In this document: one piece after another, positions 1-40,717 of the stretch
Layout: every line of letters begins with the position of its first letter
Numbering within the stretch: the first letter of the stretch is position 1
From: Hyella patelloides LEGE 07179
GTDB taxonomy: Bacteria; Cyanobacteriota; Cyanobacteriia; Cyanobacteriales; Xenococcaceae
DNA: 40,717 nt
Direction of reading: 5' to 3'
Assembly (NCBI RefSeq): GCF_900659865.1
Contig: NZ_LR213793.1
Location: 1 to 40,717, forward strand
Position numbers and translations under genes: made by a program
Notes under the pieces: generated by a model
What the model was told of the DNA's origin: nothing
Databases searched by the model: none
Seen by the model: only the letters and a program-made list of their open reading frames with translations

Positions 1-533
1 TAAGCCGTTTCATCTCCATTTAGTCTGGCTGTTTCTGCTGCTAATTGAATCGCCCAACCCAGGTTAGCCTGTAAACAAAACGCACCGTTTTCATACGCCC
101 AGTCCGAGTATAAATCGTATCCTACCATAGCAGGTGAGATCGCCTTTAATCGAGAAGACTTCCCCATAGCTGCATATAGTTGCGTCATTCCCTGATAGGA
201 AAAACCATACATCCCAATATCACCTGTACTTCCTGGTAATTGGGATACCCAATCAATCGTATCAATCCCGTCTGTTATTTCTGTTTCAAAAAGCTTGAAT
301 TCTCCTTCTGATGTACCTCTTCCCCGCACATCTTGAATCACCACTAGATACCCTTGGGCAGCATACCACATGGGATGAGCATAAACCACCGTAGATGCGA
401 TCGCTTTTCCATAAGGCTGTCTCATCAGTAGTATTGGTAGCTCTTCTTGAGTATCAGGGCGATAAATAGCTGCGTCTAACCTGACACCATCTCTGGTAAT
501 CATCGAAGCAGTTTCTTGACGAATTTTCAGCAT
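1..533 (-). CDS. CocE/NonD-type alpha/beta hydrolase (peptidase S15 family), 3' end outside window
   Basis: Partial gene: the first 177 codons are present and the reading frame runs off the left edge. The ATG at 533 opens a protein that begins MLKIRQETASMITRDG and continues with a typical S15 core: a strand-rich N-terminus, the segment VIQDVRGRGTSEGEF near residues 65-79, and the nucleophile motif G-F-S-Y-Q-G with Ser112. The family comprises X-Pro dipeptidyl-peptidase-like and cocaine-esterase-like serine hydrolases; the Asp and His of the triad would lie in the missing part. It starts 25 bp after the stop of the hydrolase at 559-1557 on the same strand, so the two are probably co-transcribed. 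The substrate cannot be predicted. No signal peptide is visible, so it is probably cytoplasmic. Confidence 0.85.
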   Translation of the reverse strand, partial: MLKIRQETASMITRDGVRLDAAIYRPDTQEELPILLMRQPYGKAIASTVVYAHPMWYAAQGYLVVIQDVRGRGTSEGEFKLFETEITDGIDTIDWVSQLPGSTGDIGMYGFSYQGMTQLYAAMGKSSRLKAISPAMVGYDLYSDWAYENGAFCLQANLGWAIQLAAETARLNGDETA

Positions 534-558
534 TATTAACGAATAAGGAGCTAACTTT

Positions 559-1557
559 TTACTTCATATGAGATTTAAACCACTCAATAATTCTCTTCTC
601 GCTATTTTCTCGATTAAATGACAAGAAATGGTCATCTCCTTCGTAAACGATTAATTGATGTGATTTTTGAGATTCTTGTAACTTTTGTGCCAATGCTAAA
701 GCTTGGCTATCTAGGTTACATCGCCAATCGGCACTGCCATGTAAAATTAGAATTGGGGAATCAAGCTTATCTGACCAGTATACAGCAGAGCGATCGCGTA
801 AACATGACCCACGATTTTTTTTAAGATCGGGGATTAATTTTTGCCATCTATTGAGCAGTTCGGGAAATGTATTAAGATTGGCTTCGAGGTCTGACAAACC
901 ACCAATTACTGCCACAGCATTGACACTAATACCCTGTTTTAGAGTCAAATAACTCGTCATTCCGCCACGCGATGCACCAAACATAAAAATATTGTTTGTA
1001 TCGATATATTCTAGAGATTTAGCAAGCGGAATTAAATTTAGAACGTCATGAATATCTGCACCACCAAACTCTTCTTTTCCTTGACCTCCATCATTACCAC
1101 GGTATTGCGAACCTATTACGACAAAGCCGTTGCTAAGAAAATTATAAAATCCAAACCTTAACCCCAGTCTAGGAGTTAACTTTCCTAATTCGAGACTTCC
1201 ACCTCGATTAACAATAATTAGTGGTAGCTTTCTACCTTCAGTATTCTTGGGCTTCCAAATATAGCCGATAACTTTTAAGCCATCACTCCAATATTCGATA
1301 CGCTTACATTCAAAACCCACATAAGCTCTTTTTAATTCAAACTCTTCTTTGGTTGGAAGAAAAGGTACAAGTTGCTCCCAAGATTGCATGACAACACCTC
1401 GTTGTTGAGCATATTCAAATTCCGATAAGTAAGCTTTTTTCTGTTTTTCAATAAACTGCTCATATATTTGATGTTTTGGCTGACAGACAGACTGCTTGAT
1501 AATAACGCCATTCTTCTGTGATGCAACATCATATTGTCTAAACTTTAAGACACCCAT
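559..1557 (-). CDS. Alpha/beta hydrolase of the prolyl-oligopeptidase (S9) type
   Basis: A 332-residue protein with a complete alpha/beta-hydrolase catalytic domain in its C-terminal two thirds. The nucleophile elbow is G-A-S-R-G-G (Ser196), the acid is probably Asp277 in HGSADWR, and the base is His310 in EGDDHF. The GxSxGG elbow with a C-terminal HGxxDxR segment is typical of S9 acylaminoacyl-peptidase or dienelactone-hydrolase-like enzymes. The N-terminal 80 residues are charged, possibly coiled, and too short for the beta-propeller of true prolyl oligopeptidases. There is no signal peptide. It is the first gene of an apparent two-gene minus-strand unit, followed 25 bp later by a second serine hydrolase, which suggests a shared role in peptide or ester breakdown. 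The exact substrate is unknown. Confidence 0.85.
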   Translation of the reverse strand: MGVLKFRQYDVASQKNGVIIKQSVCQPKHQIYEQFIEKQKKAYLSEFEYAQQRGVVMQSWEQLVPFLPTKEEFELKRAYVGFECKRIEYWSDGLKVIGYIWKPKNTEGRKLPLIIVNRGGSLELGKLTPRLGLRFGFYNFLSNGFVVIGSQYRGNDGGQGKEEFGGADIHDVLNLIPLAKSLEYIDTNNIFMFGASRGGMTSYLTLKQGISVNAVAVIGGLSDLEANLNTFPELLNRWQKLIPDLKKNRGSCLRDRSAVYWSDKLDSPILILHGSADWRCNLDSQALALAQKLQESQKSHQLIVYEGDDHFLSFNRENSEKRIIEWFKSHMK

Positions 1558-1787
1558 AATTTTCTACCACTAATCCATTGCAGCATTTGAGATAATTTCA
1601 TAAAGAGCTTTTTTAAACTAAAGACTTGAGATTATTTTACTGTGGCTTGCTTGCACCATAAATACTTTTGCGACACTTCTAGTTCTCCAAAGATACTTGA
1701 GATTAAGGGAAACTGGAATAAAAATGTTATGATTGTGCCAATTTTATAACCATATATCCAAATTATTACCTGAAATTCATATAAAAT

Positions 1788-2774
1788 ATGATGCTGGCAA
1801 CAAATAATACTAATACAGCAATAATTACTCCCGTTTCCATAGATTATTTATTGGAAGTTTTTGCTGAATTTTTAGATATAGATGTTAGTGCGGGAGACGC
1901 AGCATCAGACACATTAAAAACTTATCGCCGTCAATTACAACAGTTTCTTCAGTGGTGCGATAAACATCAAATTCATCCTGCCGATGCGATCAAAGATGAT
2001 GTGAAACGCTATCGTCGGTGGATGATTAAAACTAAACAATATAAACCCGCTACTATCGCTCTAAAATTAGCAGTTGTCAGACGTTTTTATCAAGCTGCTG
2101 TAGAAAAAGGTTTGCTGGGAATTAATCCCGCAGCAGGTGTTAAACCACCAAGAGAAAAACGCGATCCTGCCGATAAAATAACTTATTTAGAAACCGAAGA
2201 AGTTAATCAATTATTACAAGTAATTCCTGAAGATGGCTCAATAAAATGTGCTAGAGATCGAGCTATTATTGCAATTATGGCATTAGAAGGAACTCGTACC
2301 ATTGAGTTACATCGAGCAGATATTTCTAGTTTAGTTAGGCAGGGAAAGAATCTCGGTATTAGAGTAGAAGGAAAGCGCAGTATTCGGGTAGTTCCTTTAA
2401 CACCAGAAATTGCCAAAGTATTGGTTTTTTATCTGAAGTTAAGAGAAGCAACAGGAGAAAAACTCAGACCCCATCGCCCTCTCTTTATTGCTGTAGGAAA
2501 TCGTGCAGGAGGTAAGAGAATTTCTCGGCGAGGTATCAGATTAATTGTGGATAAATACCTCAATAAAGCAGACTTAAAACACAATCCTGGGAGAACTATT
2601 TCCGCCCACAGTTTAAGGCATACTGCGGGTACTTTAGCACTTAGATCGGGAGCAGAATTACGCCAAGTACAAGATTTACTAGGACATAGTGACCCCCGTA
2701 CTACTTGTATTTATGCTCATGTAGGGGATAGATGGGAAAATAATCCTGCTTTGAATTTGGATATTGATATTTAA
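1788..2774 (+). CDS. Tyrosine recombinase / XerC-like site-specific integrase
   Basis: A 328-residue protein with the two-domain layout of tyrosine recombinases. An N-terminal SAM-like core-binding domain (residues about 20-115, with [15 protein letters not shown]) is followed by the catalytic domain. Catalytic residues are visible: Arg170 ([13 protein letters not shown]), His274 and Arg277 ([10 protein letters not shown]), His300 ([10 protein letters not shown]) and the nucleophile Tyr309 (CIYAHV). It is complete and about the length of XerC/XerD, so it may be a chromosomal or cassette-type recombinase rather than a phage integrase. There is no strong Shine-Dalgarno; ATGATG at 1788 offers two possible starts. 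No attachment-site repeats or excisionase are evident. It stands alone upstream of lpxC, where other cyanobacteria often have bamA, which fits a local rearrangement (inference). Confidence 0.9.
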
Positions 2775-2916
2775 TTTAACTGGTTAGTAGTTAGTAGTTA
2801 GTGGGTAGAGACGTTCTGTCAAAATGTCTGTACATTAGTTAGTAGTTAGTGGATAGAGACCTCTTATTTCGTATCTCTACAGTATTGATTGATAAATGTT
2901 AAATGTTAAATAATAA
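2775..2916. repeat. Spacer with TTAGTAG-type short repeats and an AGACGTT hairpin
   Basis: The spacer between the recombinase and lpxC contains two runs of GTTAGTAGTTAGTGG-like text and an imperfect hairpin at 2809-2829 (AGACGTT pairing with AATGTCT, one G-U). The same text types recur elsewhere in this window, so these are dispersed cyanobacterial short repeats. The hairpin could end transcription of the recombinase gene, but no clear T-run follows it. Confidence 0.6.
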
Positions 2917-3744
2917 ATGATGAATACTATTCTCAAACAAGCATTTGAATTATCAGGAGTAGGGTTACATTCTGGTATTACTACTACAGTAAAAGTAACT
3001 CCCGCATCATTAGGGAAAGGAAGATATTTTATTCGTATAGATTTACCAGATAAACCAAAAATTCCTGCTACTGTTAACGCTGTCAGTCAAACTACTCTTT
3101 CTACAGAATTAGCAGCAGGAGAAGCCAAGGTAAGAACGGTAGAACATTTATTAGCTGCTTTATCCGCTAGTGGCATTAATGATGCTTGTATCGAAATAGA
3201 TGGTGCAGAAGTTCCCCTATTGGATGGTTCGGCAAAAGTTTGGGTAGAAGCAATTAAAAAAGCAGGAATGGTAGTAAATGAGCCTCAATTATCCGATCTG
3301 CAACTTCTTTCTCCCATAGTGATTCAAGAGCAGGACAGTTTTGTCGCAGCCATACCCGCAGCAGAAACCCGTTTTACCTATGGTATCGATTTTCCCTATA
3401 AAGCGATCGCTAATCAATGGCATAGTTGGCATCCTACAACAGAAGATTTTGCCACAGAAATCGCTCCCGCCCGCACTTTTGGTTTTGCCGAACAAATAGA
3501 ACAATTAAAACAAGCGGGTTTAATTAAAGGAGGAAACCTTGATAATGCTTTGGTTTGTAGCCATGAAGGTTGGTTAAATCCACCATTGAGATTTACGAAT
3601 GAGCCAGCCCGTCATAAACTATTAGACTTAGTGGGAGATCTCAGTTTACTGGGTTCATTTCCCCAAGCTCATTTTATTGCTTATAAAGCGAGCCACAAAT
3701 TACATATTGAACTAGCAAAAAAATTATTAATGGTTAATAGTTAG
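2917..3744 (+). CDS. lpxC: UDP-3-O-acyl-N-acetylglucosamine deacetylase
   Basis: LpxC performs the committed step of lipid A synthesis, zinc-dependent deacetylation of UDP-3-O-acyl-GlcNAc in the cytoplasm. The 275-residue protein starts with the family signature LSGVGLHSG. It has the zinc ligands His77 ([11 protein letters not shown]), His233 and Asp237 ([10 protein letters not shown]), the DGSA motif near 103 and the catalytic His260 region ([14 protein letters not shown]). It is slightly shorter than the enterobacterial enzyme, as usual for cyanobacteria. ATGATG at 2917/2920 gives two adjacent start choices. It heads the lpxC-fabZ-lpxA series, with spacers of 115 and 112 bp filled by short repeats, so the genes may be read together but are not tightly packed. 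Confidence 0.97.
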
Positions 3745-3802
3745 TTGTTCGTTGTTATTACTCATGACCTTAATTACTTGCTACTTACTACTTAAAAACT
3801 CC

Positions 3803-3851
3803 CTCATTTCTCATTCCTCATTCCTCATTCCTCATTCCTCATTCCTCATTC
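3803..3851. repeat. Tandem 7-bp repeat, seven copies of CTCATTC
   Basis: Seven head-to-tail copies of the heptamer CTCATTC (the first with CTCATTT) lie directly in front of fabZ, ending 8 bp before its start codon. Heptamer arrays of this kind are the STRR class known from cyanobacterial spacers. The array takes the place where a Shine-Dalgarno would normally be, and no purine-rich ribosome site is visible for fabZ. Confidence 0.9.
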
Positions 3852-3859
3852 CTTAAAGT

Positions 3860-4297
3860 ATGACCCCTGTTTTAACCGTCGAACAAATTCATCAACTACT
3901 ACCCCATCGTTATCCTTTTGCTTTGGTAGACCGCATTATTGAGCAAGTCCCAGGAGAAAAAGCAGTAGGTCTTAAGAATGTTAGCTTTAATGAACCCTAT
4001 TTCCCTGGGCATATACCAGAAAGACCTTTGATGCCTGGCGTGCTACAAATCGAATCAATGGCACAGGTAGGGGGAACAATTTTGATGCAAATACCTGAAT
4101 TGAAAGGTAAATTTTTTGCCTTTGCAGGAATTGATAAAGCCCGCTTCCGCCGTCCTGTTGTTCCTGGCGACCAATTAATTATGACAGTGGAACTTTTATC
4201 CTTAAAACGCAACCGCATCGCCAAAATGCAGGGCAAAGGAGAGGTAGATGGACAACTTGCAGTACAAGCAGAAATGCTGTTTTCTTTGATTGATTAG
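3860..4297 (+). CDS. fabZ: (3R)-hydroxyacyl-[acyl-carrier-protein] dehydratase FabZ
   Basis: FabZ dehydrates beta-hydroxyacyl-ACP to trans-2-enoyl-ACP in type II fatty acid synthesis. At 145 residues it matches the usual length of this single hot-dog-fold enzyme. The N-terminal [14 protein letters not shown] motif, the catalytic His51 in [13 protein letters not shown] and Glu65 in VLQIESMAQ are all present. It lies between lpxC and lpxA, a conserved arrangement that couples fatty acid and lipid A synthesis, since both compete for beta-hydroxymyristoyl-ACP-type precursors. The start ATG at 3860 follows a heptamer repeat array and lacks a clear Shine-Dalgarno. Confidence 0.97.
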
Positions 4298-4409
4298 TTA
4301 ATTGTTGGTGGTTGGTTATTCGTGGTTAATTGTTATTTGTTGATAGTTAGTTGTGACCTATTACCTATTCCTATTACTTATTACCTATTACCTTTTCTCC
4401 TCAAATTAA

Positions 4410-5210
4410 ATGTTCGCTAATTCCTTAATTCATCCGACAGCGATTGTCCATCCTGACGCTGAACTCCATCCCACAGTTCAGATAGACCCTTATGCCATCA
4501 TTGGTGCGGAGGTAAAAATAGGTGCCAACACCAAAGTAGGCTCTCATGTAGTAATCGATGGTTGCACAGAAATTGGTAGAGATAATCAGATTTTTCCTGG
4601 TGCTGCCATTGGTCTAGACCCCCAAGACTTAAAGTATGAAGGAGCAAATAGCCTAGTTAAAATAGGAGATCGCAATAAAATCAGGGAATACGTCACGATT
4701 AATAAAGCCACAACAGAAGGGGAAGCGACTGTTATCGGCAATGACAATCTGTTAATGGCATACTCTCATGTAGCTCATAATTGCCTCATTGAAAATCAAG
4801 TTATTATTGCGAATAGTGTGGCAATGGCTGGTCACGTTACTATCGAATCTCAAGCTGTTATCAGTGGGGTGTTGGGCATCCACCAGTTTGTTCATATCGG
4901 ACGCATGGCAATGGTAGGAGGAATGACCAAAATTACTCGTGATGTTCCTCCCTATATGTTGGCCAACGATAATCCCGCCAGAGTGCGATCGCTTAATTTG
5001 GTTGGTTTAAAAAGAAAAGGCTTAACCACCGCAGAAATTAAACAATTAAGAACAGCCTTCAAACTTTTATATCGTCAAGGCTTACCTGTAGAAACTGCCA
5101 TTTCTAAGTTAGAAACTATTGCTGATTCCCAATATATTCAACATTTAAAAGATTTTCTTCAACTTTCGATTGCTGATGGCAGAAGAGGTTTGATCGCTGG
5201 AAGTAAGTAA
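4410..5210 (+). CDS. lpxA: Acyl-ACP--UDP-N-acetylglucosamine O-acyltransferase LpxA
   Basis: LpxA transfers a 3-hydroxyacyl chain from ACP to UDP-GlcNAc, the first step of lipid A synthesis. The 266-residue protein has the left-handed beta-helix hexapeptide repeats from about residue 7 to 190 (for example the IHPTAIVHPDAELHPTVQ series). The catalytic base is His123 in SHVAHNC, and the C-terminal helical region (from about 200) is that used for trimer and ACP contacts. It ends the lpxC-fabZ-lpxA run. The lpxB gene that commonly follows in cyanobacteria is not found downstream; instead there is about 1 kb of AT-rich DNA. Confidence 0.97.
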   Translation: MFANSLIHPTAIVHPDAELHPTVQIDPYAIIGAEVKIGANTKVGSHVVIDGCTEIGRDNQIFPGAAIGLDPQDLKYEGANSLVKIGDRNKIREYVTINKATTEGEATVIGNDNLLMAYSHVAHNCLIENQVIIANSVAMAGHVTIESQAVISGVLGIHQFVHIGRMAMVGGMTKITRDVPPYMLANDNPARVRSLNLVGLKRKGLTTAEIKQLRTAFKLLYRQGLPVETAISKLETIADSQYIQHLKDFLQLSIADGRRGLIAGSK

Positions 5211-5542
5211 GCCTGTATATATTAGTATTTAATGAAATATTGAAAAGTTTGAATAATGCGATCGCTAATTGTTAATCTTTATAAGAATCATTTTTAATTT
5301 AAAATTTTCTTAAAATTCCTTTAGTCTCTATTCTTAAATCTTCGATGTAGCTTTCTAAAGCCTCTAAAACATTTCTTTCAGTTGATTTATTTCCAGAGCC
5401 AAATATTGCTTTGAGCGCCTATCATACTGTCTTGCTGGTAATACTTCGACTGCTATACAAGCTCCCTCCAAACAAGAAACCGCTCACGTTTATCACACCT
5501 TTTAACTTCTGCCTTCGATTGACAGCCTGGCTAGTTTTACCC
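5211..5542. other. Gene-poor spacer downstream of lpxA with a possible coding remnant
   Basis: No intact gene is seen. On the minus strand, 5418 to 5299 reads as about 39 sense codons ending in a stop (ALKAIFGSGNKSTERNVLEA at its start, then a charged helical segment), preceded by an in-frame stop and no start codon. The composition is protein-like, so it may be the C-terminal scrap of a lost gene. I do not recognise the family. Confidence 0.35.
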
Positions 5543-5821
5543 CTATTTCTTTATTTGATGATGAAAATAAACACTCAAACGATCGCCTATGAAAGGACAA
5601 ATAACAAGAAATATTCCTAACATAGTCAATTTAATTAATAAAGAACTAAATAAAAGACTCAAGAAAAAAATTACAACAGCAAGTAATCTAGTAACTAGAG
5701 CTTCTACCTCATCTTCAATTTTAGAGCTAAAATAGATAACTAAAAAAGTAATTAAAAATCCTAAAAATGATAAAATTAAGCTCATAATTATAAATTTAAT
5801 AATTAGTTTAAAAAAAATCAC
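5543..5821 (-). CDS. Possible small membrane protein, unknown family
   Basis: A 92-codon frame that would encode a strongly hydrophobic protein: one membrane segment at about residues 4-31, an acidic stretch KIEDEVEALV near 34-43, and a long hydrophobic region at about 45-80 that could hold one or two further segments, ending in a basic tail HHQIKK. The lone acidic loop and the segment spacing look more like a real two- or three-helix membrane protein than chance. However, the DNA is AT-rich, where hydrophobic frames arise by accident, and there is no clear ribosome site. I do not recognise it, and its function is unknown. Confidence 0.4.
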   Translation of the reverse strand: MIFFKLIIKFIIMSLILSFLGFLITFLVIYFSSKIEDEVEALVTRLLAVVIFFLSLLFSSLLIKLTMLGIFLVICPFIGDRLSVYFHHQIKK

Positions 5822-6226
5822 ATGAATAATATGATTCAGATATTTATTACTGAATAGAATTTATTTTAAAGCATTATTTACACAAGTTTTAGCTCAACTT
5901 CTTAAATTTATTGAATAATTTAAAAAATGTTACTTTTGTCTAAATATTATTTAATACTTTGTTTTTTCATTTTTATTATTGTCTAAATATTATGAAGTAT
6001 CCTTTACTTTAATTTATTATACTTAATACACTCTTTTGTTACACCACTAATTCACTTAGGTCATAATTACTATTATACTATGTCTACTTGCTACAGTAGA
6101 TTTGATTGCCATCAGCTATTAACAATAAAACCAGTTAATCTTTAAATTTACTCTAATCAATTAAAGACGACTACAATCAACACAAACTGATTAATTTTAA
6201 ACTCCAAACCCATAATAAATAAATGT
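5822..6226. other. AT-rich spacer without recognisable genes
   Basis: Very AT-rich DNA with no credible frame. It holds a 15-bp direct repeat TTGTCTAAATATTAT at 5936-5950 and 5979-5993. Promoter elements for the gene at 6227 probably lie in its right part but cannot be fixed by eye. Confidence 0.5.
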
Positions 6227-6487
6227 ATGCAACTAATCTTATATAGCAAACCAGGATGTCATCTTTGCGAAGGCTTACAAGAAAAATTGGCTCAGGTGGC
6301 TAAATATGATTTCGATCTGGAGATTCGCGATATTACCACCAATGATGAATGGTTTAATGCTTATCAGTATGAGATACCTGTATTAACACAAAAACTGGAT
6401 ACCGCAGAAAAACCCTTACCTCGGCTTTCTCCTCGCGCTTCTGTAAAACAATTGGAGCAAATGTTACAGAAATATTTAGTTATTTGA
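6227..6487 (+). CDS. Glutaredoxin-like (DUF836-type) thiol protein
   Basis: An 86-residue protein with a thioredoxin/glutaredoxin fold signature. The N-terminal beta strand LILYSKPGC leads into the redox motif Cys11-His-Leu-Cys14. The cis-proline element comes next (YEIPVL, near residue 47), followed by a C-terminal helix. This small family (DUF836, glutaredoxin-like) is widespread in bacteria and plastids; a thiol-disulfide or persulfide role is presumed but substrates are not established. It is complete at the usual length. It sits 49 bp upstream of murE on the same strand and may be transcribed with it; no functional link to peptidoglycan synthesis is known to me. Confidence 0.85.
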   Translation: MQLILYSKPGCHLCEGLQEKLAQVAKYDFDLEIRDITTNDEWFNAYQYEIPVLTQKLDTAEKPLPRLSPRASVKQLEQMLQKYLVI

Positions 6488-6536
6488 GGATAACTAAACA
6501 AAAAGTTAAAACAGAAGCGATAAGATTGGGGCAATT

Positions 6537-8024
6537 ATGATGAAACTAAGGGAATTACTCAGCTTAGTAGATAACATTCAATCAGTAACCGAACATCAGG
6601 CTCTAGATCGAGAAGTGACTCGATTGTGTACTAATTCTCAAGCTTGTCAAGCAGGAGACTTGTTTATCGGAATGCCTGGTACAAGGGTAGATGGTGGGGA
6701 ATTTTGGCAGAGTGCAGTGACAGCAGGAGCGATCGCTGCTTTAGTAACTCCTGAAGCTGCAACTAAACTACCGCCCCAGGAAGATCAGTTTTTAATTCAA
6801 ACTGAAGATATGATTGCTACTTGTGGTGAGTTGGCATCTGCTTTTTATGATTATCCTGCCAAGAAGCTCAATCTAGTGGGGGTTACAGGCACAAATGGTA
6901 AGACTACCACTACTCATTTGATAGAGTATTTTTTATTGCAGTCTGAATTAGCTACAGCTTTGTTTGGTACTCTTTATACTCGTTGGCAAGGCTATCAAAA
7001 AACTGCGACTTACACCACTCCTTTTGCAGTGGATTTACAGTCTCAATTAGCTGCCACGGTATCAGCAGGGAGTCAATGTGCAGTGATGGAAGTTAGCTCT
7101 CATGCGTTGGCACAAGGTAGAGTTAAAGGCTGTAGTTTTGAGGTGGGTGTGTTTACTAATTTGACTCAAGATCACCTTGACTATCACAAGGATATGGAAG
7201 ATTATTTCCAAGCCAAAGCTTTACTGTTTAGTAAGGAATATCTTCAGGGTAAAGGGATTATTAATCTTGATGATGAGTATGGAAAAAGACTAATTGAGCA
7301 ACTAGGTAAAGATCGAGTTTGGAGTTATAGCGTTAATAACTCTGAAGCAGATTTATACACCAGCGATCTTAATTATCAAGCTACAGGGGTAAGTGGTACT
7401 TTACATACACCAGAGGGAGACATTCCTTTTACTTCTCCGTTGGTGGGACAGTTTAACTTAGCTAATTTATTGGCAGCTACAGGTACAGCTTTACACTTAG
7501 GAGTCAAGCTATCGGTGATTGCTGCTACCCTACCCCAGTTTAATGGTGTTCCTGGCAGAATGGAACGGGTACAAGTAAACGAAGAGCAAGATATTACAGT
7601 AATTGTGGATTATGCCCACACTCCTGATAGTTTAGAAAACCTGCTCAAGGCATCCCGTCCTTTTATTAAGGGTAGAATGATCTGTGTGTTTGGTTGTGGA
7701 GGCGATCGCGATCGCACAAAACGCCCCCTCATGGGTAAAATTGCAGCCGAATTAGCCGATGTGGCAATGGTTACGTCTGATAACCCTCGTACGGAAAACC
7801 CCCAACAAATCTTAGATGATGTGGTTGCAGGAATTCCCGAAAATACTGAATTTATAGTAATCGGCGATCGAGCAAAAGCGATCGCTCAAGCAATTAGTAA
7901 TGCCCAACCAAAAGACGGAGTTTTAATCGCAGGAAAAGGACATGAAGATTATCAGATTTTGGGTACAGAAAAGATTCATTTTGACGATCGCGAACAAGCT
8001 AGAGATGCTTTGAATAATCGTTAG
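6537..8024 (+). CDS. murE: UDP-MurNAc-tripeptide synthetase MurE (meso-diaminopimelate type)
   Basis: MurE adds the third amino acid to UDP-MurNAc-L-Ala-D-Glu during cytoplasmic peptidoglycan precursor synthesis. The 495-residue protein has the three Mur ligase domains. The ATP loop TGTNGKTTTTH lies near residues 117-127, the lysine expected to be carbamylated is in the segment FQAKALLFSK, and the C-terminal domain carries the DNPRTENP motif near 415. DNPR is the signature of meso-diaminopimelate-adding enzymes, as against lysine types. It is full length. Start ATGATG at 6537 is weakly supported by a purine stretch (GATTGGGG) upstream. A perfect hairpin 11 bp after the stop probably marks the transcript end. 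Confidence 0.97.
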   Translation: MMKLRELLSLVDNIQSVTEHQALDREVTRLCTNSQACQAGDLFIGMPGTRVDGGEFWQSAVTAGAIAALVTPEAATKLPPQEDQFLIQTEDMIATCGELASAFYDYPAKKLNLVGVTGTNGKTTTTHLIEYFLLQSELATALFGTLYTRWQGYQKTATYTTPFAVDLQSQLAATVSAGSQCAVMEVSSHALAQGRVKGCSFEVGVFTNLTQDHLDYHKDMEDYFQAKALLFSKEYLQGKGIINLDDEYGKRLIEQLGKDRVWSYSVNNSEADLYTSDLNYQATGVSGTLHTPEGDIPFTSPLVGQFNLANLLAATGTALHLGVKLSVIAATLPQFNGVPGRMERVQVNEEQDITVIVDYAHTPDSLENLLKASRPFIKGRMICVFGCGGDRDRTKRPLMGKIAAELADVAMVTSDNPRTENPQQILDDVVAGIPENTEFIVIGDRAKAIAQAISNAQPKDGVLIAGKGHEDYQILGTEKIHFDDREQARDALNNR

Positions 8025-8034
8025 TAGTTAGAAA

Positions 8035-8055
8035 AGACGTTCCATCAGAACGTCT
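8035..8055 (+). terminator. Hairpin downstream of murE
   Basis: A perfect 8-bp stem AGACGTTC / GAACGTCT with a 5-base loop CATCA begins 11 bp after the murE stop. No T-run follows directly, so it may work as a transcript 3' end stabiliser or a weak terminator. Related AGACGTT hairpins lie after other genes here (2809-2829, 20920-20942, 39509-39539). Confidence 0.6.
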
Positions 8056-8073
8056 GTAAAGTAGTTAGTGGTT

Positions 8074-8231
8074 CAATACTGTTCGGTTAACAATTATTGG
8101 AGCGAGAGTGAGGTGAGGGGAAAGGACAAAGGGGAAGGGGAAAAGGTTATTTTTACATTCCTTTTCCCTTTACCCATTAACCTTTTACCAACCCTACCAA
8201 TCAATAAAAGAGGCTTATCCGAACAGTATTG
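8074..8231. mobile_element. MITE-like element, 158 bp, with 13-bp terminal inverted repeats and 10-bp target duplication
   Basis: The ends CAATACTGTTCGG (8074-8086) and CCGAACAGTATTG (8219-8231) are perfect 13-bp inverted repeats; extended to 17 bp they match at 16 positions. The element is immediately flanked on both sides by GTTAGTGGTT (8064-8073 and 8232-8241), as expected for a 10-bp target-site duplication. There is no coding capacity inside. A 10-bp duplication fits non-autonomous relatives of IS4-type elements (family knowledge); the actual partner transposase is not in the window. It inserted into TTAGTGG-type spacer repeat DNA, so part of the flanking match could predate insertion. 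Confidence 0.8.
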
Positions 8232-8313
8232 GTTAGTGGTTAGTTGTTCTTTGCTCGTAGCTCGTGGCTCGTTGTTTAATACGGAATCTACTTATTACTT
8301 GCTAGCTTGTTTC

Positions 8314-9372
8314 TTAAACTAATGCTTCAAAAGCGACTCCTTGATCGGTAAAAATTTCCGATAAATTGGAGTCGCTATTAATATTTGCTGTTTCCTCTGG
8401 TCCTGCAAATAAGAAAGTATTGTTAATATTATTTTGGAAACGGTTAAATTCAATTCCTTCTCCTGTCCCAGCACCATAAACATAAAACGCTAAACCTTCT
8501 TCAGCAAAAGATTCGGAGAAGTTTTCGTTAATGCTTTGCCGTTCTGATTCTCCTGCAAAAACGTAAGTACCAGGAACGTCAATGCTTTGAAAGCGATAAA
8601 AAGCTGATAAATCATCTCCATCTTCAGTACTGGCTTTAAATGCAGGCTCTCCATTTCCTTCTAACTCAAAAGTTTGATTGAGATTGGGATCGCTTTGAAT
8701 GTTATCTCTTTCTGTTGCACTAACATAAATATAATTTCCAGTAGGAAAGTTGGTATTTCTCAAACGGAATAAATCAATTGCATTAAGATTTTCTAGACCA
8801 TCAATTACTTCTGCATCCTCAAAGCGATCGCCCTGCTCAATGCTATCGACAACATCTAAACCCTCGGTGACATTACCAAATACGGCATAATCCCCATCTA
8901 GAAAAGATACTTCCTCCAGAGCAAAATAAAACTGAGAAGATGCCGAATCAGGTGGTTGAGAACGAGCCATTGCCACAGCACCGCGATCGTGTTCTAGTGT
9001 GACATCTGGAGTTTCATTTCCTCCCAATCTACCTAATTGTGTACTGTAAGTAGGTTCTTCATCTCCTTCTAACTTGATTTCTAAAGGAATACTCCGTCTT
9101 TCTCCAGTAGCAGGATCGATAAAACCGCCACCACCCAAGCGATCGATGGGAAAATTAGGATCGAGACTTTGAGGATCGCCTCCTTGAGCTACAAAGTCGT
9201 CAACAACTCTATGAAAGGCTACGCCATCATAAACTCCGCGCTCTACCAAATCAACAAAATTACCAGCAGTAATGGGTGCATCGTTTCCATTAACTTCGAT
9301 GATGATAGAAGAGCCATCAACGATTAATTCTACTAGTGCTGTACCGTTGAGTCTTGGCAAATTCTCAAACAT
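8314..9372 (-). CDS. Cyclophilin-type peptidyl-prolyl isomerase with C-terminal DUF5648-like repeats
   Basis: A 352-residue fusion. Residues about 10-195 form a cyclophilin domain with the active-site pieces [17 protein letters not shown] (His54, Arg55, Gln63) and SSQFYFAL, so proline cis-trans isomerase activity is likely. The C-terminal part (about 200-352) is three related units of roughly 50 residues. Each has a FxRF-type start, a YVSATE/FAGESE/FAGPEE segment, an N-I or S-I-N step and a final F/V-aromatic strand, resembling the DUF5648 repeats found in exported bacterial proteins. The protein is acidic and has no obvious signal peptide, so an unconventional export route is possible but not shown. 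It is monocistronic; the MITE-like element lies beyond its 3' end. Confidence 0.88.
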
Positions 9373-9605
9373 TATGTTTTTTAATTTTTTGATTGATAAT
9401 TGTACTGCTCAATCTTATCCGTGAAAAATCTTAATTGACAATTATAATTTTAAAATTGTCAGTGATGACACTCAAAAAAAAATAAGTACAAAGTAATAAT
9501 AAAGGAAAAAGAGATAGACTCAACCCTTTTTATTCAGGGATAATACTAATAATACTAATTAATTTTTCAGAGCAAATTATGTAAAAATATGGAAATAAAT
9601 TCATT

Positions 9606-10289
9606 TTATTCTGACAATCCAAAACGATAACCTTTGCCATAGACTGTATGAATCAAAACAGGTTGTCCTTTAATTTCTATTTTGCGTCGCAGTAAACGAA
9701 CTAAAGCAGCTAATACGTTGCTACTGGGCTGTTCGCTATCTTGCCATAAATGATTATAGATTGCTTCATGGGTTAACAGTTGCCCTGAATTTTCCATAAA
9801 GTATTCTAAAAGCTCTAATTCTTTTTCTGATAAGTCGATCGCTTTTTGGTTACGATAGGCTGTATAATTTTCTTTGTCTAGTTCTAAATCTGCTACTTTT
9901 AGTTTGTTAGTTTCGGTATTTTCTGGAGTTATTCCTCGCCGTAATAAGGCTCTTACTCTGGCTAAGAGTTCTCTCAATTCAAAGGGTTTTACTATATAAT
10001 CATCTGCTCCTGCATCTAAACCCAATACACGATCGTCGATAGTGTCTTTTGCTGTTAAAAAAAGCACAGGAGTTGTTAAACCTTTGACACGTAATTCTTG
10101 ACAGATTTCTAAACCAGATTTGTGTGGTAGCATCCAATCAAGTATTAATAAGTCATAGTTATTTGATAAAGCTAATCGAATTCCTGTATTACCATTATTA
10201 GCCACATCTATGGTATAGCCTTCGCGGGAAAGAATTTTGCATAAAGGTTCAGTTAATTCTGTTTCATCATCTACTAGTAGAATACTCAT
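9606..10289 (-). CDS. rppA: OmpR-family response regulator, RppA-like
   Basis: A 227-residue two-domain response regulator. The receiver domain (1-120) has the acidic pair Asp7-Asp8, the phosphoacceptor Asp51 in LLILDWMLP, Thr79 and Lys101 in the VKPF loop. The winged-helix DNA-binding domain (about 130-225) ends in the classic VYGKGYRF motif. The sequence from MSILLVDDE through LDWMLPHKSGLEICQELR closely resembles the cyanobacterial RppA group, known from Synechocystis as a redox/nickel-related regulator with kinase RppB. No histidine kinase is adjacent, so the partner must be elsewhere and the symbol is tentative. It is a single minus-strand gene. A repeat hairpin (10417-10485) lies in the spacer upstream of its start. 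Confidence 0.85.
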   Translation of the reverse strand: MSILLVDDETELTEPLCKILSREGYTIDVANNGNTGIRLALSNNYDLLILDWMLPHKSGLEICQELRVKGLTTPVLFLTAKDTIDDRVLGLDAGADDYIVKPFELRELLARVRALLRRGITPENTETNKLKVADLELDKENYTAYRNQKAIDLSEKELELLEYFMENSGQLLTHEAIYNHLWQDSEQPSSNVLAALVRLLRRKIEIKGQPVLIHTVYGKGYRFGLSE

Positions 10290-10416
10290 GGGTTATGGAA
10301 TCGCGGAATAATTGATCCCATTTTAGGCTCATTTCAGCCATAGATAAAGTGAGATGTTGTCTTGTCTCTGCTTAGTCATTCATTTTATAATTTTAGACAA
10401 AAGACTAATGAAACAA

Positions 10417-10485
10417 GACCAACGGTCAGAGCAGGCTCCGTCGTTTCATTTATCCTCGAATGGGGACGGCGGAGTAATCTCTGAC
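10417..10485. repeat. Palindromic repeat, GTCAGAG/CTCTGAC family, copy 1
   Basis: This runs from GACCAACGGTCAGAG to GGCGGAGTAATCTCTGAC. The ends GTCAGAG and CTCTGAC pair perfectly (7 bp), with inner CTCCG/CGGAG also able to pair. Related copies are at 22403-22603 (inside a gene), 36356-36406 (inverted) and 38226-38271 (inverted). It lies between the response regulator gene and the DUF3352 gene, both on the minus strand. Confidence 0.8.
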
Positions 10486-10501
10486 TAATAACTAATTTTT
10501 A

Positions 10502-12127
10502 TTATTTAAATAAAACAATAAGTTCTGTTTTCGTGGTATTAGCATCTGCCATTTTTGATACTGAACCGATGCTTTGTATAGAATTTAAAATTACCATTGA
10601 TTCTGAATCATTATCAAGATACAACTCTGATATTTGTTTGATTTCTGCTAAAGCTTTTTCCATATCAAGATAAAAATAGCTCAGGTTTTTATTGGGAAAT
10701 TTTTGAGCAAGTTGTTTAAAGTTAGAGCTATTTTGGAGAGAACTTGTAGAAGAACTATCCATAGATTCAAATACATTATTTCCGACGGTTAATAGTAAAT
10801 TATTATTGTCTAACCAACCATAAGATACATCTACATTAGTATAAGGAACAGACAATTGAGTTACTGTTTGCTTGTTTATTTGCTTGGTTTGAGAAACAAG
10901 TCCTACCTGTTGTTGTAATTGATTATTGATAGCATTTAAAGTGTTTTCTGCCGTATCGCGATCGCTACTTTCTAAGATAAATGCTAGACCAGACTTGAGG
11001 CTTAATTCAGGAATCATAACTTGTTTTGTGGGGACAATTCCTATGGCAAATTCTCCATCCATCCAGCCAAATACGTCTTCATCTAAATCTAAACCTGTAA
11101 GCCATCTGGTAGAAACTCTCATGCCATCAATAGCTTGTTTAAAATCTTTATCCTCTTCGCTAATGGTAACTAGAGTAGTCCAAAATGTATTAATTCCTTG
11201 ACTGTTAATAAAAGCAATAGTTTGTTCGGGAAAATTGCTAGCTATTTTATTTTTTACAGGTTGATATTTGGGAAGTTTAAGATTAGGGTTTAGGGTAGTA
11301 AAACTTTGTAATTTTAATTCTTTTTCTGATACACCAATACCTACTACTACAGATTCTACTGGTTGTAAATGAGCTAGTTTTTCTTTAGATACAGGCTCTT
11401 CAAGATTACTTACAAGTAAGCGATCGTAGTTAGGAAGATATACGTTTACTAAATTATTTTTAAGCTTTAAGGGTTGTTTAAGAACTGCTTGATTTTCGGC
11501 ATCACTAGCAAAAGATGGTTCACCTTTAAAAGTATCAATAGCTTGTTTAACTGTTGCTGTTTCATTGGAGATAACTATTTTGTTACCCAATAATGCAAGA
11601 TTATTTTGATTACCCTGGCTGTTGGTTATAAGATTAATTTTGATGCCTTTATAGTTAACAGATTCTAAGGCTTCTCCTTCATTATTTTGAACTTTTTTCA
11701 AGAATTTATAGGCATTAATTGGATTTTTGATTCCTAAAACAACTAAAAGATTTTGTTCCCCTGGAGATTGCGTTTCAGGAACTACAGCTAACATTGCATT
11801 ACCTAACCAAGATTCAAGATCGTTTCGATAATTAATATTGGATGCACTAAGCTCTTTTTCGATATCGGTAGTTACTTGTTCAATTACTTTTGGGGTTTGT
11901 TCAATACCTAATTTTTCTAACTGTTGCCAATGTTTTGAGTTAGTAGAAATAAAGCTGGTCATCACCGCTTCATCAGGAATTACTGTTGCTCCTGTTAAAG
12001 GAGTTAAGCTACGACTAAATAATAATTGGTGCCAACCTTTTTGATAGACATACCCTCCACCAATAGCCAAAGCGGTAATTAATCCCATAATTGGTAAGCA
12101 ACCGCAACCTGATTTTTGAGAATTCAT
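10502..12127 (-). CDS. DUF3352 domain protein, membrane-anchored
   Basis: A 541-residue protein with one N-terminal membrane segment (about residues 12-29, LPIMGLITALAIGGGYVY) after a short tail with a CGC motif. A large soluble domain of the DUF3352 type follows. It includes early features TPLTGATVIPDEAVMTSFIS and the FYLDMEKALAEI segment near the end, matching the cyanobacterial family as I remember it. It is expected to be anchored with the bulk in the periplasm or thylakoid lumen; function unknown. The length is near the family norm. It is on the minus strand, about 80 bp after yraN, with which it may be co-transcribed. Confidence 0.82.
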   Translation of the reverse strand: MNSQKSGCGCLPIMGLITALAIGGGYVYQKGWHQLLFSRSLTPLTGATVIPDEAVMTSFISTNSKHWQQLEKLGIEQTPKVIEQVTTDIEKELSASNINYRNDLESWLGNAMLAVVPETQSPGEQNLLVVLGIKNPINAYKFLKKVQNNEGEALESVNYKGIKINLITNSQGNQNNLALLGNKIVISNETATVKQAIDTFKGEPSFASDAENQAVLKQPLKLKNNLVNVYLPNYDRLLVSNLEEPVSKEKLAHLQPVESVVVGIGVSEKELKLQSFTTLNPNLKLPKYQPVKNKIASNFPEQTIAFINSQGINTFWTTLVTISEEDKDFKQAIDGMRVSTRWLTGLDLDEDVFGWMDGEFAIGIVPTKQVMIPELSLKSGLAFILESSDRDTAENTLNAINNQLQQQVGLVSQTKQINKQTVTQLSVPYTNVDVSYGWLDNNNLLLTVGNNVFESMDSSSTSSLQNSSNFKQLAQKFPNKNLSYFYLDMEKALAEIKQISELYLDNDSESMVILNSIQSIGSVSKMADANTTKTELIVLFK

Positions 12128-12210
12128 AATCTATATCTAGTTTAATAATTAATATAAAAATATCTTTTCTAATATAGCCTTTAATTTCAATAATATTTTT
12201 AAATTTATGA

Positions 12211-12690
12211 TTAACTTTCCTCAAAAGCATTCTCTAAATAATTGACAATTGTCAAAATATAGCCATTTTTAAGCTCGGTGATAATTTGGGGTGGTAATAT
12301 TTGATTATTGTGGCTATTTTCTGGCACGTAATTATCCATAGATATCTTTAGCTGTTTTGGTTTACGTTGCTTTTTATAGTTGACCAGTGCCACATCAAAG
12401 CGCATATAATAATCTACATATTGAGAATTTTCTGCTAAAAATAAAGCTGCACTACGGCTAATTTTTTGTTGCTTAGAGAGAGAAATTGCTTCTAATCCAT
12501 CAGTATCCCAATTAGAAATACTACGAGTTTTAACTTCGACAAAAATTAAGGTCGAGCTAGTTTTATCTTCCGCAATAATGTCCACTTCTCCCCATCGGCA
12601 ATGCCAGCTATGGTGTAAGATGCTGTAGGATTTAGACTGTAGCCATTGACTAACTAACTGCTCTCCTAAGTCCCCAATTTTGGTTGTCAT
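12211..12690 (-). CDS. YraN / UPF0102 family nuclease-like protein
   Basis: A 159-residue protein of the UPF0102 (YraN) family, which has a restriction-endonuclease-like fold related to Holliday-junction resolvases. Visible family residues are the N-terminal GDLGEQLVSQWL (Glu10), the core CRWGEVDIIAED (Glu35, Asp37) and FVEVKTR (Glu52, Lys54), which together form a PD-(D/E)xK-type site. The C-terminus is longer than the usual about 120 residues, with a poorly conserved tail after residue 120. Nuclease activity has rarely been shown in this family, so the role in DNA metabolism is an inference. It is divergent from the pentapeptide gene to its right, across a 64-bp spacer. Confidence 0.9.
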   Translation of the reverse strand: MTTKIGDLGEQLVSQWLQSKSYSILHHSWHCRWGEVDIIAEDKTSSTLIFVEVKTRSISNWDTDGLEAISLSKQQKISRSAALFLAENSQYVDYYMRFDVALVNYKKQRKPKQLKISMDNYVPENSHNNQILPPQIITELKNGYILTIVNYLENAFEES

Positions 12691-12754
12691 TAAAATCTAC
12701 TGTTTTTTTAGTAATATTTAATTAAATAAAAGTTAGCAAAATTTGGAGTATGAC

Positions 12755-13273
12755 ATGAAATTTATTCACAATAGACAATCACTTTCCTTAAGAAAAATTA
12801 CTGTTAGAATATGCTTGAGTTTAATAATGGCTTTCTTGAGTATGGCGATCGCAATTCCTGATGCTGTTGCCATTGATTATGGTAAACAAACGTTGATGGA
12901 GCATGATTTTTCTCATCAAGACTTAACTGATGCTAGCTTCGACCATAGTAACTTACGTGGCAGTGACTTCAGTTATGCAAATGCCCAAGGGGTACGTTTT
13001 TTTGGAGCTAATCTAGCTTCGGCTAATCTTGAAGGGGCTAACCTCAGAAATGCAGATTTAGAATCAACTCGTATGACTCGCGTTAACTTAACTAATGCGA
13101 TTCTAGAAGGTGCGTATATGACGAATGTTTTGCTTGATGGAGCAGTTATTGAAGGGGCTGATTTTTCTGGAGCATTAATGCGCCCGATCACAGAAGAAAA
13201 GTTATGCGAAATCGCTACGGGTACAAATCCCGAAACAGGAAGAGATACTAAAGATACTTTGTTTTGTCCGTAA
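12755..13273 (+). CDS. Exported pentapeptide-repeat protein
   Basis: A 172-residue protein when started at the ATG at 12755; a GGAG site lies 6 bp upstream, which favours this start over the in-frame TTG at 12743. A basic N-terminus and a hydrophobic segment ending near AIPDAVA form a signal peptide, so the protein should be exported, probably to the lumen or periplasm. Residues about 45-145 are A(D/N)LXX pentapeptide repeats that fold as a right-handed quadrilateral beta-helix. The C-terminal tail has two cysteines (EKLCEIATG and LFCP) that could form a disulfide. The layout resembles the lumenal pentapeptide proteins of cyanobacteria and plastids, whose function is unclear. It is divergently placed from yraN. 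Confidence 0.88.
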   Translation: MKFIHNRQSLSLRKITVRICLSLIMAFLSMAIAIPDAVAIDYGKQTLMEHDFSHQDLTDASFDHSNLRGSDFSYANAQGVRFFGANLASANLEGANLRNADLESTRMTRVNLTNAILEGAYMTNVLLDGAVIEGADFSGALMRPITEEKLCEIATGTNPETGRDTKDTLFCP

Positions 13274-13375
13274 TGTAAGTTACGAGTTACCAGTTATTAA
13301 TAAATAACTATTAACAACCAACTACTAACTACCGACAACCAACCAATAACTACCAACTACCAAACAATAACAAAA
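13274..13375. repeat. Short-repeat spacer (ACTAACTACCAAC-type)
   Basis: Low-complexity text made of AACTACCAACTAC-like units fills the spacer up to the era start codon. It is the reverse-complement style of the TTAGTAG repeats seen after other genes and covers the place where a Shine-Dalgarno would be expected. Confidence 0.6.
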
Positions 13376-14326
13376 ATGACTGATGCATCATCAATAATTA
13401 ACGAATCTCTAATAACAATTCCTATTGCTCCTGACAATTTTAGATCGGGTTTTGTCGGGATTATTGGTAGACCAAATGTGGGAAAATCCACCTTAATGAA
13501 TAAGCTAATTGGACAAAAAGTTGCGATTACTTCTCCTGTTGCTCAAACAACCCGTAACCGACTTCAAGGAATCTTAACTACCCCTGAAGCTCAAATTATT
13601 TTTGTTGATACTCCTGGGATACATAAGCCTCACCATGAACTAGGAAGAGTTTTAGTAAAAAATGCTCAATTAGCTATAAATTCAGTAGATTTGGTAGTTT
13701 TTGTGGTTGATAGTTCTAGCCCTTCAGGAGGTGGCGATCGCTTTATTATAGAGCTTTTAAATAAAACAAAAACTCCTGTAATTGTTGGTCTTAATAAACA
13801 AGATTTACAACCAGAAAGTTATCACGATCTTGATGATAGTTACTTGGATTTAGTAGCTAATCAACAATGGTCTACAGTTAAGTTTTCTGCTATTACAGGA
13901 AAAGGGACAGAAACCTTACAAAATATGATAGTAGAAAAGCTCGAAACAGGGCCTTATTACTATCCTCCCGATTTAGTAACCGATCAGCCAGAACGTTTTA
14001 TTATGGCAGAATTAATTAGGGAACAAATATTATTATTAACTCGCCAAGAAATTCCTCATTCTGTAGCTATTGCTATTGAAAAAGTTGAAGAAAATCCTAA
14101 AATAACTAAAGTGTTTGCTGCAATTAATGTCGAACGAGGTTCTCAAAAAGGAATTCTTATTGGCAAAAAAGGTAGCATGCTAAAACAAATTGGCACAGAA
14201 GCAAGAAAGCAAATTCAAAAGCTAATTGCAGGAGATGTTTATTTAGAGCTATTTGTTAAAGTAGAACCAAAATGGCGACAATCTAGATTGCGTTTAGCTG
14301 AATTTGGTTATCGTGTTGAAGATTAG
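13376..14326 (+). CDS. era: GTPase Era
   Basis: Era is an essential GTPase that binds the 3' end of 16S rRNA and acts in 30S subunit maturation. The 316-residue protein has all G motifs: G1 GRPNVGKS (31-38), switch I around SPVAQTTRNR, G3 DTPG (78-81) and G4 NKQD (140-143). A C-terminal KH domain contains IGKKGSMLKQIGTEARKQI. An N-terminal extension of about 20 residues before the G domain is longer than in enterobacteria but common in cyanobacteria. The ATG start at 13376 has no clear Shine-Dalgarno. Confidence 0.97.
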   Translation: MTDASSIINESLITIPIAPDNFRSGFVGIIGRPNVGKSTLMNKLIGQKVAITSPVAQTTRNRLQGILTTPEAQIIFVDTPGIHKPHHELGRVLVKNAQLAINSVDLVVFVVDSSSPSGGGDRFIIELLNKTKTPVIVGLNKQDLQPESYHDLDDSYLDLVANQQWSTVKFSAITGKGTETLQNMIVEKLETGPYYYPPDLVTDQPERFIMAELIREQILLLTRQEIPHSVAIAIEKVEENPKITKVFAAINVERGSQKGILIGKKGSMLKQIGTEARKQIQKLIAGDVYLELFVKVEPKWRQSRLRLAEFGYRVED

Positions 14327-14708
14327 TTATTAGTGAATTATTTTCGCTTATAAAAACAAAAACTTCTGACTTTTAACTTAATTACTTACTACCATCCAGA
14401 CGCGACTCCGCGTACAAGACGGACGGCTGAAATTAGGAATTCAACCACCACATCGCGTCCTCCTTTTGAGGAGACCTCAACAGCGTGATTGGATAAGCAC
14501 AGGGTACACCAGCATCCCTCACGCTCAAAAGACAGACCCTCATATATCACGTCTCTACTTGCTATGTGTGACGCAAAGCTTATGCCCTAAAGGACTTCCT
14601 TCGGTCGCGCGATGCGTAGCGAGTCCTAAGGCGGAAGCGGTATCCGTGATAGAAATCCTTTAGGGCTACTTCAAAACTTCCTCGTTTGGTATTTTTACTT
14701 CTTAAATT
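14327..14708. other. Repeat-rich, hairpin-rich spacer between era and the MoaD-like gene
   Basis: No convincing gene. At 14584-14666 a block is bounded by the perfect inverted repeat GCCCTAAAGGA / TCCTTTAGGGC. To its left, about 14395-14580, GC-rich text can form several stems: TCCTC/GAGGA, and AGCGTG with AGGG closing on CCCTCACGCT around a 13-base bulge. Parts recur near 29386-29479. It is probably a composite of palindromic elements; an RNA role cannot be excluded. Confidence 0.5.
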
Positions 14709-14960
14709 ATGTCTATGAAAATTACTGTCAAACTTTTTGCTGCTTATCAAGAAGCTTATGATAAACCAGAGTTAATTTTTGATTTCGCTACTCCTGTTAC
14801 AGTAAGTGAGGTCTTAGACAAAATATTACAAGAAAAGCCAGAATTAAAACAATGGCGCGAAGTTACTCGTTTTGGAGTTAATTTAGAGTTTGTTCAAGGT
14901 AATACGTTACTTAATAATGGGGATGAAGTTGTGTTGATTCCTCCTGTAAGTGGAGGTTAA
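14709..14960 (+). CDS. MoaD/ThiS family sulfur-carrier protein
   Basis: An 83-residue beta-grasp protein ending in the Gly-Gly tail (IPPVSGG) that is adenylated and thiocarboxylated in this family. The MKITVKLFAAYQEAYDK opening and the FGVNLEFVQGNTLLNNGDEVVLIPPVSGG-type close (here split into its parts NTLLNNGDEVVLIPP and VSGG) fit MoaD, the small subunit of molybdopterin synthase, better than ThiS. No moaE or thiamine gene is nearby, so MoaD versus another sulfur carrier cannot be settled. Two ATGs (14709 and 14715) are possible starts. Confidence 0.85.
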   Translation: MSMKITVKLFAAYQEAYDKPELIFDFATPVTVSEVLDKILQEKPELKQWREVTRFGVNLEFVQGNTLLNNGDEVVLIPPVSGG

Positions 14961-15278
14961 GTAGATGTGAATTAATAAATCTCGGTAAAGCATTATGGTG
15001 GGATGCGGTAGTACGGTAAATTTTATTTTTAGTTTAATTATCAAGCCCAACGGCACTAAGGTGATGAGTGATGAGTAATAAATAATAAGTAATAAGTAAA
15101 AGCCCGAAGATAGTACAAAGCCAATTGCTTCTCATTAGAGGTTTCCCCAGCTTATGCAATCACCTTGTTGAACAATCCTTACTTTTTAAGGCAGAGTTAT
15201 TGAGTTATTTATTGCTTATTGCTTGTGAAGTAAAGTCGCTCTACTTAATTTAATCAATTATTTATTAGACAAAATTAG
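14961..15278. other. Spacer with short repeats
   Basis: No gene is seen. It contains a run of GAGTGATGAGTAATAAATAA-type short repeats near 15060-15100 and a separated inverted pair AAGGTGAT (about 15057) / ATCACCTT (about 15169) that could bound a small degenerate element. No T-run terminator is evident. Confidence 0.4.
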
Positions 15279-16850
15279 ATGGGATTAGTAGATAACAATT
15301 TTATAAATCAATTAACCCAAGCTATCAAATATTTATCTCAAAAAATCGAGAAACATGAACCTTACATAGAATTAATCAACGAGCTTAAATTAATACAAGA
15401 AAAAATTGCTAATTATCAGATTAAAGTAACTATAGTTTGCGAACAGCCAAAAATAATCGATATAGTAAAAAAAAATAGTTTAGAAAGCAAGCCAAAAAAC
15501 TATTCAGTTACTAACATTACTATATCTGCCTCAATTAATAAAATCCTTCAAAATTGTGATTTGCTCTTACTGGTTTTAGACTCTACAAAATCTATAACAT
15601 CTCAAGAAGATCGTTTAATAAAAAAAGCGATCGCATCTGAAATATCCCTAGGTATTATAGTAAAACAAAATACCCTTAAACAAAATAATGATTTCAATTT
15701 AGCTAAAAAATATCAAACAAAATTAAATGTCTTAAACGTTCTAGACAACAATAATATAGTCGAACGATATCATTCTTTCTTCGCTCCTTTATTAAATCAA
15801 AGCATATCTTGTAAATTATTAGAATTCAAACAAGATACTATACAAACTATTAATCATTATTTTGAAACAAATAAAAAGATAACTTGGCAACAAATTCAAC
15901 AAAGCAAAGACTTATACTTATCAGGGAAAAATCCCGATCAAATACAACAAATTATCAATCAACTATTTCATCGCTGTAATCGCCTAGCTCAAAATCATCT
16001 AAGAGTATTCAAGCAAAACAACCATCAAAATAAACTAAATCTAGTTAATCCTTTTTTCAGCGATAGCTTGATGTATAGAGTACAAAATGCGATTCAAGAT
16101 GCAGAGGTAATCAGCCAGCAAGGAAAACAAAAAACTTATTTATGTCTGTTACTAAAACACAATAATAATACTCAAGCAATTCACACATACGTGATGGAGA
16201 TTTGCCAGCAATCATTAGAAACTTGGTTGGATTCAGAGTGGCATAACATAAACTCTCAGTATAACGATGGAGGATTAAACCGATTACAACAGCAATTACA
16301 GTTAGAAATACAACCTCTAGCTAATTTATCCCCAGAAGCTACTATTTCTCAACCTCAAATAAAACCCCAATTACAATCAGAAAACTATATCTGTTTATCA
16401 GCTTTAGAAAACAATAGTAAGATCGATTTTGATTATCATTATGCCCAAAGTACTTGGTTTCGTTTATTAGTTGCGGTCAGTATTGGAACAATTATTTATT
16501 TATTAACCGAACGTTTATTTGGCTTTATTTTGTTATTGGTACAAATTATTAACCTAATTACAGGACAAGATACTAAAAGCATTAGACTAAGACAACAAAC
16601 TAAAGAACTCAAAAGAATTGTTGATGCTAAATATCAATTTTTAGTACGTTTTCTTACTGATAACTTAGTCCAAGAAATTGCGATCGCTTTAGATGACATT
16701 AACCAAGACTATCAAGATCAAATCACTAATATTATTCAATCAGCTACGCAAAAATTACATGAAATCAAACAAGATATCAATACAGATCGAGAAAAAGTTG
16801 ATGAATTAAAAAAATCTCATCAAAAAATCCAAAAAATATTTAAACAATAA
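15279..16850 (+). CDS. Dynamin-like protein with degenerate G domain (pseudo-GTPase)
   Basis: A 523-residue protein with the architecture of bacterial dynamin-like proteins but no usable nucleotide site. After an N-terminal helix (1-45), the strand IKVTIV (48-53) is where a P-loop should follow, but it reads CEQPKIIDIVK with no GxxxxGKS. A second strand, CDLLLLVLDSTKSIT (93-107), looks like the G3-G4 region, and the expected NKxD is replaced by VKQN (128-131). Residues about 140-390 are helical. A hydrophobic pair of segments at about 392-429 resembles a membrane-insertion paddle, followed by a long coiled coil to the end. It is Lys/Gln/Asn-rich. A membrane-associated, non-hydrolysing partner of a true dynamin is plausible but unproven; the family call rests on layout only. 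Confidence 0.55.
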   Translation: MGLVDNNFINQLTQAIKYLSQKIEKHEPYIELINELKLIQEKIANYQIKVTIVCEQPKIIDIVKKNSLESKPKNYSVTNITISASINKILQNCDLLLLVLDSTKSITSQEDRLIKKAIASEISLGIIVKQNTLKQNNDFNLAKKYQTKLNVLNVLDNNNIVERYHSFFAPLLNQSISCKLLEFKQDTIQTINHYFETNKKITWQQIQQSKDLYLSGKNPDQIQQIINQLFHRCNRLAQNHLRVFKQNNHQNKLNLVNPFFSDSLMYRVQNAIQDAEVISQQGKQKTYLCLLLKHNNNTQAIHTYVMEICQQSLETWLDSEWHNINSQYNDGGLNRLQQQLQLEIQPLANLSPEATISQPQIKPQLQSENYICLSALENNSKIDFDYHYAQSTWFRLLVAVSIGTIIYLLTERLFGFILLLVQIINLITGQDTKSIRLRQQTKELKRIVDAKYQFLVRFLTDNLVQEIAIALDDINQDYQDQITNIIQSATQKLHEIKQDINTDREKVDELKKSHQKIQKIFKQ

Positions 16851-17276
16851 ATTACAGATTATTTACCTTAGCTCTTCATGTATCCAGTATCTTTTATATA
16901 AGTCTTGGTAGACGCTAAAGAACAAAAAAAGTTCCCATAGTTCCTGTTCTGAATCCTCGCGGATTATGGCAGAGGTCTTGCTTATTATTTGTTACTTACT
17001 ACTTATTAGTTATGAACGCAGATAAGTAACTTTACCTAAAGAAATAATGCAAACTGCTTAAGAAGATTTTCCTTCTCGATCTAGCTTCTTTAATTTTATT
17101 TTAATTTATTCTCAATTCCTTTCATTCTGGATATTACTGAGGGATTTGTTTCATAAATATTCTTTAACCCTATCGACTTTTTGTTTTTTTTTGATCAATC
17201 ATTGTTATCAAGCTAGAAAATACATCTAGTTTTTTGACAAGGTTAATTTGGATTTTCATAGAGAATATTAAAAGTT
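16851..17276. other. Spacer before the small exported-protein cluster
   Basis: AT-rich, no gene. It includes short-repeat text TTACTTACTACTTATTAG near 16990 and the long 5' region of the gene at 17277, where TTGACA-like text (TTTTTGACAAGG, about 17230-17241) could be part of a promoter. Confidence 0.4.
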
Positions 17277-17618
17277 ATGAACACTCAAACATTCGCTATC
17301 GGAACAAAAAGACTCATCGTTGGCTTGCTTGCCATTTCTGCTTTAGGGGCTATTGCTCTCCCAGTCAGAGCAGATGAGGCAATTATACAAGAGTCTCGCC
17401 AAGAGTCGATCAACACTGGAGAGGGAAACACTTCTGTCCAAAATTCTAATCAAGAGAGCCGAATCCGCAATTCTCGCGATGGATACCGTCGTTATGACGA
17501 CGACAGTACTGGTGTTGTGCAAACCAACGATCAATTCTGCGATCAGTTAGGGGAAGATAATGTCTGCGCCCAAAATACCGACCAGCGTACCAATATCCGC
17601 CAGCGTCGCGACCGCTAA
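17277..17618 (+). CDS. Small exported Q/N-rich protein, unknown family (cluster gene 1)
   Basis: A 113-residue protein with a clear signal peptide: basic start, hydrophobic core IVGLLAISALGAIALP and likely cleavage after VRA near residue 32. The mature part is rich in Q, N, S and R, with three QxSRQES/NQESR-type segments. It holds two related motifs, INTGEGNTSVQ and DQLGEDNVCAQ, that share G-x-x-N-x-x-x-Q, a spacing that recalls curlin repeats although it is shorter. Two cysteines (FC, VC) nine residues apart may form a disulfide, and the end is very basic (RQRRDR). I do not recognise the family. It is the first of three consecutive plus-strand genes for small exported proteins. Confidence 0.72.
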   Translation: MNTQTFAIGTKRLIVGLLAISALGAIALPVRADEAIIQESRQESINTGEGNTSVQNSNQESRIRNSRDGYRRYDDDSTGVVQTNDQFCDQLGEDNVCAQNTDQRTNIRQRRDR

Positions 17619-17858
17619 TAGAACAAAACGGTATTTGCGTGCCACAAGGAGAGTGATTTCAGTCAAGGTTAGCTCTCTCAATTAAGCACTGTCTTACAAT
17701 TTTAGAGAGAAAGGAGGGATGTTGCTCTATCTGCTGCGACAATCTTTCCCGCAGTCTCCGCCATTGCACTACTGAGTAAATTGAGTAGATTTTTGGCTCT
17801 TGAGACCAACACATTTTCTCCTTTCTTTCTAAATCTTAAAAAGTTGAGGATTCAACTA

Positions 17859-18194
17859 ATGCAATTTAAAAAGCTAATTTTCGTTTTCGTTATCTTGGCT
17901 TTCTTGTCACCTGTAAAAGCCCATGGTGGCGAGATTGATGTCGAAGCTGGAGATGTCAAAATTAGAACCGAGCAAGATGGTCAAATTTCTGTAGATACTG
18001 GTAGCAATCGGGTCGAGCTAACCGAACAAGAACAAGATCGTCGCTCTACTCCCTGGTGGCAGCCCTGGAATTATTTCAACCGTCACCGAAGTAGCAGCAA
18101 TTGTACCAGCAGCACTTACCAACGGTCTACGCAAACCACCACAACTAATGGACATACCGAGGAAAGTAGTGTTTCTACAAGTACTTGTCGCTAA
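17859..18194 (+). CDS. Small exported Ser/Thr-rich protein, unknown family (cluster gene 2)
   Basis: A 111-residue protein. The ATG at 17859 is chosen because GAGGA lies 8 bp upstream and the product then begins with a textbook signal peptide (MQFKKLIFVFVILAFLSPVKA, split here as MQFKK, then the hydrophobic core, then PVKA). A longer frame from a TTG at 17781 is less likely. After cleavage before HGGE the mature chain has an acidic beta-like stretch (EIDVEAGDVKIRTEQDGQIS), a WWQPWNYF aromatic patch near the middle, and a Ser/Thr-rich tail with two cysteines (SNCTSS and the last but one residue). No family is recognised. It is separated by 26 bp from the next gene, so the two probably share a transcript. 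Confidence 0.65.
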   Translation: MQFKKLIFVFVILAFLSPVKAHGGEIDVEAGDVKIRTEQDGQISVDTGSNRVELTEQEQDRRSTPWWQPWNYFNRHRSSSNCTSSTYQRSTQTTTTNGHTEESSVSTSTCR

Positions 18195-18220
18195 ACAACG
18201 CAATTTTTGGGAGGTCATTA

Positions 18221-18601
18221 ATGAAATTGACAGGATATTATCTGAGCTTGTTATCTTTTTCTAGCTTTCTCATGGTCGTCGCCTCTTCTGTGACTAATTC
18301 CGCTTTGGCGCAATGCGTACAGGCTGATGTAGGAGTTCAATACAATATTAGTGGCTCAAAAGAACCAACAGAACGTAGCAATGATGTAGATATGCAGAGT
18401 GATGGAGATTGTCGGGGAAATTCCAGCGTAACTACAGGAGTACAAGGTAACGTGGGTGGTAATGGTCGAGTGCGTCAAGAACGGACAGTTCGTCATCGCT
18501 CTCAAGGTAGCGAAGATGATACTGGAGCAGGGGGGTCAACGGTTCAAGTTGAAACCAATCCTCAAATTGATGTCTACAATCCAGCCGATAATTTGAGATA
18601 A
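18221..18601 (+). CDS. Small exported protein with G/N/Q motif, unknown family (cluster gene 3)
   Basis: A 126-residue protein started at the ATG at 18221, which has a strong GGGAGGT ribosome site 5 bp upstream; a TTG at 18185 would be an unlikely alternative. The signal peptide ends with NSALA before QCVQ. The mature part has two cysteines (QC and GDC), a polar middle, the segment VQGNVGGNGRVRQ that resembles the G-x-N-ending-in-Q motif of cluster gene 1, and an acidic-polar tail with VQVETNPQIDVYNP. Function unknown. The shared export signal, size, polarity and close spacing suggest that the three genes act together at the cell surface or in the periplasm (inference). Confidence 0.68.
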   Translation: MKLTGYYLSLLSFSSFLMVVASSVTNSALAQCVQADVGVQYNISGSKEPTERSNDVDMQSDGDCRGNSSVTTGVQGNVGGNGRVRQERTVRHRSQGSEDDTGAGGSTVQVETNPQIDVYNPADNLR

Positions 18602-19110
18602 TAGCCTTATCTTGTTGTAAGAGCAATTAATCAATTCCTAGGAGCATGGCACTTTATCAATAGCTTTATTCTATCTAATCGATGAATCGATGATGATGGT
18701 TTGGAGTTTAGTATTTAGTTCCATGCTTCATTTAGTTTCTACTCAATTTACAGCCGTTTTCAGTTGGATAGACTCCGTTTTTAATTAGTTAGTTCGGAGC
18801 TTCCAAGCTCTAAGCTCTAAGCTTTTTAAAATTTGATTGTGGACAACGAGTATGAAAAGCGCAGTAATTTAATTTAATCCTGACATTGGCTTTTTCTTGT
18901 CATTTTATCTCTAAACTAAGTCAGAGAGTGACTTTTGAGAATAGATTTTATTTTTAAAAAACTGCGATATACTCCTGTGATTTTTTCAGTTTTTATATAC
19001 CTCTTGATGAGATCGTGACTCACTTTTTGTGGATGTTCTGCATAATTAGTTTACTTAACAAATTATTTTCTATTAGAAAAAAGCTCTTGACCTCTTGTTA
19101 TGCTTATTAC
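18602..19110. other. Spacer between convergent genes with AGCT-rich repeats
   Basis: No gene. It contains an AGCT-rich repeat run at about 18798-18826 (AAGCTCTAAGCTCTAAGCTT core), related in reverse complement to text near 38390-38430. The plus-strand exported-protein cluster and the minus-strand bvdR converge here, so terminators are expected, but no strong hairpin with a T-run stands out. Confidence 0.45.
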
Positions 19111-20085
19111 CTAATCAACCCTTACGGGTTGACCTATTTTCGCAGATTGACAAGCAGCATTAGCTACTTTGGTTGCATAAAGACTTGCAGAGGGTTGGAC
19201 GTAAAGACCTTTATTATCAAATAAGTGATTTAAAACCATTGTGGTATCTTTCGCAAACAAACCACGACGGCTGGTAACAGGAATTGGAGTTCTTTCTTTG
19301 CCTTTAATGAAAGTCCCTTTTTCCCCTTCAAATAATAATGTACCTCGATCGCCGTGAATTTCAAAAGTGCGATGTCCCCACCAAAAAATATCTCCTTTAC
19401 CATAAGTGATTTCTGCCACAATACCGTTAGTAAAATTCAACTGAGCATTACATAAACAAGCAGTAAAGTAATCAGTTCCCTCAAGATTCCAATAGCGATT
19501 TTGACAAAATACCTTCTCTACTTCACCAAATAAATCGGTTAAGCGATGAACTCTAGACAAAGCAGCATTTAAAGGAAAACCAAACATTTCTTTATGATAT
19601 TTCCAATTACGAGGAACATCTCTTTGGGGTGCAATAGTGTTGTAACGAGCGTAAAAAATATTTCCTATTTGTGGTAAATACTCCCTGATGGCTTGGTGTA
19701 AACCACCAATAATTTCCATGTGTTCAATGTGGAGTAATTTTTGCTTTTCTTTGGCTAGAGCAATAATTTCTAATGCTTCTGTATAGTTAAGAGCCAAAGG
19801 GTATTCTACTATAACGTGTTTATCTGATTGTAGCGCAGCACGAGCGATCGCACCATGATCTCGATTGACAGTACAAACAATTATTAAATCTAATTCAGCT
19901 TGACCAACCAGCCTCTGCCAAGAATCTACCGCAGAAACAGAGTAACTACTAGCAAACTCCTGAATTCTCTCTGGGCTATTTCCCGTCACACTAACCAGAA
20001 TAGCCCTTGTATCTTCGCTGATAGCTTCCGCTCTTTTTTTTGCAGCATATCCTGTACCTACTATGCCAATTTTCAATGTTTTCAT
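19111..20085 (-). CDS. bvdR: Biliverdin reductase (BvdR type), Gfo/Idh/MocA fold
   Basis: Reduces biliverdin IXalpha to bilirubin with NAD(P)H. The 324-residue protein begins with a Rossmann loop, GIVGTGYAAKKRAEA (residues 7-21), and carries the motifs HVIVEYPLALNYTEA and LHIEHMEIIGGLHQAIREYLPQIG. The next are FYARYNTIAPQRDVPRNWKYH and SRRGLFAKDT. These match the cyanobacterial BvdR of Synechocystis closely as I remember it, and distinguish it from other Gfo/Idh/MocA oxidoreductases. The length is as expected. In cyanobacteria BvdR influences phycobilisome pigment levels, since biliverdin is also the precursor of phycocyanobilin. It is monocistronic. The ferredoxin gene petF lies divergently 518 bp away. 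Confidence 0.92.
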   Translation of the reverse strand: MKTLKIGIVGTGYAAKKRAEAISEDTRAILVSVTGNSPERIQEFASSYSVSAVDSWQRLVGQAELDLIIVCTVNRDHGAIARAALQSDKHVIVEYPLALNYTEALEIIALAKEKQKLLHIEHMEIIGGLHQAIREYLPQIGNIFYARYNTIAPQRDVPRNWKYHKEMFGFPLNAALSRVHRLTDLFGEVEKVFCQNRYWNLEGTDYFTACLCNAQLNFTNGIVAEITYGKGDIFWWGHRTFEIHGDRGTLLFEGEKGTFIKGKERTPIPVTSRRGLFAKDTTMVLNHLFDNKGLYVQPSASLYATKVANAACQSAKIGQPVRVD

Positions 20086-20897
<812 letters not shown>

Positions 20898-20919
20898 GAT
20901 TAAAACTTTTAACTGTGGA

Positions 20920-20942
20920 GACGTTGCTTTATGAGTAGCGTC
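20920..20942 (+). terminator. Putative Rho-independent terminator of petF
   Basis: An 8-bp stem GACGTTGC / GTAGCGTC (with two G-U pairs) and a 7-base loop is followed by TTTATTGTTTT. It starts 22 bp after the petF stop codon, the right place for a terminator. Confidence 0.75.
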
Positions 20943-21489
20943 TTTATTGTTTTGTGGTGTTGCACCCGTTATGAGATGGTGGGGCAAAAGTGGCAAGTGC
21001 TTCATGTAGAGGAGCGACCACGAAACGTAGTTTCCGTCAGAATCGCGAACGCGCGAGGTAGCAAGTAACAGAATCTAGACAACGAATAAGGAAGATTTTA
21101 AAGCCGATAATTTAAAAATAATCCCGCAACTATGCAACGCCTATTTTGTTAGTTGTGTTGTAATTGCCTTCAGGTAAACATACCCTCGTTACAAATAATT
21201 GTCATTTCTATTGGGACAGCTTTTTTTGAACAATATCTTAATTAGTTGCTCTAACCTTGACAAAGTTAAATGCTCGATAGTTTATCTGGAATGTGGTTGA
21301 TTGGTAATGTTTCCATTACAGCTTGAGTTGGCATGATATTTGGGAAATTATCCCCATAGCTTTTACCTGAGTTAATCAGCGATTAACAACTAAAAAATAA
21401 CAAGAGTGCGCGTTTCCTAGAGCAAGGAAACATCGGCACAAGAAGGTCTTAGTCTTACTAGGTTGAAAATCATCGAGCTCTAACCATTA
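20943..21489. other. Spacer between petF and the DUF6679 gene
   Basis: No gene is seen. GC-rich, repeat-like text lies at about 20990-21070 (GAGCGACCACGAAACGTAGT and GAACGCGCGAGG segments). A perfect 7-bp hairpin GTTTCCT / AGGAAAC with a 6-base loop lies at 21412-21431, about 60 bp beyond the 3' end of the minus-strand gene at 21490. Confidence 0.45.
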
Positions 21490-21798
21490 CTAAACATCTG
21501 TTTCAGGCGATTGGGGACGTATTTGCTCTGCTTCGGGACAGTCATCAGAGATCGCAATTTCGGAATTAACCTTAGATACAGAGGCTAATTTTCTCATTAC
21601 AGAGCCAATGCTTTCTAAGCGAACCATTTCTTCCCAGGAACTAATTTCGTCGTCTTCTTCGGTTTCGTAACGAATAGTGACAAGATCGCCTTCAAAATCG
21701 ACAATCTTACCATTATCAATCCATCGTTGCTGATCCCGCAAGAAGATACAAACATCATGACCGTCTTGATATAGTTGATAAATCTTGCGGTGTAACAT
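21490..21798 (-). CDS. Cyanobacterial DUF6679-type protein
   Basis: A 102-residue acidic protein beginning MLHRKIYQLYQDGHDVCIFL. The first 65 residues (RDQQRWIDNGKIVDFEGDLV, then TIRYETEEDDEISSWEEMVR) look like a small beta-barrel, and an acidic, less conserved tail ends DCPEAEQ...ETDV. I recall this as a small protein conserved across cyanobacteria (DUF6679) without an assigned role; the fold hint (a strand-rich core with alternating charged residues) would fit binding of a nucleic acid or partner protein but is not evidence for it. The ribosome site GGAGAA precedes the ATG at 21798 on the minus strand. Confidence 0.72.
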   Translation of the reverse strand: MLHRKIYQLYQDGHDVCIFLRDQQRWIDNGKIVDFEGDLVTIRYETEEDDEISSWEEMVRLESIGSVMRKLASVSKVNSEIAISDDCPEAEQIRPQSPETDV

Positions 21799-21930
21799 GG
21801 GCTTCTCCTAACTATGAGTAAAAATCCTCGAAATTGAATCAAACTTGTGATTTACTCACTATATATATTTATTGTGACATAATTCTTTGCCAACAATAGA
21901 GTACTTTTTGCTAAAACACCATATAGTAAC

Positions 21931-22914
21931 TTAGCTAGGAAGATTTTCTAAATAATGCCAAAATTCTAACAGTTCCTCATCGGTTAAGTGAAGACGCGCT
22001 CGCTTACCATAGGTACTCAGTAGATAATCTCTTCCTTGTTCTTTTGTCCAACTGAGGCGTTTCATTTCTAAATCTATTTTGTGTCGGATTTCGTTGAAAT
22101 CTAACTCTAGGGTGTTTCCAGCTTCTACAGGTGTTATTTCTTCTGGGGGAGGAGGGGTCAGGGGTTGATCGAAAATATTGCTCTGAGATTCTATTGCAGG
22201 AGTAGTTTCTAGGCTAATTTCTTTTGTAATAGGTGTGGGTACAAAATCTGCTATTTCTGGCTGAGTATTTGGTTCGGGAGTTGTGATAGGGTTGCTGACT
22301 ACTTTTTCTGGGGGAGATAGTGTTACTGAAGGAGGGTTGTAACTTTGGTGATTGCTAGTTTGATTTCGAGGGGTTGCTGTAACTACTGTTTGGGCTGCTG
22401 TTGACCAACTGTCAGAGCAGGCTCCGTCGTGTCTTGGTGGGCGTTCCTTGGGCGAGGCAACCTCGCCAGGGGTGGATAGGGGGGACTTTTCTGGTTTGAT
22501 GTTTGGCTTCTCACAGTTGATTGCGGTCTGTTGAAGTCCCCCCATCCCCGCGCACCGCTCGTATGGCGGAGTCCCGTCAAGCGGGATCGAGATAATCTCT
22601 GACTGAGACTGTGGGGTTTGAGGACTAATAGCAGATTTTTCTAAGTTAACAGTCATTAAGGCTCTTTCTCTGGCTTTATCTTCTGCTTTTTCTATAGTTT
22701 CCGCAGCAGCTAAACCTGTTCCGAAGATAGTCTCTTCATTTTGCACAGAGACTTTAACTATATACAATCCTCGGTCAATATTAATTAGTTCACTAATGAG
22801 ACTTCCTTGGGGATAAAGATGGCGAAATTGATGCAACATGAGGTTGATTGTGCTTCCAGTTAATATACTTAATACTAAATTACTATTGGCTTGGGGTAAA
22901 GAAAAAGTTGCCAA
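21931..22914 (-). CDS. Two-domain cyanobacterial protein of unknown function with an in-frame palindromic insertion
   Basis: A 327-residue protein of three parts. Residues about 1-95 form a compact domain with LISELINIDRGLYIVKVSVQ and GTGLAAAETIEKAEDKARER, which faintly recalls Rad52-type single-strand annealing or double-stranded-RNA-binding folds. Residues about 95-265 are a Pro/Thr/Glu/Ser-rich linker. The last 55 residues (IDLEMKRLSWTKEQGRDYLL, then the segment KRARLHLTDEELLEFWHYLE) form a helical domain that I remember from several cyanobacterial proteins. Residues about 104-171 are encoded by a 201-bp copy of a dispersed palindromic repeat and include odd text such as YERCAGMGGLQQ and PGEVASPKERPP. 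A role in nucleic-acid binding is only a suggestion. Confidence 0.6.
   Translation of the reverse strand: MATFSLPQANSNLVLSILTGSTINLMLHQFRHLYPQGSLISELINIDRGLYIVKVSVQNEETIFGTGLAAAETIEKAEDKARERALMTVNLEKSAISPQTPQSQSEIISIPLDGTPPYERCAGMGGLQQTAINCEKPNIKPEKSPLSTPGEVASPKERPPRHDGACSDSWSTAAQTVVTATPRNQTSNHQSYNPPSVTLSPPEKVVSNPITTPEPNTQPEIADFVPTPITKEISLETTPAIESQSNIFDQPLTPPPPEEITPVEAGNTLELDFNEIRHKIDLEMKRLSWTKEQGRDYLLSTYGKRARLHLTDEELLEFWHYLENLPS
22403..22603. repeat. Palindromic repeat, GTCAGAG/CTCTGAC family, copy 2, inside a coding sequence
   Basis: This begins GACCAACTGTCAGAGCAGG and ends ATAATCTCTGAC, like the copy at 10417-10485, but is expanded by nested palindromes: GCGAGG/CCTCGC, GGGGGGACTT/AAGTCCCCCC and CCCG/CGGG. 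Its 201 bp are a multiple of three and contain no stop in the host frame, so the gene at 21931-22914 stays open across it. Confidence 0.8.
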
Positions 22915-23457
22915 TAATCAAAAGAAACTTAAAATATATAGAAGCTAGCTCTAAAACTAATTTTCACTATTGAATTTCTAAAATGTTTTTGGTAAATCAT
23001 TTGTTTTTTCAGTAGTATCAAGTTCAATAGCTACAGAGGTTAACTCCACTGGGTTAGATTAAACAATCAGATAGTTTATTTTGAGAGGTCAACTTTAGGA
23101 AGTGAATAACCGTATCGTCAGCCAAGGGCGTAGTCATGTTCACTTTATTAGCTAAAACTATACTTTTCTTGCTGAATTCCCAATCTAAAATAAATAATTG
23201 TTAATCAGACGAACCCAATAATAGTAACTTCTCTGAAAGCAAAATACTATGTTTGGCTGGAAATCTTTATTAATTGCTAACCATAACTCCAAGCAACTAG
23301 AACCAACAAATATTAGTAATCGTAGCTATAGATCGAAGCTAGCTTGTCTACTTCGTTGCGGTAATACTAGCATATAGTCCGTATCTGGAGTTAGATTCAA
23401 TCATTTCTTTTGAGAAGCGTTTCCTATTTTTTTATTAACTAGAAAGGATTATTATTG
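22915..23457. other. Divergent spacer upstream of zam
   Basis: No convincing gene. A 42-codon frame (ATG at 23249, stop at 23375-23377) is present on the plus strand but has only a weak ribosome site and no recognisable motif. Promoters for the divergent genes at 22914 (minus) and 23458 (plus) must lie here. Text GAGAAGCGTTTCC and AGAAAGGATT just before zam includes its likely ribosome site AAGG. Confidence 0.45.
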
Positions 23458-25734
23458 ATGGATTTTTCAATCGCCACGCTACTATCACAGTTTGTAGATG
23501 ATAAATTAGTTGCCAGAAAAAACCTAGAGAAAAAACTAGGCTGTGAAGATGAGGAGAGTATCCAAAAATTAGAAATTGTGCTGGATGCCTTAGAAAGAAC
23601 TAATGTTTTGGCAAAAGAACGAGGTAAATATCGCAAAATCGCTGAAGAAGGGGTGGTAGAAGCCAAATTACGCTGTTCTAGTAAAGGATTTTGCTTTGCG
23701 ATTCAAGACGATGAAAATGCGGATGATATTTATATCAAAGAAAGTCATCTTAGTAATGCTTGGAATGGCGATCGCGTTTTAGTGACAACAATTAAAGAAG
23801 GTAGTCGTCGTCGTTCTCCTGAAGGGGAAGTAAAAGTTATTTTAGAACGAGCCAATCCTTCCTTATTAGCCACTGTTACCGAGACAGAAATAGGTTATCG
23901 AGCAATTCCGCTAGACGATCGCTTATTATTTGAATTAGACCTTCAAGAAAATGGCAAAAATTTAAAAGAAGCCATTGAACATTTAGTTCATGTTTCTGTT
24001 TTACGTTATCCCATCGCGCAAAATTCCCCTTTAGGTCAAGTCACTAAAATCTTGGGGAGTGATGCAGAGGAAGCTTCTGATATCGATATTGTTTCTTGTA
24101 AACACGATCTACCCCATGAGTTTAAAGAGACTGTCACAGAAGCAGCTAGTAAATTACCTTCTAGAGTTTTAACCGCCGAAATCAAAAAAAGATTAGACCT
24201 TAGAGACAAACTTACTGTAGCGATTGGTTCAGAAGCAGAATCCTCTGATGAAGGTTGGATTGAAAACGCTCTTTCTTTAGAACAAACTGATGAGGGAAAC
24301 TGGGAATTAGGCATTCATATTGCAGATGTAGCACATTATATTGAAGCAGATACCTTATTAGATCGTACTGCTCAAAGAAGAAGCACCGCTATCAATTTAC
24401 ATACTAAAGTAATTCCCATTTTTCCCGAACAAGTAAGTAAAATTTGTTCTCTTAAACCAGGTAAAAATCGCTTAACAATTTCGATCCTGATTACTATTAA
24501 TCCTCAAGGAGAAATTATTGAATCTCGCATTCAACCTTCTGCGGTGTCTGTAGATCATTTCTTTACTTATCAAGAAGTCCAATCTTTGCTTGGTGAATCA
24601 GAAAAAGTAAGTAAGAAACTCGAACCAGCAGTTAAAGTACTTAACGATTTATTTTTTACCCTGAGTCCTCTAATTAAAGCCCAACGCTTACAAAGAGGAG
24701 GCTTTGAAATTGTTACCCCAGAAATCACAGGGATTAATAAAGACGAAGGAAAATTAGGAGCGATTTTAGTAGCGTCTAACTTACCAATTAATGCTTTATT
24801 AACTGAATTGATGATCTTGGTGGGTAAAGTAGTCGCCGAGAGGTTAAAAAATTGGGGAGTACCAGGAATTTATTGCATTCAACCTCAACCCGATGTCGAT
24901 GAATTAGAAGACTTACTCAAGTTAAGTAAAAATCTTGGATTAGATATTACTCTCGATGCAGAAGATTCTGAAGGCGAAATTCAGTCCCAAGACTATCAAC
25001 TATTAACCCAACAGTTTGCTAGTTCAGAAGAAGTCTTAGTGCTTAACTATCTGCTGCAAAATACTCTCAAACCAATTAAATATGTTACCAAACCAGGAAT
25101 GCACTTCGGTTTAGCCTATGAAGACGGTTACACCCACTGTATTTCCCCTGGACAAAGGTATATTGATTTAATTGTGCAACGAATTCTCAAAGTTGTTTTT
25201 GAACATGGACGAGATCGCCGTACCACAAGAACTAAAACAGGAGTAGACCTCTATAGTAGTAACTGTCACGGAGAAATTAATTGGAATGTCTTACCCCCTG
25301 CAATGCACGAACAAATTGATAACGAGATTCACGCCATGTTACCCCGTCTCAACGATCGCGAAAAAGTAGCTGAAGATGCTGAAAAAGACCTCGAAGGGTT
25401 AAAGAAAGCCGAGAAAATGAAAGAACGCACAGGCAAAGTTTTTGAAGGCTTAATTGCAGGCGTACAGTCCTATGGCTTCTTTGTGGAAATAGAAGATTTG
25501 TTAGTAGAAGGCTTAGTACACGTCAGTTCCCTCAAAGACGATTGGTACGAATATCGTTCCCGTGAAAGCTGTTTGAGAGGACGTAAAAATAATACCACCT
25601 ATCGTTTAGGCGATCGTGTAGAAGTAGAAGTTAAAAGTGTTGATTACTATCGCCAACAGATTGATTTAGTTACCATCAACGGTAAAGATAACAACGATAA
25701 CGGTAACGGTAATTCTAGTTGGGAAGAAGAGTAA
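23458..25734 (+). CDS. zam: Zam-type RNase II/R (RNB) family protein with degenerate active site
   Basis: A 758-residue protein started at the ATG at 23458 (AAGG site 10 bp upstream). The order is that of RNB exonucleases: N-terminal region and cold-shock-like domains (to about 230), a central RNB domain (about 245-620), and a C-terminal S1 domain (about 660-735, GKVFEGLIAGVQSYGFFVEI) that contains the RGRKNNTTYRLGD loop. The catalytic Asp cluster is lost: where RNB enzymes have ID...D-x-DD, this reads I256-G257 and W267-I268-E269-N270-A271-L272. Such degeneracy is the hallmark of the cyanobacterial Zam group, known from acetazolamide resistance and linked to photosynthetic pigment control. 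It probably binds RNA without cutting it. It is a single gene. Confidence 0.82.
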   Translation: MDFSIATLLSQFVDDKLVARKNLEKKLGCEDEESIQKLEIVLDALERTNVLAKERGKYRKIAEEGVVEAKLRCSSKGFCFAIQDDENADDIYIKESHLSNAWNGDRVLVTTIKEGSRRRSPEGEVKVILERANPSLLATVTETEIGYRAIPLDDRLLFELDLQENGKNLKEAIEHLVHVSVLRYPIAQNSPLGQVTKILGSDAEEASDIDIVSCKHDLPHEFKETVTEAASKLPSRVLTAEIKKRLDLRDKLTVAIGSEAESSDEGWIENALSLEQTDEGNWELGIHIADVAHYIEADTLLDRTAQRRSTAINLHTKVIPIFPEQVSKICSLKPGKNRLTISILITINPQGEIIESRIQPSAVSVDHFFTYQEVQSLLGESEKVSKKLEPAVKVLNDLFFTLSPLIKAQRLQRGGFEIVTPEITGINKDEGKLGAILVASNLPINALLTELMILVGKVVAERLKNWGVPGIYCIQPQPDVDELEDLLKLSKNLGLDITLDAEDSEGEIQSQDYQLLTQQFASSEEVLVLNYLLQNTLKPIKYVTKPGMHFGLAYEDGYTHCISPGQRYIDLIVQRILKVVFEHGRDRRTTRTKTGVDLYSSNCHGEINWNVLPPAMHEQIDNEIHAMLPRLNDREKVAEDAEKDLEGLKKAEKMKERTGKVFEGLIAGVQSYGFFVEIEDLLVEGLVHVSSLKDDWYEYRSRESCLRGRKNNTTYRLGDRVEVEVKSVDYYRQQIDLVTINGKDNNDNGNGNSSWEEE

Positions 25735-25747
25735 ATTTAAGGATTAA

Positions 25748-25796
25748 GTAGGGTGGGCGATCGAAGGAAGTACGAAGAGTGCATTGCCCACCTTAC
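25748..25796. repeat. Palindromic repeat GTAGGGTGGGC / GCCCACCTTAC
   Basis: The 11-bp ends pair at 10 positions around a spacer containing CGAAGGAAGTACGAAGAGTG. A close relative lies at 29331-29377 after the acetolactate synthase gene. Both sit just downstream of genes on the plus strand, so they may act as transcript-end structures, but no T-run follows. Confidence 0.75.
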
Positions 25797-25919
25797 AATT
25801 ACAATTATTTAGCCGAAAACCAGCACGATCTATAAGTTTTGAGAAACTAACAACTGATAACCCATAACTGTACAAGCAAACAACCGTTTGCCACTACCCA
25901 CTAACCATTAACAAAAATA

Positions 25920-27221
25920 ATGAACAAACATTTAGCAAAAGTAATCGATCTAGCAAAACAAAAAGGTATTGAAGCAGAGGTTTATTATCTTTCAAGTCAA
26001 GATACTCCTATCGAATTTGCTAATAATCGTTTAAAATCGCTGCAAACTAAAGCAGTAGAAGGTATTGCTCTCAGAGTGATTAAAGATGGTCGTTTGGGCT
26101 TTGCTAGTGCTAGTGATTTAAGTCGTTTAGAGGAATTGGTAGATGCTGCTGTAGCTACTTCTGAAATAGGCGATCCTGTAGAATTTGATTTTGCCAAGGA
26201 TGTGCAATTAACCGAGCCAGATAGTAACTATCAACTACCAAGCACCAATAAATTAGTAGAGATTGGCGAAAAAGCGATCGCTAAAGTTCATCAATACAAC
26301 GGCGAGATTTTAGTAGATGTGGGTTTTGACAAGGGTTCGTCCCAAGTGCAGTTAGCCACTACTAGCGGTACTTTTGCCCAACAAAGTGATAAAACTGTGA
26401 GTGCTAGCGTATCGGGTAATTTAGTCCAAGGAGAAGACTTTTTACAGGCTTATGCTTACCAAGTAACTAGAGACGAAGAACCAGATTACGAGCAAATTAT
26501 CCAAGATTTGATTGCTAAGTATCAAAAAGCGGAACAAAGCGCGACTATTGCCAGTGGTAATTACCCTGTTTTATTTACTCCCTTTGCAGCAGCCTTTACT
26601 TTAGGCGGACTTTTCAAAACTATCTTGTCGGGACAAGCAATAGTGCAAAAATCTTCTCCTTTAGTAGATAAAGTAGGGGAAAAAGTCTTTGACAATCGCT
26701 TTACACTAACTGAAGAGCCCGCCTTTGGTGCTTCTGCTTGTAGCTTTGATGATGAAGGCACTCCCACCAGCAAAAAAACCCTGATTGATAACGGCGTTGT
26801 GAAACAGTTTTATTGGAATCGTCTTTGGGCTTCCCGTGGTGGTACAACCTCTTCTGGTAACGGTTTTCGTGGTGGTTTGTCCCGTCCTGGTACAAGCTTA
26901 GTGAATCTTTGTATGACCCCTGGAAGCACTTCTCTAGAAGAGCTCATTGCAGGCATGGAAGAAGGTATCATTGTCGATCAAGTACTGGGTGCAGGACAAT
27001 CTAACCAATTAGCAGGAGAATTTTCTGTCAATCTCGATCTAGGCTACAAAGTAGAAAAAGGGGAAATTGTCGGTCGAGTCAAAAACACTATGGTAGCGGG
27101 TAATATTTTTGATGCCTTTAACAATTTAGTTGATTTTAGCGATCGCTCACAATGGGTAGGTAGCAGTTCTCATCTACCTTATATTCTTTTCTCTCAATTA
27201 GGTGTAGCCTCAAGAAATTAA
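25920..27221 (+). CDS. pmbA: TldE/PmbA-type subunit of the TldD/TldE metalloprotease
   Basis: A 433-residue member of the TldD/PmbA family, which works as a TldD-TldE heterodimer that degrades unfolded peptides and matures some ribosomal peptides. Family features: the N-terminal VYYLSSQDTPIEFANNRLKS block, the IALRVIKDGRLGFASASDL segment near 48-66, and the glycine-rich C-terminal half (LVNLCMTPGSTS, GAGQSNQLAGEFSVNLDLGY split here into its parts). The zinc-binding HExxxH of TldD is absent, so this is the non-catalytic PmbA/TldE side. A tldD gene is not in the window. The 185-bp upstream spacer has TTAGTGG-like repeats and the palindrome at 25748. Confidence 0.88.
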   Translation: MNKHLAKVIDLAKQKGIEAEVYYLSSQDTPIEFANNRLKSLQTKAVEGIALRVIKDGRLGFASASDLSRLEELVDAAVATSEIGDPVEFDFAKDVQLTEPDSNYQLPSTNKLVEIGEKAIAKVHQYNGEILVDVGFDKGSSQVQLATTSGTFAQQSDKTVSASVSGNLVQGEDFLQAYAYQVTRDEEPDYEQIIQDLIAKYQKAEQSATIASGNYPVLFTPFAAAFTLGGLFKTILSGQAIVQKSSPLVDKVGEKVFDNRFTLTEEPAFGASACSFDDEGTPTSKKTLIDNGVVKQFYWNRLWASRGGTTSSGNGFRGGLSRPGTSLVNLCMTPGSTSLEELIAGMEEGIIVDQVLGAGQSNQLAGEFSVNLDLGYKVEKGEIVGRVKNTMVAGNIFDAFNNLVDFSDRSQWVGSSSHLPYILFSQLGVASRN

Positions 27222-27653
27222 GAAACGAGAAACGAGGAAAAAGACAAAATATTCTATTTATCAATGGATAATTGTTAACTTTTGTTCATTGTTCATCGTC
27301 AACTGTTAAATCTTTTTTCTTCAATCCCTTATCTACGTGAGTCCGATAAAAACATAATTTGTTAGCCTTTCTACGAAATAATAATAGTTTCAGTTGAAGA
27401 AAGAATCAGACTTTGAGTCTCTGTCGAACTCACGTCGATCTGTCTTTCCTGATTTTTTTAATAAGTAACTCTTTATTTTAAAGCCAATAATATTACATTA
27501 TCTGATAATTGATCGGTTAATATTTGACACTTCCTTGTATCCCTTGTCTTCCCAGCATTCCTGGTCTTTTTTTTGTCAAGCGCAGTACCCAAGAATTAGT
27601 TAGAATAGCCACCATTACGATCACAAAATTGACAAAACAGAGGGGATGCTGTT
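27222..27653. other. Spacer upstream of the acetolactate synthase gene, with a long inverted repeat
   Basis: No gene. It contains the inverted pair 27331-27348 / 27422-27439 (separate entry). A TTGACA-like hexamer (ATTTGACAC at about 27523) and the ribosome site GAGGGG at about 27638 lie closer to the start of the next gene. Confidence 0.5.
27331..27439. repeat. 109-bp element with 18-bp imperfect terminal inverted repeats
   Basis: The left end ATCTACGTGAGTCCGATA pairs with the reverse complement of the right end at 27422-27439 at 15 of 18 positions, including the uninterrupted ACGTGAGT. The interior is AT-rich with no frame. It could be a small MITE or a structured leader of the gene at 27654; no target duplication is obvious. 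Confidence 0.5.
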
Positions 27654-29309
27654 GTGGGAGACTTGAACACTGCGGAATTACTAATTAAGTGTTTGGAAAA
27701 CGAAGGAGTGAAGTATCTATTTGGTTTACCAGGAGAAGAAAATCTTGATATTCTGGAAGCTTTAAGAAATTCTTCGATTCAATTTATTACTACCCGTCAC
27801 GAACAGGGTGCTGCTTTTATGGCAGATGTTTATGGTAGGTTGACAGGCAAAGCTGGGGTCTGTCTTTCTACCTTGGGTCCTGGTGCAACTAATCTGATGA
27901 CTGGGGTAGCCGATGCTAATTTAGATGGTGCGCCTCTAGTAGCGATTACAGGACAAGTAGGTACAGATCGGATGCATATTGAGTCTCATCAGTATCTCGA
28001 TTTGGTAGCTATGTTTGCTCCCGTAACAAAATGGAATACGCAAATTGTTCGCCCTAATAATACCGCAGAAATCGTTCGTAAAGCTTTTAAACTAGCCCAA
28101 GCAGAAAAACCAGGAGCAGTACATATAGATCTTCCTGAAAATATTGCAGCCATGTCCATTGGTAATCTCAAACCTTTGCAACAAGACGATCGCGAAAAAA
28201 CTTATGCTTCTTATAAGAGCATCAATAAAGCTGCTGCTGCGATCGCAAAAGCCAACAATCCCCTCATTCTAGTAGGTAACGGAGCGATTCGCGCCCACGC
28301 CAGCGAAGCCCTTACAGAGTTTGTCACTCAGTTAAACATTCCTGTGGCAAATACTTTTATGGGAAAAGGCGTAGTTCCCTATACTCACCCTCTCTCACTC
28401 TGGACAGTCGGTTTACAACAGCGAGATTTAATCAGTTGTGCTTTTGATGAAGCAGATTTAGTGATTGCGGTGGGTTATGACTTAATCGAATACTCCCCCA
28501 AAAAATGGAATCCTGAAGGGACAATCCCCATTATTCATATTGGGATGACTCATGCTGAAATTGATAGTAGCTATATTCCTTCAGTAGAAGTCGTCGGGGA
28601 TATTTCCGATTCTCTGATGGATATTATGAAGCGTACAGATCGTCAGGGTAAATCTAGTTCTTCGGCTACTGGCTTAAGAAGTAAGATCTTGGAAAATTAC
28701 GAATACTATGCCAAAGATAACGAATTTCCGATTAAACCCCAAAAAATCATTCATGACTTAAGACAAGTCATGGGACCAGAAGATATTGTAATCTCTGATG
28801 TCGGGGCGCATAAAATGTGGATGGCGCGTCACTACCACTGTGATAGTCCTAATACCTGTTTAATTTCCAATGGCTTTGCTGCGATGGGGATTGCGATTCC
28901 TGGAGCGATCGCTGCTAAATTGGTTCATCCTGATAAAAAGGTAGTGGCTGTCACTGGAGATGGTGGTTTTATGATGAATTCTCAGGAATTAGAAACTGCC
29001 CTCAGAGCCAAAACACCCTTTGTCACTCTGATATTTAATGATGACGGTTACGGCTTAATCGAATGGAAGCAAATCAGTCAATTTGGTCATTCTTCGTTTG
29101 TTGATTTTGGTAACCCAGATTTCGTTAAATTTGCTGAAAGTATGGGTGTAAAAGGCTATCGTGTTAAATCAGCTGCCGATCTGATTCCTACTCTTAAAGA
29201 AGCTCTAAGTCAAGATATTCCTGCCATAATTGACTGTCCTGTAGATTACAAAGAAAACTTGCGTTTTTCCCAAGAATCGGGGGATTTAAGCTGTGAAATT
29301 ACAATCTAA
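27654..29309 (+). CDS. ilvB: Acetolactate synthase large subunit (thiamine-diphosphate enzyme)
   Basis: Condenses two pyruvates to acetolactate (or pyruvate with 2-oxobutyrate) in branched-chain amino acid synthesis. The 551-residue protein has the N-terminal pyrimidine-binding domain with the catalytic Glu50 in TTRHEQGAAFMADVYGR, and the GATNLMTGVADA segment. The C-terminal thiamine-diphosphate motif is GDGGFMMNSQELETA followed by FNDDGYG. The start is the GTG at 27654 with GAGGGG about 14 bp upstream. Its length and lack of an adjacent small subunit fit the shorter cyanobacterial ilvB-type or a catabolic AlsS-like enzyme; the sequence alone does not decide. Confidence 0.88.
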   Translation: MGDLNTAELLIKCLENEGVKYLFGLPGEENLDILEALRNSSIQFITTRHEQGAAFMADVYGRLTGKAGVCLSTLGPGATNLMTGVADANLDGAPLVAITGQVGTDRMHIESHQYLDLVAMFAPVTKWNTQIVRPNNTAEIVRKAFKLAQAEKPGAVHIDLPENIAAMSIGNLKPLQQDDREKTYASYKSINKAAAAIAKANNPLILVGNGAIRAHASEALTEFVTQLNIPVANTFMGKGVVPYTHPLSLWTVGLQQRDLISCAFDEADLVIAVGYDLIEYSPKKWNPEGTIPIIHIGMTHAEIDSSYIPSVEVVGDISDSLMDIMKRTDRQGKSSSSATGLRSKILENYEYYAKDNEFPIKPQKIIHDLRQVMGPEDIVISDVGAHKMWMARHYHCDSPNTCLISNGFAAMGIAIPGAIAAKLVHPDKKVVAVTGDGGFMMNSQELETALRAKTPFVTLIFNDDGYGLIEWKQISQFGHSSFVDFGNPDFVKFAESMGVKGYRVKSAADLIPTLKEALSQDIPAIIDCPVDYKENLRFSQESGDLSCEITI

Positions 29310-29330
29310 TACCAATAGACAGTAAAAATA

Positions 29331-29377
29331 TAGGGTGGGCGACCGAAGGAAGTACTTTAGTGCATTACCCACCCTAC
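29331..29377. repeat. Palindromic repeat TAGGGTGGGC / ACCCACCCTA
   Basis: The second copy of the GGTGGGC palindrome (the first is at 25748-25796), sharing the inner text CGAAGGAAGTAC and TGCATT. It lies 22 bp after the acetolactate synthase stop. Confidence 0.75.
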
Positions 29378-29385
29378 CAATGTTT

Positions 29386-29479
29386 GACGAGCGACCCCGC
29401 GCCGACGATAGTGCGCGACCGAAGGAAGTCCTTTAGGGTGACCGAAGGGAATCCTTTAGGGCAAGGGAACGCGCTCGTC
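29386..29479. repeat. GC-rich palindromic repeat bounded by GACGAGCG / CGCTCGTC
   Basis: The ends pair perfectly over 8 bp. Inside, the unit GACCGAAGG(A/G)A-TCCTTTAGGG occurs twice. The left arm, TTGACGAGCGACCCCGCGCC, recurs in inverted orientation at about 36229-36253, and the TCCTTTAGGG unit recurs at 14584-14666. It is non-coding and lies between the convergent acetolactate synthase and tsf genes. Confidence 0.75.
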
Positions 29480-29497
29480 GTGACTAAATTCAAAAAC

Positions 29498-30157
29498 TTA
29501 TTTCTGACCAGTTTGGGCTGCTACTTCATCAGCAAAATTAGTCTCTTCTTTCTCAATACCTTCACCCAAGATAAAGCGAGCAAAACGGCGTACCTGAATG
29601 TTTTCACCCAGAGCAGCAACAGTATTTGTTACTAACTCTTCTACTGTAATACTTTGGTCTTTAATGTAAGGTTGAGGCATCAAAGCTAGTTCATTGAGAC
29701 GCTTACCAATTCTACCTTCAACAATCTTTTCTTTGATGTTGTCGGGTTTACCTGCTAAATCATCTCGACCTTTTTCAATTTCTTTTTCTTTCGCCACAAT
29801 CTCTTCGGGAATATCTTCTACTCTGACATATTCGACGTTAGGACAAGCAGCGACTTGCATTGCCACATCGCGAACCAATTCCTTAAATTGATCTCCACGA
29901 GCCACAAAGTCAGTTTCGCAGTTAACTTCTACTAACACACCGATACGCCCACCAGTATGAATGTAGCTATCAACCAAACCTTCTGATGCTATTCGACCTG
30001 ATTTTTTCTCTGCCGAGATAGTACCTTTTTTCCTCAGCCACTCCATAGCTTTGGTAATATCTCCGTCATTTTCTGCAAGAGCTTTTTTGCAATCCATCAT
30101 CCCCGCACCAGTTTGAGTACGGAGTTCTTTGACTAATTTTGCTGATATTTGCGCCAT
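29498..30157 (-). CDS. tsf: Elongation factor Ts
   Basis: EF-Ts exchanges GDP for GTP on EF-Tu. The 219-residue protein has the N-terminal UBA-like domain (residues 1-45, with [16 protein letters not shown]), the core motif [12 protein letters not shown] near residue 80, and the C-terminal EF-Tu contact region. The shortened dimerisation part is typical of cyanobacterial and plastid EF-Ts compared with the 283-residue E. coli protein. It follows rpsB on the minus strand, the classical rpsB-tsf operon, across a 267-bp spacer that contains a long hairpin. Confidence 0.97.
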
Positions 30158-30285
30158 GTTTTTTATTCCTAGTCTATCAATCTTGATAACGAAATAACCG
30201 TCAGTGATATTGTCCTATGTAATATTGTTTATCAAAAATAATTCAATTGATTGATTAACGATCGATATCAAATATTGTTGGTCTA

Positions 30286-30339
30286 GGGAAAAGACTTGAT
30301 ATACGCAGATATTACATTGTATATGTTATGGCTTTTCCC
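30286..30339 (-). promoter_or_regulatory. Long hairpin in the rpsB-tsf spacer
   Basis: On the transcribed (minus) strand, GGGAAAAG at the 5' side pairs with CTTTTCCC at the 3' side, and inside this ATATAC pairs with GTATAT. No T-run follows on the minus strand, so it is more likely a processing or attenuation structure that sets the tsf:rpsB ratio than a terminator. Confidence 0.5.
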
Positions 30340-30424
30340 TTAAAAAGTTATTTTGTAGAAAAGATTTTTTCTGATTTACAAAATACACTCATTAGTCAAA
30401 AAAAAACAACCAACAACCAACAAA

Positions 30425-31378
30425 TTACTCTTCGCTATCTCCATCAGCAGTTTCTTCTACGGCTTCTACGGCTTCTGCTGCTTCTGCTACTTCTACGGCT
30501 TCTACGGCTTCTACGGCTTCTGCTGCTTCTGCTGCTTCTACGGCTTCTACGGCTTCTACGGCTTCTACAGCTTCTACGGCTTCTACAACTTCTACGGCTT
30601 CTGCTGCTTCTTCATCGTCATATTCTTCCGCATCGGGATATTCACCATCATAAATTCCCTCTTCAAACTCTTCGTAATCTTCTTGAGCAGCAGCTTCACC
30701 ATGACGACCTTCGTAAATAGCATCAGCTAACTTACCCACAATCAATTTGATGGAGCGAATAGCATCATCGTTAGCAGGAATATGGACATCTACTATGTCA
30801 GGGTCACAGTTAGTATCGAGAATAGATACTACGGGAATGTTTAGCTTCTGGCATTCAGAGATAGCATTGTGTTCTCTTTTTTGATCGACAATTACAACAA
30901 TATCGGGTACTTTACGCATGGTTTTGATACCACCGAGATATTTTTGCAATTTGCCCAACTCTCGACGCAACATAGAAGCTTCTTTTTTGGGTCTTTTATC
31001 TAAAGCACCACTTTCTTCTAGTCTCTCTAATTCTTTTAATCTTTCTACTCTGGTTCTAATAGTTTCCCAGTTAGTCAGCATTCCACCAAGCCATCTTTGA
31101 TTCACATAGTAAGAACCACAACGACTAGCTTCTTGAGCAATAATTCCTGCTGCTTGGCGTTTTGTACCAACAAAAAGTACTCTTCTACCTCGTTCAGAAG
31201 AGTTACGCATAAAATCATACGCTTCTTCCATTAACTGTGCAGTTTGCACCAAGTCAATAATATGAACGCCGTTTCTGGCTGTATAAATATACTGAGCCAT
31301 GCGGGGATTCCAACGACGGGTTTGGTGTCCAAAGTGAACACCAGATTCTAACAATTCTGCTAGTGATACTACTGGCAT
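30425..31378 (-). CDS. rpsB: Small ribosomal subunit protein uS2 with expanded repeat tail
   Basis: Ribosomal protein S2, needed for 30S subunit assembly and mRNA binding. Residues 1-226 are a normal S2 ([52 protein letters not shown]). After the usual end the protein continues with about 90 acidic residues: a [20 protein letters not shown] linker, then 17 tandem Val-Glu-Ala-like triplets and a DGDSEE end, giving 317 residues in all. Acidic C-terminal extensions of S2 are known in cyanobacteria, but this one is unusually regular. The ribosome site AAGGAG (31390-31395) lies 11 bp before the ATG, adjacent to a possible pseudoknot. It heads the rpsB-tsf operon. Confidence 0.97.
30458..30610. repeat. 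Seventeen tandem 9-bp units inside rpsB
   Basis: Exactly 153 bp made of the plus-strand unit CTTCTACGG and variants (CTTCTGCTG, CTTCTACAG) encode the Glu-Ala-Val-type triplets of the S2 tail on the minus strand. The regular nonamer structure allows in-frame expansion and contraction by slippage. Confidence 0.92.
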
Positions 31379-31395
31379 TTAATTTTTAACTCCTT

Positions 31396-31461
31396 TTCGG
31401 GTTAATCCTCCATTCAGGGACATTTTCTTGATTTCTGGGAAAACACCCGAATTCCTGAATG
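31396..31461 (-). promoter_or_regulatory. rpsB leader RNA element able to form a pseudoknot next to the ribosome site
   Basis: Read 5' to 3' on the minus strand: A = CATTCAGG (31461-31454), B = TTCGGGT (31451-31445), A' = CCTGAATG (31418-31411), B' = ACCCGAA (31402-31396). A pairs with A' over 8 bp and B with B' over 7 bp, giving an interlocked pseudoknot. B' ends directly before the AAGGAG ribosome site at 31395-31390. This is the expected layout for translational autoregulation by S2, but binding is inferred. Confidence 0.6.
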
Positions 31462-31931
31462 TGCGAATTTTGACAACCTTTCAAGTTTATCACTATTTAT
31501 TTAGATTTGGGATAGGGATTTTTGGCTTATGACCTTGAGACTTAGTTAATTAATTGAAATGATGAGGTGAAAATTTTTTGACAATACAAAAAAAATAAAA
31601 ATGCTTTTAGTTATTAATTTTTTGAGAGTTCAATCTATACAAATAATAAAATTAACTATTGTAATAATGGCGATAATTGTTATTCATTATTTTCTAGGAA
31701 ATTAGAACTTTTCCCCTATATTGATTGATTAATACCTAATTGTCATTTTAGCTAGGAAGCGATCGCTAAAGACATTTTTCAGATCTTCATAAATAATTTA
31801 TAGATGTTGCAATAGATTTTTGCACTTTTTAATATTACATTGTGAATAAAAAATATGTCTTAACACTTTTTTGCTAATATTTTTGTTTCGATCGTAATTA
31901 GAAACCGAAACTGATAGAACCTACAGGGTAG
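31462..31931. other. Divergent promoter region between rpsB and folD
   Basis: AT-rich spacer without genes. It must contain the rpsB promoter (minus) and the folD promoter (plus). A HIP1 octamer lies at about 31759. The folD start has only a weak upstream site (CAGGGTAG). Confidence 0.5.
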
Positions 31932-32810
31932 ATGAATACAACTAAAGCGCAAATCTTAGACGGAAAAGCCTTAGCGAAAAAAATCCAATCTGATTTACAA
32001 CAAAAAATTGCTACTTTAGAACCGAATATTGGTCGTCCTCCAGGGTTAGCAGTTTTAATGGTGGGCGATAATCCTGCTAGCGCAGTTTATGTACGTAATA
32101 AAGAAAAAGCCTGTAGCAGAGTGGGTATTGCTTCGGTAGGAAAACATTTTTCAGCACAAGTTACCCAAGAAGAATTAACCGCAGAAATTCATCGCCTGAA
32201 CGAAAACGATCGCGTTGATGGTATTTTAGTTCAGTTACCCTTACCCGATGGTTTGGACTCAGTGGCTTTATTACATGAAATAGACCCCCAAAAAGATGCT
32301 GATGGTTTGCATCCCGTAAATTTGGGTCATTTAGTGCGTTCTGAAACTGGTTTGCGTAGTTGTACTCCAGCAGGAGTCATGAAGCTCTTGGCAGAATACA
32401 ATATTGCTTTATCAGGGAAAAAAGCGGTAGTAGTAGGTAGAAGTATTTTAGTGGGCAAACCCATCACATTAATGCTTTTAGAAGCCAATGCAACAGTAAC
32501 CATTGCTCATTCTCGTACTCAAGATTTAACCGCAGTTTGTCGCCAAGCAGATATTTTAGTCGCAGCAGTGGGTAAACCTGAAATGATTACCCCAGATATG
32601 GTAAAACCAGGTGCGGTAGTTATTGATGTGGGAATCAATCGTGTTACAGATAGTGATGGAAAATCTCGCTTAGTTGGTGATGTAGCTTATGATGCTGTTG
32701 CGGAAGTAGCTAGTTATATTACTCCTGTACCTGGGGGTATTGGTCCTATGACAGTAGCAATGTTATTGAGTAATACCGTGTTGAGTTATCAGGAAAAGAT
32801 GACAATATAA
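31932..32810 (+). CDS. folD: Bifunctional methylene-THF dehydrogenase / methenyl-THF cyclohydrolase
   Basis: FolD interconverts 5,10-methylene-THF and 10-formyl-THF with NADP in one-carbon metabolism. The 292-residue protein has the substrate-site residues Tyr53 and Lys57 in [10 protein letters not shown], the [13 protein letters not shown] motif near residue 97, and the nucleotide-binding [12 protein letters not shown] segment. The C-terminal signature is [19 protein letters not shown]. It is complete and a single gene; the methyltransferase gene starts 68 bp downstream. Confidence 0.97.
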
Positions 32811-32878
32811 TAAATCCAGTTCGGTACAATTCAGAGTATTGTGAATCAGCAAAATTCAGTCAATTAGAATAACAATTA

Positions 32879-33850
32879 ATGAAGTTTAGATTTATAGACT
32901 TATTCGCTGGTATTGGCGGTATTAGACTGGGCTTTGAGAATATTGGCGGAAAATGCGTTTTTTCATCTGAATGGGATAAATACGCTCAAGATACTTATGA
33001 GGCTAATTTTGGCGAACGTCCCCAAGGTGATCTTACTCAAATAAAACCTGAAGCAATTCCTGACCATGATATTTTATTGGCAGGATTTCCTTGTCAAGCA
33101 TTTAGTATTTGTGGAGATCAAAAAGGTTTTTTAGATACAAGGGGAACTTTGTTTTTTAACATCGAAGAAATTCTTAGAATCAAACTTCCCTACGCTTTTT
33201 TATTGGAAAATGTTAAAAACATAAAATCTCATGATAGAGGACGAACATTTAACACTATTATCAGACATTTAGAAAATTTAGGTTATTGTGTTTATCATAC
33301 AGTTTTAAACTCTCTGGATTTTGGAATTTCCCAGAAAAGAGAAAGAACTATTATTGTTGGATTTAGGGATAATATTGAGTTTTATTTTCCCAAATCAATT
33401 GGTATTAAACCAAATTTATCAATAATATTAGAAAGTGATGATGATGTTGATTCTAAATATTTTGTTTCTCCAGAAATTAGAAAAAAAAGACTATTAAAAG
33501 TCAAACCTAACTATCCAATCCCTGCGATTTGGCATGAAAATAAAAGTGGTAATATTTCCGCACTTGAATATTCTTGCGCTTTAAGAGCAGGAGCATCTTA
33601 TAACTATCTTCTAGTTAATGGAATTAGAAGATTGACATCAAGAGAATTACTTCGTCTTCAAGGTTTTCCTGATAACTTTAAAATTGTTGTTCCCTATACT
33701 CAAATTCGGAAACAAACGGGTAATAGTGTGACTGTCCCTGTAATAGAAGCTGTTGCTCAACAAATAATTACCAGTATTCAATTAAAATATTCTGCTACGC
33801 CCAAATATATACGAAAGAAATTATGGGAAACAGTTTCTCCAATACTATAA
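32879..33850 (+). CDS. DNA (cytosine-5)-methyltransferase, HhaI-like
   Basis: A 323-residue C5 methyltransferase with all key motifs in order: I FIDLFAGIGGIRLGFE (5-20), IV AGFPCQAFSI with the catalytic Cys72, VI LLENVKNI, VIII QKRERTIIVGFR, and the late motifs LTSRELLRLQGFP and KQTGNSV. A short target-recognition region lies between VIII and IX. Stretches such as EWDKYAQ and PDHDILLAGFPCQAFSI closely recall M.HhaI (GCGC), but the recognition site cannot be read from the sequence. The start of the degraded frame at 33823 overlaps the gene's 3' end by 28 bp. The very AT-rich codon use suggests acquisition by transfer. Confidence 0.93.
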   Translation: MKFRFIDLFAGIGGIRLGFENIGGKCVFSSEWDKYAQDTYEANFGERPQGDLTQIKPEAIPDHDILLAGFPCQAFSICGDQKGFLDTRGTLFFNIEEILRIKLPYAFLLENVKNIKSHDRGRTFNTIIRHLENLGYCVYHTVLNSLDFGISQKRERTIIVGFRDNIEFYFPKSIGIKPNLSIILESDDDVDSKYFVSPEIRKKRLLKVKPNYPIPAIWHENKSGNISALEYSCALRAGASYNYLLVNGIRRLTSRELLRLQGFPDNFKIVVPYTQIRKQTGNSVTVPVIEAVAQQIITSIQLKYSATPKYIRKKLWETVSPIL

Positions 33851-34145
33851 GTGATGCTCAAAATGCTCTTAATTCAATTATTAAAAAATTTCTTTATTAA
33901 CTCAGATTGGTTGGCGATCGCGTATTCAAAGTATTATTACTATTGAAGAATTATCAACTTGGTACGATAAAGCATTAACAGGAAAACATCATCTTTTGCT
34001 GGGAAACAATTTATTAGAAAATATCAGAGAACAAATTCAGCTAGAATTTCCTTCAGTTGGTAATAACGAATTTGATGACTTTATTAAAAGCAGAGGATAT
34101 CACCAAATTAAGCACGATAATTGGAAATCTTTTTATACGAAATAA
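33823..34145 (+). pseudogene. Frameshifted remnant of a gene overlapping the methyltransferase, possibly its restriction endonuclease
   Basis: An ATG at 33823, overlapping the end of the methyltransferase gene, opens MGNSFSNTISDAQNALNSII and then hits a stop at 33898. Adding one base in the A-run at 33883-33888 would join it to a long frame that starts TQIGWRSRIQSIITIEELST and ends with SFYTK and a stop at 34143-34145. The joined product would be about 107 residues, short for a restriction enzyme, so an internal deletion is also likely. The opening MGNSFSNTIS recalls HaeII-type endonucleases as I remember them, which would suit an HhaI-like methylase; this identity is tentative. The gene looks dead. 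Confidence 0.55.
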
Positions 34146-34163
34146 GCTAATAACCAACCATTA

Positions 34164-35273
34164 TCAATCTTTAATCACTAAATTATCACGGTGAATTGCG
34201 GTGTCGGAGGCATTATAGCCCAATATACTGGCAATATCAGTAGAATGAGAGCCTTTTACTTTGTTTAATTCTTGACTACTGTAATTTACTAAACCTCTAG
34301 CGACTTCTTGTAAATTGCGATCGCATAATTGAACTGCATCTCCCGCCGTAAATTCTCCTTCCACATTAGTAATCCCTGCGGGTAATAAAGATTTGCCTCG
34401 TTGAGTAATTGCGGTTACTGCACCATCATCAAGATACAGTTTACCCATAGGAATCAAGCCATAAGCAATCCAGCGTTTGCGAGCGTTATCGGTTTGGGTT
34501 TGGGGTTCAAATTTAGTTCCCAGAGATTCCCCATCAAGGATTTTGAGAATGTTTTGGGGTTGTTGACCTTGAGTAATTACCATAGTAACCCCTGAACTGG
34601 TGGCAATACGGGCTGCTGCTAGTTTGGTCGCCATACCTCCTGTACCCCAACTCGAACCACTTCCCCCTGCTGTTACCTGTAACTGATTGAATTCGTTGCT
34701 ACTAACTAAATCAATGGGTGTCGCATTAGGTACAATTCTCGGATCGTCAGAATACAAACGATCTACATCTGTTAAGAGAAATAACCAGTTTGCCTTAATT
34801 AAACTAGCCACTAAAGCAGATAGGGTATCATTATCTCCAAATTTTAATTCATCAACGGCGATCGTATCATTTTCATTAACAATCGGAATTACGCCTAAAT
34901 TCAATAACTCTTCAAAGGTATTAGAAGCATTGACATAAGAATTACGTTCCATCAATTCTCGGCGAGTCAATAGTATTTGAGCAATCGGCTGTCCCAAGCT
35001 ATTAAATAAATCATCGTAAGTCCGCATCAGTCGCCCCTGTCCTACCGCAGCTACTGCTTGTTTGAGAGCCATTTTACGGGGTTTTTCTTTTAAATTAAGT
35101 CTCAGACAACCCACTCCTACTGCACCAGAAGACACTAAAACTATACGATGTCCTTTTTGGCGTAAAGCAGTTAAAGTTTCCACCAAAGAAGCAATAGTAG
35201 CGATCGCAATTTGACCGTTTTTTTGTGTCAGGCTAGAAGTGCCAATTTTAACAACGATAGTTTGAGGGTTCAT
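34164..35273 (-). CDS. proB: Glutamate 5-kinase
   Basis: ProB phosphorylates glutamate in the first step of proline synthesis. The start is placed at the ATG at 35273 ([16 protein letters not shown]), because the longer frame from 35342 adds a hydrophobic 23-residue leader not found in the family. The resulting 369 residues match the usual length. The amino-acid kinase domain has VVKIGTSSL (7-15), [17 protein letters not shown] and the [17 protein letters not shown] segment. A C-terminal PUA domain follows (about 275-369, [19 protein letters not shown]). It is a single minus-strand gene, divergent from the ABC ATPase gene at 35373. Confidence 0.96.
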
Positions 35274-35372
35274 GTGTGTAAGTTTGATGAAGCAAGTGAA
35301 GTAGCACTTTGATAGCAGCAGCAGCAGCCAACAAAATGCCACAATAAAATAGTTAACTACAAATCATTAACA

Positions 35373-36101
35373 ATGAGCAATCAATCTGTTATTGTCCGTT
35401 TAGAAGCAATCGAGAAAATTTACGGTACAGGAGAGACCACTGTTCATGCTTTAGATAAAGTTGATTTAACTATTCATCAGGGTGAATACTGCTCTATTAT
35501 GGGTGCTTCTGGCTCAGGAAAGTCTACAGCAATGAACATTATCGGCTGTTTAGATCGTCCCACCGCAGGAGCGTATTATTTAGATCGGGTGGCGGTTTCT
35601 GCCTTGGATAAAGACCAATTAGCAGCGATTCGTAACCGTAAGATCGGTTTTGTCTTCCAGCAGTTTCATCTATTACCGCAAATGAGTGCGCTAGAAAATG
35701 TCATGCTACCGATGATTTATGCTGGCGTATCCATCGAAGAAAGAAAAGAAAGAGCAGAAACAGCTTTAGCTAAAGTGGGTTTGGGTAACAGAATTGATAG
35801 TAAACCCACTCAACTATCTGGGGGACAACAACAAAGAGTTGCGATCGCTCGTGCTATAGTAAATCAACCCCTAATCTTACTTGCAGACGAGCCTACTGGT
35901 GCTTTGGATTCCCAAACTACCCAAGAGGTGTTAAATATTTTTCAGGAACTTCACGATAGTGGCATTACGGTTATCATGGTGACTCATGAACCAGAAGTAG
36001 CCAAACAAACAGAAAGAATAGTCTGGTTTAAGGATGGTCGCATTGTTCACGATCGTCTTACTCCTGAAGAGATGTTAAAAGTCGCTGTCGCTTCGGTTTA
36101 A
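35373..36101 (+). CDS. ABC transporter ATP-binding protein, MacB/LolD-type
   Basis: A 242-residue ATPase with Walker A GASGSGKST (44-52), Q-loop FVFQQFHLLP, signature LSGGQQQRVAIARAI (about 146-160), Walker B LILLADEPTGALD and the H-loop MVTHEP. The GSGKST-AMNIIGCLDRPTAG pattern and the GALDSQTTQEV segment place it in the MacB/LolD/DevA group, which energises efflux or lipoprotein-type export with an FtsX-like membrane partner. No permease gene lies next to it, since the following gene is an ABC1 kinase 339 bp away, so its partner is elsewhere. It is complete. Confidence 0.93.
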   Translation: MSNQSVIVRLEAIEKIYGTGETTVHALDKVDLTIHQGEYCSIMGASGSGKSTAMNIIGCLDRPTAGAYYLDRVAVSALDKDQLAAIRNRKIGFVFQQFHLLPQMSALENVMLPMIYAGVSIEERKERAETALAKVGLGNRIDSKPTQLSGGQQQRVAIARAIVNQPLILLADEPTGALDSQTTQEVLNIFQELHDSGITVIMVTHEPEVAKQTERIVWFKDGRIVHDRLTPEEMLKVAVASV

Positions 36102-36440
36102 TTTCAGGAAAAAAGATCGGAGAAGAGGAAAGAAGAAAGGAGGAAGAATAAAGTCACGACTGCGCGCATTCCCTTGTCCCCAAATGCGATGGGGATAAAC
36201 ACCCAATGCGACGGGTATAAAAGCCTGATGGCGGCGCGGGGTCGCTCGTCAAAAGTTTTAACAACGAACAACGAACCACCACTTTTTTTGATATTATTTT
36301 AGATTAAATAATCTGTATTTTTGTATACTAAAGTTAAATACTAAATAAAAAACTCGTCACAGATTACTCCGCCGTAAAACGACGAAGCCTGCTGTGACCG
36401 TTGGTCAATATTACATTACTAAGGGGTAATCAATAAGTTA
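36102..36440. other. Spacer with two palindromic repeats
   Basis: No gene. It contains GC-rich text ending at about 36253 that is the inverted copy of the 29386 arm (GGCGCGGGGTCGCTCGTCAA), and the GTCAGAG-family copy at 36356-36406. Between them is AT-rich DNA that may hold the promoter of the ABC1 kinase gene. Confidence 0.55.
36356..36406. repeat. Palindromic repeat, GTCAGAG/CTCTGAC family, copy 3 (inverted)
   Basis: In reverse complement this runs GACCAACGGTCACAGCAGG ... GGCGGAGTAATCTGTGAC. Compared with copy 1 both arms have changed together (GTCAGAG to GTCACAG and CTCTGAC to CTGTGAC), so the terminal stem is preserved. This is the shortest clean copy, at about 51 bp. Confidence 0.85.
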
Positions 36441-38168
36441 GTGAATCAAGATGAAGTGGTTGGTGCTAACCGAAAGATAGAAGGAAAGCAGTTTGTAGGA
36501 TATAATCAAAAAGCGATCGCGAAATATTATCGCTCTCGACCCTGGTTAGTACTATGGCGTGCTGTATCAGTAGCCTGGTTATTTGGTAATTTTATCTTTC
36601 ATTTACTTTTAGATAAGTGGACAAATCAAGTAGAAACTAATCAACCTAAAAGAGCCACCGAATTACGAAAGATTCTAACTAACTTAGGTCCGACCTTTAT
36701 CAAAGTAGGACAAGCATTATCCACTAGACCAGATTTAATTCGCAAAGACTTTTTAGCAGAGTTGATCAAGCTACAGGATCAACTACCCCCTTTCGATAAT
36801 CAGACTGCTTTTAACATCATTGAAGCGCAATTAGGTCGTACAGTTAATGAGGTTTATCGCGAGATTTCTCCTAACCCAGTCGCAGCAGCTAGCTTAGGTC
36901 AAGTATATCGAGGGGTACTTCATACAGGAGAAGAAGTTGCTGTGAAGGTACAGCGTCCTAACTTGCGTCCTGTAATTAGTCTCGATCTTTACTTAATGCG
37001 CTGGGGTGCTGCTTGGTTAGCTCCCTGGCTACCTTTAAACTTGGGTCATGATTTGACTTTAATTGTGGATGAGTTTGGCTGTAAAATTTTTGAAGAAATC
37101 GATTACCTCAATGAAGCGAAAAACGCCGAGAAATTTGCAGCTAACTTCGCGGGAGATCCTGAAGTAAAAGTTCCCTGTATTTATAATCAGTATACCAATA
37201 CCTGTGTCTTAACTCTTGAGTGGATTAATGGTTTGAAACTTAACGATTTAGACAAAATCAAAGCTGCTGGACTAAATGCTGACACCTTGATCCGTATTGG
37301 TGTAACTTCTGGTTTACGACAGCTATTAGAACACGGATTTTTCCACGCTGACCCCCATCCTGGTAATCTATTTGCTACTCCTGATGGTCGCATGGCATAT
37401 ATCGATTTTGGGATGATGGATCAGTTAAATGAAAAAACCAAAGAAACTCTTACCAGTGCAGTTGTACAGTTAATTAACCGTGATTATCAAGAGTTAGCCA
37501 ATGACTTTGTGCAATTGGGTTTCTTAACTGGAGATACGGATATTAGACCAATTATCCCCGCTTTAGAAAAGGTTTTAGGTAAAGCGATGGGAGAAAGCGT
37601 TGCTGATTTTAACTTTAAAACCATTACTGATGAATTTTCGGAATTGATGTATGAATATCCTTTCCGTGTACCTTCTAAGTTTGCTTTAATTATTAGATCG
37701 CTGATTACTCAAGAAGGTTTAGCTTTAAGTCTCAATCGCAACTTTAAAATTGTGGAAGTATCCTATCCTTACGTTTCCCGACGCTTGCTTACAGGGGAAT
37801 CACCCCAATTACGTAGACGTTTACTAGATGTCTTAATCAAAAATGGTAAATTCCAATGGAAAAGATTAGAGAACATGATCGTAATCGCTCGCTCTGATGC
37901 AGGTTTCGATATTTTACCCACTGCTCAACTAGGTTTACAATACATTCTGTCAGAAGAAGGTCAGTATCTACGCAATCAACTATTACTAGCACTCACAGAA
38001 GATGATAGACTTCATACCGACGAGGTACAAAGGCTCTGGAGTTTGATCGAAGATGATATCCAACCCCGAAAAATCTTCGATCTGGCTTTAAGTGCTGTCC
38101 GTGATATTTCTGTGGAAAGAGTAGCTGCGATGATGCCAACTACAATTGCAAGTTTGAATAATGAATAA
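36441..38168 (+). CDS. ABC1 (AarF/UbiB) family atypical kinase
   Basis: A 575-residue ABC1/UbiB-type protein kinase-like protein. Family motifs: the KxGQ-type helix LGPTFIKVGQALSTRPDL (about 86-103) unique to ABC1, the Ala-rich loop AAASLGQVYRG, the ATP Lys in EEVAVKVQRP, the catalytic segment HADPHPGNLF and the DFG equivalent YIDFGMM. The start is the GTG at 36441. The C-terminal third (about 400-575) is helical. Members regulate prenylquinone synthesis (UbiB, plastid plastoglobule ABC1K); cyanobacteria have several paralogues, and which one this is cannot be told. It is a single gene. Confidence 0.93.
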   Translation: MNQDEVVGANRKIEGKQFVGYNQKAIAKYYRSRPWLVLWRAVSVAWLFGNFIFHLLLDKWTNQVETNQPKRATELRKILTNLGPTFIKVGQALSTRPDLIRKDFLAELIKLQDQLPPFDNQTAFNIIEAQLGRTVNEVYREISPNPVAAASLGQVYRGVLHTGEEVAVKVQRPNLRPVISLDLYLMRWGAAWLAPWLPLNLGHDLTLIVDEFGCKIFEEIDYLNEAKNAEKFAANFAGDPEVKVPCIYNQYTNTCVLTLEWINGLKLNDLDKIKAAGLNADTLIRIGVTSGLRQLLEHGFFHADPHPGNLFATPDGRMAYIDFGMMDQLNEKTKETLTSAVVQLINRDYQELANDFVQLGFLTGDTDIRPIIPALEKVLGKAMGESVADFNFKTITDEFSELMYEYPFRVPSKFALIIRSLITQEGLALSLNRNFKIVEVSYPYVSRRLLTGESPQLRRRLLDVLIKNGKFQWKRLENMIVIARSDAGFDILPTAQLGLQYILSEEGQYLRNQLLLALTEDDRLHTDEVQRLWSLIEDDIQPRKIFDLALSAVRDISVERVAAMMPTTIASLNNE

Positions 38169-38625
38169 TTGAAATCCCCTAATTTAGATTTTGCTAAAAA
38201 AAAGAGAATAGTTGAAATTAACGAAGTCAGAGATACCCCGCCTTGAAAAGACAGGTCTTTCTCTGACCAACTTCAAGGCGATTGAGTCTAGTTCCAATCC
38301 TAGAAAAATCACTCTCTTAAAACTAGCTCTAAGCCATTAGCTATAAGTAAGCTATAAGCTTGAATCGCTTGAGACGGAGGAGTTGAACCTGGAGCTTAGA
38401 AGCTCGGAGCTTAAAGCTGTTAGCTAGTTAAAAGAGTAATCCAAGTACTTTAAAGGTGATGTGTTGACGGGAGGAAATGCGTGACTGAAAAGCGCGCTAT
38501 CTTACAACAGTCCTCTGGGTCGGGAAACCCTCCTGCAAGGCTGTTGCGCTATTCCACAGCGAGTGTTGACGGAGATCGATTAAGGTCAAAAAATTATTAG
38601 AATATTTTTCGTAAATATAAATATA
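38169..38625. other. Spacer with palindromic and AGCT-rich repeats
   Basis: No gene. It contains the GTCAGAG-family copy 4 (38226-38271) and an AGCT-rich run at about 38325-38430 (AAGCTATAAGCTTG, GGAGCTTAGAAGCTCGGAGC). This is followed by GC-richer text with GGCTGTTGCGC. The SWIM gene start at 38626 lacks a clear ribosome site. Confidence 0.55.
38226..38271. repeat. Palindromic repeat, GTCAGAG/CTCTGAC family, copy 4 (inverted, diverged)
   Basis: The ends GTCAGAG (38226-38232) and CTCTGAC (38261-38267) are intact and followed by CAAC as in copy 1. The interior is shorter, with its own hairpin AAGAC/GTCTT and the conserved CCCCGCC corner. Confidence 0.75.
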
Positions 38626-39510
38626 ATGACAAACTTTCAGTTAGCAGGGCGTGAATGGTGGGTTGAAAGATGGTTAGAACTTTTAGACTCTTATCGTTTT
38701 AAAAAACGTCTAGAAAGAGGAAGAAACTATGCTAGAGAAGGAAATGTTTTAAGTATTGATATTGTAGACAATGAAGTATTATCTTCAGTACAGGGAAGTG
38801 AAGCAGAACCTTATCAAGTGCGTCTTTCTCTTGAACCTTTTAAAGATGAAAATCAAGAACGAGCTTTAAAAATGATGTCGCAACCTCCTTTTAATGAGGA
38901 AGATTGGGATTGTGTAATTAAAACCATGTCAGAAAAAGCTATTTTTTCGGCTCAGTTATTAGCTGGAGAAATGCCTAAAGATATTGAACAAGTTTTTACC
39001 AGTAATGGTTTAAGTTTATTTCCTTATAGCTTAACTGATGTTCGTTCTCGCTGTTCTTGTCCCGATAAAGCTAACCCATGTAAACATATTGCAGCAGTTT
39101 ATTATCAATTAGGCGATCGCTTTTCTGAAGATCCCTTTTTGATTTTTCAGCTACGAGGACGTAGTAAAGAGCAAATATTAGGTAGTTTACGTCAATTACG
39201 TAGTAAATCCACTAAAGAAAAATCTCCTACGAATAAAGCAGCTAGTAACAAGAAAAAAGAAACAGCTTCTAAAGCAAAAACAGCAGGAAAAACTACTAGT
39301 AATTTGCAAGAATTTTGGCAATATAATGAATCTTTAGATTCTTCGTTAGTCGCAATTGTTCCCCCTACAGACAACAAAACTGTTCTCGATATTTTAGGTA
39401 ATATTCCCCTAATGGCTGCTGATGCAGAAGTCGTACAGCAATACTTAACTGGGGTATATCAAACTACTAGCCACAAGGCTTTAATGGCTGCTTTAAACAG
39501 GGATAGTTAG
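38626..39510 (+). CDS. SWIM zinc-finger protein
   Basis: A 294-residue protein with a SWIM zinc finger: Cys143, Cys145, Cys152, His154 in CSCPDKANPCKHIAAVYYQL. The N-terminal 130 residues (REWWVERWLELLDSYRFKKR, and the GRNYAREGNVLSIDIVDNEV segment) match the family found beside SNF2/HepA-type helicases in cyanobacteria and other bacteria. A Lys/Ala/Ser-rich linker at about 185-220 precedes a C-terminal segment. SWIM fingers bind nucleic acid or proteins, and a partnership with a SNF2 ATPase is likely in general, but no such gene is adjacent here. A perfect hairpin starts at the stop codon. Confidence 0.9.
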   Translation: MTNFQLAGREWWVERWLELLDSYRFKKRLERGRNYAREGNVLSIDIVDNEVLSSVQGSEAEPYQVRLSLEPFKDENQERALKMMSQPPFNEEDWDCVIKTMSEKAIFSAQLLAGEMPKDIEQVFTSNGLSLFPYSLTDVRSRCSCPDKANPCKHIAAVYYQLGDRFSEDPFLIFQLRGRSKEQILGSLRQLRSKSTKEKSPTNKAASNKKKETASKAKTAGKTTSNLQEFWQYNESLDSSLVAIVPPTDNKTVLDILGNIPLMAADAEVVQQYLTGVYQTTSHKALMAALNRDS

Positions 39511-39539
39511 AGACGTTTTACTGAAACTGAAACGTCTCT
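39509..39539 (+). terminator. Hairpin at the end of the SWIM gene
   Basis: A perfect 10-bp stem AGAGACGTTT / AAACGTCTCT with an 11-base loop; its first two bases overlap the stop codon. It belongs to the same AGACGTT hairpin group as those after murE and petF. Because it is symmetrical it could serve both this gene and the convergent DUF1995 gene. Confidence 0.7.
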
Positions 39540-39596
39540 ACTGTTGTGGGTTGTGGGTTGTGGATTAGTAACTGATAACTAGTAATTTAATACTGA

Positions 39597-40340
39597 TTAT
39601 TGGCTTAACGCTTTGAGAAATTTCTGTAAGTCACCAAAGATTCCTGGTTTTTTGCGTTGATTATTAGCTGATTCTTCTCCCTCTTCTGGTGCAGTTAACT
39701 TTAATAATAAGCGATCTAATTCTTCTCCCATTGGCTTACTAGATAACTCCACTCCTAATTCATATCCTTTCTCTTTTTCCAACCAAATTTGCCAAGGGGA
39801 AGGGTGACAACGCAAAATAGAAGCATCTTCTATAGGACGAATATAATAACAAGAATAAAGAGTACTAATAAATCTATCTCTTAACTGACGCGCAGCCAAA
39901 CCAATACCTACAACAGCCACATCTTCCAATTGTGGGATCAATAATACCACAGGGCGATCGCCTGCAAGGTTACAAAGTTTTTCTACTCTTTCGACTTCTA
40001 CAGAAGAAGGACAAGCCAAAATAAACACCTCATCCGTATCCGCCACTTTGCTTTCTATAGGGGTGAAGCGACTACCCATATCTGATACTTGAAAAGGCAT
40101 CGATCCCCAATCTCTTTTGGCTAACATAGCAGCACCAGTATCGGGAAACAGCACCTTAACACCAGAGCCATACTCTTCAAACAGTTTGGCAAACTCCAAT
40201 GCTAAATATTGAGCTTGTAGGGGAATTTCAGGAATGACAAATTCTACCTGTACTCTAGTATAACCGTCCGCGATCGCATTTTTAGTGGCTTCTTTCGCTT
40301 GAACTATAGCTTCTTGTAAATTGTCAGGAAAAGTATTCAT
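39597..40340 (-). CDS. DUF1995 family protein
   Basis: A 247-residue protein of the DUF1995 family, found in cyanobacteria and plants (related to plastid LPA3-type proteins). Typical text: the N-terminal NLQEAIVQAKEATKNAIADG and VQVEFVIPEIPLQAQYLALEFA. The middle contains VFILACPSSVEVERVEKLCN followed by RPVVLLIPQLEDVAVVGIG. The C-terminal YYIRPIEDASILRCHPSPWQ motif is followed by the segment WLEKEKGYEL. In plants relatives are linked to photosystem II assembly; in cyanobacteria the function is not settled. It is soluble by sequence, and convergent with the SWIM gene. Confidence 0.9.
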   Translation of the reverse strand: MNTFPDNLQEAIVQAKEATKNAIADGYTRVQVEFVIPEIPLQAQYLALEFAKLFEEYGSGVKVLFPDTGAAMLAKRDWGSMPFQVSDMGSRFTPIESKVADTDEVFILACPSSVEVERVEKLCNLAGDRPVVLLIPQLEDVAVVGIGLAARQLRDRFISTLYSCYYIRPIEDASILRCHPSPWQIWLEKEKGYELGVELSSKPMGEELDRLLLKLTAPEEGEESANNQRKKPGIFGDLQKFLKALSQ

Positions 40341-40461
40341 TTTATATTTTTTTCTTAATTACTCTTGATTCTCAAATTACCAGATTACAATCAAGATCTA
40401 GATGTATGCTATAAAAAACAAATATGTTACCCATGAGACAAGGCGACGTAATACCAATTTC

Positions 40462-40717
40462 CTAAAGTTCAGCTACAGATAATGCATCGAGAATGAAATC
40501 AAATCCCGTAATGGAAGCGATATCTGCTTGAGTAAATTCAGCTAAGATATTTGCTAGTTTTCTTCTTAAAAAATCTAGGGAATCAAAGACTTTATTTTTC
40601 AAGAATTTTTTGACTTCTTTCCACAATCTTTCAATCGGATTAACGTTACTGACAGTAAGGAGGTTGAAATAACAAAATAATATTATCAGGTATAGACAAA
40701 TCCAAACCGAGATGTGC
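40462..40717 (-). pseudogene. IS630-type transposase, C-terminal part, frameshifted
   Basis: On the minus strand the frame entering from the window edge reads AHLGLDLSIPDNIILLFQPP and then YC before stops. After a one-base shift the frame continues NPIERLWKEVKKFLKNKVFD and ends SVAEL with a stop at 40462-40464. PPY...NPIERLW is the signature of the DDE domain end in IS630-family transposases, with the catalytic Glu in NPIERLW. The join falls between YC and VNPIE, where the normal proline-glutamate is replaced by seven bases, so the gene is disrupted. The 5' part is outside the window. Confidence 0.8.

Follow-up and report, generated by a model that had tools for sequence, protein, structure and literature searches.

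A pseudoknot in the rpsB leader of Hyella patelloides belongs to the published rpsB motif and is a probable S2 operator

The window, that is, the whole stretch of 40,717 nucleotides from Hyella patelloides LEGE 07179 that was analysed, carries on its minus strand the gene for ribosomal protein S2 (rpsB), identified by its translation and, through tblastn, by its relatives. By S2 protein, the closest of these carry the labels Xenococcaceae and other Pleurocapsales. At its 3′ end (30454-30611), rpsB consists of a tandem repeat with a 9-bp unit, 17.6 copies and a higher unit of 45 bp, which encodes an acidic V-E-A-rich tail of S2. The gene downstream is taken to be tsf (EF-Ts), presumably part of the same operon. 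In E. coli (NC_000913), tsf lies downstream of rpsB as well, so that the gene order is the same as in the window. The leader in front of rpsB holds a promoter element and three stems, as follows.

31484..31492, minus strand: extended −10 promoter element TGATAAACT (TGnTAnnnT), from sequence and conservation
31454..31461, minus strand: stem A, 5′ strand, P1 of the rpsB motif, CATTCAGG, from sequence and covariation
31445..31451, minus strand: stem B, 5′ strand, J2-3 half of the pseudoknot, TTCGGGT, from sequence and comparison of leaders
31439..31444, minus strand: stem C, 5′ strand, P3, GTTTTC, from pairing and alignment
31422..31427, minus strand: stem C, 3′ strand, P3, GAAAAT, from pairing and alignment
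31411..31418, minus strand: stem A, 3′ strand, P1, CCTGAATG, from pairing and covariation
31403..31410, minus strand: A′-B′ loop GAGGATTA, which together with the last G of A′ forms the conserved GGAGG, from leader comparison
31396..31402, minus strand: stem B, 3′ strand, 3′ extension of the rpsB motif, ACCCGAA, from pairing and leader comparison
31390..31395, minus strand: ribosome-binding site AAGGAG, directly 3′ of stem B, from sequence
30425..31378, minus strand: rpsB (ribosomal protein S2), ATG at 31378-31376, from translation and relatives by tblastn
29498..30157, minus strand: putative tsf (EF-Ts), downstream gene, presumably in the same operon, from translation

Stems A (8 bp) and B (7 bp) are perfect Watson–Crick helices that interlock in the order A-B-A′-B′ at 31461-31396 of the minus strand, and the last strand, B′ (31402-31396), adjoins AAGGAG (31395-31390). 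Both observations had been made in the initial annotation and were reproduced here. Between B and A′, a third stem, C (31444-31439 paired with 31427-31422), takes up the loop, which gives the full strand order A-B-C-C′-A′-B′; the initial annotation had missed this stem as well as the conserved GGAGG between A′ and B′. From the end of B′ (31396) to the rpsB ATG (31378) there are 17 nt, which places the element directly upstream of rpsB.

By shuffling, the pseudoknot of this single leader is moderately unusual. When the 101-nt leader was shuffled with its dinucleotides preserved, 114 of 20,000 shuffles gave perfect interlocked stems with 8 or more and 7 or more bp; for the AT-rich upstream region of 260 nt, 2,789 of 5,000 held an 8 + 7 bp interlocked pair. 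Since over half of the shuffles of this longer region hold such a pair, one sequence alone is weak evidence. The comparison across leaders was decisive and argues for a real structure common to cyanobacteria. In 151 of 151 cyanobacterial rpsB leaders, a stem A with 7 or more bp (counting G-U pairs) surrounds GGGT, and AACCC follows behind it; 30 of 15,100 shuffles showed this layout. These 151 leaders comprised the window, 80 tblastn loci, 50 loci among which the window recurred and a further 20 loci; 10 were duplicates, leaving 141 distinct leaders.

Covariation was assessed in an alignment of 70 leaders (A1), from which nine of the 78 distinct leaders (longer than 110 nt) and two duplicates were left out. 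In stem A, 99.3% of cells were paired and seven of the eight pairs had changed on both sides, while stem C showed 85.5% paired cells and both-side changes at three of six pairs. Stem B was paired in 99.0% of cells; five of its seven pairs were invariant and none had changed on both sides, so that within A1 it is conserved, not covarying. Sliding the partners by one column lowered the paired cells of the alignment from 95.2% to 59.2% or 51.2%. Three of five whole-structure measures lay above all of 500 shuffles, and the weak ones were the number of double-change pairs (reached by 16/500 shuffles) and the pair types (60/500). RNAalifold found stem A in A1 unaided and did not draw stem C; stem B is not drawable by this program. 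RNAfold, which cannot draw pseudoknots, paired B′ of a single leader with the stretch behind it, and this result was not used.

Compensation in stem B was observed in distant lineages. Pair 1 is A-U in two leaders (L049 and L053) and U-A in others, pair 2 is replaced by A-U in L117 and L119, and pair 3 by U-A in L115 and L116 with a mismatch at the neighbouring pair. L049 and L053 have 128 and 96 nt, respectively, between B and A′. The source of L049 is labelled Candidatus Gracilibacteria, a label that looks wrong because its S2 is 80% identical to that of the window. The initial annotation had proposed covariation in both stems as a check; this held strongly for stem A, while stem B turned out to be nearly invariant, with compensation only in a few distant lineages. 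The loss of either stem in relatives, which it had named as grounds for refutation, was not observed, as judged from the paired cells of both stems and from the layout in all 151 leaders.

The promoter is conserved as well. Of the 151 leaders, 147 have TGnTAnnnT within the 50 nt preceding stem A, compared to 5.9% of shuffled 50-mers, and the extended −10 lies 21-24 nt from stem A in 117/151 leaders and 22 nt from it in the window. A sigma-70 scan listed no minus-strand site, and the promoter evidence is this conserved TGnTAnnnT. From the element and its distance, transcription is expected to start near 31477, about 15 nt upstream of strand A, which supports the assignment of strand A to the predicted mRNA. 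A start downstream of 31454, which the initial annotation had considered fatal to its proposal, would be at odds with this prediction, the conserved −10 ending 22 nt upstream of strand A.

The initial annotation had further suggested a candidate new ribosomal-protein leader motif. This we rejected: the rpsB motif, including its pseudoknot, was described in 2009 by Meyer et al. (PMC2704228), who named as its holders most Alpha- and Gammaproteobacteria, a few other Proteobacteria, Cyanobacteria and some Firmicutes. According to their account, the motif sits directly upstream of rpsB, in a few cases upstream of tsf, and consists of a long P1 with covariation and a P3 of typically four or more pairs; P2 is absent or very short in Cyanobacteria, and J2-3 pairs with a 3′ extension of P1. 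The window element has the same position and the same parts (PMC2704228). Stem A, with its changes on both sides of seven of eight pairs among 70 leaders, corresponds to P1, and stem C, with six pairs in the window and 85.5% paired cells, to P3. Stem B (99.0% paired cells) represents the pseudoknot formed by J2-3. In keeping with the near absence of P2, A and B are separated by 0-3 nt in 80 of 81 leaders; the remaining one (L037), which was left unparsed, has a few more than 3. The elements differ in the pseudoknot helix, which is given as five base pairs outside Firmicutes (PMC2704228), whereas stem B of the window has 7 bp. Since Meyer et al. treat the leaders of Gammaproteobacteria and of Cyanobacteria as a single motif (PMC2704228), the window element is more than an analogue of the former. 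A single S2 leader fold is thereby confirmed for both Proteobacteria and Cyanobacteria.

At gathering scores, no Rfam family matched in the window. A permissive scan yielded a full-length, sub-threshold match to RF01815 ('rpsB') at 31465-31380 of the minus strand, which spans the whole element (24.6 bits, E 0.0047); from its name and layout, this family appears to have been built from the motif of Meyer et al. Because 24.6 bits is below the gathering cut-off of 40, we filed the element under the published motif rather than counting it as an RF01815 hit. Scanned at E ≤ 1, four (L038, L060, L003 and L026) of 13 other cyanobacterial loci matched RF01815 below the cut-off, and nine gave no match. 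Two other sub-threshold matches in the window, CRISPR-DR25 (E 0.21) and SNORD50 (E 5.8), were taken as chance.

Two related leaders deserve comparison. Voss et al. (2009, PMC2662882) listed a structured 5′ leader candidate of rps2 (cluster 394), with one sequence each from Synechocystis and Microcystis. It concerns the same gene as the window element, is a candidate only, and the word 'pseudoknot' is absent from the main text of that article. The E. coli rpsB leader (L081, NC_000913) is the t44/tff RNA (RF00127) and reads ACGTATC...GATACGT, then GGAGGCATAACCCC. Its order of P1, GGAGG and ACCC(C) is the same as in the window, whereas the structure line of RF00127 has no pseudoknot and this family gave no match up to E 10 in 31300-31600. 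On our reading of the E. coli sequence, there are two possible partners for ACCCC.

Three results of our analysis are new: nearly all sampled genomes of the class hold the motif, the public model fails to call it, and another lineage has a different leader. Genome-scale scans were run with stricter filters, at which weak matches are lost. Under these settings, a model built from the 70 leaders (R1) matched 96 of 244 genomes of the phylum, once each and all in the class of the window. Behind each of the 53 matches that were fetched and read lies the S2 gene. The class is represented by 114 genomes, 18 of which did not match R1; 17 of these have an rpsB hit, and all 17 leaders carried the layout on reading, while no S2 hit was found in the last one (G243). 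The pseudoknot leader is thus present in 113/114 sampled class genomes. With the same filters, RF01815 called none of the 244 phylum genomes above its cut-off and three at E ≤ 0.001, leaving the cyanobacterial rpsB leader unannotated. It called none of 14 control genomes either, with one (Caulobacter) at E ≤ 0.001, which indicates that the strictness of the model is general and not specific to cyanobacteria. A rebuilt RF01815 model would repair the missing annotation in the phylum.

Outside the class, a free stem search revealed a P1 like that of the rpsB motif in members of five families (f29, f32, f33, f34 and f36; leaders L133, L139, L260-L264 and L270). This P1 begins with CGC, and GAGG, GCGGA or GACGA comes after it. 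One f34 leader (L267) was without such a P1, and for f31, f35, f37 and f38 the search gave no convincing stem. It also returned helices in the position of stem B, namely GGGGT/ACCCC (L262), GGGGGT/ACCCCC (L263) and GCAGT/ACTGC (L270); these are short and, being the best found by a free search, can be chance. Only these P1 and B helices were used from this search: of its 24 sequences, 12 yielded nothing, several (among them L140, L141, L266 and L081) yielded stems off the motif, and the known P1 of the E. coli leader (L081) was missed.

What the leader does is suggested by its counterpart in E. coli, where excess S2 represses rpsB–tsf translation through the leader (Aseev et al., as reviewed in PMC10931766). 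According to this review, S2 needs S1 for effective repression, the Shine–Dalgarno (SD) sequence and the start codon lie outside the S2 operator, and pseudoknots are high-affinity targets of S1. Autoregulation by S2 was shown in E. coli, for the same gene and from the same leader position as in the window (PMC10931766), and the likening to S2 autoregulation in enterobacteria in the initial annotation was therefore apt; our literature search found no cyanobacterial test of S2 autoregulation. We are highly confident in reading the feature as the cyanobacterial rpsB motif, an S2 leader whose pseudoknot ends on the SD and through which S2 would repress rpsB–tsf translation. By this analogy, the leader in the window is most likely the operator of that repression. 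P1 (stem A) encloses the hairpin P3 (stem C) without a P2, and the linker between A and C (strand B) pairs with the stretch just 3′ of P1. S2, perhaps together with S1, may bind and stabilise the cyanobacterial pseudoknot. The stabilised form would crowd the ribosome site, as B/B′ ends on the SD and can be extended into it in two leaders (L007 and L008). With the B/B′ helix beside or on AAGGAG and the GGAGG loop tied up, the 30S subunit might be kept from starting; as ribosome assembly lowers free S2, the leader would open and S2 and EF-Ts would be made.

The GGAGG of the A′-B′ loop bears on this mechanism. It occurs in 131 of 142 distinct leaders, and 119 of the 142 have an SD-like word (GGAG, AGGA, GAGG or AAGG) behind B′. 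The 23 leaders without such a word behind B′ all keep the loop GGAGG, and their existence means that hiding of the SD cannot by itself explain the mechanism in every leader. Two of them are L049 and L053; the others are all 21 leaders read from the small-genome family f25 (L120-L131, L150, L151, L153-L155, L157, L160, L162 and L163). In these leaders, GGAGG may itself serve as the landing site, and the pseudoknot as a loader that S2 could lock. The conservation of GGAGG in leaders that have no SD near the start codon makes this mechanism testable.

The same loop is the basis of an alternative, in which the pseudoknot is a constitutive ribosome-loading element whose GGAGG, complementary to the anti-Shine–Dalgarno sequence, docks the 30S subunit near the start codon. 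The frequency of GGAGG, its retention in every SD-less leader and the high affinity of S1 for pseudoknots (PMC10931766) speak for such a role; as S2 represses through the homologous leader in E. coli (PMC10931766), we consider it unlikely as the sole function. Loading and repression are compatible, so that loading may be part of the mechanism rather than its rival.

Less likely still is a leader that senses another ligand than S2, such as S1, EF-Ts or a small molecule. Effective repression by S2 in E. coli needs S1 (PMC10931766), and tsf is located in the same presumed operon, both of which would leave room for such a ligand. Against it stand the role of S2 as the regulator in E. coli (PMC10931766) and the single R1 match in each of 96 genomes, upstream of S2 in all 53 cases fetched. 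Most other leaders had been found through S2 itself. Chance complementarity of the two stems, or an operator acting at the DNA level in an AT-rich leader, has a negligible probability despite the many 260-nt shuffles with an interlocked pair, and is in effect refuted by the layout kept in register in 151/151 leaders and by the both-side changes at seven of eight stem A pairs, which are a mark of RNA pairing and not of a fixed DNA word.

A family outside the photosynthetic class, f30 (probably Gastranaerophilaceae), has a different rpsB leader. It forms a three-way junction in which P1 has 12 bp, P2 is a short hairpin (TAGG/CCTA) and P3 varies. A model made from six of these leaders (R2) matched 83 of the 244 phylum genomes, once each, in 16 genera and exclusively in f30, for which the sample holds 106 genomes, 23 of them without a match. 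S2 is encoded behind all 83 loci (L164-L246, alignment A4). In the 83 leaders, 95.9% of cells were paired as against at most 48.3% after sliding, and P1 showed both-side changes at 11 of 12 pairs; the sequences had been fitted to R2, and the alignment thus leans towards the model. In an anchored check that made no use of the R2 alignment, 861 of 960 cells were paired in register compared to at most 481 in five other registers; three of the 83 leaders had no anchor, and L176 was anchored on its second GATAGG.

None of the six founding loci matched an Rfam family above the cut-off, the best permissive match, in one of them, being freshwater-2 (E 0.39). Our literature search found no description of the f30 leader, which a survey of human-microbiome RNAs (PMC8040213) may hold. 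It is possible, at a little less than even chances in our estimation, that the S2 operator was swapped within the phylum while the control was kept, an ancient pseudoknot serving the photosynthetic cyanobacteria and apparently some outside families, the three-way junction serving f30 and yet other leaders serving some f30 genera. If S2 binds both leaders, one conserved protein would recognise two different folds. Turnover of the S2 leader seems to be rapid in f30. Two of its genera, g97 (L247-L252 and L277) and g101 (L256-L259, L283 and L284), have other rpsB leaders that match neither model and are similar to each other.
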